Positions 1 to 64,000 of a stretch of DNA of 64,000 bases are shown here, piece by piece (within the stretch, counting starts at the first letter, position 1; the number at the start of each line of letters is the position of its first letter). Location: assembly GCA_028277945.1 (NCBI GenBank), contig JANQFH010000021.1, forward strand, positions 1 to 64,000, read 5' to 3'. Position numbers and translations under genes: made by a program. Source of the stretch: Oligoflexia bacterium. GTDB lineage: Bacteria > Bdellovibrionota_G > JANQFH01. The notes beneath the pieces are model-generated. The model saw nothing but the letters and a program-made list of their open reading frames with translations, was not told where the DNA came from and ran no database searches.

Positions 1-1
1 A

Positions 2-337
2 GGAGATTTTTTTCAGGAGGTTCCCACAGGAGGCGATGCTTATTTGATGAAGTACATCCTACACGATTGGGATGATGCACGTGCCCTTGCCATCCTAAAG
101 AATTGCCGCAAGGCTATGTCGGCTGACGCCAAACTCTTGGTCGTTGATCAGATTATTCCTGAAGGCAATGAGCCGTTCTTTGCCAAGTTAGCAGATATTT
201 TCTTATTTACCCTTCAAGGTGGCAAAGAGCGCAGCAAAGCAGAGTTTTGTGCGCTGTTTAAACAAGCAGACTTCGAGCTCACAGACGTACTGCAAACATC
301 TTATTTGCTAAGTGTCATTGAAGGAAAACCTTGTTAG
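2..337 (+). CDS. O-methyltransferase, C-terminal part (gene cut by window start)
   Basis: The reading frame is already open at base 2 and ends at a TAG at 335-337, so only about the last 111 residues are visible. It opens with GDFFQEVPTGGDAY followed by KYILHDWDD. This is the usual end of the SAM-binding fold in plant-type and bacterial small-molecule O-methyltransferases (Methyltransf_2 family), where the His of HDWDD acts as general base. A later DQIIPEGN segment also fits the family. The enzyme would transfer a methyl group from SAM to a hydroxyl on a small molecule; the substrate cannot be told. The ATG at 47 lies inside the conserved region and is not the start. The secreted cupin gene follows 18 bases later on the same strand. 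Confidence 0.85.
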   Translation, partial: GDFFQEVPTGGDAYLMKYILHDWDDARALAILKNCRKAMSADAKLLVVDQIIPEGNEPFFAKLADIFLFTLQGGKERSKAEFCALFKQADFELTDVLQTSYLLSVIEGKPC

Positions 338-355
338 TAGCAGAGGAGAATCAAA

Positions 356-811
356 ATGATGCGAGGAAAGTGTTTAATAATCTGTCTGGCCTTCTTCGTC
401 AGTAATGCCGCTTTCCTACAGGATGCCTTTGCCGGCGGCTCCATTACACCGCTCGATAAGGCTCCATGGAAGCAGCACCCCGATTCCAAGGCAGTGGTGC
501 GGTTTCTAGCCACGCCAAAGTTAAACAGCACAAAATCGGCATTTGTCTCTCACCTTACTATGCAACCAGGTAGCAGTGTGCCTGAGCATCGCGACTTTAC
601 CGAAGAGTATATCTTTATGCTGGAGGGAAGCGGCACCATCTGGATGGACGATGTAAAACATGAGGTCAAAAAAGGCGATCTCATATACATGCCGGCAAAT
701 GCCAAGGTGAGGTTTCAAGCCTCTAAAAGTGAAAAGGTAAAAGTCCTGCAGATTTTTGCCCCTCCAGGCCCGGAGAAAAAATATGATACTTGGATCGAGC
801 TTAAGAAATAA
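356..811 (+). CDS. secreted cupin-domain protein
   Basis: A 151-residue protein with a clear N-terminal signal peptide (basic MMRGK, then a hydrophobic run ending near AFAGG), so it is exported to the periplasm or beyond. The rest is a single cupin_2 barrel. Motif 1 is seen as PGSSVPEHRDFTEEYIFMLE, in which His, Asp and Glu can bind a metal; motif 2 is seen as KKGDLIYMPANAKVRF. The second His of the usual HxH pair is Asp here, which is common in cupins of unknown activity. A Shine-Dalgarno sequence (AGAGGAGA) lies 6-12 bases before the ATG pair at 356 and 359. It follows the methyltransferase closely and may share its transcript. The substrate is unknown. Confidence 0.8.
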   Translation: MMRGKCLIICLAFFVSNAAFLQDAFAGGSITPLDKAPWKQHPDSKAVVRFLATPKLNSTKSAFVSHLTMQPGSSVPEHRDFTEEYIFMLEGSGTIWMDDVKHEVKKGDLIYMPANAKVRFQASKSEKVKVLQIFAPPGPEKKYDTWIELKK

Positions 812-853
812 AAAAATCTAGAGTTCTGTTGCAGTCATCTTATTTGTTGAGCG

Positions 854-1735
854 TTATTGTGGGTCGGCCTCGCTCACCTGATTGAGCCAGCCAAAGCGAG
901 AAGGATCTCGCGTGACCAAGTTGATCTTCTGCTTGCAGGAGTGGGGACAGTCGACGATGTTGACCACTTTGACATGCAATTTGCTGGCAAAGTAATCAGG
1001 CAGGTAGGCTAGGGCTTGGCCCGATTTGACCAGCTTCTCTAGTGTATTCAAACTCTTGGAGACAAAACGGATTTCGCGCGGGTTCTTATCATCGCGCCAG
1101 CCATCAGCCGAGTGTTTGCTCTCTTTCTGATTCGACACCTGCGGCATTGGCGAGGCAAAAGGGTACTGCACAACCTCTTTGATGCTAACCGGTGCGTTGT
1201 TCAGGGCCCTTTCGTAGAGCGCATGTCCGGGACCGACACAGGTAACAAAGCGAACTTCGCCAATATGTACGGAAAACAGCCCTGTGGGTGGTCTCTGCAT
1301 GACAATGGCCATATGGGCGTGGCCAAACTCCACAGCCTGACAGGCATGCTGGTCGGTATCCGTGGGGATGAACTCCAAGCTTGCGCGGGGAAAGGTTTTG
1401 CGGATATGCAGCCCAACATCCACACCCTTTTGGGAGAGAAGGATCTCCTGACCGCACAGGGTAATGTGAATGGTACTCTCTACGCCCAGTAGTTTTGACT
1501 TGGTAGCCTCCTCCAGGTCGATGATCTCGGTAGCCCGGGTCTGTAGAAAGCGTCCCTGGTCGGTGAGCTTGATATTTCTGCCATGACGTTTAAAAAGCTT
1601 GACTTGCAGCTCCTCCTCGAGCTTAGCTAGCGCCTTGCTTAGGGTGCTGGGTGAGACATGCGCTTTTTTAGAGGCCTTGTGGATGTTTTCCAATTTGGCA
1701 ACATGAAGAAAGTATCTCAATGTTGTTGTTTCCAT
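854..1735 (-). CDS. LysR-family transcriptional regulator
   Basis: A 293-residue protein, the usual LysR length. Residues about 1-60 form the winged helix-turn-helix, with the family pattern TLRYFLHVAKLENIHKASKK, then SPSTLSKALAKLEEEL and LTDQGR. The rest is the two-lobed effector domain. It is divergent from the fatty acid transporter gene at 1869, the classic arrangement for a LysR protein controlling its neighbour, so it probably senses a short-chain acid or its CoA product. No Shine-Dalgarno sequence precedes the ATG. A TTGCAA-17-TAATAG promoter ends only 8 bases before it, so the mRNA may be leaderless. Confidence 0.88.
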   Translation of the reverse strand: METTTLRYFLHVAKLENIHKASKKAHVSPSTLSKALAKLEEELQVKLFKRHGRNIKLTDQGRFLQTRATEIIDLEEATKSKLLGVESTIHITLCGQEILLSQKGVDVGLHIRKTFPRASLEFIPTDTDQHACQAVEFGHAHMAIVMQRPPTGLFSVHIGEVRFVTCVGPGHALYERALNNAPVSIKEVVQYPFASPMPQVSNQKESKHSADGWRDDKNPREIRFVSKSLNTLEKLVKSGQALAYLPDYFASKLHVKVVNIVDCPHSCKQKINLVTRDPSRFGWLNQVSEADPQ

Positions 1736-1743
1736 ATTGGAAA

Positions 1744-1774
1744 CTATTATTCAAAAAGATTCACTTTTGCAATA
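1744..1774 (-). promoter_or_regulatory. LysR gene promoter and overlapping inverted repeat
   Basis: On the minus strand TTGCAA (1772-1767) and TAATAG (1749-1744) are 17 bases apart and end 8 bases before the ATG of the LysR gene. An imperfect inverted repeat, TATTCAAAA (1748-1756) and TTTTGCAATA (1765-1774), overlaps both hexamers. It includes a T-N11-A type arrangement as expected for a LysR autoregulatory site. Promoter and operator are predictions from sequence alone. Confidence 0.45.
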
Positions 1775-1868
1775 GCTCCTTTTACTCTATAAGACCGTGG
1801 TCCAAACGCGTCAGCCAGGTTTTATAACAACTATTTGATTTTATTGAAAATATATTGATACAGCGGAT

Positions 1869-3224
1869 ATGTTGGCTAAAATTGCTCAGGTTTTGACGAG
1901 CTGGAGTACCCGTTGGGTGCCGGATGCCTTTGTCATTGCCATCATCCTAACCTTTTTTACCGCTGGCCTGGTCTGGGTAGTCACTCCAGCTGGACCATTC
2001 GAGATCATAAAATACTGGGGGGATGGTTTTTGGACCCTGCTTACCTTTTCCATGCAGATGTGTCTGATCATCATGACCGGTTACATCGTTGGCGTGGCGC
2101 CACCGGTGAAGAAGCTGCTTAACCGAATAGCGAACCTAGCCAAATCGCCGCAATCAGCGGTGACGTTAACAGCGCTCGTAGCCATGGTTTTGTGTGCCAT
2201 CAACTGGGGTATGGGGCTGATCACCAGCGCTATTCTGGTGCGCTTTGTTGCCACCTCCACGGCCCAGCGAGGCATTCGCGTAGATTATCGGCTGCTTGTT
2301 GCCTGTGCCTATCTTGGTATGGCAGCCACCTGGCATGCGGGTCTGTCTGGTTCTGTAACTCTATTGGTGGCCACACCAGAGCACTTTATGCAGGGTGATT
2401 TGGGCATTATTCCAACGACCGCAACCACCTTTCATCCTTTTAACATCACGCTCGTGCTTATTGTTATTGCCCTGCTCTCGGCCATGGCGTGGAAACTACA
2501 CCCAAGTGATGATCAGGTCGTCACGGTGGCGCCAAACTTGGTAGAGATGAGCCATCGTCACAAATCCCTGGAAAAAGCGGAGGACTCCCCAGCCGCCTAT
2601 ATCGAAAGTTCTCGCTGGCTCTCTTTAGTATTAGGATTTTTCGGCGTCATCTGGCTTGGCATCTATTTTTATCAGAACGGTTTCAAGCCAACGCTTAACG
2701 TAATCAATCTTATCTTTCTTACCGCGGGTATTTTGCTACATCGCACTCCTAAGTTATTTATCAAGGCTGCAGAGGAGGGCAGCAAATTCTTGTGGTATGT
2801 GATTATTCAATTTCCGCTCTACGCGGGTATTTTTGGTATGGTGAAGTATTCCGGCTTTCAGGATGTTGCTGGTCAGTTCATTGCCTCGATTGCCTCGGCA
2901 AGCACCTTTCCACTGCTCACCTGTTGGTACTCCGGGCTGTTGAACTACATTGTTCCCAGCGGTGGCGGTCAGTGGGCAGTTCAGGCCCCTTACACCATGG
3001 CCGCGGCTGCAGAGTTAGGAGTCTCGCCGAGTTTAACCGTATTAGCCTTTGCCTGGGGCGAGATGATTACCGATGGCATACAACCCTTTTTCTGCATCCC
3101 GCTTCTTGGTATAACCGGTGTCGGCTTTCGCGATATCATGGGATTTTTGCTGATTTTCTTCATTGTTTATGCATCTGTGGTTTCAGCCGCTTTTCTCTTG
3201 GTTCCCTATTTGAATCTATTCTGA
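1869..3224 (+). CDS. atoE: short-chain fatty acid transporter, AtoE family
   Basis: A 451-residue integral membrane protein with about ten to twelve hydrophobic helices. The start (WVPDAFVIAIILTFFTAGLV) and the segments ALVAMVLCAINWGMGLI, YLGMAATWHAGLSGSVTLL and NYIVPSGGGQWAVQAP are typical of the AtoE/short-chain fatty acid transporter family, which takes up acids such as acetoacetate or butyrate. It is followed after 10 bases by an acyl-CoA synthetase, so the pair likely imports and activates one acid, under the divergent LysR regulator. The ribosome-binding site is weak (AGCGGA). The precise substrate is inferred from the family, not from the sequence. Confidence 0.85.
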   Translation: MLAKIAQVLTSWSTRWVPDAFVIAIILTFFTAGLVWVVTPAGPFEIIKYWGDGFWTLLTFSMQMCLIIMTGYIVGVAPPVKKLLNRIANLAKSPQSAVTLTALVAMVLCAINWGMGLITSAILVRFVATSTAQRGIRVDYRLLVACAYLGMAATWHAGLSGSVTLLVATPEHFMQGDLGIIPTTATTFHPFNITLVLIVIALLSAMAWKLHPSDDQVVTVAPNLVEMSHRHKSLEKAEDSPAAYIESSRWLSLVLGFFGVIWLGIYFYQNGFKPTLNVINLIFLTAGILLHRTPKLFIKAAEEGSKFLWYVIIQFPLYAGIFGMVKYSGFQDVAGQFIASIASASTFPLLTCWYSGLLNYIVPSGGGQWAVQAPYTMAAAAELGVSPSLTVLAFAWGEMITDGIQPFFCIPLLGITGVGFRDIMGFLLIFFIVYASVVSAAFLLVPYLNLF

Positions 3225-3234
3225 GGAGTTGAAA

Positions 3235-5289
3235 ATGACAGCAAAGATCAACGTAGCAGAACTTACAGAGCGAGGTTGTGCAGCTGCCAAAGCAGAGAAG
3301 CTCACCTCACAGGTGAACGGATTGCTAAGAGAGTTACCAGCGGCACAATGTTGGCAGAAGATTTCCAAAGAGTTGCTAACTCCAGCCGATTCCTTTGAAC
3401 TGCACCGATTTTTCTTTGAGACAGTGTATGCAGAGTGGCAGGCGGAAAAATCAGGGCCGCCACCGGCATGGTTGCCATCCGAGAGAGAGCTGCAACAGAG
3501 CAACATTGGCAGGATGATGCAGGAGAAGGGCATGGCATCCTATACAGATTTTCATAAGTGGTCGGTAGAAAACCGTGAGACCTTTTGGCAGGAGCTTATC
3601 GACAAACTCGGGATTGATTTCGATGCTTCTTACAATAGCATTGTCGATCTTTCGGGTGGGGTAGACGCTCCCCAGTGGTTGCCTGGTGCCAAGTTCAACA
3701 TTGCCCGCAGCTGCTTTCCAGAGGCGCAAAAAAACGAAGTTGCCATCGTCTATAAAGCAGAAGGTGGCGCCATACAAAAGATGAGCTACGATGCATTAGA
3801 CCGCCTCTCCAACCGTGTGGCCAACAGTTTGGTGCAAGCAGGGTTCAAGGCTGGTGATGCCATTGCCATTGATATGTTGATGACGGTTGAGGCTGTGGCG
3901 ATCTATCTTGGTATTGTCAAGGCAGGTTGTGCGGTTATTGGTATAGCGGATAGTTTTGCGCCCGATGAAATTGCCACGCGTCTACGTATTGGTAAGGCCA
4001 AAGGTATTTTTACCCAGGACTTCATTCTGCGTGGGAGCAAGTCTTTGCCCATGTACGAAAAGGTGACAAAAGCAGAGGCGCCGCGAGCCATTGTCTTGCC
4101 AGCAAAAGATAAAGTGACGCTCGAGTTACGTAGCGGTGATATCAGCTGGAAAGATTTCTTGGTAAACAACGAAGTGTTTGATCTGGTGCCGGCTGATCCA
4201 CACAATGCCACCAACATCCTCTTCTCCTCAGGTACCACGGGGGATCCTAAAGCGATTCCCTGGACGCAGACCACACCTCTTAAGTGCGGGGTTGATGCTT
4301 ACCTGCATCACGACATCCAACCTGGAGATGTGTTGGCTTGGCCTACCAGCCTTGGCTGGATGATGGGACCGTGGTTGATCTATGCGGCGCTACTCAATAA
4401 GGCGAGCATGGCGCTCTACTACGGTGTGCCTACAGGCAAAGAGTTTGCCCAGTTTGTCCAAGATGCCAAAATCACCATGCTTGGCGTGGTGCCCAGTTTG
4501 GTAAAAGCGTGGAAAAACAGCGGCTGCCTCAAGGGCTTGGATTGGAGCGGCATCAAGATCTTTAGCTCTACAGGTGAGTGCTCCAATGCAGAGGATATGC
4601 TCTTTTTAATGGCCTCTGCCGGTTACAAACCGGTGATTGAGTACTGCGGTGGTACAGAGATTGGTGGCGGCTATATTACCGGTACCGTGGTGCAACCTGC
4701 TTCGCCCGCTACCTTTTCAACCGCATCCCTAGGTTTGGATCTGCAGATCTTGGATGAGGCTGGCAAGCCGGCGGATAACGGCGAGGTCTTTGTAGTGCCG
4801 CCCTCCATCGGCTTATCGACGGAGTTGCTCAACCGCGATCACCACGAGGTCTATTATAATGGTACGCCCACAGGTCCTCATGGGGAGGTGCTACGGCGTC
4901 ATGGCGATCAGATGGAACGTCTTGCCGGTGGCTTTTTCCGTGCGCATGGCCGAGCCGATGACACCATGAACCTTGGTGGCATTAAGATAAGCTCCGCAGA
5001 GATCGAGAGGGTATTGAACAGCTTACCTGAGGTACACGAGACCGCAGCTATTGCTGTACCCCCTAAAGGGGGTGGCCCGAGTCTGTTGGTTATCTACACG
5101 GTAACCAAGCCAGATAGTGACGTGAACAAAGAAGAGCTCAAGGGGAAGATGCAGCAGGTGATCAAGAGCCATTTAAACCCGCTGTTTAAGATTCACGAGG
5201 CTGTGTTGATTGAGGCGCTGCCAAGAACCGCGTCCAACAAAGTCATGCGCCGCGTCCTCAGAGCGGAGTTTGTGAAGACAATCAAGTAG
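3235..5289 (+). CDS. AMP-forming acyl-CoA synthetase (ACAS-like)
   Basis: A 684-residue member of the ANL superfamily: acid + ATP + CoA gives acyl-CoA + AMP + PPi. The N-terminal third contains an ACAS_N-like segment (FHKWSVENRETFWQELIDKL). The phosphate loop is ILFSSGTTGDPKAIPWTQ near residue 331. The hinge region reads GRADDTMNLGGIKISSAEIE near 571, and the C-terminal catalytic Lys is in RTASNKVMRR near 664. The SSGTTGDPKAIPWTQ wording is close to that of plant peroxisomal acyl-activating enzymes AAE17/18, from memory. The start is taken as ATG 3235 because AGGAG sits at 3224-3228; an upstream TTG at 3229 is in frame but too close to it. It is co-oriented with the AtoE-type transporter, so a short-chain acid such as acetoacetate or butyrate is the likely substrate. 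Confidence 0.85.
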   Translation: MTAKINVAELTERGCAAAKAEKLTSQVNGLLRELPAAQCWQKISKELLTPADSFELHRFFFETVYAEWQAEKSGPPPAWLPSERELQQSNIGRMMQEKGMASYTDFHKWSVENRETFWQELIDKLGIDFDASYNSIVDLSGGVDAPQWLPGAKFNIARSCFPEAQKNEVAIVYKAEGGAIQKMSYDALDRLSNRVANSLVQAGFKAGDAIAIDMLMTVEAVAIYLGIVKAGCAVIGIADSFAPDEIATRLRIGKAKGIFTQDFILRGSKSLPMYEKVTKAEAPRAIVLPAKDKVTLELRSGDISWKDFLVNNEVFDLVPADPHNATNILFSSGTTGDPKAIPWTQTTPLKCGVDAYLHHDIQPGDVLAWPTSLGWMMGPWLIYAALLNKASMALYYGVPTGKEFAQFVQDAKITMLGVVPSLVKAWKNSGCLKGLDWSGIKIFSSTGECSNAEDMLFLMASAGYKPVIEYCGGTEIGGGYITGTVVQPASPATFSTASLGLDLQILDEAGKPADNGEVFVVPPSIGLSTELLNRDHHEVYYNGTPTGPHGEVLRRHGDQMERLAGGFFRAHGRADDTMNLGGIKISSAEIERVLNSLPEVHETAAIAVPPKGGGPSLLVIYTVTKPDSDVNKEELKGKMQQVIKSHLNPLFKIHEAVLIEALPRTASNKVMRRVLRAEFVKTIK

Positions 5290-5326
5290 TTAAAGACTCA
5301 TGAGTTTGCGGCGTACAAAATAGATA

Positions 5327-5360
5327 TTGATTTTACGTTTTTTACGTATATACTTACGTT
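5327..5360 (+). promoter_or_regulatory. promoter and TTACGT operator of the HTH-MNT/HEPN operon
   Basis: TTGATT (5327-5332) and TATACT (5349-5354) are 16 bases apart, and the -10 ends 8 bases before the ATG at 5363. Three TTACGT copies (5333-5338, 5342-5347, 5354-5359) cover the promoter. The inverted repeat ACGTA-6-TACGT (5344-5359) encloses the -10. This is what an autorepressing HTH antitoxin would bind. Absence of any Shine-Dalgarno sequence suggests a leaderless or nearly leaderless transcript. Confidence 0.5.
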
Positions 5361-5362
5361 AA

Positions 5363-5974
5363 ATGCGTAAAAAAAGAAATATCGATGCCCTTTTTCCTCA
5401 TATCCGTCAGTCAATCCTGAGCACGCTGCTTCTCTCTCCGGATAAGTGGTGGTATTTGAGTGGGCTTGCCAAGCAGCTTGGGGTGACACCTTCCACTCTG
5501 CAAAAGGAACTTGTATCCCTTACCGAGGCAGGCATTTTGAGGAGTCGTCAGGACGGCAACCGCGTCTACTATCAAGCTGACGAAACTTGTCCTTTTCTAA
5601 GCGAACTTCAGGGCTTGATGCTGAAAACCACTGGCTTGGTTGACGAACTTAAACACACACTCAAGCGCTTTAAAAAGAATATTGCTGTTGCGTTTGTCTA
5701 TGGATCTGTTGCTCGTGGTGAGGAGCTTTCAACGAGCGATGTGGATTTGATGATCATTGGCAACATTGGGCTTGCCGAGCTTGCTCCAGCTCTGAATAGG
5801 GCCGAAAGTAAGATCCGCAGAGAGGTCAACGCTTCTACTTACAGCCCTGAGGAATTTGCGAAAAAAGCGGCGGAAAAGCAACATTTTATTCAAACGCTAC
5901 TCGACGAAGAAAAACTATTCGTGGTAGGTAACAGTGATGACTTGGAGGCAGTTATTAAGAGAAAAGCGGGTTGA
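5363..5974 (+). CDS. winged-HTH/MNT-family nucleotidyltransferase (antitoxin-like)
   Basis: A 203-residue protein. Residues about 10-80 form an ArsR-like winged helix (LSGLAKQLGVTPSTLQKELV, then GILRSRQDGNRVYYQ). Residues about 100-190 form a minimal nucleotidyltransferase with the complete GSx10DxD signature in GSVARGEELSTSDVDLMIIG. MNT proteins paired with HEPN proteins act as antitoxins; in the Shewanella MntA/HepT pair the MNT protein adenylylates a Tyr of the toxin. The next gene overlaps this one by 38 bases and encodes a HEPN-like protein, fitting such a pair. Here the DNA-binding domain is fused to the MNT domain, so one polypeptide could both repress the operon and modify the partner. 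Role in toxin control is inferred from the arrangement. Confidence 0.8.
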   Translation: MRKKRNIDALFPHIRQSILSTLLLSPDKWWYLSGLAKQLGVTPSTLQKELVSLTEAGILRSRQDGNRVYYQADETCPFLSELQGLMLKTTGLVDELKHTLKRFKKNIAVAFVYGSVARGEELSTSDVDLMIIGNIGLAELAPALNRAESKIRREVNASTYSPEEFAKKAAEKQHFIQTLLDEEKLFVVGNSDDLEAVIKRKAG

Positions 5975-6365
5975 AAAGCGTCCGGCGGATAAAGTTGAAA
6001 TAGATCAGCTGCGGACTATGGTTGAGCGGCAGTTAAAGGATGCTGCTATCTCGGCGCTTTCTGAGGAACAGCGTTTTATCATTGCCTATGATGCCGCCCG
6101 TCTGATCGCTACCATGGCGATCCGCTCCGCAGGATACAGGGTTAAGGAGCATCACGGATTTCACTACAACACCTTCCAAGCGTTTCGAATTGCGTTAGGC
6201 TCAAGTATTGCGGATATCACTGCCTACCTGGATCAGTGTCGTAAGAAACGTAACCTTTTAACTTACGATGCACCGTACAGCGTGGCGACGACAGAAGTCG
6301 ATGAACTCTTACAAAAAGTAAAGGCACTTAAACAGACCGTTGAAATTTGGATTGCTGATCACTGA
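5937..6365 (+). CDS. HEPN-like partner of the MNT protein
   Basis: A 142-residue, mostly helical protein that overlaps the upstream MNT gene by 38 bases in another frame. Start is taken as ATG 5937; a GTG at 5934 is the alternative. The C-terminal half has the HEPN-type pattern RKKRNLLTYD near residues 102-111. The Arg-Asn pair of the RNx3-4H RNase motif is present, but a Tyr stands where the catalytic His of classic HEPN toxins is found. Many HEPN proteins coupled to MNT domains, possibly the SAV_6107-like branch, look like this. It may be a toxin, an inactive HEPN partner, or the Tyr may be the target of nucleotidylation. Classification rests on the motif and on gene pairing. Confidence 0.65.
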   Translation: MTWRQLLREKRVEKRPADKVEIDQLRTMVERQLKDAAISALSEEQRFIIAYDAARLIATMAIRSAGYRVKEHHGFHYNTFQAFRIALGSSIADITAYLDQCRKKRNLLTYDAPYSVATTEVDELLQKVKALKQTVEIWIADH

Positions 6366-6387
6366 CGAATTTTGTTAAAAGGTGATT

Positions 6388-7398
6388 ATGGAGGTAGGCA
6401 AGCTCAAGATCGATATGCCGCTCTACTTTGCGCCGCTTGCGGGCATTAGTACGATCGGTCTGCGCACGCTTATGCGTGAGCTCGGCTGTGGGGTGACCAC
6501 TACCGAGCTTGTCTCTTGCGAAGCGATGATCCGTACCAACCCGCGCACAAAGAGGATGATCCGTCTCAGTGACGTAGAACGCCCTGCAGGCGTACAGATC
6601 TTTGGCCACGACCCCGTAGCCATGGCTGAAACCGCGAGAATGATCGAGGCAAATGGCGCTGATTTTGTTGATATCAACTTAGGCTGTCCTGTGCGTAAAA
6701 TCGTTAAGCAAGGGGCGGGTGCAGCGCTGCTGCAAGATGAAGACGCCTTGGGCGCCATCCTTGAGGCGGTTCGCAAAGCCATTACCATTCCACTAACGAT
6801 AAAAATCCGTACAGGATTCTACTCCGACAAGTTGACCTATGAGAAGGTTATTGCTTTGGCTTACAACTGTGGTGTGCAAGCCGTGGCCATCCATGGTCGC
6901 AGTCGTGAACAGGGTTTTGAGGGGGAGGCCGATTGGGATGTCATTCGTGATGCCAAGGCAAAATCACCGCTGCCGATCATTGGCAACGGCGACCTGACCC
7001 ACTACCAAAAGGCGATCGATTGCTGGCAACAGAGCGGTTGCGACGGCATTATGATTGGTCGTGGGGCACTACGCAATCCATGGATCTTTTTGGAGATCCG
7101 TGCAGCCTTGGCAGGCGGCAATCCAGAGCTTATAGAGCGCGATAGTGTGGCTGTGGTTCAACGCTTAGCAGAGTTGTTGCAACTCTATGAAGAACCACGC
7201 TTTCAGCTGTTACAACTTAAGAAGGCGATCGCGTGGTTTTGTACGGGCATGAGAGATAGCAGCCGTTTCCGTGCAGAGCTGTTTAAGCTTGGTGACTTTG
7301 CAGCTGTGATCGATCTTGGCGTAGCCTTTTTTGCCAAACAACGGTGGCAGGGAGGCATACAAGAGCGAGAACGCTTTCTCATGGCCGGCCACGGCTGA
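6388..7398 (+). CDS. dus: tRNA-dihydrouridine synthase, DusB-like
   Basis: A 336-residue FMN enzyme that reduces uridine to dihydrouridine in the tRNA D-loop. The TIM-barrel start YFAPLAGISTIGLRTLMREL, the active-site segment VDINLGCPVRKIVKQGAGAA with the catalytic Cys near residue 99, TIKIRTGF, AVAIHGRSREQGFEG and GIMIGRGALRNPWIF are all Dus hallmarks. A C-terminal helical tRNA-binding domain follows. Start is taken as ATG 6388 because AAAGGTG sits just before it; GTG 6382 is the alternative. It lies 22 bases after the HEPN gene on the same strand and may be read from the same transcript, although the functions are not obviously linked. Confidence 0.9.
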   Translation: MEVGKLKIDMPLYFAPLAGISTIGLRTLMRELGCGVTTTELVSCEAMIRTNPRTKRMIRLSDVERPAGVQIFGHDPVAMAETARMIEANGADFVDINLGCPVRKIVKQGAGAALLQDEDALGAILEAVRKAITIPLTIKIRTGFYSDKLTYEKVIALAYNCGVQAVAIHGRSREQGFEGEADWDVIRDAKAKSPLPIIGNGDLTHYQKAIDCWQQSGCDGIMIGRGALRNPWIFLEIRAALAGGNPELIERDSVAVVQRLAELLQLYEEPRFQLLQLKKAIAWFCTGMRDSSRFRAELFKLGDFAAVIDLGVAFFAKQRWQGGIQERERFLMAGHG

Positions 7399-7456
7399 GC
7401 CTACCGTTAAGGCACTTACACCCCTTTGTAAAAGACAGCATTGTACAAGGACGTGC

Positions 7457-8848
7457 TTAAGCCAAAAACGGCGGTTTTTCCCGGGGTAGGACCACGGGTT
7501 GGACGAACTCACGCACCAACGCTTTGGTTTCAGCAAGTGCAAAGGTATGGAGTAGGGCGGTGATTTTCTCCTGCAGCTTCTCTATTAAGGCAGCTTTAAC
7601 ATCGCTATCAAGATCCCAGAATTTCTTTTTGAAGGGACCAAAGCAAGCTTTGCGAGTGGCGTAAAGAAACTGCTCCTCAGTAATGCCTTCACGCCATAGG
7701 GCTCGATGGCTGTCTTTGAGGTAGCCGTGTATCTCTTGGCGCAATTCCTCTGGCAGATGTGGTGAATCGAGAATGCAGTCCTGGAGATTTGAGGTGGCAT
7801 GCGCTTCGAGTACCTGCATGGTTGGTAGTTGTTTCAGTGACTGCTCCGTCAAGGTGGATATCTCATGGAGCACTACACCGCCAAGCCTGTACTGCCGTAT
7901 GGCAAGATCGTTGAGGGTTTCAATTGTTTTTGCATCTGCTTGCACATGGACGACACGGCCATCGGGAAGTGGTCTGCTCCCTTCGGTAATGCCGGCATGA
8001 ATGCCAACTTTGACAATGCCGTCTAAATGAACGCCTTGCCGTTTCAGACTGGTAAAGTAACCGTCTAACAGCACCTCCAACTCTTCCTCAATGGTCTGTG
8101 TGCCTTCAAGAACCGTTGTCCTGCCGCCCATGGCAACGACGATCTCCTTGGGTTGCAGTTCACGAATATAGGCAGTCATGTTGGCGAGCTCCTCAAAGCA
8201 ATCTCTGAGTTTCTCCGCCAGGGTCTGGCGCGAGCTCTGAACAAGTCGTGATGTATCGACATCAATATTGTAAAAGCCGCTGTCGATTAACTCTTTGATG
8301 TGGTTACGGACCGTGGTTCTCTCTTCGGTGGCATTCTTCAGGTAGTTTTTGCCATTGAAACGAAAGCGACCGGCCTGCAGAAAAACTGGCCCACTATAAC
8401 TCTCTTTGATGGCAGCGGCGAGCACGCAGCAGACAAACTCACTCGGGCTTTGATCCGTAATGGCAGCCTCATCCACACCGTATTCAAACAGCGTTGCAGT
8501 ACAATCCAATGTCTTTAAGGTGCGGAAAACAGCTCTCGCAGTATCGTAGGTGAGGCCACGGATGTTGAGGGCCAAAAGCGTTTTTGACGTATAGTCTTCT
8601 TGGCTACGAGCTTGGTAGAGGTTTTGTATGGAGCTCGGTACCGCACCAAGGTAGAGAGCGGCGGCATGGACAACCCACTTGGAAACTTCACGGATGCGCA
8701 AATCGGTGTTGAACAGCGCATTGTAAACCAAGGTATCGATGAGTTGCCGACGCAGCTGTTCACCGTGTAGCACGGTGACTTCTTCGCTGCCGAGGCGAAT
8801 TATCCCTTCTAAACTAGCGAGTAGGTCTTCACGACTCTGATAGAGCAT
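7457..8848 (-). CDS. class II aldolase-family homologue with an apparently lost metal site
   Basis: A 463-residue protein that follows, along its length, the long class II fructose-bisphosphate aldolase family as I remember it: YSGPVFLQAGRFRFNGKNYL, GFYNIDVDTSRLV, LTAYIRELQP-like MTAYIRELQPKEIVVAMGG, LPDGRVVHVQADAKTI and the C-terminal KACFGPFKKKFWDL. In active members the first motif reads QGDHFQ and supplies the catalytic Asp and a zinc-binding His. Here it is QAGRFR, so both are gone. A second His (TSHGG region) appears to be Glu; the third is kept (VVLHEIST). It is therefore probably not an aldolase, and its present role is unknown. Start is ATG 8848 with GGAGG 7 bases upstream; the in-frame TTG at 8866 lies before that site. 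It is convergent with the dus gene. Confidence 0.7.
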   Translation of the reverse strand: MLYQSREDLLASLEGIIRLGSEEVTVLHGEQLRRQLIDTLVYNALFNTDLRIREVSKWVVHAAALYLGAVPSSIQNLYQARSQEDYTSKTLLALNIRGLTYDTARAVFRTLKTLDCTATLFEYGVDEAAITDQSPSEFVCCVLAAAIKESYSGPVFLQAGRFRFNGKNYLKNATEERTTVRNHIKELIDSGFYNIDVDTSRLVQSSRQTLAEKLRDCFEELANMTAYIRELQPKEIVVAMGGRTTVLEGTQTIEEELEVLLDGYFTSLKRQGVHLDGIVKVGIHAGITEGSRPLPDGRVVHVQADAKTIETLNDLAIRQYRLGGVVLHEISTLTEQSLKQLPTMQVLEAHATSNLQDCILDSPHLPEELRQEIHGYLKDSHRALWREGITEEQFLYATRKACFGPFKKKFWDLDSDVKAALIEKLQEKITALLHTFALAETKALVREFVQPVVLPREKPPFLA

Positions 8849-9009
8849 CCTCTGCCTCCAAATCAATAAGGCAGGCTAGCATGAGAGTGTTTTGCTGACA
8901 ACTACCGGTAGAACACCAAGCCTAGGGATTTTCGCCTTGATTTTCATGGGTTACTATCTGCGACCGACGTTCGACAGGGGTCTTGATTTTGGTTATGCGA
9001 TGTGTCAAT

Positions 9010-10935
9010 ATGCGCCGCATGCAGCGCAGAATGATCATTCGCTTGCTTGTCATTGCCAGCCTTCTACTGGTTGGCTGCAGCGCTAAAAAGGAGGACGCTA
9101 CAGATACCGGGCAGGGTGGTGCTACCACTCCAGCAACTGCCGATTTGGTACCACCCCAATCGGCGAGAATAGACCTAGCGAAGTTGCTCCGGGGTCTTAA
9201 GGGCGAGTGGGTTATACTCTTACGTCAAAGCTGTGATAGCTTTTGTAGCTGTTTTCTTGGTGTCCTCAATACTGTTGAGCAAAATCACATTCTTCAGACT
9301 CGGACTCAGGCGGAGCTCTATGAGCTTGCTCTGAAGAAGCTTATAGAGCGGTATCGGTTTGATGGAAATCCACAGGAGCCAGCAAAACTCGCCGATGACT
9401 TTACACTGCAGCAAACAGCATTTGATGCTCAATGCGCTGGGTTCGAACAGGTGGTCAGAGCCACGACCTCAGCGGTAACCCCTAGCAACGATCATCATCG
9501 TCTCGTTTACCAACAGGCACTCGAGGTGTTGATGCCTCAGCTGGACGTCGGCTCATCTTATAGTTTTGAAAAGGCAACAGCCAAGGAGTATGGTTTTGGT
9601 TTGGAGTTTGCGTACCGCACCAGTTACGCTTTTGGCGCACACCTACCATATCTGGAGGTCATTTGGGTTGCTGACTGTTCGCCCTTTCGCAACCAAGCCG
9701 GTGAGCTAGATACGGTGGTTCCTGGAACTCGCATTACTAAGATTAACGATAGACTCGTAAGCGACTTCACTCTTGATGACGACGCAACACCTAACCCAGG
9801 AGAGGAAGATCTGCGTCTTGATAACCAGCTTTACTTTTCTGCAGCGAAGAAGGTGAAGTTCACAGTTGTTGGAGGGAACGAGGAGGCTGGCTCCGGGAAG
9901 GATCTTACCCATGAGGCGGTCAAATGTCCCAAAAGAACTCTTGTGCCCGTAAATTTGGACGACGAACTTGGCATCATTTACATAAAGATCCGTGACTTTT
10001 TACAAGGTGATTTGGATCAGCGGTTCTTTGACACGTTGACGACATTGGGTACAAGTGGCAAGAGCGTTGGCGCCTATATACTTGATCTGCGTGGTAATCC
10101 AGGTGGGCGTTTGGATGTTGCTCGAAATATGCTCTCGGCCTTTATTGATGAGGGTGAGTTGTTTTACCGTTTTCCTGGAGCAGAGATCTCTGCGGAAGAT
10201 TTACAAGCACTTGCCGAGGTGAGGAAGCTTTCAAAGGAGGAGCTCGAGCAACGTTCAGCAGAAGAGAGACGCATGCAGCCAGAGATCTATAGAGCCGAGC
10301 AGGTCGGCTTTATTAGTCGCAGACCGGTCTTTACGATGATTGATGACCATACCGCCAGCATTGCTGAGACCTTTGCCGCCGCCTTAACCGGACGTGGTGC
10401 AACCATCGGTAATACAAGTACAGGAAAGGGCATAGGGCAACGGCTCTTCCAGATTGTTGCAGGTAATAATGTGTATGCGCTGGAAGGTCATCTGGTTGTT
10501 TCCGCATTTCGTGTCTTACCAGCATTGGGCCGAGGTATACATGTTGCTGGTCTCGGTAGCGAGGAAGGTGAAGAGGACGGTTATATTGATATCTATGTTG
10601 AAGAGCCTAAATTGGACGATCGGCGTCAAGATTGGCAAGAGAAAGAGCTTGAAAAGAAGGCAGAGACGGCACCACCATTTCACCGCAGGTTAGGCAAGTT
10701 TTCCTACAGAGAGTATGAAGACGAAGACTACACCTTGCCAGGCCCATTAATGAACCTTGACTTTGGCTTTACGCCAACCAAAAAGAGCTATTATCTAAAC
10801 AGCGCGGCACTGCAGCAGACAAAAGAATCCATCGAAACCGCGCCTGCAGACACCTGTGCCGATGCCGTTGACTATACCCTGTGTATGACGCAGAGAGCGG
10901 TGACAGTTTACTTGCGTTCGCTTGAGAGTAGCTGA
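9010..10935 (+). CDS. S41 (C-terminal processing protease-like) lipoprotein
   Basis: A 641-residue predicted lipoprotein: basic start MRRMQRRMIIR, hydrophobic core and lipobox LLVGC with Cys 23 as the lipidated residue. A PDZ-like segment (PGTRITKINDRLV) precedes a peptidase S41 core with ILDLRGNPGG, then DDHTASIAETFAAAL near residue 450, where the Ser corresponds to the nucleophile of SASAAE-type motifs, and STGKGIGQ, where Lys can be the general base. The catalytic pair thus looks intact. It probably cleaves proteins in the periplasm. No clear Shine-Dalgarno sequence is seen; ATG 9010 is chosen because it gives a normal signal peptide, and 8995, 9019 or 9031 are alternatives. A 30-40-residue acidic tail follows the protease core. 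Confidence 0.78.
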   Translation: MRRMQRRMIIRLLVIASLLLVGCSAKKEDATDTGQGGATTPATADLVPPQSARIDLAKLLRGLKGEWVILLRQSCDSFCSCFLGVLNTVEQNHILQTRTQAELYELALKKLIERYRFDGNPQEPAKLADDFTLQQTAFDAQCAGFEQVVRATTSAVTPSNDHHRLVYQQALEVLMPQLDVGSSYSFEKATAKEYGFGLEFAYRTSYAFGAHLPYLEVIWVADCSPFRNQAGELDTVVPGTRITKINDRLVSDFTLDDDATPNPGEEDLRLDNQLYFSAAKKVKFTVVGGNEEAGSGKDLTHEAVKCPKRTLVPVNLDDELGIIYIKIRDFLQGDLDQRFFDTLTTLGTSGKSVGAYILDLRGNPGGRLDVARNMLSAFIDEGELFYRFPGAEISAEDLQALAEVRKLSKEELEQRSAEERRMQPEIYRAEQVGFISRRPVFTMIDDHTASIAETFAAALTGRGATIGNTSTGKGIGQRLFQIVAGNNVYALEGHLVVSAFRVLPALGRGIHVAGLGSEEGEEDGYIDIYVEEPKLDDRRQDWQEKELEKKAETAPPFHRRLGKFSYREYEDEDYTLPGPLMNLDFGFTPTKKSYYLNSAALQQTKESIETAPADTCADAVDYTLCMTQRAVTVYLRSLESS

Positions 10936-10954
10936 TAGGCTAACGCCGCGGTTA

Positions 10955-10983
10955 TTGACCTAGTAGCTAAGTACCTGTATTAT
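10955..10983 (+). promoter_or_regulatory. promoter of the FHA/sigma-54 activator gene
   Basis: TTGACC (10955-10960), a 17-base spacer and TATTAT (10978-10983). The ATG is 11 bases further on, which leaves a predicted 5' leader of only about four bases. No Shine-Dalgarno sequence is present. Confidence 0.5.
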
Positions 10984-10994
10984 CTAAGTATATT

Positions 10995-12347
10995 ATGCCT
11001 AAAGAGAGCTCCAAAGCGAAGGCAACGCAGATTCTCACGCGTGACGATGGCGCCAAGGTGTTGTCGCTCGAGGATCTGCGGCTGGTGGTCAGCGACGGCC
11101 CCGCCAAGGATCAGGAGCTTGCCCTCAATCGCGATAAGGTCTGCATTGGCAGTGACAAGCGTAACGATTTGGTGATCCCCGATGATACGGTCTCACGCCA
11201 CCACTGTGAGTTGCAGAAGTTCGGCGATAGCTTTCTTCTCAAAGATTTGGATAGTACTAATGGCACTCGCTTAGATGGCACGAGTGTACGTGAAGCCTTT
11301 GTCACGCCGGGTGCGGTTATCGAGATTGGCGGCACCTCCATTAAGGTGATGAGCCGTAGCCAGCAGTTTGCGGTTGAGCCATCGGAGAAAACCGAGTTTG
11401 GCCAGCTCAAGGGCAAGAGCGTGAAGATTCGTGAGGTCTTCTCGATTCTCGATCGCGTTGCACCCACTGACGCCACGGTTTTGATTCAAGGGGAGACCGG
11501 AACAGGTAAAGAGTTGGTGGCTCGAGCGATCCATCAGTTCAGCCACCGTGCGCAAGAAGCCTTTGTCGTCTTTGATTGCAGCGCTGTATCGCCCAACCTG
11601 ATTGAGAGCGAACTCTTTGGCCATGTCAAAGGCTCTTTTACCGGCGCGATTGCCGATCGCCGCGGCGCCTTTGAGGCTGCTCACCGCGGTACGCTCTTTC
11701 TCGATGAAATCGGTGAGCTCACCGAGGAGTTACAGCCAAAGCTACTGCGAGCCATCGAACACAAAGAGATCCGTCGTGTAGGAAGCGAACAGGCTCTGCG
11801 CGTTGACGTGCGCTTGCTTGCGGCAACCAATCGCAATCTTGCCGAAGAGGTCAAGGCGGGAAACTTTCGCGAAGATCTCTTCTTCCGACTCTCCGTGATT
11901 CCTGTGCAGATGCCAGCCCTGCGTCAACGCAAAGAAGACGTTGCCATGCTCATGGAACACTTTCTCAATGAGGTCGTCAGTAAGAGCAAGATGGAACATA
12001 AAGTGAAGGGTGTGAATAAGAAGGCCATGGAGCTGCTCATGGAACACTCATGGCCGGGCAATGTGCGCGAGCTGCGTAATGTTATCGAGGGCGCTGTGGC
12101 CATGTCATCGGGTGGCAAGCTTGAGCCAAAAGACTTCATATTTTTTGCTCGTGGTGATGGTGCCGGGCAAGCTCAGGCACAGCAGGGTGAAGGTCTCATC
12201 GGCCAGTCGCTAGAAGAGATCGAGAAAACCGTTATTGAAGGCACCCTACGCTCGCACCGTGGTAACAAGATGGCAACTGCAAAGACTCTGGGTATTGCCT
12301 ATTCAACGTTATATGAGAAGCTCAAGAAGTACGGAATAGAGAGCTAG
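10995..12347 (+). CDS. FHA-domain sigma-54-dependent transcriptional activator
   Basis: A 450-residue protein. Residues about 30-100 form a forkhead-associated domain ([32 protein letters not shown]), which binds phosphothreonine peptides. An AAA+ sigma-54 interaction domain follows, with Walker A GETGTGKE near 165, GSFTGA near 213 (GAFTGA in most family members), Walker [12 protein letters not shown] and an R-finger region (REDLFFRL). The end is a Fis-type helix-turn-helix ([20 protein letters not shown]). It would open sigma-54 promoters in response to a Ser/Thr kinase signal rather than a receiver-domain phosphate. No kinase gene is in the window. Its 3' end overlaps the convergent transglutaminase gene by 26 bases. 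Confidence 0.92.
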
Positions 12348-14583
12348 CCCTGTTTTTTGGCACCTTTGCTAATTTTCTCAAACAGTGATCGATGGTCTCT
12401 CTATCTCTCTCAGTTAGACTCTGGCCACCATAACGACATTTGTAATAAGAACGGATCAATGCCGTGCCATCATCTCTGAGATCAGGATAGCGGTCTTCGA
12501 CCTTGCGGTTAAATTCAAGCGGTGTTTGCTGTGGTTTTTTTACTACGCCTTTTGATTTGAGCAGATCGAGATAGTGCTGATAGAAGATAAAGTGCCTATC
12601 TTTCTGGTAGCGAGTGTTCTTTCCTCGCACTCGTTGGATCAGCTGCCAGACAACGTAGCCTGCCACGCCAATGCCGCCTATTCCCAAAAGGAAAATCAAA
12701 ACTAGACTTTTCAAGGAAGTTTCTCGGTTAGCAGCAGCACTGCTGCGTAGCTTAGCGAGGAGGGACCCCAAAAAGCCCTGTTTTGATCCAAGACGCTTGA
12801 GCCAACCAAATGAGGAGATCGATCGTTCCCACAAACCCGTGGCAATGCGATATTGCATTTTCAGACTGTAACCAACAATGTATTTGAACCAACGCATCTC
12901 AATATACTCATAGTACTTGCGCAGGCCCGCAAATGAGAGTTCCTTAAAATCACGGGCCGTGTTGTCTGGAGGAGTTGGGTCAAAACGTTGCCAACCATAG
13001 GTGGGAAAAAAGACTTCAATCCAAGTGTGGGCGTGACGTTGGCGTACGGCAATATACTGCCCATACTCGTTCCAGTCGCCACCACGAAATCCGGCAACCA
13101 GGCGTGCAGGCACATTCACTGCACGCAGCAACAGCACCGCTGCTGTGGCAAAGTACTCACAGTGGCCTCTACGGTTGATGAACAAAAACTCCTCTATTGG
13201 GTTGTCTTTATAGGCTGGTACTTCAAGGGTGTAGCGGTAGTTTTCTATTAAATGGTTGGTGATCGCAGCGGCGCGGTCATAGTTGTTGTCGACCCCAGCA
13301 ACAATTTGTTCTGCGAGTGTGAAAAATCGTGGCGAGAGATTCTCTGGCAACTGCAAGTACGTTTGCGGACTGTCATGGTCCACAAAGGTCGTCTGTCGAT
13401 CACCACGCAATGCTTTGGCTGCGACCTGAGTTAAGTCAGACTGACCGGAGTATATGCGATCCTTCACTAGGTTTGTTTTGAAGTAGAGGGCATCAAACGG
13501 ATCAGTAAAAATCGCCAGGTTTGAACGCAGTGTCTTTTCCATCCTAAGCTTATCCCAGGCCAACTCGATCACTTTATCAGCCGCAAAGATCACCTTGGTT
13601 GGTAGTGCCTCGAGCAGAACCCTGTACCTGAATATATCGTCTTGATCTCTCTCGCGGATACGTACCCGGTTACTGGCACCCTTCATGGGCAACGTCTCTC
13701 TTGCGTTGGAGCTGCGTTGCCACTCCTTGTCACGATACTCGTCGTAGGCAAAGCCCCGCCAATAGAGGCGATCAAGAGAAAAGGATGGGTTTGTACGCGT
13801 TTCCACACGCATCACGATAGCACTGTTGGTTTTGATTTGACCAAAGGTGCTCAAATCTACCTTGTCTGAAAATCCCGAGACCATGTCGCGACTTTTTATC
13901 TGTTTAAACAGAAATCCAAAACTAACGCGCGGGAACGCAAAGAAAACGCTCATCGTGCAGATGAGCAAGAGGATACTCACTGTTGAGGTGGCGAAAAAAA
14001 ACCTTGAGGTGGCAATGTCTCTTGAGTGCATGATGGAGTCCACTCGCCTCTGCCCTCGTTTAGCCTCCTTGCTACTGCTTTGCCGTCCACTAGCTTCATC
14101 ATCACCCAGATAGGCTTGTTCCAACTGTGCTTTAAGGTTGTAGAGGGTAAATCCCCATGGGAAGAGAATGATGAACAGCAGAAACGGGATAATAAAGAGC
14201 AGGCTTGCCGTGAGGAGCGTAGAAAGCGTCAAGTGGGTAAAAGTCAGAATGTACATCTGGAAGTAGTCGCGATTTCTCTTTTTGTAGAGCAGCTTCAGAA
14301 TCTGCAGGTATATCGTAAAGTAGATGACCGCAGCCACGAGGTCTTCGCCAAAGATGAAGGTGTAGAGAAAGAAGTAGAAAAACAGTAAGAGGGTTATGGC
14401 ATTGATGAGTGGCAATGGAACACGTTCAAATAGTTTTCGAGTCTTGTCATACTCGGCCAGTAGAATCGCCAGTAGCGGTAAAAGGATGATAGGTAGGCTC
14501 AGAAATCCAGCTACATAGAGAGAGAAGAAGCCAAGAAAGACGAGAATGTAGTTGTTAAGACGAAATGTCTGTAGAAAATTCAA
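12322..14583 (-). CDS. TgpA-like membrane transglutaminase (DUF3488/DUF4129)
   Basis: A 753-residue protein: about six membrane helices in the first 220 residues (DUF3488/TgpA N-terminal region), a periplasmic transglutaminase-like domain, another membrane helix near residue 640 (LIFLLGIGGIGVAGYVVWQL) and a cytoplasmic DUF4129-like tail. The catalytic triad is visible: Cys in RRGHCEYFATAAVLL near 473, His in RQRHAHTWIEVFF near 516 and Asp in WQRFDPTPP near 533. The gene is third in a MoxR-DUF58-transglutaminase operon, overlapping the DUF58 gene by 4 bases. Such triads are widespread and are thought to act in envelope protein maturation or modification. It overlaps the convergent sigma-54 activator gene by 26 bases. 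Confidence 0.88.
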   Translation of the reverse strand: MNFLQTFRLNNYILVFLGFFSLYVAGFLSLPIILLPLLAILLAEYDKTRKLFERVPLPLINAITLLLFFYFFLYTFIFGEDLVAAVIYFTIYLQILKLLYKKRNRDYFQMYILTFTHLTLSTLLTASLLFIIPFLLFIILFPWGFTLYNLKAQLEQAYLGDDEASGRQSSSKEAKRGQRRVDSIMHSRDIATSRFFFATSTVSILLLICTMSVFFAFPRVSFGFLFKQIKSRDMVSGFSDKVDLSTFGQIKTNSAIVMRVETRTNPSFSLDRLYWRGFAYDEYRDKEWQRSSNARETLPMKGASNRVRIRERDQDDIFRYRVLLEALPTKVIFAADKVIELAWDKLRMEKTLRSNLAIFTDPFDALYFKTNLVKDRIYSGQSDLTQVAAKALRGDRQTTFVDHDSPQTYLQLPENLSPRFFTLAEQIVAGVDNNYDRAAAITNHLIENYRYTLEVPAYKDNPIEEFLFINRRGHCEYFATAAVLLLRAVNVPARLVAGFRGGDWNEYGQYIAVRQRHAHTWIEVFFPTYGWQRFDPTPPDNTARDFKELSFAGLRKYYEYIEMRWFKYIVGYSLKMQYRIATGLWERSISSFGWLKRLGSKQGFLGSLLAKLRSSAAANRETSLKSLVLIFLLGIGGIGVAGYVVWQLIQRVRGKNTRYQKDRHFIFYQHYLDLLKSKGVVKKPQQTPLEFNRKVEDRYPDLRDDGTALIRSYYKCRYGGQSLTERDRETIDHCLRKLAKVPKNRASSLFRTS

Positions 14584-15677
14584 GCTGCTGCCTCAATCGT
14601 ATCCATTGGCACAAGCATGTCGTAGCGGGCACCAATAGAACTTGGATTGCTGAGCTCACTGACCCCGACTATCGTGCCACTCTCCTGTGTCTGGGTTTTG
14701 CCAATTGCCAACTGTGACAGGCCTTGCTTGGAGTCAAACAGAGCCAGGGCACTGAGAAAAAAGTCAATGTAACCCATGCCAAGTGGCTCCAGATGACGGC
14801 CGTTGATCCAGAGACCGACCTGTCGGTTCTGTTCAATGAAGTACATCAGCAGCGATGCAACCAAGGAAACCACGGCCTCGCGCTTTTCTTTTGCTGCGGC
14901 TTCCGCAGGTGGGTTTTCCGCAACGATGAGATGCAAGGTGATTTTGGATTTCTTCTCCTGTTCAAACTCCTTGGTAACCCACTTGCCAAGTTTGGCAAAA
15001 GAGCGCCAATGCATACGACGTATATCATCACCGTATTGGAATTCACGCACACCGTAGGGGTTTACACCAATGCCTCTCTTGCCTGAGAGGTACTCTCCGT
15101 GCAGGTAGGTTGTGGCCAACTGCTCAACAGCCGTTCGCTTGAGCTGCGGATAGATGAGCCTATTTCCAGCTGGCGGTATGGGAATAAATTTTTGAATCAG
15201 CCCGAAGGGATAGGCCGTGTGTACGATAAAGCGAGGTGGTGGCTGCATGCCCCTTGCGAGAAAACGATGATAGTGAACAAAGTGTTGTTTGCTACCAGCA
15301 GGAATTTTAAAGAGAAAGTGGCTCGTTGTTGGTGCATTCTTCTTTTCTGCAGCAGTACTGAGGACAATGGCATAGCTTGGCAGACGTCGCTTGTGGTTTT
15401 GCACTTCCACTTTGATGGGGTTGTCGGTAACGGCATAAAGTCGCGGTGAGAAGATGAGGTTCACAGAGAGGCCGTGCAGCGAGCTCGTGGAGAGAATTCC
15501 GTTGATGAGCAACATACTCAGAAGGGTGCCAAAGATAAGATAGAGCAGGTTGTTGCCGGTGTTAAGACCCGCAAAACCGAGGCCGATGGTCAGTAGAATA
15601 AAGGCCCACCCTGACTTTGTGATACGAATGTTGCGAATTCTTTTGCGGTTGGTCAGAAACGGCTCTGCCGGCTTCAC
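14580..15677 (-). CDS. DUF58-domain membrane protein
   Basis: A 365-residue protein with two hydrophobic helices near the N-terminus (SGWAFILLTIGLGFAGL, then NLLYLIFGTLLSMLLINGIL) and a DUF58 domain, a von Willebrand A-like fold. The family signature is read as VREFQYGDDIRRMHWRSFAK, followed by KEFEQEKK. It overlaps both the MoxR gene upstream and the transglutaminase gene downstream by 4 bases, so the three are translationally coupled. DUF58 proteins are usual partners of MoxR ATPases; the exact activity is not known. Confidence 0.88.
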   Translation of the reverse strand: MKPAEPFLTNRKRIRNIRITKSGWAFILLTIGLGFAGLNTGNNLLYLIFGTLLSMLLINGILSTSSLHGLSVNLIFSPRLYAVTDNPIKVEVQNHKRRLPSYAIVLSTAAEKKNAPTTSHFLFKIPAGSKQHFVHYHRFLARGMQPPPRFIVHTAYPFGLIQKFIPIPPAGNRLIYPQLKRTAVEQLATTYLHGEYLSGKRGIGVNPYGVREFQYGDDIRRMHWRSFAKLGKWVTKEFEQEKKSKITLHLIVAENPPAEAAAKEKREAVVSLVASLLMYFIEQNRQVGLWINGRHLEPLGMGYIDFFLSALALFDSKQGLSQLAIGKTQTQESGTIVGVSELSNPSSIGARYDMLVPMDTIEAAA

Positions 15678-16675
15678 CGCGGAACCTCAATTTCAGAGAG
15701 GATCCTATCGAGGAGCAGCTCAGCCGTCCGCCGGTGTTCACTGTGAGGGAGGCTGTTACGGAACGAGGCGCGGACAATAATTCGATGAGCTAGGACGCTA
15801 GTGACTAGCTGTTTGATATCGTCAGGAATACAGTAGTCTCTACCGTGTAAGAGAGCCCAGGCCTGTGCTGCTCGGTGTAGCATGAGAGAGCCACGTGTGC
15901 TGACGCCCAGTTCGATCTCCTCTGCCTTTCTGGTTGCTGTGGAAATTTCTAAAATGTATTTCCTAAGACTCTCGTCAACCTGTACCAAGTCTACAGCACT
16001 TTGGATTTCAAGAATTCGCTCGGGACTGCATACGGGATCTAGGGAGAGCTCAAGCCGTCCAACAGCAGGGTTCTGCAAAACTGCCATCTCATACTCATGA
16101 TCTGGATAACCAACCTCAATACGCATCATAAAACGGTCCAACTGTGACTCAGGCAGAGGGTAGGTGCCATGGTGTTCGATAGGGTTTTGCGTAGCAATAA
16201 CCATAAAAGGCTTAGGTAATACGTGGACCTGTCGGTCGACAGAGATCTTGCCATCCTGCATGGCTTCGAGCATACAAGACTGAGTTTTTGGCGTGGTGCG
16301 GTTGATTTCGTCGGCAAGCACGACATTGGCAAAAATCGGTCCCTGTTTGAATTCGAAGCGCTGTAACTGTTGGTCAAAAATTGGCACACCAATGACATCC
16401 GAAGGTAAGAGATCGCTGGTGAACTGGATTCGCTGGTGCTGCCCACCAATGGATTTAGCCAGGGCAACGGCCATGGTTGTTTTACCAACCCCTGGAACAT
16501 CTTCGATCAACATATGACCAGCGCCGATCAGTGTGGTAACAAGAAAATGGATGCACTCTTGTTTGCCGTAAACAGCTTTGCCGATGTTGTCTGCAAGTTT
16601 GTTGAGATCAGCTTGAATGGACTCGACATCAATTTTCTGCGGTGACGTTGTGGCTGAGGCGGATGGCAGCGGCAT
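15674..16675 (-). CDS. MoxR-family AAA+ ATPase
   Basis: A 333-residue MoxR/RavA-type ATPase with Walker A EDVPGVGKTTMAVALAKS near 63, Walker B VLADEINRTTPKTQSCMLEA near 122, sensor 1 VIATQNPIEHHGTYPLPESQ and the C-terminal lid domain. These ATPases act as chaperones that load cofactors or remodel a partner complex. Here the partners are surely the DUF58 and transglutaminase proteins encoded directly downstream with 4-base overlaps. An AGGGAG Shine-Dalgarno sequence lies before ATG 16675. Confidence 0.92.
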   Translation of the reverse strand: MPLPSASATTSPQKIDVESIQADLNKLADNIGKAVYGKQECIHFLVTTLIGAGHMLIEDVPGVGKTTMAVALAKSIGGQHQRIQFTSDLLPSDVIGVPIFDQQLQRFEFKQGPIFANVVLADEINRTTPKTQSCMLEAMQDGKISVDRQVHVLPKPFMVIATQNPIEHHGTYPLPESQLDRFMMRIEVGYPDHEYEMAVLQNPAVGRLELSLDPVCSPERILEIQSAVDLVQVDESLRKYILEISTATRKAEEIELGVSTRGSLMLHRAAQAWALLHGRDYCIPDDIKQLVTSVLAHRIIVRASFRNSLPHSEHRRTAELLLDRILSEIEVPR

Positions 16676-16874
16676 CGGTACTCCCTAGGTTAAATTCTTA
16701 TTTTTCCTTCTTTGCTGTTTGAATGCAAGCGCAGTGGTGGTCGTGGCGTGACTGCCGCACTGAGGCAGGTGTGGGGCAATCAGCCGTGTCGAAGTCAGGA
16801 AATTAGTTTAATAATTTTAGATAGTTATACAAAAAAGATAGGAATAGATCTTGCAACTGCAATGACCAAGAGCC

Positions 16875-17891
16875 ATGAAGATCGTCTGTCAAAAATGCAG
16901 CCACGCCTTTTTTTGGAAAGACCCAGCGCCCCGATCCATCCGCTATCGGCAGTGCCGACAGGTTTTTTCGCTTGAGTTGGAGCAGACCGTCTGCTGTCCG
17001 CAATGTCGTGAAAACATCTTAGCCAACACCGATGGAAAAACTGCAACAACCGTTAGGCGTCCGTTGCAGCGTCGGAAACGTGAGCTTAAATGGCTGGATC
17101 ACAACAGCAGTGCAACCCCGCCAAGTCCAATGATGCCAGAGCAGCAACCTAGTAAAAAGATCACTGCAGAGTTTGCCGAAGAACATCCAGAGATTGCCTT
17201 GCCTGACAGTCAGGTTACAGAATCCTTTACAGGTCGAGGCTTTCTTGGCGTCTTTCTGCTCAGCTTTATTGTTGCGGCCGGGCTCTATCGAGTGCTGGCC
17301 CCCCAGGAAACTGAGGTGCATCAGACTAAGACGGAGTACGTGCACGACGCCTCTTTTTATCCCTCTGAGCGCAGCGTCTTAAGTCCTACATTGCAAGAGC
17401 TTGAAAGCCTTGAAAAGAGTTCTTGGTTTGACTTTGTTGCCGAGCACCTTGAGGCAGGTAGTCAGTCCAGTAATTTCCTACCGACCAACGCCTATTTGAG
17501 CAGCGGTTTTGGTTACCGTATTGACCCTTTCTCAAACGACTGGCGTTTTCATCACGGCCTCGACATTGCCATGCGCCATGGCTCTGAGATCAAGGCCCTC
17601 TTGCCGGGCCGCATACGTTTTGCTGGACACAAGGGACACTATGGTCGGGTTGTTTTTATAGAGCACCCCCACGGTCTGCAGACCGTCTATGGACATCTTT
17701 CCAGAGTGCTCGTGGATGAAGGCGACCTCATCGAGCAACATCAGGTCATTGGACTGGCGGGCATGACCGGCCGCGCCACCGGGCCGCACCTGCACTTTGA
17801 GTTGCGTCTGCATGACAAAAAGATCGACCCAACGATGTTGTCACAGTTTGAGTTTTTGACGAAAAAGAGATCCAAACGCCGTCGCAGATAG
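16875..17891 (+). CDS. zinc-ribbon, membrane-anchored M23/LytM peptidase
   Basis: A 338-residue protein with an unusual order. The first 50 residues contain cysteine pairs (CQKC, then CCPQC) like a zinc ribbon and should stay in the cytoplasm. A membrane helix lies near 117-136 (FLGVFLLSFIVAAGLYRVLA). The periplasmic part ends in an M23 peptidase domain with SSGFGYRIDPF, HHGLDIAM near 225 (His and Asp zinc ligands) and TGPHLHFELR near 304. The zinc site is complete, so it probably cuts peptidoglycan peptide crosslinks rather than only activating amidases. It is transcribed divergently from the MoxR operon. Start ATG 16875 has only a weak ribosome-binding site. Confidence 0.85.
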   Translation: MKIVCQKCSHAFFWKDPAPRSIRYRQCRQVFSLELEQTVCCPQCRENILANTDGKTATTVRRPLQRRKRELKWLDHNSSATPPSPMMPEQQPSKKITAEFAEEHPEIALPDSQVTESFTGRGFLGVFLLSFIVAAGLYRVLAPQETEVHQTKTEYVHDASFYPSERSVLSPTLQELESLEKSSWFDFVAEHLEAGSQSSNFLPTNAYLSSGFGYRIDPFSNDWRFHHGLDIAMRHGSEIKALLPGRIRFAGHKGHYGRVVFIEHPHGLQTVYGHLSRVLVDEGDLIEQHQVIGLAGMTGRATGPHLHFELRLHDKKIDPTMLSQFEFLTKKRSKRRRR

Positions 17892-17934
17892 TAATACACT
17901 TCGGACAAAATCAGCTAAACCAGTATTTTGTACC

Positions 17935-17994
17935 AGGGTTACGACTACTACAGAGCGCAACGGTACTATTGCAGCGTAGTCTGTGAGGGTTACG
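17935..17994 (+). repeat. AGGGTTACG repeats and small inverted repeat
   Basis: AGGGTTACG occurs at 17935-17943 and again at 17986-17994. Between them lies an imperfect hairpin: ACTAC (17944-17948) pairs with GTAGT (17976-17980), and GCAA (17957-17960) with TTGC (17969-17972). Further TTACG copies follow to about 18020. The block lies upstream of the Ser-rich lipoprotein gene and may be a protein-binding region; nothing identifies the protein. Confidence 0.35.
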
Positions 17995-18143
17995 GTTACA
18001 CGTTAGAATTGTTACGAGTGTAGATTACTACATACTTTTTTCTCCCGCCGCAGTTGTGGTAGCATTAGTAACAGAAAGCAATCTGTCTCCACTGCTTTCT
18101 TTCCACATCTTAAATTCAGAAAAGTTTAGAGGAGGGCCGTCAG

Positions 18144-19721
18144 ATGCCAAGCTATTGGAAGCTATTTTTAACGTTCGCTGTTGTTGTTGCAGTTTCATTA
18201 AGTCTACATAGTTGTTCGAGCTCAGACTCGTCTAGCGATAGTAGTGACTCTAGCACCAACGGGTTGGCCGACGCCTTCCCCAGTAACTTTGCCATTGCCT
18301 CGCCTTTTTCTTCATCGGACAGCAGTGGCAGCAGCAAGCTGGCAACCAAGAGCAGCTTGATCTCGCTTGCAGTGGAGGAAGCCGAGGAGCTCGAGACCTT
18401 TAACGAGAAAGTAGAGCGTATCGATAACCTCATCACTGCCGATAGCATTGATACCTGTACCTTTCCCATCAACTTCTTTGGTGGCGTGGGCAATCCGCAG
18501 TGCTATGGACCGACACTGGCTTACACCGACCACCCCGACGCCACAGGCGGGCCTGATGATGGCCAGCTTCCGTCAGGAGACTTGGGAATCTGGACAGAAA
18601 ACGACTCTCAACCTGGTTCCGATGGCAATGTCGACGTTCCCTGCCTTGGTGCCAAGATTAACGAACTCATCAGTAAGGTAGAAGGCAAAATCGACTTTTC
18701 AGTCAACCTCTTTGCTTGGCTGCTCTGTGTTGCCAATGTCGAGGGCGAGGACACTCTGCCTGCGGCAGGTGAAACCAAAGATATGACGACGCTGCTCAAT
18801 GAGGCGGCCACTTCCACGAGTCTTGACTTTGAGTTTACCTCCGCATCGCTGCAACGCTTAGACGATACCGATGACGGTAGTGCCCAGTATCAAACAAGTG
18901 TTGCCGGTCAAATCGAGGTACAAGACAATGGTGCAAACAAAACCATTACCATAGACATGAACATGCGGCATGTTCCAGAGGCCGAGAATCAGTACATGGG
19001 TAGGATCTGGAACAAGATTTCCGGGCCGTTTGACATAGGCGGTAACTGTAATGGTGAACAAGGTCCTTCAGGAGATGCGTTGATTGCCACCTCCATAGGT
19101 TACCAGCGTCTCTCTGCCACTGAACTGCGTGCCGAGGTAGACGCTGCCAGCTACTGTGAGCCGTCGATAGATCCCTTTACCGCTAACAAACGTCTCGACC
19201 CAACAGACACCTATGACCAAAACACCAATCCAGATGGTTGGTCAGATAACTACAACAAGCTCTTTCTCTCTGAAAGCGAGGACAATGGCACTAGCTTTGA
19301 CTACCGTTGGCAAGCTGGCCGCAATGACTCGCACGCGCGCATTCTCTTCGGTACGATCGCTCCCAACAGCGATGGACTAACCGAGGGCTGTGGTTACTTT
19401 GGCTTTGATTCGCTCACCCGATCCTCATCTGAGCTTACAGACAACGTCGGTTTGATCTGTAACTGGGCAGGACCGGGCGGGGTGCACAATCCTATTGCCA
19501 AGGTGCAACGCCAGTGCGTGTTGGAGAGCTCGTCCACCGGGCTTTTAGAGTCAGATTCTTCGCGGCTGAAGATCACCTATGCGCCTGTAAACAGCTGCAG
19601 TTATGATGGCTCTGGCACAGCCACCTTTGGTGGTTCTGCCGCCGCCATTGCTGCCGATCTGTTGGATCGCAGCGATATTAGCGGTTATGTGGTGCCGACG
19701 GCTCCCGAGGACATCCTGTAA
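18144..19721 (+). CDS. large Ser-rich lipoprotein of unknown function
   Basis: A 525-residue predicted lipoprotein. The signal sequence ends in LSLHSC, with Cys as the lipid anchor, and is followed by a low-complexity Ser/Asp linker (SSSDSSSDSSDSS). The mature part is acidic, with Asp/Asn-rich loops and several Cys residues that could form disulfides (DTCTFPINFFGG, GNPQCYGP, CGYFGFDS, VNSCSYDG). I recognise no catalytic motif or named domain. A strong GAGGAGGG sequence precedes ATG 18144. It stands alone, with a repeat-containing region upstream. It is probably a surface or periplasmic protein of a lineage-specific family. Confidence 0.8.
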   Translation: MPSYWKLFLTFAVVVAVSLSLHSCSSSDSSSDSSDSSTNGLADAFPSNFAIASPFSSSDSSGSSKLATKSSLISLAVEEAEELETFNEKVERIDNLITADSIDTCTFPINFFGGVGNPQCYGPTLAYTDHPDATGGPDDGQLPSGDLGIWTENDSQPGSDGNVDVPCLGAKINELISKVEGKIDFSVNLFAWLLCVANVEGEDTLPAAGETKDMTTLLNEAATSTSLDFEFTSASLQRLDDTDDGSAQYQTSVAGQIEVQDNGANKTITIDMNMRHVPEAENQYMGRIWNKISGPFDIGGNCNGEQGPSGDALIATSIGYQRLSATELRAEVDAASYCEPSIDPFTANKRLDPTDTYDQNTNPDGWSDNYNKLFLSESEDNGTSFDYRWQAGRNDSHARILFGTIAPNSDGLTEGCGYFGFDSLTRSSSELTDNVGLICNWAGPGGVHNPIAKVQRQCVLESSSTGLLESDSSRLKITYAPVNSCSYDGSGTATFGGSAAAIAADLLDRSDISGYVVPTAPEDIL

Positions 19722-19740
19722 GCGCAGTCATAGGCGCGTG

Positions 19741-20478
19741 TTAAATTCTGCTGCCTAGACGTACGATTACCTCAGAGCCATCCGCTAGGAATGCGGAACG
19801 CGGTTTGCCGCTCAGAAAGGGGACGAAGGCCTTGGCATAGACGTCCTGTAAGTCTCCGAGCAACATGGCCTCTTGAGCTTGCCAGATCTGCCATTTAGGG
19901 TGGTCCACGTGATACTCCAGAGAGCTACCATCTCGCATTGCTGAATATCCCCAATAGTGCTCCGTGATAAACTCTTCTTCCGATCCTGGTAGCACAGCAT
20001 GCGCTTGTCCCTTTGTCTTTAAGATCAATGAGCACTTGCCTGCCTCTGTTATCCACTCATAAGTTACCAAATTGGTTTTGCTCAATGTATCTGCATCCAT
20101 ATCTATTCGATGTTGCATAGGAAGGGCGATGTAGTTCTCGTTGTAGAACCTTCGTGCTACAAAAGCGATAAGCCGCTTCGGCACAATTTCTCTTATAAAC
20201 ACAACTCCTCTGCGCCATTCTCCCGTTTCTAATCTTCGCTTTACATAAAAACGGAGGTTGACCTCCTCAAAATTCCTATAGCCCGGAATGATGCAGCCGA
20301 AAACTCTGGTGTTGAGGAACAGAAAACCAACGATGCTAACCATGGTTTGACCGTTCCAGCGGTCTATTTCCGTGCCTGCGGGAACGTAGGGCGACAAGAC
20401 CCTGGGATCCATCTCGTAGTTGAGCATAGCGAGATAACGCCAATGTGCAGTTAAAAATCTTGCCTTCATCATCGCCAT
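19741..20478 (-). CDS. DUF2071 (YqjF-like) protein
   Basis: A 245-residue protein with the DUF2071 pattern: TAHWRYLAMLNYEMDPRVLS at the start, then PYVPAGTEIDRWNGQTMVSI, VGFLFLNTRV, NFEEVNLRFYVKR, FIREIVPK and the late segment HYWGYS. The family resembles acetoacetate decarboxylase folds, but no activity is established. Start ATG 20478 has AAAGGGGG just upstream. It is a single gene convergent with the Ser-rich lipoprotein gene. Confidence 0.85.
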   Translation of the reverse strand: MAMMKARFLTAHWRYLAMLNYEMDPRVLSPYVPAGTEIDRWNGQTMVSIVGFLFLNTRVFGCIIPGYRNFEEVNLRFYVKRRLETGEWRRGVVFIREIVPKRLIAFVARRFYNENYIALPMQHRIDMDADTLSKTNLVTYEWITEAGKCSLILKTKGQAHAVLPGSEEEFITEHYWGYSAMRDGSSLEYHVDHPKWQIWQAQEAMLLGDLQDVYAKAFVPFLSGKPRSAFLADGSEVIVRLGSRI

Positions 20479-20565
20479 GAAACCCCCTTTAACATCTAAC
20501 TAATTGATGTCAAACAAATATCCGAGATTGGCCGTGAACTTTCGCGCCATCCAATCAGCGTCTCC

Positions 20566-20595
20566 TTGACAAACTCTTCTGCGAGAGGCTATATT
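20566..20595 (+). promoter_or_regulatory. promoter of the RRM protein gene
   Basis: TTGACA (20566-20571), an 18-base spacer and TATATT (20590-20595). Transcription would start near 20602, leaving a 5' leader of about 110 bases before ATG 20712. Long leaders are typical of cold-responsive small RNA-binding protein genes. Confidence 0.6.
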
Positions 20596-20711
20596 GTCCC
20601 CATATGTCGTTTTGTCAGCCCGCCTATCGATAGTTTCATGGTTCGATCGTTAATCGTGCTCCAAAACAAATAAGAATAAGAAACCAGGAACCAGTCTAGA
20701 GGAATGTATTG

Positions 20712-21044
20712 ATGAGTAAAAAACTGTTTATTGGAAACTGCAACTTTAATCTCGATGAGACAGCTTTGCAAAAGTTTATCGAGGAGAATGGTGTCCAAGT
20801 TTCGTCGGTGCAGATTATCCGCGATCGTGAAACAGGTCGTTCCCGTGGGTTTGGCTTTGCCGAATTAGGCGAGGATGAAAACCTTGAGAATGCCATCCAG
20901 GTGTTGAACGGCAAAGAGCTCGAGGGTAGACCCCTCACCGTAAACCAGGCACGAGAGCAGAAGCCAAATTTTCGTGGCGGTGGCCATGGGAGGTCTTCTG
21001 GCTCGCGCGGTTTCCGTGGCGATAAAGACAGGTCGCGCTGGTAG
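20712..21044 (+). CDS. small RNA-binding protein with one RRM domain
   Basis: A 110-residue protein. Residues 3-80 form one RNA recognition motif: RNP2 is KLFIGNCNF, where a Cys-Asn-Phe stands in for the usual aromatic NLPF, and RNP1 is RSRGFGFAEL with both aromatic residues kept. The tail is rich in Gly, Arg and Ser (RGGGHGRSSGSRGFRGDKDR), as in cyanobacterial and proteobacterial Rbp proteins. It likely binds single-stranded RNA as a chaperone. Start is ATG 20712 with AGAGGAA upstream; TTG 20709 is in frame but less likely. The gene is a single transcription unit with its own promoter, a long 5' leader and a strong terminator. Confidence 0.92.
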   Translation: MSKKLFIGNCNFNLDETALQKFIEENGVQVSSVQIIRDRETGRSRGFGFAELGEDENLENAIQVLNGKELEGRPLTVNQAREQKPNFRGGGHGRSSGSRGFRGDKDRSRW

Positions 21045-21070
21045 TTGGTGATACCAGCGATTACTTCTTG

Positions 21071-21107
21071 AAGGCTGCGCCCAGTAAAGGCGCAGCCTTT
21101 CTTATTT
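21071..21107 (+). terminator. intrinsic terminator of the RRM gene
   Basis: A perfect 11-bp stem, AAGGCTGCGCC (21071-21081) and GGCGCAGCCTT (21089-21099), with a 7-base loop, followed by TCTTATTT. It lies just past the stop of the RRM gene and before the 3' end of the convergent hydrolase gene. Confidence 0.9.
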
Positions 21108-22888
21108 CCCTAATGGCAGCTGCAAAAAACTAGGGTGCCGAACATCGTGGTAAACGGATATGTTTGCCCGGCGTGCATCCTTACGAGATTCAGCGGCAAC
21201 ATCGCCCCCACTGTTATAATTCTTTTGCCAACGAACCGAGTTGGGGCATCGAATGACCAAGCGTAGCCTACTTCCCTTCCCAAGCTGCCTGGAAAAAAAC
21301 GGAAATGCACGAAACTCGTAACGTTCGATACTGCCAGATATCACTGCTTTTTCGTGGACTAAAGACTGTCTATAGCGTGCGCGTATAAAGTCCTCCGTTA
21401 AGAAAATGCTCTTTCCATCTGGCATGATCTCATACACAGACACCTGGAAATCCGTGTCCGGCACGTCCATAGAGATCCACACTACAAATCTTAAAAAACC
21501 GGTAACCTCTGTTTTTTGTTCAAAAGGCTTGCTGTGATAGACGAGACCGTTACCAAAGAGATTTAATGCATAACGTTGATCTGTAATGTAATTGGTAATG
21601 CTTTTGCGTTCAAGCTCTTCTAAGTGGAGGTCACGTGGGTCGTAAACATATCGGTCTGGAGGTTCCTCATGTGCTCTCTCCTTAGTCATTTGGCCAGAAT
21701 GAAAAACATCGTTGGCTTTACCTGTAGAATGCAAATATAGCTTTAGCTTCGATCGATTGATACTCTTAAGACTACTGGCGTACTTCCATTGCTCTGCTCC
21801 GGCCACGTAATAAGCAACACGATCTTTCAAAAATCCTGGCTTCTTTTTTCCTTTAAGTGTCCAGTCATACCACTCGAGATGCAGTTTATTGAGGTCGAGC
21901 AAGCTGGCTTTACCGAATTCAATACCAGCGACCTGTTGCCGAGGTGTTCTTGTGCCAGCATGATCCCAGGGACCAACGACAAGATAGTGCAGGCGTCGTC
22001 CCTTCTGCGAACCATACTTCACATGTCTTTGGTAATATTCTAATGCACCTGGTTGATTGCCATCGTAATGACCTGTAATCGTAAGCACTGGCAAGTTGAT
22101 GTTCTTGTAATGAGCGGGTGTTGGCGTCATCTCTGTCCAGTAACTGTCGGGCGTTGGATGACGAAGCCACTCTTGAAACTGTTCTGACTCATTACCAACA
22201 ATCTTGTCGAGTTCATTAAAAGGCAAGCCCTTGTTATAGAGTTCAGCAAACTTATCGATCCAAAAAGAGGACTCCAGAAACAGCTTCAGATTAAGGGTAA
22301 CGCCGCTTGTGAAGGTCAGCCACTGCATGATGTAGGAGGGAAAGATGTTTTTGAAAAAGGGGAAATCAACGCCCATGTGCGCTGCTGCAGCAGGAACGAT
22401 CGCTGTTAAATGTGGGGGAGACTCCATGAGGGTTAGCCATTGGTTGGTACCTGCATACGATCCTCCCCACATGGATACTTTGCCGCTCGACCATTCTTGG
22501 TTCGCAAGCCATTCGGCGACATCGTGGCCATCGCGTCCCTCATTACGGAACGGTTCAAACTCTCCTTCTGAATTACCACGTCCCCGACTGTCTACTAGAG
22601 CAAAGACATAACCATTTCTCGAAAAATACAAAGCCCTATCGTGATAGGTGTCTGAGGTGTAAGGTGTTAATGTAAAGATTGCCGGGGTAGGTTTTTTGTT
22701 TGTTTTGGTTTGTAGATGGTAGCGTTTAGATGTATGCCATCGCGCATTGGAATTTTCACACCCCAAACAAAGTCGATGCCTCTATTGGCAGGTGGTTTTT
22801 CACTTGCTGCTTTTGCTGCTAGCGAGTGGGAAGGACCGAGAACCTGCAATAAAAGAATAACGACTGTTGCTAACTTAAACTGCGACAT
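21102..22888 (-). CDS. CocE/NonD-family alpha/beta hydrolase, interrupted by a -1 frameshift
   Basis: Two overlapping minus-strand frames together encode one secreted hydrolase of about 595 residues. The first (22888-22667) gives the signal peptide and the family start VWGVKIPMRDGIHLNATIYK. The second (to 21102) continues with PTPAIFTLTPYTSDTYHDRA. The frames join at an A6 run (22692-22697), where a seventh A, or a -1 slip, restores the protein. The catalytic Ser is in MWGGSYAGTNQW, Asp in GHYDGNQPG and His in GPWDHAG; a C-terminal jelly-roll domain (X-Pro dipeptidyl-peptidase C-terminal-like) follows. All catalytic residues lie after the shift, on the part that has lost its export signal unless the frame is restored. 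Family members cleave esters or X-Pro peptides; the substrate is unknown. Confidence 0.75.
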
Positions 22889-23092
22889 CCTAAGAACCTC
22901 TTTTCATCATAACTAGTTAAAATGTGAAGATAAGCTGACACAGCTGGAGGATGCAAGCTTTTCCTTAGAGAAAATGGCTGCGCGCCTTCCAATCAGCTGT
23001 CGGACAGTTTGCTCTCTTTTCCCAGTTGCCTCTATACACCCAAGGTAGTATGCGAGTTGAAGAAAGCCCTCCATCAAACAAAGGAGATCGCG

Positions 23093-23557
23093 ATGCTATT
23101 AAAAGGCTCTTGTTATTGCCAGGCAGTGCGTTTTGAAATTGAAACGCCATGGTACTATCCGTTGATGTATTGCTACTGCCAGTTTTGTCTAAAATGTAAC
23201 GGTGGTCCCGTGAGTTGCAATGTAAAAGGTAAAAAGGCAGACCTTAAGATTACCGAGGGGGAAGACCAGCTCACCATCTATCGTATTCGTCAATGTGAGA
23301 GGGCATTCTGTCGTCTGTGTGGCTCCTCACTCTATCTTACCGACGACCGGTGGCCGCAAGACTGTTGGCCTAATGCCGCGGCTATCGACACCGAGCTGCC
23401 TGTTCTAGAACAACAGGCTCACATCTACGCGAAATTCAAGCCGTCGTGGTATACCATCCACACTCCTGGCCCCCAGTTTGATGAGTATTCTGAGTGGTGG
23501 ATCGAGGACTTTCATCGTGAGTGGGGTTTGGCAGAGAGTGATGGCAAACAGAGATGA
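23093..23557 (+). CDS. GFA-family (CENP-V/GFA zinc-binding) protein
   Basis: A 154-residue protein of the GFA family, named for glutathione-dependent formaldehyde-activating enzyme. The zinc-binding cysteines are seen as GSCYCQAVRF near the start, then YCYCQFCLKCNGG and later FCRLCGSSLYL. The C-terminal end contains several Trp residues (WW at SEWWIEDFH). Family members bind two zinc ions; activity on S-hydroxymethylglutathione is shown for few of them and is not claimed here. Start is ATG 23093 because AAGGAGA lies 6 bases upstream; longer in-frame starts from 23009 have no such site. Confidence 0.88.
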   Translation: MLLKGSCYCQAVRFEIETPWYYPLMYCYCQFCLKCNGGPVSCNVKGKKADLKITEGEDQLTIYRIRQCERAFCRLCGSSLYLTDDRWPQDCWPNAAAIDTELPVLEQQAHIYAKFKPSWYTIHTPGPQFDEYSEWWIEDFHREWGLAESDGKQR

Positions 23558-25129
<1,572 letters not shown>

Positions 25130-25140
25130 ATGGCGCAACC

Positions 25141-26670
25141 ATGATTATCGTCCTTGATTACGGCAGCCAGTACACCCAGCTCATTGCCAGACGCATTCGT
25201 GAACTCCAGGTCTACAGTGTCATCCTGCCCTATAACGCACCGATCAAACCGCAGGACTATCCGCAACTGCGCGGCATTATTCTTTCTGGAGGTCCTGCCA
25301 GCGTTTATGGTGATCAAGGCTTAGCCATGAATGCCGACTGTCTGGAATTGGAGGTGCCGATTCTCGGCATCTGTTATGGTGCGCAGCTGTTGGCTTCGAC
25401 GTTTGCAGGACAAGTTGAACAGGCCCATGAGCGCGAGTTTGGTCGCGCTGTTTGCACAATTGTCGACGATACAGATCTTTTCCAAGACATTACACAAAAG
25501 CAGTTAACCGTGTGGATGAGCCATGGCGATAAGATTACCAAGCTACCTGAAGGCTTTACAGCGATTGGCACGAGTGAAAACTCGCCCTATGCAGCGATCC
25601 GGCACGCAGAGCGTCGCCTCTTTGGTGTGCAGTTTCATCCGGAAGTGCATCACACCACTGCGGGTACCAAGATACTGACGAACTTTGTGCATCGTATCTG
25701 TGGTTGCGCACCAAACTGGACATCTGCCTCCTTTATTGAAAACACGATTACCGATATACAGCGCCAAGTAGGTAGCGAGAAGGTGCTCTGTGCGGTCAGC
25801 GGCGGTGTAGATTCTACGGTCATGGCGGTGTTGCTAAACCGAGCTGTTGGTAAGCAGGCCACGGCTATCTTTGTCGACAATGGTCTGTTACGTCAGGGTG
25901 AAGCCGAAGAAGTACGCCACTGGCTTGGTGAAGAGCTCGGTGTCAACCTTGAGTTTGTCGATGCGCGTGAGCGTTTTTGGCAGGCTCTGGCAGGTGTCGT
26001 CAATCCAGAGGAGAAACGCAAGATCATTGGTCATACCTTTATCGATGTTTTTGCAGCCTCGGCAGAGAGACTCGGTGGGGCCACCTTTCTCGCCCAGGGT
26101 ACGCTCTATCCCGATTTGATCGAATCGGTCAGCCACGTTGGACCGAGTGCGACGATCAAGAGCCATCACAATGTCGGCGGTCTTCCTGAACAATTGCCCT
26201 TTAAGCTGATAGAGCCACTTAAAGAGTTGTTCAAAGACGAAGTGCGTGCGGTTGGCAAAGGCTTGGGTATCTCCTCGCGATGGTTGCAGCGTCATCCCTT
26301 TCCAGGACCTGGATTGGCCGTAAGGGTACTAGGAGAGGTTACGCCTCAACGTCTCGAACTATTACAACAGGCGGATGCTATCTTCATTGATGAGCTGCAT
26401 AAGGCTGATCTCTACCACAAGGTGTGGCAGGCTCTTGCGGTGCTGCTGCCGGTCAAGTCTGTGGGAGTCATGGGCGATAGCCGCACCTATGAGAACGTCG
26501 TTGCCCTACGAGCGGTGACGAGTACGGATGGCATGACTGCAGACTGGGCTGAGTTGCCAGGAGAGTTCTTGGCGTCGGTGTCAACGCGTATTATAAATGA
26601 AGTTGCCGGCGTCAACCGTGTGGTTTACGATATCTCCTCCAAACCACCCAGTACCATTGAATGGGAGTAG
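25141..26670 (+). CDS. guaA: GMP synthase (glutamine-hydrolysing)
   Basis: A 509-residue enzyme that makes GMP from XMP, ATP and glutamine. The class I glutamine amidotransferase domain comes first: [10 protein letters not shown], nucleophile Cys in [10 protein letters not shown] near residue 79, His and Glu in [11 protein letters not shown]. The ATP pyrophosphatase domain follows with the P-loop [10 protein letters not shown] near 220, then the GMP synthase C-terminal dimerisation domain ([17 protein letters not shown] and KPPSTIEWE at the end). Start is ATG 25141, 11 bases after guaB; a TTG at 25126 would overlap guaB. dnaE begins 7 bases after its stop. Confidence 0.97.
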
Positions 26671-26677
26671 TGGGCAC

Positions 26678-29600
26678 GTGAGCTTTGTGCATCTACATCT
26701 CCACTCTCAGTATAGCCTACTTGATGGTTTCGTAACGTTTGCGCCCCTGCTTCAACGCGCGCGTGAGTTTGACATGCCTGCTGTTGCGCTTACCGATCAT
26801 GGCAACATGTTTGGGGCTTTGGAGTTTTATCAGCAGGCAAAGAAGATGGAGATCAAGCCAATTCTTGGCTGTGAAGTCTACGTGGCTCCCAATAGTCGCT
26901 TTGAGAAAAAACGTGAAGCAGGTAGGGCTAACCACCTCATTCTTCTCGCAAAAGATCACCAAGGTTATGCCAACCTATGTCGGCTTGTCAGTGCTGGTTA
27001 TTTTGAGGGTTTTTACTACAGACCGCGAGTGGATCGAGAACTCCTCAAACAGCATGCCAACGGCTTGATCTGCCTTAGTGCCTGTTTGGCAGGGGAAATC
27101 CCTTCTCTGCTGTTAGCCGGGCTAGACGAGGAAGCCAAAAAACGTGCCCGCACCTATCAGGAGATTTTCGGGGAGGAAAACTTTTACATCGAGCTGCAAG
27201 ATCACGGTCTTGAGCAGCAGGCACGCATCAACCCCAAGCTTGTCGATTTGGCCCGTGAGCTCTCGGCGCCCATGGTGGCAACGAACGATTGCCATTATTT
27301 GCAACGTCGTGATGCACGTAACCATGATGTGCTTTTGTGTATCCAAGGGGGCAAGACGGTAGACGACCCAAACCGTCTGCGTTTTCATAATGATGAGTTT
27401 TATTTCAAGTCAGCAGAAGAGATGGCAGAGAGGTTTTCCACCCACGCCGAAGCCATTAGCAATACGCTCGAGATTAGCAACCGCATCAACCTAGAGTTTT
27501 CTTTTGGTAAGCTGCTCTTTCCCAGCTTCAAACTGCCTGGGGCAGTCACGCCCGATGAGCGTCTCGAGACGCTGGCGAAGGAGGGTCTGGAAAAACGTCT
27601 GCAACAGATTGTGGCAAAGCAGCAAAATGACCCTAGTACAAACAAAATAGAGATGGCTCAGTACCACGAGCGGCTGGAGTATGAGCTTGAGACGATAAAA
27701 AAGATGGAATTTAGCGGTTACTTTTTGATTGTGGCTGACTTTATTGCCTTTGCCAAACGTGAGGGCATTCCGGTCGGTCCTGGTCGTGGTTCTGCTGCTG
27801 GCAGTCTGGTGGCCTATGCGCTTGAGGTTACCGACATTGACCCGCTCGCTTACAATTTACTCTTTGAACGGTTTCTTAATCCTGAGCGCATCAGTATGCC
27901 GGATATTGACATTGACTTCTGCGTTCGTGGCCGTGATCGGGTTATCCAGTATGTAGCGCAGAAGTATGGTGAGGGTAGCGATGAGGTGGCCCAGGCTAAG
28001 GTGGCGCAAATCATCACCTTTGGCAAAATGAAGGCGCGCGCGGTTATCCGCGATGTGGGCCGGGTGTTGAACATGCCTTATGGTGAGGTTGATCGAATTG
28101 CTAAGATGGTGCCCTTTGCCATCAATATTACTCTTGCGGAAGCGTTCGCGCAGGAACCAAGGTTTCAGCAGTTGCGCCAGCAAAACCGGCAGATAGACGA
28201 ACTCTTAGACATTGCTGAGGCTTTAGAGGGTTTAGTACGTCATGCCTCAACCCATGCCGCCGGTGTCGTGGTGTCAGACGATCGACCGTTGGTTGACCAT
28301 ATGCCACTCTTTCGCGGTAGTGAGGGTGAGGTTTCAACCCAGTATGACATGAAGATGGTCGAGGCATTAGGTTTGATCAAGTTTGACTTCCTTGGTCTTA
28401 AGACGCTTACCGTAATCCATGAGACCGTCGAGCTGATAAAAAAGAACTACGACAAAGAGATAATCGTCGAGAATCTACCGCTCGGCGATGCCAAGGTCTA
28501 TGAGCTTCTCAGCCGTGGTGACACCACGGGTATTTTTCAGCTTGAGAGTTCGGGTATGCGTGACCTGATAACCCGTCTAAAGCCAGGGGGCTTTGGCGAC
28601 ATTATCGCCCTAGTGGCCCTCTACCGTCCAGGCCCCTTAGGAAGCGGTATGGTCGACGACTTTATCAAGCGAAAGCATGGTGTCATTCCCATTGTCTATG
28701 AACTACCTGAGTTAAAGGAGATCTTGCGAGAGACCTATGGCGTTATTCTCTACCAGGAGCAGGTCATGCAGATTGCCGTCAAACTCGCCAACTACACCAT
28801 GGCCGATGCCGACATCCTCCGTAAGGCCATGGGCAAGAAGATCCCTGCGGTTATGTTGCAGCAAAAAGAGAAGTTCATGCGTGGTGCTTTGCATAACAAC
28901 GTGCCACCAGCAAAAGCAGAACGGCTATTTGATCTGATGGTGAAGTTTGGCGGTTATGGTTTTAATAAATCTCACAGTACTGCCTATGCGCTTATTGCTT
29001 ATCAGACAGCTTACCTAAAAGCTCACTACCCTGTGGAGTTTATGTCGGTGTTGCTCTCGGAGGATATCAACAATACTGACAAAATTATCAGTTACATTAC
29101 GAACTGCCATGACGAGGGGATAGAAGTTTTACCGCCGAATGTCAACCAGAGCCAGCGCAACTTTGAACCCGTGGCCGATAAAATTCGTTTTGGACTTGCG
29201 GCAGTTAAGGGTATTGGCGATGCCGCAATCGAGGCGATTGTTGAAGCGCGAAATGAGCAGGGTCCATTTAAAGATGTGGTCGACTTTGCTGAAAGAGTAG
29301 ACTTAAATCGAGTCAACCGTAGAGTCTTTGAAGCGCTGATAAAGTGTGGCGGCTTTGATGACTTTGGCATGGAGCGCTCGCGTATGTTTGCCAGCCTTGA
29401 TCAGATTGTGGAATTGGGCCAAGCGTTTCAACGACGTCAGTCTACCGGCCAGGTAGGTCTGTTTGACTCGCAGGCCGAAGGTGCTGCGCCGACGTTTTTT
29501 CCCAAAGTGGAGGAGTGGGAGGAGAAGGTAAAGCTGAACTTTGAAAAGGAGTCTGTGGGTTTTTATCTGACCGGACATCCTCTAACCAAATACCGACCGC

Positions 29601-30163
29601 TTATGACTCGGCTTGGCTGTTTGGACATTAGTGAAGTTCACAGTAGAGAGGAGAGACAGCAGATACGTGTTGGTGCGGTTGTTACTACCAGTAAGGAGAT
29701 CACAACGCGTAAGGGGGACCGCATGGCTTTTGTAACATTAGAGGATCTCAAAGGCACGGTGGAAGGTGTGGTCTTTGCGGATGTTTATCGCGATAGTGTC
29801 GATCTCATCAAAGGCGATGAACCGCTTTGTGTGCATGGAACTGTCGACTGTGGTGAAGAAAAGAACAAGTTGATTGTGCAACGTATTGTGCCTTTGGCAG
29901 AGGCAGAAGAGTCCTATGCAGAAAGAGTGGACGTAAAGTGTGAGAGCGCACGTCTGCCACAAGAGCGGCTTGCAGCAGTGAAGAAGGCAATGCAAAAATT
30001 TCCGGGCGCGTGTGCGACGTTTCTACATCTCCATTTGGAAGACGACCGGGTTGTCACCTTAGCGCTACCGCGGGAGAACTGGGTCAAGCCTGGCGAGGAA
30101 TTTGTTCAAGCACTCACCGAAGCCGCCGGCGACCCCCAAGCCATCCGCATCGAAGTCAGCTAA
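26678..30163 (+). CDS. dnaE: DNA polymerase III alpha subunit
   Basis: An 1161-residue replicative polymerase of the DnaE1 type. It opens with the PHP domain (FVHLHLHSQYSLLDG, LTDHGNMFG). The polymerase active-site aspartates are in MPDIDIDFC near 407 and in LIKFDFLGLKTL near 568. Further segments are GPGRGSAAGSLVAYAL, FGGYGFNKSHSTAYALIAYQ, a helix-hairpin-helix region and an OB fold near 996 (VGAVVTTSKEITTRKGDRMA). Start is taken as GTG 26678 since it yields the canonical N-terminus; upstream in-frame ATGs lie inside guaA. It is co-oriented with guaBA only 7 bases downstream, so it is probably also transcribed with them. Confidence 0.96.
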   Translation: MSFVHLHLHSQYSLLDGFVTFAPLLQRAREFDMPAVALTDHGNMFGALEFYQQAKKMEIKPILGCEVYVAPNSRFEKKREAGRANHLILLAKDHQGYANLCRLVSAGYFEGFYYRPRVDRELLKQHANGLICLSACLAGEIPSLLLAGLDEEAKKRARTYQEIFGEENFYIELQDHGLEQQARINPKLVDLARELSAPMVATNDCHYLQRRDARNHDVLLCIQGGKTVDDPNRLRFHNDEFYFKSAEEMAERFSTHAEAISNTLEISNRINLEFSFGKLLFPSFKLPGAVTPDERLETLAKEGLEKRLQQIVAKQQNDPSTNKIEMAQYHERLEYELETIKKMEFSGYFLIVADFIAFAKREGIPVGPGRGSAAGSLVAYALEVTDIDPLAYNLLFERFLNPERISMPDIDIDFCVRGRDRVIQYVAQKYGEGSDEVAQAKVAQIITFGKMKARAVIRDVGRVLNMPYGEVDRIAKMVPFAINITLAEAFAQEPRFQQLRQQNRQIDELLDIAEALEGLVRHASTHAAGVVVSDDRPLVDHMPLFRGSEGEVSTQYDMKMVEALGLIKFDFLGLKTLTVIHETVELIKKNYDKEIIVENLPLGDAKVYELLSRGDTTGIFQLESSGMRDLITRLKPGGFGDIIALVALYRPGPLGSGMVDDFIKRKHGVIPIVYELPELKEILRETYGVILYQEQVMQIAVKLANYTMADADILRKAMGKKIPAVMLQQKEKFMRGALHNNVPPAKAERLFDLMVKFGGYGFNKSHSTAYALIAYQTAYLKAHYPVEFMSVLLSEDINNTDKIISYITNCHDEGIEVLPPNVNQSQRNFEPVADKIRFGLAAVKGIGDAAIEAIVEARNEQGPFKDVVDFAERVDLNRVNRRVFEALIKCGGFDDFGMERSRMFASLDQIVELGQAFQRRQSTGQVGLFDSQAEGAAPTFFPKVEEWEEKVKLNFEKESVGFYLTGHPLTKYRPLMTRLGCLDISEVHSREERQQIRVGAVVTTSKEITTRKGDRMAFVTLEDLKGTVEGVVFADVYRDSVDLIKGDEPLCVHGTVDCGEEKNKLIVQRIVPLAEAEESYAERVDVKCESARLPQERLAAVKKAMQKFPGACATFLHLHLEDDRVVTLALPRENWVKPGEEFVQALTEAAGDPQAIRIEVS

Positions 30164-30206
30164 CATCATACCCCACTACTTTTTGTAAACTCTTCCAAAG
30201 TGTTGT

Positions 30207-30350
30207 GGTGCTGTATCAGGTTCTCTTCCGAGGACGCAGTCCCTCGGCGTTTCGCCGCCTCGGGCTGCTTGGCTCTCGGTGTCGGCGTCTATTACAAGCA
30301 TGGATGCCGACACCTCCGAGACACCTCGTCAGAGAACCTGATACAGCACC
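30207..30350. repeat. large inverted repeat 1 (144 bp, 20-bp perfect arms)
   Basis: GGTGCTGTATCAGGTTCTCT (30207-30226) is exactly complementary to 30331-30350. Pairing continues imperfectly inside (CGAGG with CCTCG). The centre holds a second stem, GGTGTCGGC (30278-30286) with GCCGACACC (30306-30314), and a small CGGCG-TTT-CGCCG hairpin (30245-30257). The whole could fold as a branched RNA or extrude as a cruciform. There is no T-run after it, so it is not a textbook terminator. Confidence 0.85.
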
Positions 30351-30384
30351 TCTACAGCGTTGCTAGACTTAGCAAATATTGGAA

Positions 30385-30587
30385 TTAGAGAGGCAGCTGG
30401 GTTGTTTTGCAAGCGACTGTGGAGCCAGCCGATTTGTTCGGGAGCGCAGGCGAGGGGAAACCGATACGCGCTGCGCCTACGCTAGTAGCGCAGCGCGGGA
30501 ACGGAGGGGCCCCTGCCGGAGCGACCGTTAACAAATCGAGCTGGTGGAGCGCCGGAGCGTAGCAAAACAACCCAATTGCCTCTCTAA
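30385..30587. repeat. large inverted repeat 2 (203 bp, 26-base arms)
   Basis: Arms 30385-30410 (TTAGAGAGGCA, GC, TGGGTTGTTTTGC) and 30562-30587 pair at 24 of 26 positions. Inside are a second stem, CCAGC plus CGATTTGTT (30425-30438) with AACAAATCG plus GCTGG (30530-30544), and an apical stem CGCGCTGCGC (30467-30476) with GCGCAGCGCG (30488-30497). The stems are separated by purine-rich internal loops on both sides. The nested layout suggests selection on folded RNA or DNA. It lies between the convergent ends of dnaE and mreB. Confidence 0.85.
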
Positions 30588-30640
30588 ATCTAATGACTGC
30601 CAAAGTGTTTGTGGGACAGGAAGCTAGTAGAGTTATTGCA

Positions 30641-31675
30641 TTAGGCTGCGGTGGTGATGCGTTTGAGCAGGGGCAGGTTTTCCAAAAGCTTGCCTGCACC
30701 CATGACAACGCAGTTGAGTGGTTCTTCAGCGACAAACACCGGTAGTCCCGCCTCTTCAGTGAGTAGCTTATCAAGACCTTTGAGGAGGGCGCCGCCGCCT
30801 GTGAGGACAATACCGCGCTCTGAGATATCTGAGGCGAGTTCCGGTGGAGTCTTCTCCAGTGTGTTCTTAACGGCATCGACAATGGCACGGGTGGTTTCCT
30901 TGAGCGCTTCCCGCACCTCTTTGCCGGTCATCTCCACGGTCATGGGTATGCCGCGCACCAGATCTCTGCCGCGCACTTCCACGCTCTTTTCATGGCTGCC
31001 AGCTTTGACATTGCCCGCGTCAATCTTGATCTGTTCGGCCGTGGTTTCGCCAATGAGCAGGTTGTGTTTCTTTTTAACGTAGTTGATGATCGCCTCATCC
31101 ATGTGGTCGCCAGCAACACGGGCTGAGATCGAACAGACAATGCCCATCAGCGAAATTACCGCAACCTCGGTTGTTCCTCCGCCAATGTCTACCACCATGT
31201 TGCCAGAGGGCTCGGTGATCGGCATCTGTGCACCAATGGCTGCTGCAATGGGCTCTTCTATGAGGGCGACATTGCGCGCACCTGCAGAGAGCGCTGACTC
31301 AATGACCGCACGTTTTTCTACCGCGGTAATGCCTGAAGGGACGGAGATGACTATGCGGGGACGCACCCCCCAACGGCGGTTGTGCGCCTTGGCAATAAAG
31401 TACTTCAACATCTCTTCGGTAATATCGAAGTCGGCAATGACCCCCTCTTTCATGGGTCGGATGGCAATAATATTAGCCGGTGTTCTACCGAGCATCTCCT
31501 TGGCGGCCTTACCAACCGCACGCACCAATTTGTTGCCAGAGGTGGTCTTTTCAATGGCTACCACGGCAGGCTCGCTGATGATGATACCTTGACCTCTTTG
31601 GTAGACGAGGGTGTTGGCAGTGCCCAGGTCAATGGCAAGATCGGTTGAGAAGAGTCCAGCAATAGATTTCAGCAT
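30641..31675 (-). CDS. mreB: rod shape-determining protein MreB
   Basis: A 344-residue bacterial actin that forms membrane-bound filaments guiding lateral wall synthesis. Seen are the N-terminal membrane-binding start [20 protein letters not shown] (phosphate 1 loop), [15 protein letters not shown]-type phosphate 2 loop ([17 protein letters not shown]) and the adenosine motif [14 protein letters not shown]. Length and start agree with the family. The AAAGGAGG sequence abuts the ATG without a spacer, which is unusually close. mreC and mreD are not next to it; after mreB comes the palindrome region and dnaE, so mreB stands alone here. Confidence 0.96.
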
Positions 31676-31691
31676 CCTCCTTTAATAAACA

Positions 31692-31768
31692 AAAAGCCCG
31701 AGGCTAACAATAGAATACTGGAGAATACTGGCGAACTAATGCGAGCTAGCGGGCTTTCGTGCTATGAT
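31692..31768. promoter_or_regulatory. mreB/DUF3047 divergent control region with inverted and tandem repeats
   Basis: AAAAGCCCG (31692-31700) is complementary to CGGGCTTT (31750-31757), forming the base of a long loop. Inside, AGAATACTGG is repeated twice in tandem. On the minus strand TTCGCC-17-TATTGT is a possible mreB promoter running through the tandem repeat. On the plus strand an extended -10, TGC-TATGAT (31760-31768), precedes the DUF3047 gene. Confidence 0.4.
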
Positions 31769-31789
31769 GACACCAGGAGGGAGAAAAGC

Positions 31790-32635
31790 TTGCCTCGAGT
31801 CATATTGCCAACAAGCTGGAATCGTAGAGCAAATATCTGGGCAGTGGTTTTGCTTCTGGGTGGTTGCTTTCCAGGTTTGGCGTCCACGCAGCAGCGACTT
31901 ACTCAGTTGGATCGCAGCCTCATCCATTCGCCGGCACCAGCGGTGACGCCTATAGGCGAGAACATGTTGATGTTAGAAGATTTTTCTGCGTACGTCGTGG
32001 GCAAGTTTCCCGATTATTGGCGAACCAAAGAGAAGCAGGGTATTGACTATTATAGAGTCGTTGCTGATGCCGCGGGGAGTCACTACCTCCGTGCGGATGT
32101 GGTCAAGGCTGGCAGCTCGATGTTTCGCCGCGTACAGTGGGACATCAAGAAGTATCCCGTCTTGGAGTGGCGTTGGCGTGGTCGGCTGCTACCAGAGAGG
32201 GGTAATGGCAAGCGACGTAGCACCAACGACAATGTTGTGGCGATCTACGTGGTTTTCCCCTTCCGTTGGGTTATTCCCGGCTGGTCTCTGCCCGATACGC
32301 TGAAGTATGCCTGGTCGACGACCCTACCGGTAGGTACGGAGTTTAGCAACGGCGCAAATCGCAATAAGGTATTCGTCCTGCGTCAGGGCAGTGAGCAGCT
32401 TGGCGAGTGGGTGGTGGAGCAGCGCAACATCTACAGGGATTACAAGAGACGTTACCGCAAGCGGAAGGTGCCAGATCCTATCGCCATTGGTGTGATTACC
32501 GATGCAGATAATACTAAGAGTCAGGCAGCGGGTGACTACGATTATTTTAAGATTATCGCGGCTGCCGAGATTGGTGAGGAGATGGTTGACAAAGACGCGG
32601 ATGTGGACAAGAGTCTCGAGGGCGAAAGCTGGTAA
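31790..32635 (+). CDS. DUF3047 lipoprotein or secreted protein
   Basis: A protein of about 281 residues with an N-terminal hydrophobic segment ending in VVLLLGGC, a probable lipobox. The rest is a DUF3047 domain, a jelly-roll-like family of unknown activity: KFPDYWRTKEKQGIDYYRVV, YPVLEWRWRG, DNVVAIYVVFPF, LKYAWSTTLPVGTEF and PIAIGVITDADNT. Start is taken as TTG 31790 because AGGAGG lies 9 bases upstream and the likely -10 box is at 31763-31768. The longer ATG 31739 would lie before that promoter. RNase P RNA follows 19 bases later on the same strand. Confidence 0.8.
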   Translation: MPRVILPTSWNRRANIWAVVLLLGGCFPGLASTQQRLTQLDRSLIHSPAPAVTPIGENMLMLEDFSAYVVGKFPDYWRTKEKQGIDYYRVVADAAGSHYLRADVVKAGSSMFRRVQWDIKKYPVLEWRWRGRLLPERGNGKRRSTNDNVVAIYVVFPFRWVIPGWSLPDTLKYAWSTTLPVGTEFSNGANRNKVFVLRQGSEQLGEWVVEQRNIYRDYKRRYRKRKVPDPIAIGVITDADNTKSQAAGDYDYFKIIAAAEIGEEMVDKDADVDKSLEGESW

Positions 32636-32654
32636 GAAATCATAACGTTGTTCC

Positions 32655-33008
32655 GCAGCAGACCGGGTGGTTGCTAGTGCTTTTATCGAGTACTAGAGGA
32701 AAGTCCGGGCACTACAGGGTAGGATACTGGGTAACGCCCAGGGAGAGCGATCTCCGGCAAGTGCCACAGAGAGGAGACCGCCAGCCCCAGGCTGGTAAGG
32801 GTGAAAGGGTGAGGTAAGAGCTCACCGGGACTCTGGTGACAGGGTTCGCATGGTAAACCCTATCTAGTGCAAGACCAAAAGGGAAGTCGTTTGAGAGTTA
32901 CCCGCTCGAGCTTTTGGGTTGGTCGCTTGAGATGGTCGGTAACGATCATCCTAGACAAATAGCCACCCTCCTTAAATGGAGACAGAACCCGGCTTATAGG
33001 TCTGCTGC
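32655..33008 (+). ncRNA. rnpB: RNase P RNA, bacterial type A
   Basis: The catalytic RNA that removes 5' leaders from pre-tRNAs. The terminal P1 helix is GCAGCAGACC (32655-32664) with GGTCTGCTGC (32999-33008). The two universally conserved blocks are present: GAGGAAAGTCCGGGC at 32696-32710 and ACAGAACCCGGCTTA at 32982-32996, which form the P4 pseudoknot region. Length about 354 nt is normal. Ends are set by the P1 pairing and may be off by a few bases. It abuts the 3' end of the convergent regulator gene. Confidence 0.95.
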
Positions 33009-33845
33009 TCATCTCTTTTGCGCGTGAGGTTTCTGTTTAAAGTTTCGAGGTGCGAGGAGAACACAGAGAGTATAGGGAGACCCCTCTTCATTTGGCGCTG
33101 GAACTTCGATATTTAAGAAATCTCCAACAACAAATTTAATGCTGCGCATGACCCGTTGCAGGTCTTCTTCAGAGAGTCTCTTGTTTGCTGTGGTACGGAA
33201 AGCACGGTCGCTTTCGATGTCTTCACCCTTAAGCGTATTCAAAATCCGAGTTGCCGCATGTTTAAAGTTCGAGTTTCGTAGTTTAAGAAAGTGTCGATCG
33301 TTTGGAATGTGCATGTAGACTTTTGGGTGGGAATACTTCTTACGTTCGTACTTGATAAGACCGGCAGCAACCAATTTGTCGAGGATAGCTTTTAACTTGC
33401 CCTTGGCCAGCCTGGTATGGTTCCAGATCTCTTGAAAGCTGAAATCAGAGTATTCATAGATAGCGAAGAAAGAGAGAATTTCCCAGTAAAGTGGGTCGCT
33501 CTCAAGCAGCGCTTTATGTCTCTCAGTAACGAGAAAGGTGTCTTCAAGGCTAATCTGAGATCCTAAGGGTACGGCCTTTTCAATACTAGCGTCGTCCCAA
33601 CGGAAAAAGCTACGACTTTCGTCGTCTGGCATCAATTCTTGGGCCCAAAGAAAGCAGGCCTTCTTTTTATTCATACCCAGCTTGTCGGAGATGAAAAGCA
33701 CGCTCTGTACATTTGGGAACTTGGTGCCACGTTCAATATTGGAGTAATACTCATAAGAAAAAGGTGCTTTTGCCGCCTGCCAGAACGCCTTAGCACTACG
33801 ATACTTGGTTGTACGGCTGACACGAATATAGTTGTAGATGGTCAC
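33009..33845 (-). CDS. TIGR02147/DUF4423-type regulator
   Basis: A 278-residue protein. The N-terminal 70 residues look like an HTH of the XRE kind (FSYEYYSNIERGTKFPNVQS), followed by a DUF4423-type region with a winged helix (FQEIWNHTRLAKGKLKAILDKLVAAGLIKYE) and a C-terminal domain. This layout is the TIGR02147 family, expanded in Bdellovibrio and Fibrobacter. It is divergent from a sigma-54 activator gene, with a perfect ATGTACA inverted repeat between them. It begins with GTG 33845 and has a weak ribosome-binding site, so the start is uncertain. The regulated targets are unknown; the divergent gene is the first candidate. Confidence 0.75.
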   Translation of the reverse strand: MTIYNYIRVSRTTKYRSAKAFWQAAKAPFSYEYYSNIERGTKFPNVQSVLFISDKLGMNKKKACFLWAQELMPDDESRSFFRWDDASIEKAVPLGSQISLEDTFLVTERHKALLESDPLYWEILSFFAIYEYSDFSFQEIWNHTRLAKGKLKAILDKLVAAGLIKYERKKYSHPKVYMHIPNDRHFLKLRNSNFKHAATRILNTLKGEDIESDRAFRTTANKRLSEEDLQRVMRSIKFVVGDFLNIEVPAPNEEGSPYTLCVLLAPRNFKQKPHAQKR

Positions 33846-33875
33846 GGCTCTGCTCGGTTTCGTGTTTCCAAAGCT

Positions 33876-33904
33876 CTGCTACACGTCTACGGTGTCCCTG
33901 TCAA
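33876..33904 (-). promoter_or_regulatory. promoter of the TIGR02147-type gene
   Basis: Minus strand TTGACA (33904-33899), 17-base spacer, TAGCAG (33881-33876). The -35 is a consensus match, the -10 is weak. Confidence 0.4.
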
Positions 33905-33910
33905 GTTTTC

Positions 33911-33937
33911 ATGTACAGATTGTACATTTTTTACAAT
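33911..33937. promoter_or_regulatory. operator-like inverted repeats between divergent regulators
   Basis: ATGTACA-GAT-TGTACAT (33911-33927) is a perfect 7+7 inverted repeat. It overlaps a second one, ATTGTA (33919-33924) with TACAAT (33932-33937). It lies between the -35 boxes of the two divergent promoters and could let one dimeric repressor control both genes. Confidence 0.55.
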
Positions 33938-33952
33938 ATGACCATTTTCTTA

Positions 33953-33990
33953 TTGACAGCCTGAGATAGGATCGAGTAAAAATACACTCG
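33953..33990 (+). promoter_or_regulatory. promoter of the sigma-54 activator gene
   Basis: TTGACA (33953-33958) with a weak -10, TAAAAA (33977-33982), 18 bases away. A short inverted repeat, CGAGT (33973-33977) with ACTCG (33986-33990), overlaps the -10. Confidence 0.4.
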
Positions 33991-34009
33991 GTTGATACAG
34001 TTGTAAACG

Positions 34010-35146
34010 GTGTCAGTCAAACTGGCGAATATCAATGAGTTGGGGGGAGTTCTAGCAGACACCATGGTAGCCAACTCCTTAAGCAAGCTTAAACGGGTTC
34101 AACCTTCGCACCAGGCGAAACAGATCTCGCAGGTTGCTGAAATCCGAGCCATCCACGATCCCATTCTAGGTGTTACTCCAGAGATTCTTGCAGCAAAGTC
34201 GCGAGTTAGAAAGTTAGCTGGGTATCCTTGTAATGCCCTATTGGTTGGAGAGAGTGGCACCGGCAAAGAGCTATTTGCGCACCTGATTCATGACCAAGAG
34301 CAAGATGCTCATAGACCTTTCATTACCGTTAACTGTGCCGCCATTCCCGATGAGCTGATCGAATCAGTTCTCTTTGGCCATGAAAAAGGCAGTTTTACCG
34401 GCGCCATAGATAAGCGCATCGGTAAGTTTGAACTTGCTAATGGCGGTGACATCTTTCTCGACGAAATTAGTTCGCTGAGTTTGAATTTGCAGACGAAGCT
34501 ACTACGAGTTCTTGAGAACAAAGAGATAGAGCGCGTTGGCGGTAATGCGACCATCCAGTTGAGTTTCCGGGTTATTTCCGCCACCAACCATAATCTTGAG
34601 CAATTGATTTCAGCGGGTCAATTTCGTGAGGACCTCTATTTCCGCTTAAAAGGTGTTGAGGTTCATCTGCCACCTTTAAGAGAGCGCCGAGAGGATATCA
34701 AACTGCTTGTGGATCATTACTTACGAAAATTTGCCAACGGCCACCGTAAATCGATCAGCGAGGCAGCACTTAAGGTGCTCTTTAACCATGAGTGGCGGGG
34801 TAATGTGCGGGAACTGAGAAACTGCATTCAGAGTCTCGTAGTCCTTACAGAGGGGCTCTGTATCAATGTGCATGACGTTCATGCGGAACTTACCAGTGGT
34901 GGCTCTGGCTCTTTGGACAGCCTATCTCATAACGCGGCCAACGACATTTCTAAGATTGGCGAAATAGAAGATCAAGCCACCTCCAAGCAGGCCTCATTGA
35001 AGACCGTGGTAGAGGACTATGAGCGGCAGGTCATCCTCAACGCGCTCAAGCGTAATCATTGGAGTAAGACAAGAACCTGCGATTTTCTGGGCATTACCCG
35101 TAATATGCTCTACCGCAAGATTGAGAGCCTAGGAATTCTCGTTTAA
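34010..35146 (+). CDS. sigma-54-dependent transcriptional activator without a sensor domain
   Basis: A 378-residue activator. After only about 50 residues of unassigned N-terminus the AAA+ domain begins: Walker A GESGTGKE near 80, GSFTGA near 127, Walker B GGDIFLDEISSL, and REDLYFRL. The end is a Fis-type helix-turn-helix (WSKTRTCDFLGITRNMLYRK). There is no receiver, PAS, GAF or FHA domain, so activity must be controlled by level, by a partner protein or be constitutive, as in the PspF class. The divergent TIGR02147-type regulator may be that partner. The start is uncertain: GTG 34010 is listed, ATG 34064 is a shorter option. Confidence 0.88.
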   Translation: MSVKLANINELGGVLADTMVANSLSKLKRVQPSHQAKQISQVAEIRAIHDPILGVTPEILAAKSRVRKLAGYPCNALLVGESGTGKELFAHLIHDQEQDAHRPFITVNCAAIPDELIESVLFGHEKGSFTGAIDKRIGKFELANGGDIFLDEISSLSLNLQTKLLRVLENKEIERVGGNATIQLSFRVISATNHNLEQLISAGQFREDLYFRLKGVEVHLPPLRERREDIKLLVDHYLRKFANGHRKSISEAALKVLFNHEWRGNVRELRNCIQSLVVLTEGLCINVHDVHAELTSGGSGSLDSLSHNAANDISKIGEIEDQATSKQASLKTVVEDYERQVILNALKRNHWSKTRTCDFLGITRNMLYRKIESLGILV

Positions 35147-35195
35147 TCCTGCTGGTTTTTTCGTTACACTAGCGAAGTGAATAGCCCAGGCTTGG

Positions 35196-37214
35196 ATGAT
35201 GGCAGACGACGAACGCCGAAAGTCTGAACGGGTTGCGGCGACAGTCAAAATCGCCCTAGATTCCCATGACCTCCATGAGTTTCATGAACTCTATACGGCC
35301 AACTTGGGGCGTGGCGGCGTTTTTGTGCAGTCTAAGACCTTCCTTGAGGTTGGCAGCCCGGTGCATTTTGAGGTTCTCTGTCGCGGCCAAGAACAGCCTT
35401 TGACAGGCGAAGCAGTAGTGGTTTGGACGCGTGCGGCGGATCCACAACGACCTGAACTCAAACCGGGCGTCGGACTTCGTTTTGTCAGTTTGAGTGCTGA
35501 GAGCCAGGCGCTGATAGAGCAGATTGTCAAATCGCAGGCCTCTAATGTCGAGGAGCTTCTGCATGTCGACAGCAGTGGTGAGGAGATCAGCCTCGAACCA
35601 GCAGCTAAGGAGAAGGCCAAAGAGGATAGCTTGGTTACCCTGCCAACCTCCTATTCTGTCAACGATACGATCATTGGTATCGATCTAGGAACCTCCAACA
35701 GCTGCGTGGCAGTGGTTCATCGCGGCAAGCCGGTCATTATTCCCAATGAAAACGGTAATCGTACCATCCCCTCCGTGGTCGCCTTTACCAAGAAGGGAGA
35801 GGTGTTAGTTGGCAAAGCCGCGAAAGATCAGCTCTGTATTGATCCTCGTAATACTGTCTACGGAGCTAAACGGTTTATTGGTCGTCCGTTCAATTCACCC
35901 ATGGTCAATACGCTAAGGGATTACTTTCCTTATGAACTGATTCCAGGAGAAAAGGGTCAGGTAGCTATTGCCATTAGAGAGGAGAATATTACCCTCGAGC
36001 GCATTAGCGCCCAGATTCTTAACTACTTGCAGCTTATTGCGCAGGAGTTTATCGAGCTGGAAGTCAACAAAGCGATTATCTCCGTTCCTGCCTATTATAA
36101 TGATAATCAGCGCCAAGCCGTTAAAGATGCGGGCAGAATGGCAGGGCTGGATGTGCAGCGTATTGTCAATGAGCCGACGTCAGCGGCGCTGGCTTATGGT
36201 TTTAATCGTGGTTTTCATACGCGCATCCTCGTCTATGACCTTGGTGGTGGTACATTTGACGTTTCCGTTCTTGAGCTCAACGGCAATTCTTTCGAGGTGG
36301 TTGCTTGTGGTGGAAACAACTTTCTTGGTGGCGAGGACTTTGACAATGCAATTACCAAGTATCTAGTAACCACTTATGAAAAACAGCATGGTGTCAAGAT
36401 AGCCGAGGATCTGGTTACCAGGCAACGATTGAAACAGGGGGCAGAACATGCCAAGCAGATACTCTCGGAAAATTCACGAACCACGGTCAATATTCCTTAT
36501 CTTAAAACGGCAGATGGTAAAGGTGTCAACCTACAGATGCCCCTAACAAGAGACATCGTCAATCAGATTACCAAGGAGCTTGTTGATCGCACCTTAAAGA
36601 TCTGTGATGACGTATTGGCAGGTATTGGCATGAAAAAGCAAGACCTCGACGAGGTTATTCTTGTAGGTGGCCAAACTCGCATGCCCTTTATTCGTGGTAG
36701 TATTCGCCATCACTTTGGTAAGGAGCCACGGACTGACTTGAATCCCGAAGAGGTAGTGGCACAAGGGGCGGCTCTGCTCGGCGGCAGCATGAATCAACTT
36801 GAAAACTTAAAACTTCGCGACGCTATTTCTATCACTATCGGCATTGGCCTTCCTGGAGGGCGTTTCAAGCCGATTATCAAGGCCAACACGAGCGTGCCAA
36901 CGGTCAAGCAGTATCGCATCAGTGCCTCAACCAAGCAGAAAGACTTTTCCATAGATGTCTTTCAAGGTGAGGCTGCCGAGGTGAGAAAGAATGAGTATCT
37001 TGGTACGTTGCTGTTTTCTGACCTTGCGGTGGGTAAAGACGACAAGGTACCGCTAAAGATCGAATTCCGGGTTACCGAAGAGTGTATCTTGCGGGTGGTG
37101 GCCACGGACGAGAGCAGCGGACAGTCTGAAGAAGCGCTCTTGGTTACCTACGACACGCCACCGACGGTTCGAGACCAGCTTGAAGAGGGATCCGAGGAAA
37201 GTAGTCCAGATTAA
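35196..37214 (+). CDS. PilZ-Hsp70 fusion protein
   Basis: A 672-residue fusion. Residues about 5-110 form a PilZ domain of the TIGR02266 kind: RRKSER carries the RxxxR c-di-GMP motif, while NLGRGG stands for the usual (D/N)xSxxG, with Gly for Ser. After a charged linker, an Hsp70 ATPase domain begins near 160: [36 protein letters not shown] near 346 and [16 protein letters not shown] near 488. A substrate-binding beta domain follows to the end. The helical lid of DnaK (about 100 residues) is missing. This may be a chaperone governed by c-di-GMP, or a localised Hsp70. DUF4269-like gene 37211-37849 is convergent, with 4 bases of overlap. Confidence 0.88.
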
Positions 37215-37849
37215 GCAGAGGGCTGCGCCGTAGCAGTGGTGGCCGCGCCAATCTTGCTCTGCAAAACTGGGTCATCGAGCTCGGCAAAGGTCAGCAGCGT
37301 CTGTTCAGCAGAGCTTCCCGGCTCAACTTTGAGTTGCAAAAAGTCACAGAAATGCTGTGCTAAGGAAGCCTCTTGCTGCTGGCGTCGTTCAAACAGCTGG
37401 CGCTTGGTGGCAGCAGTATCAGTAGAAAGCTGTAGGAGCCGACTCTGCATCACGGTCAACTGAAAGAGGGTTTGGTCGTCTAGCGGCTGTGGCTTGCCAA
37501 TCACTTCAAAGTTGATCTTGTGGCACTTGAATCGCAAGATGATTGCCGGTTGTTCATCCATGGTCTTCTCAACAAGTTGGAAGCGGGGATAGCGGGAAAA
37601 CTGATTTTCACAAGTGGAGCGAAAGGCGTCGGTGGCGTAGACCTCACAGAGAAAGGTTGCCGTTTCGTTCGGCAGATCGAGACCGACAGCGTGGGGCGTG
37701 ACTAAGATCGGCATATAGATCCGGAGCTTTTCGTCCAGTTCGCACGCTTGAATCGCGCTAAACAGCTCTGCTGCCACATCAGCGCCACGTGCCGCATGGG
37801 ATGGATCATTGAGATAATCTAGGCTGCGCCATTTCGTCACTGCTCCCAT
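37211..37849 (-). CDS. DUF4269-like protein, probably a degenerate nucleotidyltransferase
   Basis: A 212-residue protein that resembles DUF4269: WRSLDYLNDPSHAARGADVA at the start, then MPILVTPHAVGLDLPNETAT, FLCEVYATDAF, IILRFKCHKINFEVIGKPQP. In DUF4269 proteins I remember, this place reads about IDIEGSDLDIICEV, with the SDLD acidic pair of nucleotidyltransferases. Here it is LDLPNETATFLCEV, so the acidic residues are gone. The C-terminal half is helical and rich in Gln. The family call is moderate, the loss of the active site follows from it. Start ATG 37849 with AGGAGT-like sequence just upstream. Confidence 0.55.
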   Translation of the reverse strand: MGAVTKWRSLDYLNDPSHAARGADVAAELFSAIQACELDEKLRIYMPILVTPHAVGLDLPNETATFLCEVYATDAFRSTCENQFSRYPRFQLVEKTMDEQPAIILRFKCHKINFEVIGKPQPLDDQTLFQLTVMQSRLLQLSTDTAATKRQLFERRQQQEASLAQHFCDFLQLKVEPGSSAEQTLLTFAELDDPVLQSKIGAATTATAQPSA

Positions 37850-37860
37850 ATTAGGACTCC

Positions 37861-38799
37861 TTGAGTTTGATTTACTCCTTGTTACCGAAGAAATTTTCTG
37901 GCATCAAGGGTGTCGTGAAAAAGGCCATAAAACAGAGAGCTTGCCCGCCTCTCGGGGCGCATGTCTCAACGAGTCAGGGAATCTACCACGCCTGGGAGCA
38001 TGCTGCCGAAATAGCTGCGACCTGCATGCAGGTCTTTACCGCCAATCAGCGGCAGTGGTCGCCCAAGTCTTCAAGTGACGAGGACGTCAAACGATTTCGC
38101 GACATGCGACGGCAGAGTGCGGTCAAGACTGTCATGAGTCACGATAGCTACCTGATCAACCTCTGCTCACCGGATGCCGCGGTGCAGACGAAGTCTGTCA
38201 AAGCCTTTGCCGAGGAGATCGATCGCTGCCTCGGCTTAGGGGTGGAGCTGTTAAACTTTCACCCTGGCAGCCATAAAGAGAAGAGTGCTGAGTGGGGACT
38301 TAAAACCATTGCCAAGCAGTTGGATAAGATGCGTCCCCGTTATCAGGGTAAGGGGCTGACTCTGTTATTGGAGACCACGGCAGGTCAGGGGACAAATCTC
38401 GGTTGGCGGTTTGAACAGTTGGCTGAAATTCTCAAGCTCATGAAGGATAGCGACGATGTCGGCGTCTGCGTCGACACTTGCCACATCTTTGCGGCCGGCT
38501 ATGACATCCGTAGTCAAAAGGCGTGGGAGAAAACCTGGCAGGAGTTTGACCAAACCATCGGCCTCAAGCGTCTCAAGGCCTTTCATCTCAACGACTCCAA
38601 GTTTGGACTCAGCTCCCGTAGGGACCGACACGAAGAGATTGGCAAAGGCCATATTGGTCTAGAGGCCTTTCGTCTGCTGGTCAACGACGCACGCTTCTCT
38701 CAGCTGCCGATGATTCTTGAGACCCCCTGTGACTTAGATGGGTATGGTCGCGAGATAAAACTGCTACGCAGTCTTGTGGGCAAGGCGTATATCAGATAG
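37861..38799 (+). CDS. nfo: endonuclease IV (AP endonuclease)
   Basis: A zinc enzyme that nicks DNA at abasic sites in base excision repair. The trinuclear metal site is seen along the TIM barrel: GAHVSTSQGI, LNFHPGSHKEKS, LLLETTAGQGTNLGW, GVCVDTCHIFAAGYD, FHLNDSKFGLSSRRDRHEEI and MILETPCDLDGYG. The listed start TTG 37861 gives 312 residues with a 29-residue extension before GAHVS; GTG 37915, with AAGGGTG just upstream, would give about 294 residues, nearer the usual 285. It is divergent from the DUF4269-like gene, with only 11 bases between the two starts. Confidence 0.93.
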   Translation: MSLIYSLLPKKFSGIKGVVKKAIKQRACPPLGAHVSTSQGIYHAWEHAAEIAATCMQVFTANQRQWSPKSSSDEDVKRFRDMRRQSAVKTVMSHDSYLINLCSPDAAVQTKSVKAFAEEIDRCLGLGVELLNFHPGSHKEKSAEWGLKTIAKQLDKMRPRYQGKGLTLLLETTAGQGTNLGWRFEQLAEILKLMKDSDDVGVCVDTCHIFAAGYDIRSQKAWEKTWQEFDQTIGLKRLKAFHLNDSKFGLSSRRDRHEEIGKGHIGLEAFRLLVNDARFSQLPMILETPCDLDGYGREIKLLRSLVGKAYIR

Positions 38800-38841
38800 T
38801 GGATCGTTGACAGGCATATAATTTGCTTCAAACCTGAGTGG

Positions 38842-40797
38842 ATGTCTATGAATACACAACCAGATAAAACCAATCGGCCTGTAAAGCCTTTTGTTTTCAA
38901 AGAGTTAGGGGCAATGGTTGGCCTCTGCCCGTTCATCTTGGCGGGGATCTGCCTTCTCAACCTGTGGGTCTTTCTGCCACAGGAGATCTATGCAGAGACT
39001 AAACCAACCAAGATCCTCTATGTTTCTAAGTTAGGCAGTGACGACTGGTCTGGAACGCTAGATGTACCTAGTCCGGCTGGCAACGATGGCCCATTGAGAA
39101 CATTGGAAGGTGCCAAGCAAGCGATACGCGTCCTAAAGAAAAGAGATGGTCTACAGCAGGCTATTGAAGTCGTGGTGTTAGCTGGAGCCTATGGGGAAAG
39201 GGAAACCTATTATCTCGAGAAGCCTCTGTTGTTAGAGCCAGAGGATTCAGGGAGCGAGACCTTCCCGATTATCTACCGAGCTGAAGAAAAGGGCAGGGTT
39301 ATCCTCAGTGGCGGCAAGCCGATCCAAGGATGGCAGAGGCTGGAGGAATGGGGCGATCTCAAAGAGTTAGCCGGTGTAGAAAGTCTGCAAGCACTGGAAG
39401 GGGATGTTTGGGTTGCTGATCTATCCACTGTGGCCGACGAGATAGAACGCTACCAGCTGCTACGCGTTGGCAACCAGTGGGGGGTTCGTGCCCGTCATCC
39501 AAACTATAACCCGGAAAATCCGCACACCCAGGGTATGCTGATTGCCGAAGACGGTGGCCATCTTAAAGAGAGTCAAAACGGCCCTGCTTCCTTTATCTGT
39601 TTTGAACAAGGTACCATTCCACCTATTACCGATCTTAGCGATACTGAAGTTAATGTTCGCCCTGGAGAGGGCTGGTTCAATTTTATAGCCCCTGTGCGTG
39701 AAATTGACTTTGGCAAGGGTCGTCTCATCCATGCAAAGGGCAGTTATATGAAGACGGAAGCGGGCAACCCTTTTTTTATTACTGGGAGCTTGGAGCTTAT
39801 GGATGAGACAGGAGAGTGGTGTTTTGACTCCAGGCGTGCCAAGCTCTTCTATCTTGCAGGAGATGCGGAGTTCCCTACGGACACCTCACCTGTGGTTGCT
39901 GCGAACCTGGATCGGCTTATCGAGCTGAGAGGTGACCTTGAAAACGGGCGCTATGTTGAGCACGTTCATATCAACGACTTCATCTTTACCGATACCGACT
40001 ATCAGCCAAGAGGTAACGCCTTTGAGAAGAGCGATGCCGCAATCTGGCTGTCAGCCGCACGTTTCTGTGAGGTCCGTGGCAATGAATTCCGCTGGTTGGG
40101 TGGTCACGCGTTGCGATTAGAGAACGATGCCAGCGACAACAAGTTTAACAATAATGACCTTCATGACTTAGGCCAAGGCGGCGTTACCATGATTGGTACG
40201 GAGGAGACCCAACCTTATAACAATGAGATTGCCGGCAATGTCATGGAACGACTCGGTCTGATTTTTATACATGTGGGTGGAGTCTACATAAGATCAGGTA
40301 GTAACAATAGGATTATCAACAATACCATTACCGATATACCACGTTACGGTATCGGTATTATGAGTTTTAAGCACGGTGAAGATGAAATTGGCTGGTCACG
40401 GAGCAACATTGTCGAACGAAATGATATTCGTCGCTCCAATCAGGGCACTCCAGATAGCGGTGCCATTATGGTATACAGTGGCCATAAAGATGTCGCACAG
40501 CAAGACACTGTGATTCGTCAGAACTTGGTGAGGGATTTTGTAGGTATACGTAGAGACCGTCAAGGCAATGTTCTCACTGAAGGCACCAAGACCTTCAGCA
40601 TTTTTCTCAGTGGCTTCAGCAGTCACATGACGGTTGAAGATAATATTGTTGTTGTTGGAGAAGGTCCAGATCGCATAGGCTACAGTGATGGTGTGCGGGA
40701 TAATGTGATCACAAAAAATATCTTTGTCTTCGGTGAAGAGCCTCCACAAAATCTAACTAAAGAGATGGGCGCGGGTTATTGGCGGGAAAACCGGTAA
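38842..40797 (+). CDS. membrane-anchored right-handed beta-helix protein
   Basis: A 651-residue protein. Residues about 27-46 form a hydrophobic helix (LCPFILAGICLLNLWVF), either an anchor or an uncleaved signal. The body is a right-handed parallel beta-helix as in pectate lyase-like or polysaccharide lyase folds. The typical entry YVSKLGSDDWSGTLD is followed by GPLRTLEGAKQAIR, GGKPIQGW, and Asn-rich coils (FNNNDLHDLGQGG, NNRIINNTITDIPRYGI). This suggests binding or cleavage of an acidic polysaccharide. No catalytic residues can be assigned by eye. It stands alone after nfo; TATAAT lies upstream near 38817 without a good -35. Confidence 0.8.
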   Translation: MSMNTQPDKTNRPVKPFVFKELGAMVGLCPFILAGICLLNLWVFLPQEIYAETKPTKILYVSKLGSDDWSGTLDVPSPAGNDGPLRTLEGAKQAIRVLKKRDGLQQAIEVVVLAGAYGERETYYLEKPLLLEPEDSGSETFPIIYRAEEKGRVILSGGKPIQGWQRLEEWGDLKELAGVESLQALEGDVWVADLSTVADEIERYQLLRVGNQWGVRARHPNYNPENPHTQGMLIAEDGGHLKESQNGPASFICFEQGTIPPITDLSDTEVNVRPGEGWFNFIAPVREIDFGKGRLIHAKGSYMKTEAGNPFFITGSLELMDETGEWCFDSRRAKLFYLAGDAEFPTDTSPVVAANLDRLIELRGDLENGRYVEHVHINDFIFTDTDYQPRGNAFEKSDAAIWLSAARFCEVRGNEFRWLGGHALRLENDASDNKFNNNDLHDLGQGGVTMIGTEETQPYNNEIAGNVMERLGLIFIHVGGVYIRSGSNNRIINNTITDIPRYGIGIMSFKHGEDEIGWSRSNIVERNDIRRSNQGTPDSGAIMVYSGHKDVAQQDTVIRQNLVRDFVGIRRDRQGNVLTEGTKTFSIFLSGFSSHMTVEDNIVVVGEGPDRIGYSDGVRDNVITKNIFVFGEEPPQNLTKEMGAGYWRENR

Positions 40798-40832
40798 TCC
40801 CTTGTTTAGATAGTATCCAAACCGGACTCTTA

Positions 40833-41180
40833 CTACTTTTCCAACCAAAATCCAAAAAGAGATCGGAACGCCTTTTTTGTCGTTTTCAAATCATTGACCG
40901 ATAGCTTACCAAGTTGTCTTTCTATGAGTTCGGCATCGACTGTCGCTATTTTGGCGAGTCGGACCAAGCTGGGGTGGAGGAGGTTAGCCTTTTGCCAATC
41001 TTTGAGTTGCACATCACCAGGGCAGTGTAGGGTATCCACCTTGCTCGTAATCATAGCCAGAGTGACGATCTTGGTACGCGGTGTAATGGTATGTATGGCA
41101 AGCAGAAGTGCAGGACGTTTCTTTGCTGATTCTAGGTTAGCAAAAGGAAATCGGATAAGGAGAACCGTGCCAGGTTTCAT
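40833..41180 (-). CDS. PemK/MazF-family toxin
   Basis: A 115-residue protein of the MazF/PemK endoribonuclease family: PGTVLLIRFPFANLESAKKR and PALLLAI match the strand with the catalytic Arg and its loop, and IVTLAMITSK matches the strand carrying the second catalytic residue. It would cleave mRNA at short sequences when freed from its antitoxin. Start is ATG 41180, forming an ATGA overlap with the antitoxin stop, so the two are translationally coupled. A longer frame from 41216 lies within the antitoxin gene and is rejected. Confidence 0.8.
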   Translation of the reverse strand: MKPGTVLLIRFPFANLESAKKRPALLLAIHTITPRTKIVTLAMITSKVDTLHCPGDVQLKDWQKANLLHPSLVRLAKIATVDAELIERQLGKLSVNDLKTTKKAFRSLFGFWLEK

Positions 41181-41395
41181 AGTTTGTCGTAGTCGGAGTC
41201 TAACGGGGTATCCCACTCAACAAAGACGGCTTCGGCAGCCTTTTGCAGCGCCTTCATTTCGAGTCGGTGTGCAAAGTAGCTCTCTAAAGCCCGCACTAAT
41301 ACCTCTTTCATGGAAGAGTCGGTTTCCTGAGCTTCGTTCTTAAGCAGCTTGATCCAGATGGGGTCGCCAAGGTCAGTGGAGATACGAGTTTTCAT
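41177..41395 (-). CDS. antitoxin partner of the PemK/MazF toxin (ribbon-helix-helix-like)
   Basis: A 72-residue acidic protein beginning MKTRISTDLGDPIWIKLLKN, a beta-strand then helices as in ribbon-helix-helix repressors. The C-terminal half (ALQKAAEAVFVEWDTPLDSD) is negatively charged and would wrap the toxin. Start is ATG 41395, since a consensus promoter ends 7 bases upstream; TTG 41431 would lie in the -35 box. The gene precedes the toxin with a 4-base overlap, the standard antitoxin-first order. Homology is not clear beyond the layout and the size. Confidence 0.7.
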   Translation of the reverse strand: MKTRISTDLGDPIWIKLLKNEAQETDSSMKEVLVRALESYFAHRLEMKALQKAAEAVFVEWDTPLDSDYDKL

Positions 41396-41402
41396 GTTTA
41401 AC

Positions 41403-41431
41403 AGAATAACAGTTTTATGTTTTTCTGTCAA
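41403..41431 (-). promoter_or_regulatory. toxin-antitoxin promoter (leaderless type)
   Basis: On the minus strand TTGACA (41431-41426), 17-base spacer, TATTCT (41408-41403), then seven bases to ATG 41395. Transcription should begin at or next to the start codon. The -35 box overlaps the last codons of comF (stop at 41428). Confidence 0.65.
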
Positions 41432-42198
41432 GTAGAACGATAACGCGGGGTTCGTGCCAGAGTAAAGGCGTGCACTCGATCAATGGCCTGCAGCTGCTTG
41501 AGCACGCTGGCGGCGGCTGTGAGCGTGCCGCCGGTGGTGATGACATCGTCGACGAGGAGCACCGTGCCGTGTAGATCTGCCGCTGCTCTGGTCGTGGCAA
41601 AAGCATCCCTCAGGCCGTTGAGCCGAGCTCGGCGTGACAAGCTGGTCTGGGTTGGCGTCTGACGGGTTTTTACCAGGGCTTGTGCCAAGCAGGGTCGGCC
41701 TAGCTCTTTGGCTATGACCGTGGCTAGCAGATGTGCCTGATTGTAACCGCGCTGGCGTAGCCGCATGGGATGCAGGGGTAGCGGGATCACAGCCTCAGCC
41801 GTGGCAAGCCACTCGACTAGCAGAGGCTTTTGGCGCAGCCATCGCCGCCAACTGTCCAGTAACGCTCTTTTGCCCTGGTACTTGAAGGCGTGCACGAGTC
41901 TCTCTACGTTAGCGTTTAGTTGCAGCAAGGAGCGATGTTGATCAAAGCCATGCGGATGTCGCAGACACTCTGGGCATTGGCTCGATGCCAGACCAGGAGA
42001 GCCACAACGCTGACAGAAGGGCGCTTCGATGTAGGGCAAACGGTTTTCGCAGTCGGGACAGAGCCAAGCATCCTCTCCCTCGTAGCCAAAGCGGTCGCAG
42101 AGTAGGCAGCAGTTTGGTGCAACCAAGCGTGTGAGCTGATGGCTCAGCTGTTTTAACAGCCTGTAGCCGCTTTGTCTGAGGGTATGAAAAAGATCCAT
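41428..42198 (-). CDS. comF: ComF-family phosphoribosyltransferase-like protein
   Basis: A 256-residue protein of the ComF/GntX family. The N-terminal part has four Cys pairs (CCLLC, CPDC, CQRC, CPEC) for a double zinc ribbon. The phosphoribosyltransferase fold ends in the PRPP loop VLLVDDVITTGGTLTAAASV. In competent bacteria ComF aids uptake of transforming DNA; elsewhere its role is unclear. The conserved KRRGYNQ-like element is seen as RLRQRGYNQAHLLA. Start is ATG 42198, six bases inside a TTG at 42204; neither has a strong ribosome-binding site. Divergent from ileS. Confidence 0.88.
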   Translation of the reverse strand: MDLFHTLRQSGYRLLKQLSHQLTRLVAPNCCLLCDRFGYEGEDAWLCPDCENRLPYIEAPFCQRCGSPGLASSQCPECLRHPHGFDQHRSLLQLNANVERLVHAFKYQGKRALLDSWRRWLRQKPLLVEWLATAEAVIPLPLHPMRLRQRGYNQAHLLATVIAKELGRPCLAQALVKTRQTPTQTSLSRRARLNGLRDAFATTRAAADLHGTVLLVDDVITTGGTLTAAASVLKQLQAIDRVHAFTLARTPRYRST

Positions 42199-42233
42199 TG
42201 ACAAACTAAGGTAATCGCGCCATTTCGATTAAG

Positions 42234-42261
42234 AGGGGCGCTGTGCTTGCGGCCCTTTTTT
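42234..42261 (+). terminator. terminator-like hairpin in the ileS leader
   Basis: AGGGGCGC (42234-42241), a 7-base loop, GCGGCCCT (42249-42256) with one mismatch, then T6 (42256-42261). It lies 25 bases before the ileS ATG and there is no upstream gene on this strand to terminate, so it may be an attenuator. No T-box elements are seen. Confidence 0.5.
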
Positions 42262-42286
42262 CGTCTTTAACAGGCTTTTACCGGCG

Positions 42287-45088
42287 ATGGACTATAAAGC
42301 AACCCTACACCTACCAAAAACAGCCTTTCCCATGAAGGCCAACCTGCCAAAACGTGAGGTGGAGATTCTTAAAGTGTGGCAGGAGTCTGATCTCTACCAC
42401 GCTATCATCAAGAGGAACCAGCAGCAGCCACGCTTTACCCTGCATGATGGCCCTCCCTATGCCAACGCCAGTATTCACCTGGGTACCGCGATGAACAAGG
42501 TGCTCAAAGACATTGTCGTGAAGTACCGCAATATGAAGGGCGAGTTAAGTGAATACCTTCCTGGTTGGGACTGCCACGGGCTGCCGATCGAACTACAGAC
42601 GGTCAAAGAGCTTGGCAAGAAACGGGCGGCTATGTCGGTGGGGCAGTTTCGTCAGGCGTGTCGACGCTATGCTGAGCGTTTTATGGAAATACAGCGACAG
42701 GAGTTTCAGCGCCTGGGTGTGCTCGGGGAGTGGCAGGTTCCTTACTTAACCATGAGTCCAAGCTACCAAGCGCAGATTGTCCGGGAGTTTGCCAAGGTCG
42801 TTGCCAGCGGTATGGTGTTTCGCCAGAAAAAGTCGGTTCTTTGGTGTATGCACTGTGCAACCGCGTTGGCTGAATTGGAGGTTGAATACCACGATCATAC
42901 TTCGCCCTCGATCTACGTTGCCTTTCCCTTCTGTCGTGCTAAGGCAGACTCACCACTAGCCGCTTATAAAAATCTCTTTGCGCTGATTTGGACGACAACA
43001 CCCTGGACGCTGATCTCCAATCTAGCGATCTGCTTGAATGAGAATTTTGACTACGCTGTAGTCCGTTGTGGCAAAAACCACTACCTGGTTGCGGAAAAGC
43101 TTGTCGAGTCTACAATGGCGACGATTGCGGCGAAGTCACACAAAGTTGTGGCGGTGCTGCCAGCGAAAGAGCTGGAAGGCGCGGTGTTTCAGCATCCCTT
43201 TATTGAGCGGGAGTCACCCATAATCTTTGGCGATCACGTCACCCTTGAGGCCGGCACGGGCTGTGTGCATACAGCGCCTGGGCATGGACAGGAAGACTAC
43301 GACGTAGGCAGGCGTTACGGTTTGGAAGCCTATGCCCCTGTGGACGATCGCGGCTGCTTCACCAAAGAGGCCGGAGAGTTTGCTGGCCAAAACGTGTTTG
43401 CTGCCAATAGCGTAGTGATCAACCGCCTCAAAGAGGTCGCTGCACTGCTGGGTCATCAGTCCATTAGCCACAGCTACCCCCACTGCTGGCGCTGCAACCA
43501 TCCGGTGATCTTTCGTGCCACCGCCCAGTGGTTTATTGGCATGGATAAAAAGGACTTACGTAGTAAGAGTCTCAAGGCCATCGAAAAGGTCGAGTGGATT
43601 CCAAAGTGGGGCAAGGAGCGTATGCAGGGCATGCTGCAAGCGAGACCCGATTGGTGTATTTCGCGGCAGCGCAGTTGGGGAGTGCCCATCGTGACCTTTG
43701 CTTGCCAAGGGTGTGGCGAGTTTCTCTTGGATGAAGCACTCATTCTCAAGGTTGCTGATCTAATTGAGCAAGATGCCGATGGTGCTGACTTTTGGTTTGC
43801 GCCACCAAAAGCAGGAGAAACAGATCCACTGCTACCACCAGCGACCGTCTGCAAAAACTGCAAGAGTAGCTCCTTTCAACGCGGACAAGACATTCTCGAT
43901 GTTTGGTTTGATTCCGGTATCAGTTATGCAGCGGTGATAGAGAAACGCATGCAACTAGCTGAACCTTGCGAACTCTATTTAGAGGGCTCCGATCAACACC
44001 GTGGTTGGTTTCATTCAGCATTGCTTGAGTCTATGGCAACTCGTGGTCGGCCACCCTACCAGACGGTGTTAACCCATGGCTTTGTCGTTGACGGTGAGGG
44101 CCGTAAGATGTCCAAGTCGCTAGGCAATTACATCGGTGCGCTGGATCTCATCAACCAGCGTGGTGCCGATCTCTTGCGGCTGTGGACGGCTACAGAAGAC
44201 TACCAGAACGATGTGCGTATTTCTGAGGAGATCTTACAGCGGGTTACCGAAGCCTACCGTCGGATCCGTAATACTTGCCGTTTCCTTCTCGGTAATCTGC
44301 ATGACTTTGATCCAAACACACATCGGTTGGATTACCCGGAGCTAGGCGAAATGGACCGTTTTATGCTACATCGACTTATGCAGCTGACAGGACACTGCTT
44401 GCAAGCCTACGAGGGATACGCCTTCCATCAAATCTGTCATCGTGTACACAACTTCTGTGTTAATGATCTCAGCAGCTTTTACCTCGATGTTTCAAAAGAC
44501 TGTCTCTATACCAATGCCGCTAACAGCAAATTGCGACGTGCGATCCAGACTGTGCTCTATGAAACTATTGGCCACCTAAGCCGGCTATTAGCGCCACTGA
44601 TTTCGTTTACTGCGGAAGAGATTTGGCAGCACATTCCAGGTAAGCCAGAGGAGGCCAAGAGCGTTTTTCTTGCCTCCATGCCACAGGTTGATAAATCTAT
44701 GCTCGACGACTCTTTGGCTGCGACGTGGGAGAGGCTGCTGGTAGTACGTGATGACGTTCTTAAGGTATTAGAAGTCGAACGTGCTAACAAGTCGATTGGT
44801 AGTTCACTTGAGGGTTGTGTGCTTTTGCAGGCAGAGTCGAGTGTGGCTGAACTACTGGGGCAGTACTCGGGTCAGCTTGCGGATCTATTCATTGTTTCTA
44901 AAGTAGAGTTAAAAGACAAGGGAGAGGGTAACTGGGTCGCAGCAGCGAACACCCAAGGGCTAAAGATTGCCGTAGTTCAGGCCAAAGGAAAAAAATGTGA
45001 ACGGTGCTGGATTATTAAAAGTGATATTGGTAAACATCCAGACCATCCAACAATTTGTGGACGATGCAGCGAATCACTGAGTGGATAA
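42287..45088 (+). CDS. ileS: isoleucyl-tRNA synthetase
   Basis: A 933-residue class I synthetase that charges tRNA-Ile. The HIGH motif is ASIHLGTAMNK near residue 64, the editing domain (CP1) includes TTPWTLISNLAI and GTGCVHTAPGHGQEDY, the WCISRQR segment is present, and KMSKS is GRKMSKSLGNYI near 607. The C-terminal zinc ribbon is CERCWIIK and CGRCSESL, typical of the bacterial form lacking the mupirocin-resistant end. It overlaps lspA by 25 bases, starting the ileS-lspA-lgt operon. Confidence 0.97.
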   Translation: MDYKATLHLPKTAFPMKANLPKREVEILKVWQESDLYHAIIKRNQQQPRFTLHDGPPYANASIHLGTAMNKVLKDIVVKYRNMKGELSEYLPGWDCHGLPIELQTVKELGKKRAAMSVGQFRQACRRYAERFMEIQRQEFQRLGVLGEWQVPYLTMSPSYQAQIVREFAKVVASGMVFRQKKSVLWCMHCATALAELEVEYHDHTSPSIYVAFPFCRAKADSPLAAYKNLFALIWTTTPWTLISNLAICLNENFDYAVVRCGKNHYLVAEKLVESTMATIAAKSHKVVAVLPAKELEGAVFQHPFIERESPIIFGDHVTLEAGTGCVHTAPGHGQEDYDVGRRYGLEAYAPVDDRGCFTKEAGEFAGQNVFAANSVVINRLKEVAALLGHQSISHSYPHCWRCNHPVIFRATAQWFIGMDKKDLRSKSLKAIEKVEWIPKWGKERMQGMLQARPDWCISRQRSWGVPIVTFACQGCGEFLLDEALILKVADLIEQDADGADFWFAPPKAGETDPLLPPATVCKNCKSSSFQRGQDILDVWFDSGISYAAVIEKRMQLAEPCELYLEGSDQHRGWFHSALLESMATRGRPPYQTVLTHGFVVDGEGRKMSKSLGNYIGALDLINQRGADLLRLWTATEDYQNDVRISEEILQRVTEAYRRIRNTCRFLLGNLHDFDPNTHRLDYPELGEMDRFMLHRLMQLTGHCLQAYEGYAFHQICHRVHNFCVNDLSSFYLDVSKDCLYTNAANSKLRRAIQTVLYETIGHLSRLLAPLISFTAEEIWQHIPGKPEEAKSVFLASMPQVDKSMLDDSLAATWERLLVVRDDVLKVLEVERANKSIGSSLEGCVLLQAESSVAELLGQYSGQLADLFIVSKVELKDKGEGNWVAAANTQGLKIAVVQAKGKKCERCWIIKSDIGKHPDHPTICGRCSESLSG

Positions 45089-45567
45089 GAGGTTACTGGT
45101 GGATTCCGTTGCTACTGGCACTGATCATTTTTCTCGATCAGTGGACCAAGCATCTGGCTAACCATTTTCTCACGGGCAACCGCGTTTTTACCATCATTCC
45201 CAACTTTTTTGATTTTTCTCTTGCCTACAACACCGGTGCCGCCTTTGGGTTTGGTCGCAACTGGGCACCGCTTTACCGCAATATCGTTTTTCTTGGCGTC
45301 TCCTGTTTTGCTGTTGGGGTGATGGTGGTTTTGTTGTTTCAGGTACGAAATCGCGGTTGGCTGCCGAATCTGGCGATCACCCTCATCCTCTCTGGTGCCA
45401 TAGGTAATCTTATAGACCGTTTTCGCTTGGGGTATGTGGTCGATTTTATCCATGTCTTTTATCGGCAGTATCACTGGCCCAATTTTAACATCGCAGATTC
45501 AAGTATCTGCGTAGGCATCTCACTATTTGCAATCTATCTGCTGTGGGGGGATAATAAGGAGTCTTAG
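45064..45567 (+). CDS. lspA: lipoprotein signal peptidase (signal peptidase II)
   Basis: A 167-residue inner-membrane aspartyl protease that cuts the signal peptide of diacylglyceryl-prolipoproteins before the lipidated Cys. Four membrane helices are visible. The catalytic aspartates lie in GNLIDRFRLGYVVDFI and FNIADSSICVG; the conserved start IIFLDQWTKHLA and NTGAAFGF also match. Start ATG 45064 overlaps the ileS end by 25 bases. It is followed after 30 bases by lgt, so two of the three lipoprotein-processing enzymes are encoded together, which suits the many lipoproteins encoded in this window. Confidence 0.96.
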   Translation: MQRITEWIRGYWWIPLLLALIIFLDQWTKHLANHFLTGNRVFTIIPNFFDFSLAYNTGAAFGFGRNWAPLYRNIVFLGVSCFAVGVMVVLLFQVRNRGWLPNLAITLILSGAIGNLIDRFRLGYVVDFIHVFYRQYHWPNFNIADSSICVGISLFAIYLLWGDNKES

Positions 45568-45597
45568 CTGTATTAAACTCTCTGTGCAGAAGACCCT

Positions 45598-46398
45598 TTG
45601 CAGCCGATTCTATTTAAAATAGGCACGCTTAGTTTCCCGGCTTATTTTTTGCTGGCGGCACTAGCCTATATGGTGGCGACGCTAGTTGCTACCCAGAGTG
45701 CTGAGCGGTTTGGCGAAAACCCTGTCCATTTTATCGATGCGGCACTGTTGATCGCTGTTAGCGCTTTTGTAGGCGCCAAACTGTTCCATATACTCTTTGC
45801 CATGCCCGGTTACTACTGGCAGCACCCATGGGAGGTGTTGCAGTTTTGGCACGGAGGCTTTGTCTTTTATGGGGGTTTTATCTTTGGAGCGGCCGCGGGT
45901 GTGCTTTTTGCTCGCAGAAAAGGTATCCGCCTTGGACTTGGCTTTGATCTGGCAACTCCTGCCATTGCCATCGGTATGGCCATGGGCCGCATGGCTTGTT
46001 TTCTTGCCGGCTGTTGTTACGGCAGGCCAACGGCATGGTCGTGGCCCTTTGCCGTTGTGTTTCACGAGGTCGATGGGGTGGTGCCACAGGCACGACCTTT
46101 AGATACACCGCTGATTCCAACGCAGATAATGAGCTCGCTGCTGCATTTAGGACTGTTTGTCGGTCTAGTCTTATATCGTCCGCGCAAGCGCTTTCATGGT
46201 GAGCTCTTTCTCTTATACCTTCTCTTCTACAGCGTTGGTCGTTTCGTGATTGAGTTTTTTAGAAATGATATACAACGTGGCTTATATTTTTCTGCTATGG
46301 TGTCCACATCACAAATCATTAGCGTATGCTGTTTTGTCTTTGCCTTGTTAATGATCGTAAACTTGAGACGCAGGCTGTATGCATCCTATTCTGTTTGA
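45598..46398 (+). CDS. lgt: prolipoprotein diacylglyceryl transferase
   Basis: A 266-residue, seven-helix membrane enzyme that adds diacylglycerol from phosphatidylglycerol to the lipobox Cys. Conserved elements include VGAKLFHILF, FWHGGFVFYGG with the key His, the signature GRMACFLAGCCYGRPT with the essential Arg, PTQIMSSLLHL and the C-terminal YSVGRFVIEFFRND with the essential Arg. It begins with TTG 45598, 30 bases after lspA. A second, degenerate Lgt-like gene overlaps its last 20 bases. Confidence 0.93.
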   Translation: MQPILFKIGTLSFPAYFLLAALAYMVATLVATQSAERFGENPVHFIDAALLIAVSAFVGAKLFHILFAMPGYYWQHPWEVLQFWHGGFVFYGGFIFGAAAGVLFARRKGIRLGLGFDLATPAIAIGMAMGRMACFLAGCCYGRPTAWSWPFAVVFHEVDGVVPQARPLDTPLIPTQIMSSLLHLGLFVGLVLYRPRKRFHGELFLLYLLFYSVGRFVIEFFRNDIQRGLYFSAMVSTSQIISVCCFVFALLMIVNLRRRLYASYSV

Positions 46399-47161
46399 AA
46401 TTGGTTCGATACAGATCCCTTCCCAACCAGCGCTGTTTTTCTGCGGCCTGTTGCTAGGCCTTGTCGTCCTACTTCATCATGGGTATCGGCTTGGTACCCA
46501 TTGGAAGATTCTTGTCGATAGCTTTATGGCGGTAGCCATTGGTGGGGTGCTCTTCGCGCGTCTCTATGTACTTTTGTTGGATCCGAGCTGGTTTCAGGAG
46601 CATCCACAACAGATCTTTCGCTTTTCTGTGTATGGTCTGCATCTCTACGGAAGCGTCGTCGGCGCATTACTGGCAGCTGTTGTCGTGTCCGTTTGGCATG
46701 GCTACGAGTACTTGCGTCTTACCGATCTTATTGCCCTGGTAGCACCGTTGGCTCTGGCTTTGGCAGGTTTAGGGAGCTTCTTGCAAGGTTCGGCCTTTGG
46801 CGAGCTGACGACCATGAACCTCGGTGTTGTCACCACTCACAGCGCTGCCCTTAGCCCGCTCAACTTTCCGCGCCATCCAACAGCGCTTTATCTGGCCCTG
46901 CTCATGCTGCTGCTCTATGGTGGATTTCTTTTAGCGCTGCCACGCAAGATGTTTCACGGTTATTTTACCGCGCTGTTTTTAATCAGCATGCCCCTATTAA
47001 GAGAAATCATTTCGCCTCTGACAATAGATCGGTATGCGCCAGCGCTATGGGGCTTGCATTTAGGTCCTGTTATCATGACACTTGAGCGTCTCACGTCGCT
47101 GCTTCTTATGGCCGCAGGTATCGTGCTCTTTTGGCAACAGAAGTCGCAGCGCTTGATCTGA
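46379..47161 (+). CDS. Lgt-like paralogue lacking catalytic residues
   Basis: A 260-residue membrane protein that starts like Lgt (HPILFEIGSIQIPSQPALFF against QPILFKIGTLSFPAYFLL) and keeps the same helix order, HPTALYLALLMLLLYG for PTQIMSS and a similar end. The active-site elements are gone: VYGLHLYGSVVGA replaces the HGG segment, and GLGSFLQGSAFGE replaces GRMACFLAGCCYG, so the essential Arg is missing. The Arg of the last motif (LREIISPLTIDR) is not in the usual context. It overlaps lgt by 20 bases and is co-expressed. It may be a partner subunit of Lgt or a diverged lipid-binding protein; transfer activity is unlikely. Confidence 0.7.
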   Translation: MHPILFEIGSIQIPSQPALFFCGLLLGLVVLLHHGYRLGTHWKILVDSFMAVAIGGVLFARLYVLLLDPSWFQEHPQQIFRFSVYGLHLYGSVVGALLAAVVVSVWHGYEYLRLTDLIALVAPLALALAGLGSFLQGSAFGELTTMNLGVVTTHSAALSPLNFPRHPTALYLALLMLLLYGGFLLALPRKMFHGYFTALFLISMPLLREIISPLTIDRYAPALWGLHLGPVIMTLERLTSLLLMAAGIVLFWQQKSQRLI

Positions 47162-47171
47162 AGCACACTCT

Positions 47172-48584
47172 CTAAATGTCGTAGTAGAGCAGGTATTCGT
47201 ACGGCACAGGACGGACGTTTATCTCTTTGAGCTCGCGCTCTCTCTTGTACTCCAGCCAAGTATGGATAACATCCTCGGTGAAGACATCGCCTTTAAGCAG
47301 AAAGCTGTGGTCGGCTTCGAGTGCATCCAGGGATTCGCTGAGTGACGCAGGCGCTGAAGGAACCTCGGCCAGTTCCTGAGGCGATAGGCTGTAAATATCA
47401 CGGTCCAGAGGTTCGCCGGGATCGATACGATTCTCAATGCCATCAATGCCGGCCATCAACATGGTAGAAAAGGCAAGGTAGCCATTACAGCTTGGGTCTG
47501 GAGTGCGGAATTCAACTCGTTTGGTTTTTGGATTGCTCGAGTACATGGGAATACGCACGGCAGCACTCCGGTTACGACTAGAGTAAGCAAGCTTTACCGG
47601 CGCTTCAAAGCCGGGCACCAATCGCTTGTAGCTGTTTGTGGTTGGGTTGGAAAGAGCACAGATGGCACGGGCGTGTCTGAGAATTCCACCAACAAAATAG
47701 AGAGCGGTTTCGCTGAGTCCGGCATAACGGTCGCCAGAGAAGAGCGGTTTATCACCCTTCCATAGACTCATGTGGCAGTGCATACCCGAGCCATTATCAC
47801 CAAAGACCGGCTTTGGCATAAAGGTTACGGTTTTGCCGTGGCGATGAGCAACATTTTTAATGATGTATTTGAACCAGGTAAGATGGTCGCCCATCTTAAC
47901 AAGGTGGGCGTACTTCATGTCGATTTCTGCCTGGCCTGCAGTAGCCACTTCATGATGCTGAGCTTCAACGCCAATACCAATATTTTGCAGCTCCAATACC
48001 ATCTCGGTGCGCAGGTTGTGCAGGCTGTCCGTCGGTGCGACGGGAAAATAACCCTCTTTATGGCGAGGTTTATAACCGAGGTTAGGATTTTCCTCGCGGC
48101 CGCTGTTCCATTGGCCTTCTACACTGTCGACGATGAAAAACCCTGTATGCGCCTCTTGGTAAAAGCGCACATCGTCGAAGATAAAGAACTCGGCCTCAGG
48201 GCCAAAGTAGGCGGTATCGGCAATGCCGGTGTTTTTTAGGTAGGTGGCCGCCTTTATAGCAATATTGCGTGGATCGCGAGTGTAGGGCTCTTTGGTAATG
48301 GGATCGTGGATATTGCAGATCAGGCTTAAAGTCGGCACCTCGGTGAAGGGATCCATAACCGCTGTGGTTGGATCCGGAACAACCAACATATCGCTGGCCT
48401 GAATGGGTTGCCAGCCACGAATGGACGATCCGTCGAAGCCGACTCCTGTCTCAAAGGTGTCTATGCTTAACTGTTCAATGGGGACGCTAAAGTGCTGCCA
48501 AGTCCCTGGAAAGTCCATGAACTTGAAATCGACCATCCTGGCGTTGTTTTGCTTGGCATATTCAATGACTTCTTTTGCCACCAC
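47172..48584 (-). CDS. glnA: glutamine synthetase type I
   Basis: A 470-residue GSI-type enzyme (glutamate + ATP + ammonia to glutamine). Seen are the N-terminal beta-grasp, [19 protein letters not shown], the metal-site segments [10 protein letters not shown] and [51 protein letters not shown], and [20 protein letters not shown]. The adenylylation loop reads [10 protein letters not shown], with the target Tyr kept, in agreement with glnE further downstream. It starts at GTG 48584 or 48581; AAGGA lies closer to the latter for normal spacing. glnB is 48 bases upstream on the same strand. Confidence 0.97.
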
Positions 48585-48632
48585 GTTCCTTGCTCCTTGT
48601 CCCTTGAAAGAGGTCTGCTGTTGCTCTGCTAT

Positions 48633-49010
<378 letters not shown>

Positions 49011-49105
49011 CTAACATAGTGCTTTACCTTTGTCTATAATATTGTAGAGTCTTAGCCCCAATTCAGGTAGAGTGTGAACCCGATGTTTGATAACGCAGTG
49101 ACATT

Positions 49106-49912
49106 ATGGACCTAGAGAATTTTAAGACAGCCTTTCCTGACTGGTTGGCGCGTAGTCAGGATCATCTGCTTAAAGGGCAGTGGAGCCTGGTATCGAAAGA
49201 CTATCCCTTCCTAACACTAGACGACAGTGCGACCCAATATAAAGTATTCAACAAGAGACTAAAATACTGTCGAATTGCCTTGGTAACTGGGGGTGCACTC
49301 TATCTGCGAGAAAAGCAAGAGCCGTTTAACGTCACTACCTTTGAAGGTGATTTTTCATTTCGCGCGATTCCAAAGCACATTTTTCCCGATGACATTGAAA
49401 TTTCTCACGAATACAGTAGCACGCGCTATGCACGACAGGATATCAACGTGCTCTTTCCCATCGAGCGTTTGCGGGAGATGGAGAAGGAGGAGCTTATCGG
49501 CGAGCTTAGTGAGAAAAACTATAGTATCTACGATTTTATTACGCAGGCCGACCGCATTGCAGATGAGCTTGGCGAGCCACTTGCGAGCGAGTTAGTGGCT
49601 GACGAAATCGATGTGGCGCTGTTTTTCCCGGTTTGCGAGTTAGGGCATCAAACCATGGCGCTATTGCAACAAGGAGTCGAGAAGCATGGTATTGCCACGC
49701 TTGCTGTGGCTACCGATAGTAAGGCCTTTGCTCGAGTAGCACCACCGCGGGCCTTGGTGGTCGACTGCCCTGAGGGGGCTCCGTTGGGTCAGCCGGGTAA
49801 CGCCAAAATGCAGCTGGACCTGCTCTCCGAGGCTCTCCAACACCTGCAACAGAGCCAACAGGCGAATGGTGTCAAACAGAGCAACCTCTCTTGGCATGAT
49901 CCCTTTGTTTGA
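49106..49912 (+). CDS. GrdB-like protein (glycine/sarcosine/betaine reductase B family), Sec-free
   Basis: A 268-residue protein of the glycine/sarcosine/betaine reductase selenoprotein B-like family: RIALVTGGALYLREKQEPFN, FEGDFSFRAIPKHI, YARQDINVLFPIERLREME and ALFFPVCELGHQTMALLQQ. In true reductases the last segment contains selenocysteine (PVUPVCHQT). Here a Cys takes the Sec place and the second Cys is Gly, and no in-frame UGA is needed. It is therefore a Sec-free relative of unknown reaction. A Gfo/Idh/MocA oxidoreductase follows 21 bases later on the same strand, so they may act on one substrate. Confidence 0.78.
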   Translation: MDLENFKTAFPDWLARSQDHLLKGQWSLVSKDYPFLTLDDSATQYKVFNKRLKYCRIALVTGGALYLREKQEPFNVTTFEGDFSFRAIPKHIFPDDIEISHEYSSTRYARQDINVLFPIERLREMEKEELIGELSEKNYSIYDFITQADRIADELGEPLASELVADEIDVALFFPVCELGHQTMALLQQGVEKHGIATLAVATDSKAFARVAPPRALVVDCPEGAPLGQPGNAKMQLDLLSEALQHLQQSQQANGVKQSNLSWHDPFV

Positions 49913-49933
49913 TCGTAACGCTGTCTCACTTTG

Positions 49934-50947
49934 ATGAAATCGCTTGCTGTCATTGGTTGTGGCCACTGGGGTCGGAACATTGTTTCGGCGTTTTACCGGC
50001 TTCTAGGTAACAGGCTGAAGATCGTGTGCGATGTGAAGCCAGAGGCGCTGACGTGGGTTAAGGAACACTTTCCCAGCGTGCAGACGACAACCGATGTCGC
50101 TACGGTTATAGACGATGGTAAAATCGATGCCATTGCCATTGCTACGAGCGCAGTGACTCACTTTGATTTGAGCAAGCGTGCTCTCGTTGCTGGCAAGCAT
50201 GTCTTTGTTGAGAAACCCCTTGCCCTCAAGAGCAACGAAGCCGAAGAGTTAGTACGGCTAAGCGATGAGAGAAAACGTACGCTTATGGTCAATCACCTAC
50301 TTGTCTACCATCCGGCCGTGCGCAAACTCAAAAGCCTTATCGATGCAGGTGAACTTGGTAAGATCTACTACCTCTATGCCCAACGTTTAAACCTCGGCAA
50401 AATACGTCGGGATGAGAACGTACTCTGGTCGCTAGCACCGCACGATCTTGCCATTATCTTCTATCTGTTTGGTGATGCGGTGGTGGAGTGGGTCTCTGCC
50501 CATGGCCAGGCCTTTTTAAATAAAGGTGTGGAAGATACGGTGTTTCTGCATATCAGTTTTCGTCACGGTGAGATGGCACATGTGCATTTGAGCTGGCTTG
50601 ATCCCCATAAAGAACGCAAGCTGACGATTGTCGGTGACAAAAAGATGGCCGTCTTTAACGACATGGAGCCAGTCGAGAAGATCAAAATCTATGATAAGGG
50701 TGTGGACCCACCAAAGTCAGTTGTTGGTTTCAAAGAGTTCTACACATTGCGCTTTGGCGATGTGGTTATTCCGAAAATCGCCATGCAAGAGCCGCTGCTG
50801 CTCGCCTGCCAGTGTTTTATGGATGCGGTGGCAAATGGCAAACCGACGCTGAGTTCTGCACGTGAAGGTATGCGTGTGGTTCGGACGCTGGCAGCCGCAC
50901 AGCGCTCACTTACTGCTGGTGGTAAGCCGCAAACCATGAATGGATAG
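49934..50947 (+). CDS. Gfo/Idh/MocA-family NAD(P)-dependent oxidoreductase
   Basis: A 337-residue oxidoreductase. The Rossmann start LAVIGCGHWGRNIVSAFYR has GxGxxG, the motif HVFVEKPLALKSNEAEELV supplies the conserved EKP, and the C-terminal alpha/beta domain follows. Family members oxidise or reduce sugars, inositols and related compounds. The neighbour is a GrdB-like protein, 21 bases upstream, so co-transcription is likely. The substrate cannot be read from the sequence. ATG 49934 is preferred to TTG 49931. Confidence 0.9.
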   Translation: MKSLAVIGCGHWGRNIVSAFYRLLGNRLKIVCDVKPEALTWVKEHFPSVQTTTDVATVIDDGKIDAIAIATSAVTHFDLSKRALVAGKHVFVEKPLALKSNEAEELVRLSDERKRTLMVNHLLVYHPAVRKLKSLIDAGELGKIYYLYAQRLNLGKIRRDENVLWSLAPHDLAIIFYLFGDAVVEWVSAHGQAFLNKGVEDTVFLHISFRHGEMAHVHLSWLDPHKERKLTIVGDKKMAVFNDMEPVEKIKIYDKGVDPPKSVVGFKEFYTLRFGDVVIPKIAMQEPLLLACQCFMDAVANGKPTLSSAREGMRVVRTLAAAQRSLTAGGKPQTMNG

Positions 50948-51134
50948 CCCTTTCGCTCGTCTTCGCGGCCTTTGCAAAAAGTTCAGTCGCGGCGTTGTTC
51001 GGGTCTGCATCGTTTGCAACTCAGTGGTCACCAATTTCATATAACCTACTGATTTAATTAGATTATATTTTGGGCATAGTTCTTGCCATTATTTTATGCG
51101 TTAGCCCGTTTGGCGACACAAAAGGAGAGCCAGG

Positions 51135-51773
51135 ATGTCCAAATCATGCAAAAAAAAGCAACCTCGAGCCAACCGCTCGCTGTTGGTCATTGGTTTTGTC
51201 GCTGGTATTGCCCTGGTCATCAGCTGTGGCGAGATGGGAACCAGCGTACTACCAGCTAATCTTCCCGGCGCGATTGCCGCGGCTGTGGCGGATGCAGTTG
51301 AGATTGTCTTCAATCCTGAGGACACCCTTTTTAGCAGTGCCAACTTGCAAGCACTGGGCAAAGAGATCAGCGATTTCATCGAAGATCTGCAGAACGATAT
51401 TGCCGCCAACAAGAACTCCATCAACGCTCTCAACAATCCGCCTGATCCTACTTGTCCCAGCAGCATGGCACAGGTCGATGATGCTTTTTGCGTCGATCAA
51501 GAGCAGTTTCCAGCAAGCGCCTATGCCGATGCCATTCAGGGTTGTGTAGATGCGGATAAACGGCTCTGCGAAGCCTATGAACTTTATCGCGCCTGCTATC
51601 TCGGCGAGATCAGCGGTTTTGATAACAACACCTGGGAATGGACGAAAGATGTGCTGCATAATTCAAGCGCGAATGTGGCGCTGTTTGATTCAAGGTGTGA
51701 CTTCACGAGTTATTCAGCTATTGCGGCTGAGACAACAAAGAGAGAGTTTCGCTGCTGTAGCGACCTTGGGTAG
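51135..51773 (+). CDS. lipoprotein with an FGE-sulfatase-like C-terminal fragment
   Basis: A 212-residue predicted lipoprotein: a long basic start (MSKSCKKKQPRANR), a hydrophobic core and lipobox LVISC. The middle is a short acidic helical region. The C-terminal third has CVDADKRLCEAYELYRACY, then NNTWEWTKDV and a Cys-rich end. This pattern (C...KRLC..YE..RAC...WEWT) resembles the last strand-loop part of formylglycine-generating-enzyme (FGE/sulfatase modifying factor) domains, seen in many short deltaproteobacterial lipoproteins. The catalytic part of FGE is absent. AAAGGAG precedes the ATG. Function unknown. Confidence 0.75.
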   Translation: MSKSCKKKQPRANRSLLVIGFVAGIALVISCGEMGTSVLPANLPGAIAAAVADAVEIVFNPEDTLFSSANLQALGKEISDFIEDLQNDIAANKNSINALNNPPDPTCPSSMAQVDDAFCVDQEQFPASAYADAIQGCVDADKRLCEAYELYRACYLGEISGFDNNTWEWTKDVLHNSSANVALFDSRCDFTSYSAIAAETTKREFRCCSDLG

Positions 51774-51862
51774 CTCATGGATCGCCTGCTTGTGAAAGCG
51801 CTTCGGCAACACCGCTAAATCATACCTTAAAGCGTGTTTTTCAACAGCCTGTCTGCATTTCC

Positions 51863-51891
51863 TTGACAGCGATTAACGCGTTGCATATAAA
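51863..51891 (+). promoter_or_regulatory. promoter of the 874-residue secreted protein gene
   Basis: TTGACA (51863-51868), a 17-base spacer and TATAAA (51886-51891). Transcription would begin near 51898, giving a leader of about 17 bases before ATG 51915. Confidence 0.65.
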
Positions 51892-51914
51892 ACGGAAAAC
51901 AAAGTTGTGAACGT

Positions 51915-54539
51915 ATGCTCCGAGCTTTTCTAAGACCATCGCCTCTAGACCTTTTCTCATACTGGCAGATTACCCTTACGATACTGCTTTGGATTTCATT
52001 TTGTCCCTTAGTAACCGCCCAGAGCTATCAGTGGACCCATGCGGAGAGTGGCGAGACCTTTCTGCAGCGGCATCCCAAGGTTGATGCGACCGGTTTTACA
52101 AATTTTGTAGGTTCTCTGCAGAATTACTCTGTTAGTTTTCAAAGGCAGTTCTTGGATGCCCTAGACCGGGAAGATGATGACGATTTGAACGACATATTTT
52201 CAGCAGTTCAGAAATACTCTTATGAAGATAAGCGGGAAGTCTTTGGTTTGATGAAGCGCTATCCAGATCAGGAGGCGATGTTTCGGTCAGATGATCTGCC
52301 ATTATTCCTAAAACACTATCCACACCTAAAAGCGGTTTTTGCGAATTTTCCAGCAGCCCATCCCAAAAACTATCCACCGGTCGTGGACCCAAGGTTAACC
52401 GAAGAGGCGATAGCCGCCATTGATGAGTTTGTTGCCGAGCACGATGATCCAATCCGCTTAGAGCGACGACGCACTCTTTACTATTGGGCAACGCCGGAAC
52501 GGGCGTTGAATGCCGAGTTTGTAGCCTATGCTCTTGTCAATCATGAGCTGTCCACGCGCCCGGAAATTCTGAGGGGGTCTGACTCTAAACTTCACGCTGT
52601 TTTGCCAGGAGAAAGAGGTGTTTCTGGTGAAGTGGATTTAATTATTCGTCGCATGATAACATATTACCGTTTCCACTATACTGAACACTTTCGCTTTAAG
52701 GGAGATATTTTCAATGAAGAAAAGAGTTTTCGTCGGCTGTCTCCTCTAGATTTGCGTCTCGCCTGCATTCAGTTCTCTCGAAATAAGGTTGATGAAGCAT
52801 GGCAGTGGTTGCGTGAATCTTCCGGAATTCTTTCACAGCTACCGATTTTAGAAGCCGATTTACATCGGCGAGTTGAAGAGCGTATCGGGTTCGGAGATTC
52901 ACCTATCTTTTTTGAAGAACTGTCCTTAGAGACAGTGCTTCCAGGCCTTATGGAAATGGCTGCTCTGTTGATTGGCAGTCGTTTGGTGGCTGCGGTGAAG
53001 GCTGCAGGTAATTATGATGATGAGGAGGCCCTCTCAAGGCAGGTGGAAGAAGTTCGGCGAAGAATCAATACTGTTTTTCAGGAGCATGCAAGAAACCGCA
53101 ATTCCACCCTTGCTCTGAGTCTAACGGGTGAGTTAGAGGAGCTTTACTTTGCGACGCTTGAATTCTTCATGACAACAAAGAGGCTAGGTAAGGTGCCAAA
53201 TGCAAGGCAGCTGCCATCACTCAGCGAAACAGCGGGTAACATGTTTGTCTTCCAGACACTTAGCGATTTTGCACAACAGATGGTCGATCCGGAGATAGGC
53301 GAAGCTGAGTCCACGGACACCACTTGGTGGGAGTCACTACAGCGATCTCATCCTGACCTTTACGGATTAGCAGAGGTTGTGATGTTAGAGGACCGTTGGC
53401 GTCGTCTGGCTATCAATCTTGTTGACGCTGCCAATGCAGAAGCCCAGCGGTTTGAGAGGCTCGATGCCATTCTTGCTGGGGAGGTGGCTGAGGAGGACCT
53501 CGAAGAGGCCATTTCTGTAGCGCTTGGTGAAAGGGGAGTGAGACAACTCGTTGGTTCACAGCACGCTGCTTTTCGTCGATTTGTGGATCAAGACCAGGGC
53601 CGTGAAAAAGACTTGGCTGAGTGGGTTAATGTAGGGAGTTCGTGGTACCGTACCCCTGCAAGTCTTAATTTTAATCGCTACAACTTGAGATGGCCAGACG
53701 ATGGAGATATGTCACGGCTTTATGATGAGGAAACGACGTTGGAAAATCCAGATCCTGTCGCGGCCACGGAGTACTTTGCAAGGTTTGTCAATTTACTAGA
53801 TGATCTTGCCAGCAGTCCTCTCCGTTATAGGGGTGAGCCGACTTTTGAATGGAATAATTACCGACAAAACGACGCTTATCAGCCGTTGGTTGATTTTCCA
53901 AGTAGGTCTCTGCCTATGTTCGAACCTGTGACCATACCCCTGTTGCCAACCGTGGCTTATGAAAATATCTACTATATCATTGAGACCGACGACGGGTATA
54001 GTGTAAATTTCGGAACACCTGCAATCTTACGCGATTTTGCCAAAGACTATGAGCCCGTAGTGGATGCCCATAACGAGAGTATTGTCTCTGGGCCGCTTGG
54101 ACAGAATTATAGAAAGGTGGACTTACTGTACGAGGATGCATGGACAAGACTGCGGCAGATGGAGGAGGATGATCCTGAGAGTCCTGAACTTGAAAACAGG
54201 CGTCAGCAAGTCAACGAACTATTCGAACAGTGGCGAGAGATAAGTGAGCGAGATATCGATCCTCACCAATTTGAAGATGAACCGGCGCTATTTTGGTATG
54301 CACTGATCCACCATACCGATATAGAGGGTCTGCCGGACTGGAATGAGAAAAAAGAGCAGCTGATTTTAGAGCAGATGTTTCAAAGCCCAGAGGTGAATAT
54401 TCTCTTGGACTTTGTAGATCGAATGAATCGATTGATCCCCCTCTACTATCTCGATCTAAATGTCGATGGTTGGCCCGATTTACAGGGAGATATTAGGCGG
54501 CTGGGAGTCATCATTAAGGCCGTCGCCCTAGACCGCTAG
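51915..54539 (+). CDS. large secreted protein of unknown function
   Basis: An 874-residue protein with an N-terminal hydrophobic segment ending near CPLVTAQS, a probable signal peptide. The rest is very acidic, helical and rich in Trp, Tyr and Phe (KYSYEDKREVFGLMKRYPDQ, FLKHYPHLKAVF, EPVTIPLLPTV near the end). I recognise no domain, and no repeats, lipobox or catalytic motif can be seen. The gene has its own strong promoter and a short leader, and is followed by the AT-rich tRNA-Cys leader. It may be lineage-specific. Start chosen at the only good ATG after the promoter. Confidence 0.8.
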   Translation: MLRAFLRPSPLDLFSYWQITLTILLWISFCPLVTAQSYQWTHAESGETFLQRHPKVDATGFTNFVGSLQNYSVSFQRQFLDALDREDDDDLNDIFSAVQKYSYEDKREVFGLMKRYPDQEAMFRSDDLPLFLKHYPHLKAVFANFPAAHPKNYPPVVDPRLTEEAIAAIDEFVAEHDDPIRLERRRTLYYWATPERALNAEFVAYALVNHELSTRPEILRGSDSKLHAVLPGERGVSGEVDLIIRRMITYYRFHYTEHFRFKGDIFNEEKSFRRLSPLDLRLACIQFSRNKVDEAWQWLRESSGILSQLPILEADLHRRVEERIGFGDSPIFFEELSLETVLPGLMEMAALLIGSRLVAAVKAAGNYDDEEALSRQVEEVRRRINTVFQEHARNRNSTLALSLTGELEELYFATLEFFMTTKRLGKVPNARQLPSLSETAGNMFVFQTLSDFAQQMVDPEIGEAESTDTTWWESLQRSHPDLYGLAEVVMLEDRWRRLAINLVDAANAEAQRFERLDAILAGEVAEEDLEEAISVALGERGVRQLVGSQHAAFRRFVDQDQGREKDLAEWVNVGSSWYRTPASLNFNRYNLRWPDDGDMSRLYDEETTLENPDPVAATEYFARFVNLLDDLASSPLRYRGEPTFEWNNYRQNDAYQPLVDFPSRSLPMFEPVTIPLLPTVAYENIYYIIETDDGYSVNFGTPAILRDFAKDYEPVVDAHNESIVSGPLGQNYRKVDLLYEDAWTRLRQMEEDDPESPELENRRQQVNELFEQWREISERDIDPHQFEDEPALFWYALIHHTDIEGLPDWNEKKEQLILEQMFQSPEVNILLDFVDRMNRLIPLYYLDLNVDGWPDLQGDIRRLGVIIKAVALDR

Positions 54540-54677
54540 CATGGTTAACTTCAACCCTTACCGATGAAATGACAAAAAGTTATATATTTTTAAGTAGTTA
54601 GAATTTTCGTCGAAGCGCCGTAGCCTTTACATGCCCTAGCTTCTATATTATGGATGTTGCCGGCAACCGTTCCAATT
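54540..54677 (+). promoter_or_regulatory. AT-rich leader and promoter region of tRNA-Cys/gatCAB
   Basis: The region holds an AT-rich tract (about 54570-54608) like an UP element, a -10-like TATTAT near 54646-54651 without a clear -35, and a perfect 12-base palindrome GTTGCCGGCAAC (54656-54667) just before the tRNA. No gene is seen in it. Confidence 0.35.
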
Positions 54678-54749
54678 GGCGCCGTACCCAAGTGGTAAGG
54701 GAGAGGTCTGCAAAACCTTCATTCGCCGGTTCGAATCCGGCCGGCGCCT
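54678..54749 (+). tRNA. tRNA-Cys (GCA anticodon)
   Basis: The acceptor stem GGCGCCG (54678-54684) pairs with CGGCGCC (54742-54748). The anticodon loop contains GCA, the T-arm is GCCGG-TTCGAAT-CCGGC, and the discriminator base is T at 54749, as required for tRNA-Cys. CCA is not encoded. gatC starts 21 bases later, so the tRNA is probably part of the gat operon transcript. Confidence 0.95.
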
Positions 54750-54769
54750 TTAGTTATGAGGTAGAGAAG

Positions 54770-55060
54770 ATGAGGGTTGGCAAAGAGGAAGTGCTGAGAA
54801 TAGCTGCCTTGGCTCACATTAAAATTGAGCCAGGAGAGATTGATCACTACACCAAGAACTTCAACGAGATTTTGGATTTCATTGCCCAGATGAACGAGGT
54901 CGATACAAAACAGGTAAGTTCCGCTTTTCATCCTGCCTCGGAACCGTCCACCCCCATGCGTGCCGACACTCCCCAACCTTCGTTGACCACTGAAGAGGTA
55001 TTGAGGAATGCGCCAGAGAGATTTGCCGACTATTTTTTGGTGCCCAAGGTCGTTGAGTAG
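54770..55060 (+). CDS. gatC: aspartyl/glutamyl-tRNA amidotransferase subunit C
   Basis: A 96-residue subunit that stabilises the GatA-GatB interface. Seen are VLRIAALAHIKIEPGEIDHY, NEILDFIAQMNEVDTKQV and FADYFLVPKVVE at the end, all family patterns. Start is ATG 54770 with GAGGTAGAG upstream; the longer frame from 54650 runs through the tRNA and is not coding. gatA follows after 8 bases. Confidence 0.93.
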   Translation: MRVGKEEVLRIAALAHIKIEPGEIDHYTKNFNEILDFIAQMNEVDTKQVSSAFHPASEPSTPMRADTPQPSLTTEEVLRNAPERFADYFLVPKVVE

Positions 55061-55068
55061 CCTGTTTC

Positions 55069-56523
55069 ATGGATAAAGCGCGTCCCTCGATTAAAGATTT
55101 GCACGCTCGCCTCAGTCAAGGCGAAACCAAAAGCGTCGACCTTACCCAGCAGAGTCTCGATCACGCCAAAAACAGCGACTCCCTTGGTACGCTCTTTCTC
55201 TCGTTGCGAGAAGGCCGAGCCATGGCTGCAGCCGAAGCTGCAGATCAGCGGGCTAAGCAAGGTAAACGCCTGGGACCGCTTGATGGCATACCTATTGCCA
55301 TCAAAGACAATATAGTCATGAAAGATGAGGTGGCCACCTGTGGCTCACAGTTTTTGCGTGACTATGTCTCGCCCTATGACAGCCACGTGGTTGGCAAGCT
55401 CAAGGAGGCTGGCGCAGTTATTATCGGTAAAACCAACCTTGATGAGTTTGCCATGGGTTCATCCAACGAACACTCTGCTTATGGCGTGGTCCGTAATCCT
55501 TGGGATAGAGACCGGGTACCGGGCGGGTCCAGTGGCGCTTCTGCGGTCTGTGTTGCTGCGGGCATTGCCCCGCTTAGCCTTGGTTCAGAAACCGGCGGCA
55601 GCGTTAGGCAACCAGCGAGCTTTTGCGGTGTGGTTGGGGTTAAACCGACTTACGGGCGTGTGAGCCGCTACGGTCTGGTCGCCTTTGCCTCGTCCCTTGA
55701 TCAGATTGGTCCTTTCAGTTGGTGGGTGGAGGATGCGGCGCTTCTACTGCAGGTGATTGCCGGTAGAGATGAGCGAGATTCCACCTCGGCAGCGCAAGCG
55801 GTCGATGACTACCCACAGACCATCCAAAAGCCGATAGATGGTCTGCGTGTTGGCCTCGTGCGAGATTTTACCGCAACTGACTTGGATGCTGCTGCCGAGA
55901 AAAATTTTAGCACAGCTGTGGAGGCGATACGTGGTCTCGGAGCAAAAACCGTCGAGGTTTCTCTACCGCATCTAAAGTATGCGGTTGGCTGCTACTACGT
56001 TATCAACAGCGCTGAAGCGAGCGCCAACCTGGCCCGTTTCGATGGCGTACGTTACACCAGCCGTAGCAAAGACCATGGCAACCTAAAAGACCTGTTCGTA
56101 AATTCACGCACGCAAGGATTTGGTGTTGAGGTCAAACGGCGTATCATGCTTGGTACCTATGTTCTCAGTGCCGGATACTACGACGCTTACTATGGCAAGG
56201 CGTGTAAGATACGGCATCTGATTCGTGAGGATTTCATTAAAGCTTTTGCCAAGTGTGATGTCATATTGACACCGACTTCGCCCTGTGAGGCCTTTCCACT
56301 AGGTGCTAAGCTCGAGAACCCATTGCAGATGTACCTTTCCGATGTCTTTACCGCCTCTATCAATCTTGCCGGTCTGCCCGCGGTTTCCGTGCCGAGCGGT
56401 TTTTCTGAACAAGGACTGCCCTTTGGTCTGCAGATCATCGCACCAGACTTTGCAGAGGGTAGGGCTTTGGGCGTTGCCCACCACTACCAACAAAGCACCG
56501 ACTGGAAGGATATGCGACCATGA
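55069..56523 (+). CDS. gatA: aspartyl/glutamyl-tRNA amidotransferase subunit A
   Basis: A 484-residue amidase that frees ammonia from glutamine for GatB. The amidase signature shows Lys in PIAIKDNIV near 76, the Gly-Gly-Ser-Ser-Gly region (GGSSGASAVCVAAG) and SLGSETGGSVRQPA with the cis-Ser and nucleophile Ser. The C-terminal end (GLPFGLQIIAPDFAEG) also matches. It ends with an ATGA overlap to gatB. Confidence 0.96.
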   Translation: MDKARPSIKDLHARLSQGETKSVDLTQQSLDHAKNSDSLGTLFLSLREGRAMAAAEAADQRAKQGKRLGPLDGIPIAIKDNIVMKDEVATCGSQFLRDYVSPYDSHVVGKLKEAGAVIIGKTNLDEFAMGSSNEHSAYGVVRNPWDRDRVPGGSSGASAVCVAAGIAPLSLGSETGGSVRQPASFCGVVGVKPTYGRVSRYGLVAFASSLDQIGPFSWWVEDAALLLQVIAGRDERDSTSAAQAVDDYPQTIQKPIDGLRVGLVRDFTATDLDAAAEKNFSTAVEAIRGLGAKTVEVSLPHLKYAVGCYYVINSAEASANLARFDGVRYTSRSKDHGNLKDLFVNSRTQGFGVEVKRRIMLGTYVLSAGYYDAYYGKACKIRHLIREDFIKAFAKCDVILTPTSPCEAFPLGAKLENPLQMYLSDVFTASINLAGLPAVSVPSGFSEQGLPFGLQIIAPDFAEGRALGVAHHYQQSTDWKDMRP

Positions 56524-58010
56524 AACCAGTAGAAAGATACGAGGCGGTGATTGGGTTAGAGGTGCATGCACAGCTGTCAACCCAAACCAAACTCTTTTGT
56601 GGATGTGCGACGCAGTTCGGTGCTAAGCCTAATAGCAACACCTGTCCGGTCTGTCTCGGCCTGCCTGGCGCGCTGCCCGTGCTGAATCGCCAGGCGGTTG
56701 AGTTTGCTATGCGAGCCGCCATGGCTACCCACTGCTCTTTTGTGACGCCAAAGGCCGCGCCTCACAAGAGCCTCTTTGCCCGCAAAAACTACTTCTATCC
56801 AGATCTTCCCAAGGGTTATCAAATCTCCCAATTTGATCAGCCGCTGGCAGTAAACGGTAGCATTGCTGTGCAGTTTGACGAGGCAACCCGCAAGATTGGC
56901 ATCACCCGTATTCATATGGAAGAAGATGCCGGTAAGCTGTTGCATGATAGTCTTGGCCAGGATGCTGATAAGAGCCTCATTGACTTTAACCGTTCGGGTG
57001 TGCCGTTGATTGAGATCGTCAGTGAACCAGAGCTACGCACTCCTGAAGAGGCTGCTGCCTACTGCCGGAAATGGCGACAGCTGGTGCGCTATCTGCAGAT
57101 CTGTGATGGCAATCTCGAGCAGGGTAGTATGCGCTGCGATGCCAATGTGAGTGTGCGGCCGCGGGGTGAGAAGAAGCTCTACACGAAAACAGAGATAAAG
57201 AACCTCAACTCCTTCCGGCACATCCAAAAGGCGCTTGCCTATGAGATCGATCGTCAGATTACCTGCTATGAGCAGGGAGAGGCAGTAGTCCAGGAGACCC
57301 GTCTATGGGATGCGGATCAAGAGGTGACACGTCCTATGCGCTCTAAAGAAGAGGCACACGATTACCGCTACTTTGCCGAACCAGACCTGCTGGATTTACA
57401 GCTGACGTCTGAGTGGATCGCTGCCGTTAAGCAGGTCATTCCAGAATTGCCAGATGACAAACTCGAGCGATTTCGCCAGGAGTACGCGCTTTCAACCTAT
57501 GATGCACTCTTTCTCACCCAGGATCAGCAGTGTGCCGACTATTTCGAGGCGGCTGCAGCTGCACTGAGTGCTGACAAAGGCGAAAAGGAGCGATTTAAAG
57601 AGATTGCTAACTGGATGATGGGCGATTTTACCAAAGCACTTAAGGATTACGCAGGTAGTTTTGCAACCACCAAAGTTACCCCAAAACATCTAGCTTCTCT
57701 CGTCGAGTTGATTGCGACCGAGGCCATTAGCGGCAAGATCGCCAAGAGTGTGTTTGCCGAGATGTTTCAGAGTGGTCAGACGCCAGAGAAGATTGTCACA
57801 GCAAAGGGGCTGCAGCAGCTTTCAGACGAGAAGCAGTTACGTCAGATAGTGGAGAAGGTCATAGACGCCCACCCCAAGGAGGTGCAGCAGTTTCAGGAGG
57901 GTCGTGACAAACTCTTTGGTTTCTTTGTCGGCCAAGTGATGCGAGCGAGCCAAGGACAGGCAAACCCGAGATTGGTGAATGAGCTTTTGCGAGCAGTGCT
58001 ATCCAAATGA
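56520..58010 (+). CDS. gatB: aspartyl/glutamyl-tRNA amidotransferase subunit B
   Basis: A 496-residue kinase/transamidase that activates Glu-tRNA-Gln or Asp-tRNA-Asn. It has GLEVHAQLSTQTKLFCGC, CLGLPGALPVLN, KNYFYPDLPKGYQISQ, EEDAGKLLHD, DFNRSGVPLIEIVSEPE and the helical/YqeY C-terminal tail. It overlaps gatA and mtnA by 4 bases on each side. The complete gatCAB suggests the indirect route to Gln-tRNA or Asn-tRNA; GlnRS or AsnRS genes are not seen here. Confidence 0.97.
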   Translation: MKPVERYEAVIGLEVHAQLSTQTKLFCGCATQFGAKPNSNTCPVCLGLPGALPVLNRQAVEFAMRAAMATHCSFVTPKAAPHKSLFARKNYFYPDLPKGYQISQFDQPLAVNGSIAVQFDEATRKIGITRIHMEEDAGKLLHDSLGQDADKSLIDFNRSGVPLIEIVSEPELRTPEEAAAYCRKWRQLVRYLQICDGNLEQGSMRCDANVSVRPRGEKKLYTKTEIKNLNSFRHIQKALAYEIDRQITCYEQGEAVVQETRLWDADQEVTRPMRSKEEAHDYRYFAEPDLLDLQLTSEWIAAVKQVIPELPDDKLERFRQEYALSTYDALFLTQDQQCADYFEAAAAALSADKGEKERFKEIANWMMGDFTKALKDYAGSFATTKVTPKHLASLVELIATEAISGKIAKSVFAEMFQSGQTPEKIVTAKGLQQLSDEKQLRQIVEKVIDAHPKEVQQFQEGRDKLFGFFVGQVMRASQGQANPRLVNELLRAVLSK

Positions 58011-59083
58011 GTGCGACCAAGAGAATCAGAGCCATAGACTATCCACGTTCAGGTGTGGTTGAGGTGCTTGATCAACGGCTGCTGCCACTACGGGAGCGCA
58101 CCATAACTTGCCGCTGTGGTGAGGAGGTTGCCATCGCCATTGAAGAGATGGCGTTACGCGGAGCGCCGCTGATCGGGGTAGCCGCTGCCATGGGCATAGC
58201 TGTGGAGATGGATCAGGCGAAGTGGGACTCGGCGCAGCAACGCCACGCTTGTTTTACAACTATTTGTAGTCGTATGTTGCAAACCCGACCAACAGCGGTA
58301 AACCTCGCATGGGCAGTTGAACGCATGCGTCAAGCCTATGGCAAGTTGCAAGAGAAGTCCGATGTCGAAATGCTTGCGGGCCTGCAAACCGAAGCCCGCC
58401 AGATCATGGAGGAAGATTGGCAGATGAACCTTGCGATGGGAGAGCATGGTGCCTCTCTGATTAAAGACGGTGATGTTGTCCTCACCCATTGCAATACCGG
58501 TTCCTTGGCAACCGGTGGCCATGGTACGGCACTGGGTGTGATTCGCAGTGCGGTCCAAGGTGGCAAAAAGATTCGCGTTCTGGTTGATGAAACCCGTCCT
58601 TACTTGCAAGGAGCAAGGCTTACCTCCTGGGAGTTGCAGCAGGAGGGGATCGAGGCGACACTCATTGCCGACAGCATGGCAGCACACTGCATGCAAAAGG
58701 GCATGGTGAATATGGTGATTGTGGGTGCCGATCGTATAGCCATGAACGGTGATGTGGCCAACAAGATTGGTACCTACAACCTCTCTATCTTAGCGAAGGA
58801 ACACCAGATTCCCTTCTATGTTGCGGCACCCTCATCGACGATTGATCCGAACTGTATTGCTGGCTCTGACATTCCCATCGAAGAGAGGGCAGAGGAAGAG
58901 ATAACCCATTACCATGGCCATCGCGTGGCCCCAAAAGGGATCCCTGTGTATAACCCGGCGTTTGATGTGACACCAGCTGCAAACATTGCTGCGATTATCA
59001 CCGAGCGCCAGATTTTACTGCCACCACTAGGATCTGCCCTTGCCAAACTGATGCAGGAAATCCGTGAGTGCCACTCTATTTAG
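58007..59083 (+). CDS. mtnA: methylthioribose-1-phosphate isomerase
   Basis: A 358-residue isomerase of the methionine salvage pathway, converting 5-methylthioribose-1-phosphate to methylthioribulose-1-phosphate. It is an eIF2B-alpha-like fold with RGAPLIGVAAAMGI, TRPTAVNLAWAVERM, THCNTGSLATGGHGTALGVI with the catalytic Cys, DETRPYLQGARLTSWEL and GADRIAMNGDVANKIGTYNL with the catalytic Asp. It starts within gatB (4-base overlap) and its last 20 bases overlap glnE. Confidence 0.96.
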   Translation: MSATKRIRAIDYPRSGVVEVLDQRLLPLRERTITCRCGEEVAIAIEEMALRGAPLIGVAAAMGIAVEMDQAKWDSAQQRHACFTTICSRMLQTRPTAVNLAWAVERMRQAYGKLQEKSDVEMLAGLQTEARQIMEEDWQMNLAMGEHGASLIKDGDVVLTHCNTGSLATGGHGTALGVIRSAVQGGKKIRVLVDETRPYLQGARLTSWELQQEGIEATLIADSMAAHCMQKGMVNMVIVGADRIAMNGDVANKIGTYNLSILAKEHQIPFYVAAPSSTIDPNCIAGSDIPIEERAEEEITHYHGHRVAPKGIPVYNPAFDVTPAANIAAIITERQILLPPLGSALAKLMQEIRECHSI

Positions 59084-62000
59084 AGAAATTGCTCAGCAGC
59101 TTGTCCAGAATATGCAGGAGGAGCAAGCCAGTCCAGCCCTGCATAACCTCTTGGCAAGACTCAAGATTGACCATTCTCAGGGTATCGAACAGTCGCTACG
59201 TCGTTTGGCCAAACAGCGATCGATCCGCCAGCGCTTTGCTGATTACCTGAGCTGGATTGTAGCGACTGCCTTTCCAGTACAAGCCAGCCTCTTTCTTGAA
59301 CGCGCCTTAGAGTGTCGGCTCGGTAATCTTAGCTGGTTAGACAATCAGCAGGCTGCCGCCCGGCTCGTACGTCTGGTAGGCAATGCGCCGTTTGTCGGCA
59401 AGATGATTCTCGGCAATGAGAACATCACACGTTCTGTACTGACATCGGGTGACATGAAACAGAGTTTTAGCCTAGAGAATTTGCGTCGCCGATTGTCGGA
59501 ACGTTTTGACCTAGTTGAAAACCATAGCGATAAAGACCTATCGAAGCGAATCTTACGCGAGTGCAAATACGAAGTACTTATTGGCATTACAGATTACATT
59601 TTGCAGTATCCAGAGCGCTGTAGTTATGCATTACGAGCACTGAGCAACCTGGCTACGGTAATTACCGATGCCGCGTTGATGAGCTCGACCGCCATCATGA
59701 GTGCAAATGGACTTCCCAAACCGTTGTTTACGAGCTACGCCGGCAAAAAACGCTCGGTCCCGTTGACGGTTATTGGCGTCGGTAAACTCGGTGGTCAGGA
59801 GTTGAACTATAGCTCGGACGTGGACCTCATCTTTCTATTTTTGACCGATCGAGGCTTTTCCTCCCATCTAACCACCCGTGAATACTACGATAAATTGATT
59901 GCTCAGATGATTGATCTGCTTGGTGAGCGAACCGCAGACGGTTTTTGCTATCGGGTTGATTTGCGGCTGCGGCCTCGCGGTCGCGAAAACAGGTTGGCGC
60001 TCTCTTTGGCGTCTATGGAAAACTACTATCAGATGTCTGGCATGACCTGGGAACGGTTGATGCTGATAAAGGCGTCTGTCGTTTGCGGTGGTGCCAAGCT
60101 TGGTCAATCCTTTCTCCAGCTGATGCTGCCATTCGTTTACCGTCGACACATAGACTACTCTATGACAACGGAAATTAAAGAGATCAAATCAGAGATTGAC
60201 TTGCAAGGACAGTCGAAACAACGCAACATCAAAGAGGGTTTTGGCGGCATTCGGGAAATTGAATTTATTGTTCAGTCACTACAAATCACCTATGGTGGTC
60301 GCGATTCCGAGATCCGTAATCGTAACACCATAAGAGCATTAAAGTCTTTGCAAAAGAAAGGATATCTCAAGGCTGCAGACTCTGAAGACTTAAGCAAGGC
60401 CTATTTGCTATTTCGTAGAATTGAAAACGCTTTACAGATGCAAGACGAAAGACAGACCTATGAGTTGCCCGCCACCACCGATGACCGAGGCTGGCGCGCA
60501 CTCAGTGCGGCTATAGGTTTTGAGGGTTTTCACAGCGATGAGTTCTACTTTGCGAAGTTCCGTAAGGAAGTTACTGATGTACGCGATCGTGTGCATAGTC
60601 TCTTTATCGACCTCTTCCATCGTGGTCAACGTATCTACAAGCCTGGCACAAAGATGCCAGACGAGGTCATTGCAAACGTCTCAGGCCCGTTGCAGCAGAC
60701 TGTAGATGAGATGATGCAAAATCTGGCGACAGCCCAGTCGGTGTCTATGCGTTCGCGGTTTCGCCAACTTCTCGTAGAGGTGGTGGAGCTGGCTGAGAAG
60801 ACCCCAGACCCTGTTAATGCGCTGAGATTTCTATCGGATTTTCTCAGACAGGTAGGGCATGATGCGTCCCTTCTAGAACAACTGGCAAGCAACAAGGCGA
60901 CCTTAAAATACCTGCTTGGCCTGTTTGGTTGCAGTCAAGATTTGAGTCGATTTTTCTTAAGACATCCCGAGCTGATGGACCGACTTCTAGTTTACGGCAA
61001 TTTTAAACTGCGTGATTTGCGTGATCGCAAAGTCGATGCAGCACTCACCTATCTTGCTGGAAAGCAAGATTTCGAAGCCCAGCTTGATGGCTTGCGAATC
61101 TACAAAAACAGTGAAGTCGTCCGTGTTGCTCTAAACGATCTCTATGGACAATTTGCATTGGACCGGGTGCTGGAAGAGCTGTCGACACTAGCAGATGCAT
61201 GTATCCATACCGCTGTGTCTATGGCATTTCAGGAGCTTGGTATTGAGGAAGTGCCACTGTACCTCATCATTGGCTTGGGTAAGCTTGGCGGCTACGAAAT
61301 TGGCTATGGCTCAGACTTAGATCTGCTGTTTATTGTCCAGGATGACAAGGGTTTGTATAGACTCGAGGGTGGGCGAAAACTCAACGGTTTTCAGTTACTG
61401 GTTAAGATTGCCCAGAAACTCATTTCAATTCTGCAGCTCAACACAGCCACCGGCCAACTCTATAAACTGGATATGCGTCTACGCCCCTCTGGTAACCAGG
61501 GCCCCTTAGTTACCTCCCTGCAAGCGTTTCGGCGCTACCATGAACAGCAGGCGTTGATCTGGGAGAGACAGACGTTGCTAAAGGCACGACGCATTGCAGG
61601 TGATCCGCAGCTTTGGCGGGAGACCAGGGACTTTGTACAGGGAGTCTGTTTTCAACGACCTCAAAACCAAACCCTAGCCAGACAGATTGTAGATATGCGT
61701 TTTCGTTTGGAAAAAGAGCTTGCTCGAGAAACCTCAGGAAAATATAATATAAAAACAGGTTGGGGGGGTCTGCTGGATATAGAGTTTGGCACCCAACTAC
61801 TCCAGCTTGTTCATGGTGTCGATCATCCTTCGCTCTACCAAGCCAATACCCTGTTAGCGCTTAAGGAGTTGTTGAAATTAGGTAAGGTCAGTCATGAGCT
61901 CTTTATGAATTTTAGCGAAGCTTACAATTTCTATCGACTCCTGGAGAACCGTATCTATCTGCTAACAGGCCGTTCGGAAGCTCTTCTTGCTGAGAATAGG

Positions 62001-62144
62001 CAGGAGCTCGATCAGCTTGCGAAGAGTATCGGTATGTCCGACGACTCCATGGAATCAGACGGGGTGGCCCTATTCAGAGACTATCAACAGCTTAGATCAC
62101 AAGTGAGAACACATTTCAAAAAAGCAATACAGGACTTTGTATGA
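59064..62144 (+). CDS. glnE: bifunctional glutamine synthetase adenylyltransferase/adenylyl-removing enzyme
   Basis: A 1026-residue protein that adds and removes AMP on glutamine synthetase under PII control. It has two nucleotidyltransferase domains: GVGKLGGQELNYSSDVDLIF near 236 and GLGKLGGYEIGYGSDLDLLF near 737, each with G..(S)DxD. Between them lies the regulatory helical region. The start is GTG 59064, 20 bases inside mtnA. glnA (with its Tyr target) and glnB are 11-12 kb upstream. It ends with an ATGA overlap to a small lipoprotein gene. Confidence 0.95.
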   Translation: MSATLFREIAQQLVQNMQEEQASPALHNLLARLKIDHSQGIEQSLRRLAKQRSIRQRFADYLSWIVATAFPVQASLFLERALECRLGNLSWLDNQQAAARLVRLVGNAPFVGKMILGNENITRSVLTSGDMKQSFSLENLRRRLSERFDLVENHSDKDLSKRILRECKYEVLIGITDYILQYPERCSYALRALSNLATVITDAALMSSTAIMSANGLPKPLFTSYAGKKRSVPLTVIGVGKLGGQELNYSSDVDLIFLFLTDRGFSSHLTTREYYDKLIAQMIDLLGERTADGFCYRVDLRLRPRGRENRLALSLASMENYYQMSGMTWERLMLIKASVVCGGAKLGQSFLQLMLPFVYRRHIDYSMTTEIKEIKSEIDLQGQSKQRNIKEGFGGIREIEFIVQSLQITYGGRDSEIRNRNTIRALKSLQKKGYLKAADSEDLSKAYLLFRRIENALQMQDERQTYELPATTDDRGWRALSAAIGFEGFHSDEFYFAKFRKEVTDVRDRVHSLFIDLFHRGQRIYKPGTKMPDEVIANVSGPLQQTVDEMMQNLATAQSVSMRSRFRQLLVEVVELAEKTPDPVNALRFLSDFLRQVGHDASLLEQLASNKATLKYLLGLFGCSQDLSRFFLRHPELMDRLLVYGNFKLRDLRDRKVDAALTYLAGKQDFEAQLDGLRIYKNSEVVRVALNDLYGQFALDRVLEELSTLADACIHTAVSMAFQELGIEEVPLYLIIGLGKLGGYEIGYGSDLDLLFIVQDDKGLYRLEGGRKLNGFQLLVKIAQKLISILQLNTATGQLYKLDMRLRPSGNQGPLVTSLQAFRRYHEQQALIWERQTLLKARRIAGDPQLWRETRDFVQGVCFQRPQNQTLARQIVDMRFRLEKELARETSGKYNIKTGWGGLLDIEFGTQLLQLVHGVDHPSLYQANTLLALKELLKLGKVSHELFMNFSEAYNFYRLLENRIYLLTGRSEALLAENRQELDQLAKSIGMSDDSMESDGVALFRDYQQLRSQVRTHFKKAIQDFV

Positions 62145-62587
62145 CTCAAGTTGATATAGGAAAGTCAAAACGGATTTTTCTCTGTCTTGTGCTGGCTCTT
62201 ATTTGTGCATGTGGTAAATCTGTGCAGCAGGAGAGCGTAAGGCCGGCGTCTGCTTCGTTTACACCGAACATGTCAATTTACTATGCGCCGATTGATACGG
62301 TTTGGGATGCCGTTATCAAGACCGTGCGTTACGACTTTCTCTACACCTTGGATGTTGTCAATCCTGCTGGTTGGTTTTTCGCCACTGAGGTAGTGCGTGA
62401 TTATCAGAGTGATCCAAAGACAAAATATCGTATCAGCGGCACCTTAAAGTATTCAGGAGAGGGCGTTACAGTAGTGCTCTATAAACAGCAGCAGGTTTTT
62501 GAAAATGGTGATTGGGTAGAGCAGCCGTCCGACTATTCTCTTGAACGTCAAATTCTCACTCGTCTTCGCAGTCGTCTGGAAAACTAG
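62141..62587 (+). CDS. small lipoprotein, last gene of the gat-glnE run
   Basis: A 148-residue predicted lipoprotein: signal sequence to lipobox LICAC near Cys 24, then a compact domain with SIYYAPIDTVWDAVIKTVRY, GWFFATEVV, KYRISGTLKY and the tail LERQILTRLRSRLEN. It has the feel of an outer-membrane BamC/DUF3576-like or lipocalin-like small fold, but no family is named with confidence. It is translationally coupled to glnE (4-base overlap). The ChaN-like gene converges from the other side after 8 bases. Confidence 0.75.
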   Translation: MTQVDIGKSKRIFLCLVLALICACGKSVQQESVRPASASFTPNMSIYYAPIDTVWDAVIKTVRYDFLYTLDVVNPAGWFFATEVVRDYQSDPKTKYRISGTLKYSGEGVTVVLYKQQQVFENGDWVEQPSDYSLERQILTRLRSRLEN

Positions 62588-62595
62588 AGCCGCTT

Positions 62596-64000
62596 CTAAA
62601 AACGATCCTGTTTGCTCGACAGTTCTTTTTTAGAAGATTCAACCAGACCTTCCAGAGTAAAATAGAGTTGTTGGTTGTCCTGGTTGCAGGTGATTGGGCT
62701 CGAGAACAGATGGCGAATGTGGGCTTTATCTAGGCGATTGTTGATAACGGCGTTATAGGCATGTTCTCCGAGAATTTGTCCAATGGCTTGGGTTACACTG
62801 AAGAGTATTCTGGCTGGCTGCTTATAGAGCAGAAGCCATTTTTTTGTCGCAGTAGACTTGTTAAGATATAGATCCGTGCACTCGAAGTGTCTTAGAACCA
62901 AACGGGCGATATGACGCTGTTCCTGCATTCTTCCACTAAGCCGCTTACCATGATAGCTTGCTAATGTCTGCACAAAATCTGCAGGCAGTTCACACTTTCT
63001 CTTAAAGTTAATGATCTTCGAACTTATATAGCCGATAGCTTCGAAAAGAATCCTGCCAAAGTAGTACTCCTTTGCAGTCTTTTTACTCATGTAGTTCAGT
63101 CTTGCACCGGTGGTTTTCGCATGAATGAATTGACCAATTTTTTCAGCAAATTTATTGATATTTAGGGTGGATACATAGATCATGCCTTCCTCAGCAAGCA
63201 GGCAAGTACCATTATAGATAATCTCTACACGAATCATCTCTGTTGCAAAACTACTCTGTTGCGACACAGTTTTTAAGTAACTGTTTAAGAAATCAAAAAA
63301 CTCGATATCTCCGCTGGTAAAAATGTTGAAACTGTCGAGAGCTTGATTACGGATCTTTAAAAAGCTCGCAATGGTATCCACCATATCCCAAAGTCTGTGG
63401 TAGTACTGATAGGTATCCTCCTGTTCTCCAAGGTCTTCTTCGCCTTCGCTAAAATCATGGCTGCGGTGTTCAAGCCAATTGAGATAGGTCTGTAGCTTAA
63501 CCCAGGGCGGCGTGTTCATGACGCAGTAACGGTTGGCGTCAACCTTTAAGACATCGACTTTCTGTTCAAGCCCTCGGGAGACCAGCAGTTGATACAGTTC
63601 CTCACTGTTTTGGTAGATAATCAGGTCTCTAGCGCGGTTTTTGTGTTTTTTTTGGAGTTGATGACGGACCATACGGGGTATGTGTTGTCTACAGATGTGA
63701 AGGTCACCATAAAAGACAAAGATCAAAGCATCTGGATTGTCAAGATGAAGAGAGGCAATGATTTTCGCAGCAACCAGATCACGTTTTCTCAGAACCTGGT
63801 CACCTTTGCAGACGGCACAGTTAAGACCGATAATGGGTATTCCGAACTTATGGCAAAAGTCAAATATCTGTTTGTAGTTAGGCCATTCAAAGTTCCATGT
63901 TTTACGATATTGGATATTTTCCAGAAAATCCTTTTCACTGAGCCGTCCAGCCAAGTAGGCATCGATATGTTCTTGGTCTTCGTTGTGGGCCATCTCGACG
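62596..64000 (-). CDS. ChaN-like (haem-binding uptake) protein, 5' end beyond the window
   Basis: The frame stays open to the edge of the window, so at least 468 residues are visible and the true start is missing. The visible N-terminus, VEMAHNEDQEHIDAYLAGRL followed by SEKDFLENIQYRKTWNF, FDFCHKFGIPIIGLN, and LIFVFYGDLHI, matches the ChaN/DUF399 haem-binding family just after its GExH motif. The remaining 300 residues form a second helical region of unknown type, longer than in ChaN proper. ChaN proteins aid iron or haem uptake in other bacteria. Here no transport genes lie nearby. Confidence 0.65.
   Translation of the reverse strand, partial: VEMAHNEDQEHIDAYLAGRLSEKDFLENIQYRKTWNFEWPNYKQIFDFCHKFGIPIIGLNCAVCKGDQVLRKRDLVAAKIIASLHLDNPDALIFVFYGDLHICRQHIPRMVRHQLQKKHKNRARDLIIYQNSEELYQLLVSRGLEQKVDVLKVDANRYCVMNTPPWVKLQTYLNWLEHRSHDFSEGEEDLGEQEDTYQYYHRLWDMVDTIASFLKIRNQALDSFNIFTSGDIEFFDFLNSYLKTVSQQSSFATEMIRVEIIYNGTCLLAEEGMIYVSTLNINKFAEKIGQFIHAKTTGARLNYMSKKTAKEYYFGRILFEAIGYISSKIINFKRKCELPADFVQTLASYHGKRLSGRMQEQRHIARLVLRHFECTDLYLNKSTATKKWLLLYKQPARILFSVTQAIGQILGEHAYNAVINNRLDKAHIRHLFSSPITCNQDNQQLYFTLEGLVESSKKELSSKQDRF

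Follow-up and report, generated by a model that had tools for sequence, protein, structure and literature searches.

A dispersed palindromic repeat with conserved internal loops and changeable stems in the dnaE–mreB spacer of an Oligoflexia bacterium

The window analysed here is a stretch of 64,000 nucleotides from an Oligoflexia bacterium (assembly GCA_028277945.1, contig JANQFH010000021.1, forward strand), in which the spacer between the genes dnaE and mreB carries two large palindromes. The one nearer mreB was the subject of the original prediction; the other (P1) lies directly upstream of 30385–30587 and was absent from it. The features of this region are as follows.

26597–30163, + strand: dnaE, left neighbour, ending 37 bp ahead of the second palindrome
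30170–30196, + strand: probable left end of the composite element, a degenerate inverted-repeat end (tentative, from comparison of copies)
30201–30356, + strand: second palindrome (P1), a dispersed repeat that accompanies the first at three other loci (C61, C59 and C9)
30360–30375, + strand: small hairpin separating the two palindromes, TTGCTAGACTTAGCAA, as read from the sequence
30385–30587, + strand: three-tier palindrome as reported, the + strand being the purine-loop (GA) strand
30386–30410, + strand: outer stem, 5' arm, pairing with 30562–30586 in a predicted helix of 11+13 pairs
30418–30552, + strand: conserved heart, matched by covariance model R1 at 149 bits, a score that is not independent since R1 was built from four sequences including the window copy
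30424–30441, + strand: middle stem, 5' arm, pairing with 30525–30545, with compensatory changes in the copies of a second genome (G002)
30442–30466, + strand: conserved internal-loop strand, 5' side, GA-GC-GCA-GGCG-AGGGG-AAA-CCG-ATA
30467–30497, + strand: inner exchangeable hairpin, of type 1 in the window copy and C61, whereas four others have type 2 instead
30498–30524, + strand: conserved internal-loop strand, 3' side, GGAA-CGG-AGGGG-CCCCT-GCC-GGA-GC-GA
30525–30545, + strand: middle stem, 3' arm, with a bulged A retained in aligned copies
30562–30586, + strand: outer stem, 3' arm, partner of 30386–30410
30600–30620, + strand: probable right end of the composite element, TGTTTGTGGGACAG (tentative, from comparison of copies)
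30641–31675, − strand: mreB, right neighbour, convergent with dnaE

A 203-bp palindrome of three stems had been claimed, and both the predicted helices and the folding statistics bear this out. RNA folding of 30370–30600 gives −134.3 kcal/mol on the + strand and −118.9 kcal/mol on the − strand (z = −11.0 and −10.5, with 0 of 200 shuffles as good), and DNA folding of the palindrome gives −72.4 (+) and −64.9 (−), with z of −10.4 and −9.6. The outer 24 and inner 10 pairs stand as counted, the latter predicted to join 30467–30476 to 30488–30497; the middle stem, put at 14 pairs, proves slightly longer at 15, its predicted helix comprising 6+9 pairs plus CGG/CCG between 30424–30441 and 30525–30545. 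The purine-rich internal loops quoted at the outset are located between these helices, and an imperfect extension of the arms, with mismatches, reaches 30369–30603. The palindrome had been called unlike any common terminator or REP element, and no Rfam family matched it; the only hits were MIR918 and MIR3454 at 25–33 bits, against cut-offs of 268 and 142. The outer ends of the composite element, similar but degenerate across several copies, are probably inverted-repeat ends, judging from their sequences, and no target-site duplication is visible on reading the compared copies.

A DNA search of the window's own genome (G000) located the element in nine places on seven contigs, six near-full and three partial. 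Covariance model R1 has seven matches in G000 and five or six, at five loci, in G002, which represents another family of the same small phylum, from which five genomes, each of a separate family, were examined. It has no match elsewhere among 385 genomes under strict filters, an absence that is weak because few candidates were scored per genome. Genome-wide counts of palindromes are based on a 464-kb sample together with the model and DNA searches. Both palindromes occur together at four loci (the window, C61, C59 and C9) in constant order and relative orientation, the inner hairpins are of two exchangeable types, and truncated and chimeric copies are present. Among four type-1 sequences from G000 and G002, 96.9% of cells are paired, compared with 31–51% when partners are slid by one to three columns, and 11 of 41 pairs are changed on both sides; the internal-loop strands hardly vary between aligned copies. 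Loops were predicted to be conserved and stems changeable, and a covariance search of the lineage was expected to recover the same loops with compensatory stem changes. Both expectations hold in G002, because its copies keep the loops and change their stems on both sides, with the slid controls far lower. Within the stems, G.T pairs outnumber A.C pairs on the purine strand by 11 to 4, which points weakly to selection on that strand; selection that acts on a folded single strand fits, whether that strand is DNA or RNA.

Two further hairpin types, T4 and T5, exist in many copies in the same genome. They have common internal loops but very different stems, 20 of 31 pairs being changed on both sides, and they share mosaic elements with the window heart, lying inverted relative to each other within one element. 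At C10:429500, T4 precedes the core's 3' outer arm, C47 combines T4, a cut T5 and the core, and L150 is a T4/T5 chimera with its junction at the loop; other hairpin modules also have ends in common with the window element. Since a T4/T5 covariance model does not match the window heart, their link to the window family, as read from the sequences, is limited to common ends, joint mosaics and a similar style of loop (tandem G.A, GC-GCA-G / C-GA-GC), short of proven homology. Several other hairpins were also seen. A near-perfect palindromic repeat of approximately 58 bp (AAGGTACGGCCTTACTTT...) occurs at least four times within the genome sample (L078:1776, L079:7301, L085:226 and L080:17926). A further hairpin type, GGGTCCTGYCGC ... 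GCGYCACCC (L066:6260-6440 and L031; L178:15926 and L174:5351 in G134), is seemingly common to the window's genome and G134. G002 also has other large intergenic hairpins whose internal loops are rich in purines, at L106:3601, beside a tRNA-like sequence, and at L105:12281.

A sister hairpin type, met within these mosaics, is found in another phylum too and forms a sister family there. Model R2 matched G134, and model R3 matched G134, G385, G387, G389 and G390, which represent two families of that phylum. Across 49 sequences, 93.4% of R3 cells are paired and 25 of 29 pairs are changed on both sides, although the alignment was fitted to the model and these figures therefore lean towards the structure. 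Copies within G387 have a heart identity of 0.93 and an arm identity of 0.34, the arms being private to each locus. R3 gives no significant match on the window, and the window and R3 families do not cross-match by covariance model, hence we do not assign the window heart to R3; common ends, mosaics and loop style are all that links the two. Of the three G390 copies, L256 and L260 have the inner hairpin exchanged for a longer insert carrying a CTGGATCCCTGCCTTCGCAGGGATGACA repeat, and L252 has a different inner hairpin again.

The sister family also occupies genes. Stop-free, in-frame copies lie within a ComEC-like gene (between competence and lactamase-type domains), between domains of SelB and between two TrpE/PabB domains, while in PurF the hairpin forms an N-terminal extension; these in-frame copies are at L268, L257, L255 and L264 (G387, G134 and G389), near position 1500–1600. 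Sense and antisense orientations relative to the host gene are both common. The signal-peptide starts of secreted-protein genes are also overlapped, mostly in antisense (L258, L262, L266, L251, L259 and L250, with L048 in G002), and L251 and L259 represent an orthologous locus in two species with compensating stem changes. Counterparts without the hairpin occur in G386 for the L266 locus and in G134 (L179:16832) for the start of purF, so that each of these two hairpins, at least, was either inserted in one lineage or lost from the other; this empty-site evidence concerns the sister family and not the window copy. At most of the signal-peptide loci the native-looking arm is the 5' arm of the purine strand, L250 being the exception, a reading that depends on signal peptides at a handful of loci and is a lead only.

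In its own genome, by contrast with the sister family, the window family is intergenic and sits at gene 3' ends. By simple ORF calls rather than a gene finder, convergent genes flank 12 of 23 elements and divergent genes one, against 18 and 45 of 127 spacers of at least 60 bp (Fisher p = 1.6e-4 for convergent enrichment), which supports the preference for convergent genes that had been guessed. This bias may come from the choice of target or from selection against damage to promoters.

How should such a structure be explained? Conserved loops within changeable stems had been taken as the mark of a functional RNA, which as stated is not supported, the copies being dispersed, truncated and recombined repeats. 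A regulatory or non-coding RNA made from the purine strand and multiplied by duplication would account for the loops and their compensating stems, the strong fold and the compensatory changes at the orthologous L251/L259 locus, and the excess of G.T pairs is suggestive only. Yet Rfam offers no match, copies are cut short or chimeric, and the mutually inverted T4 and T5 of a single element cannot share the purine strand of one transcript; furthermore, a cis-acting RNA of one polarity is unfit because sister-family copies run through coding frames in both orientations. We therefore regard a functional RNA as unlikely. Chance quasi-palindromes held complementary by template switching, their loops recognised by nothing, seem extremely improbable. 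The expected product does exist at L054 in G002 (C19:18838-18972), where two 3' halves meet head to head in a near-perfect palindrome, as though template switching had corrected it, but this copy shows what loop loss looks like, and nearly all others keep asymmetric loops, between families and phyla, that the process would erase.

The position of the window family recalls a bidirectional transcription terminator, or a stabiliser of mRNA 3' ends, between convergent genes. Enrichment at gene 3' ends, rarity in divergent spacers and great hairpin stability all suit such a role, for which conserved internal loops would be unnecessary; sister-family copies within genes and at gene starts also speak against it, and we think it very unlikely, although it may arise secondarily from a mobile element. 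It is also quite unlikely that these are giant REP/REPIN-like repeats that a Y1 (RAYT-type) transposase mobilises. Inverted hairpin pairs and GGAG motifs do recall REP doublets, and RAYT-like Y1 genes occur in G000 at C61:13089 and C9:48799, the second 2 kb from the C9 element. However, the hairpins are far larger than REPs and conserve their centre rather than a foot, and each of the five genomes from the phylum has Y1 genes, carriers and hairpin-free genomes equally, without hairpins flanking them; the proposed Y1 link is hence not supported.

The best explanation, to which we assign a probability of roughly 0.6, makes the palindrome a copy of a mobile palindromic element that is dispersed, non-autonomous and codes for no protein. 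Copies of the repeat stand at unrelated sites, are mosaic, retain their loops within compensating stems and prefer gene 3' ends. The same purine-rich loops within freely changing arms point to small mobile elements recognised by their fold. The recognised form would be the purine-rich strand folded as a single strand, with single-stranded DNA or a cruciform likelier than RNA, and the enzyme would act in trans on a site made up of the tandem G.A loops and the conserved heart, the arms needing only to pair. Copies would then survive at sites where the damage is slight: between convergent genes and downstream of genes or, in the sister family, in frame within linkers and N-terminal extensions. 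No mobilising enzyme was found, in that no transposase with matching ends was seen among the Y1 genes examined, and phage and plasmid collections gave no match. A loose loop pattern had given 68 hits in viral contigs, of which the covariance model retained none; they look like chance occurrences in coding sequence.

A mobile element of this kind might insert by folding back, the heart joining its target by one end and the folded 3' end priming a copy of the adjacent target. We put this forward as possible but rather unlikely. The product would be a heart within an inverted target duplication, with arms private to each copy, which would explain arms of 34% identity around hearts of 93%, and also the native-looking 5' arm at most sister-family signal-peptide loci. 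If private arms do arise at insertion, they would represent inverted target duplication by a route that we do not know from elsewhere.

Dispersed bacterial palindromes are usually defined by a repeated sequence. Here, it is the set of internal loops that is conserved over families and phyla, and the arms are free provided that they pair. Elements defined in this way would evade ordinary repeat searches, and covariance models would be needed to detect them. The in-frame copies show hairpins turned into parts of proteins (PurF, SelB and ComEC). Literature searches by sequence strings and by topic returned no description of these hairpins, and the element family is an undescribed group of hairpin-forming repeats.

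Among known systems, the attC sites of integrons are more conserved in structure than in sequence, and one folded DNA strand is recognised. The present elements are alike in conserving structure beyond sequence and in the folded-strand recognition proposed for them, but their conserved centre and variable arms are the opposite of attC, and inspection by eye showed no attC core boxes (RYYYAAC/GTTRRRY). YPAL/RU-2, ERIC, Correia/NEMIS and similar MITEs are small dispersed palindromic repeats, and YPAL inserts beside dyad symmetry (PMC2229807); here, no target duplication is seen and the conserved part is the loops and not the ends. REP, BIME and REPIN sequences with RAYT transposases are intergenic palindromes that form mosaics and inverted pairs, frequently downstream of coding regions (PMC3733652, PMC2817692), a description that also suits the palindromes reported here. 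The REP unit, however, is 20–40 bp with a GTAG or CGTC foot (PMC3733652), and the present hairpins are of 85–230 bp with several conserved internal loops, differing from REPs in both size and foot, and none was found flanking a RAYT gene. Rickettsia palindromic elements are stem-loop repeats of approximately 100–150 bp, in several families per genome, often in frame and with an unknown mobiliser (PMC10969869, PMC2229807). The window family is likewise a dispersed palindromic repeat of about 100–150 bp with a stable stem-loop, intergenic itself but with sister-family copies in frame in protein genes; it differs in its conserved centre, in the arms unique to each locus in the sister family and in its host lineages. 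Compared by description, and without a claim of membership, the window element appears to behave like a Rickettsia palindromic element.
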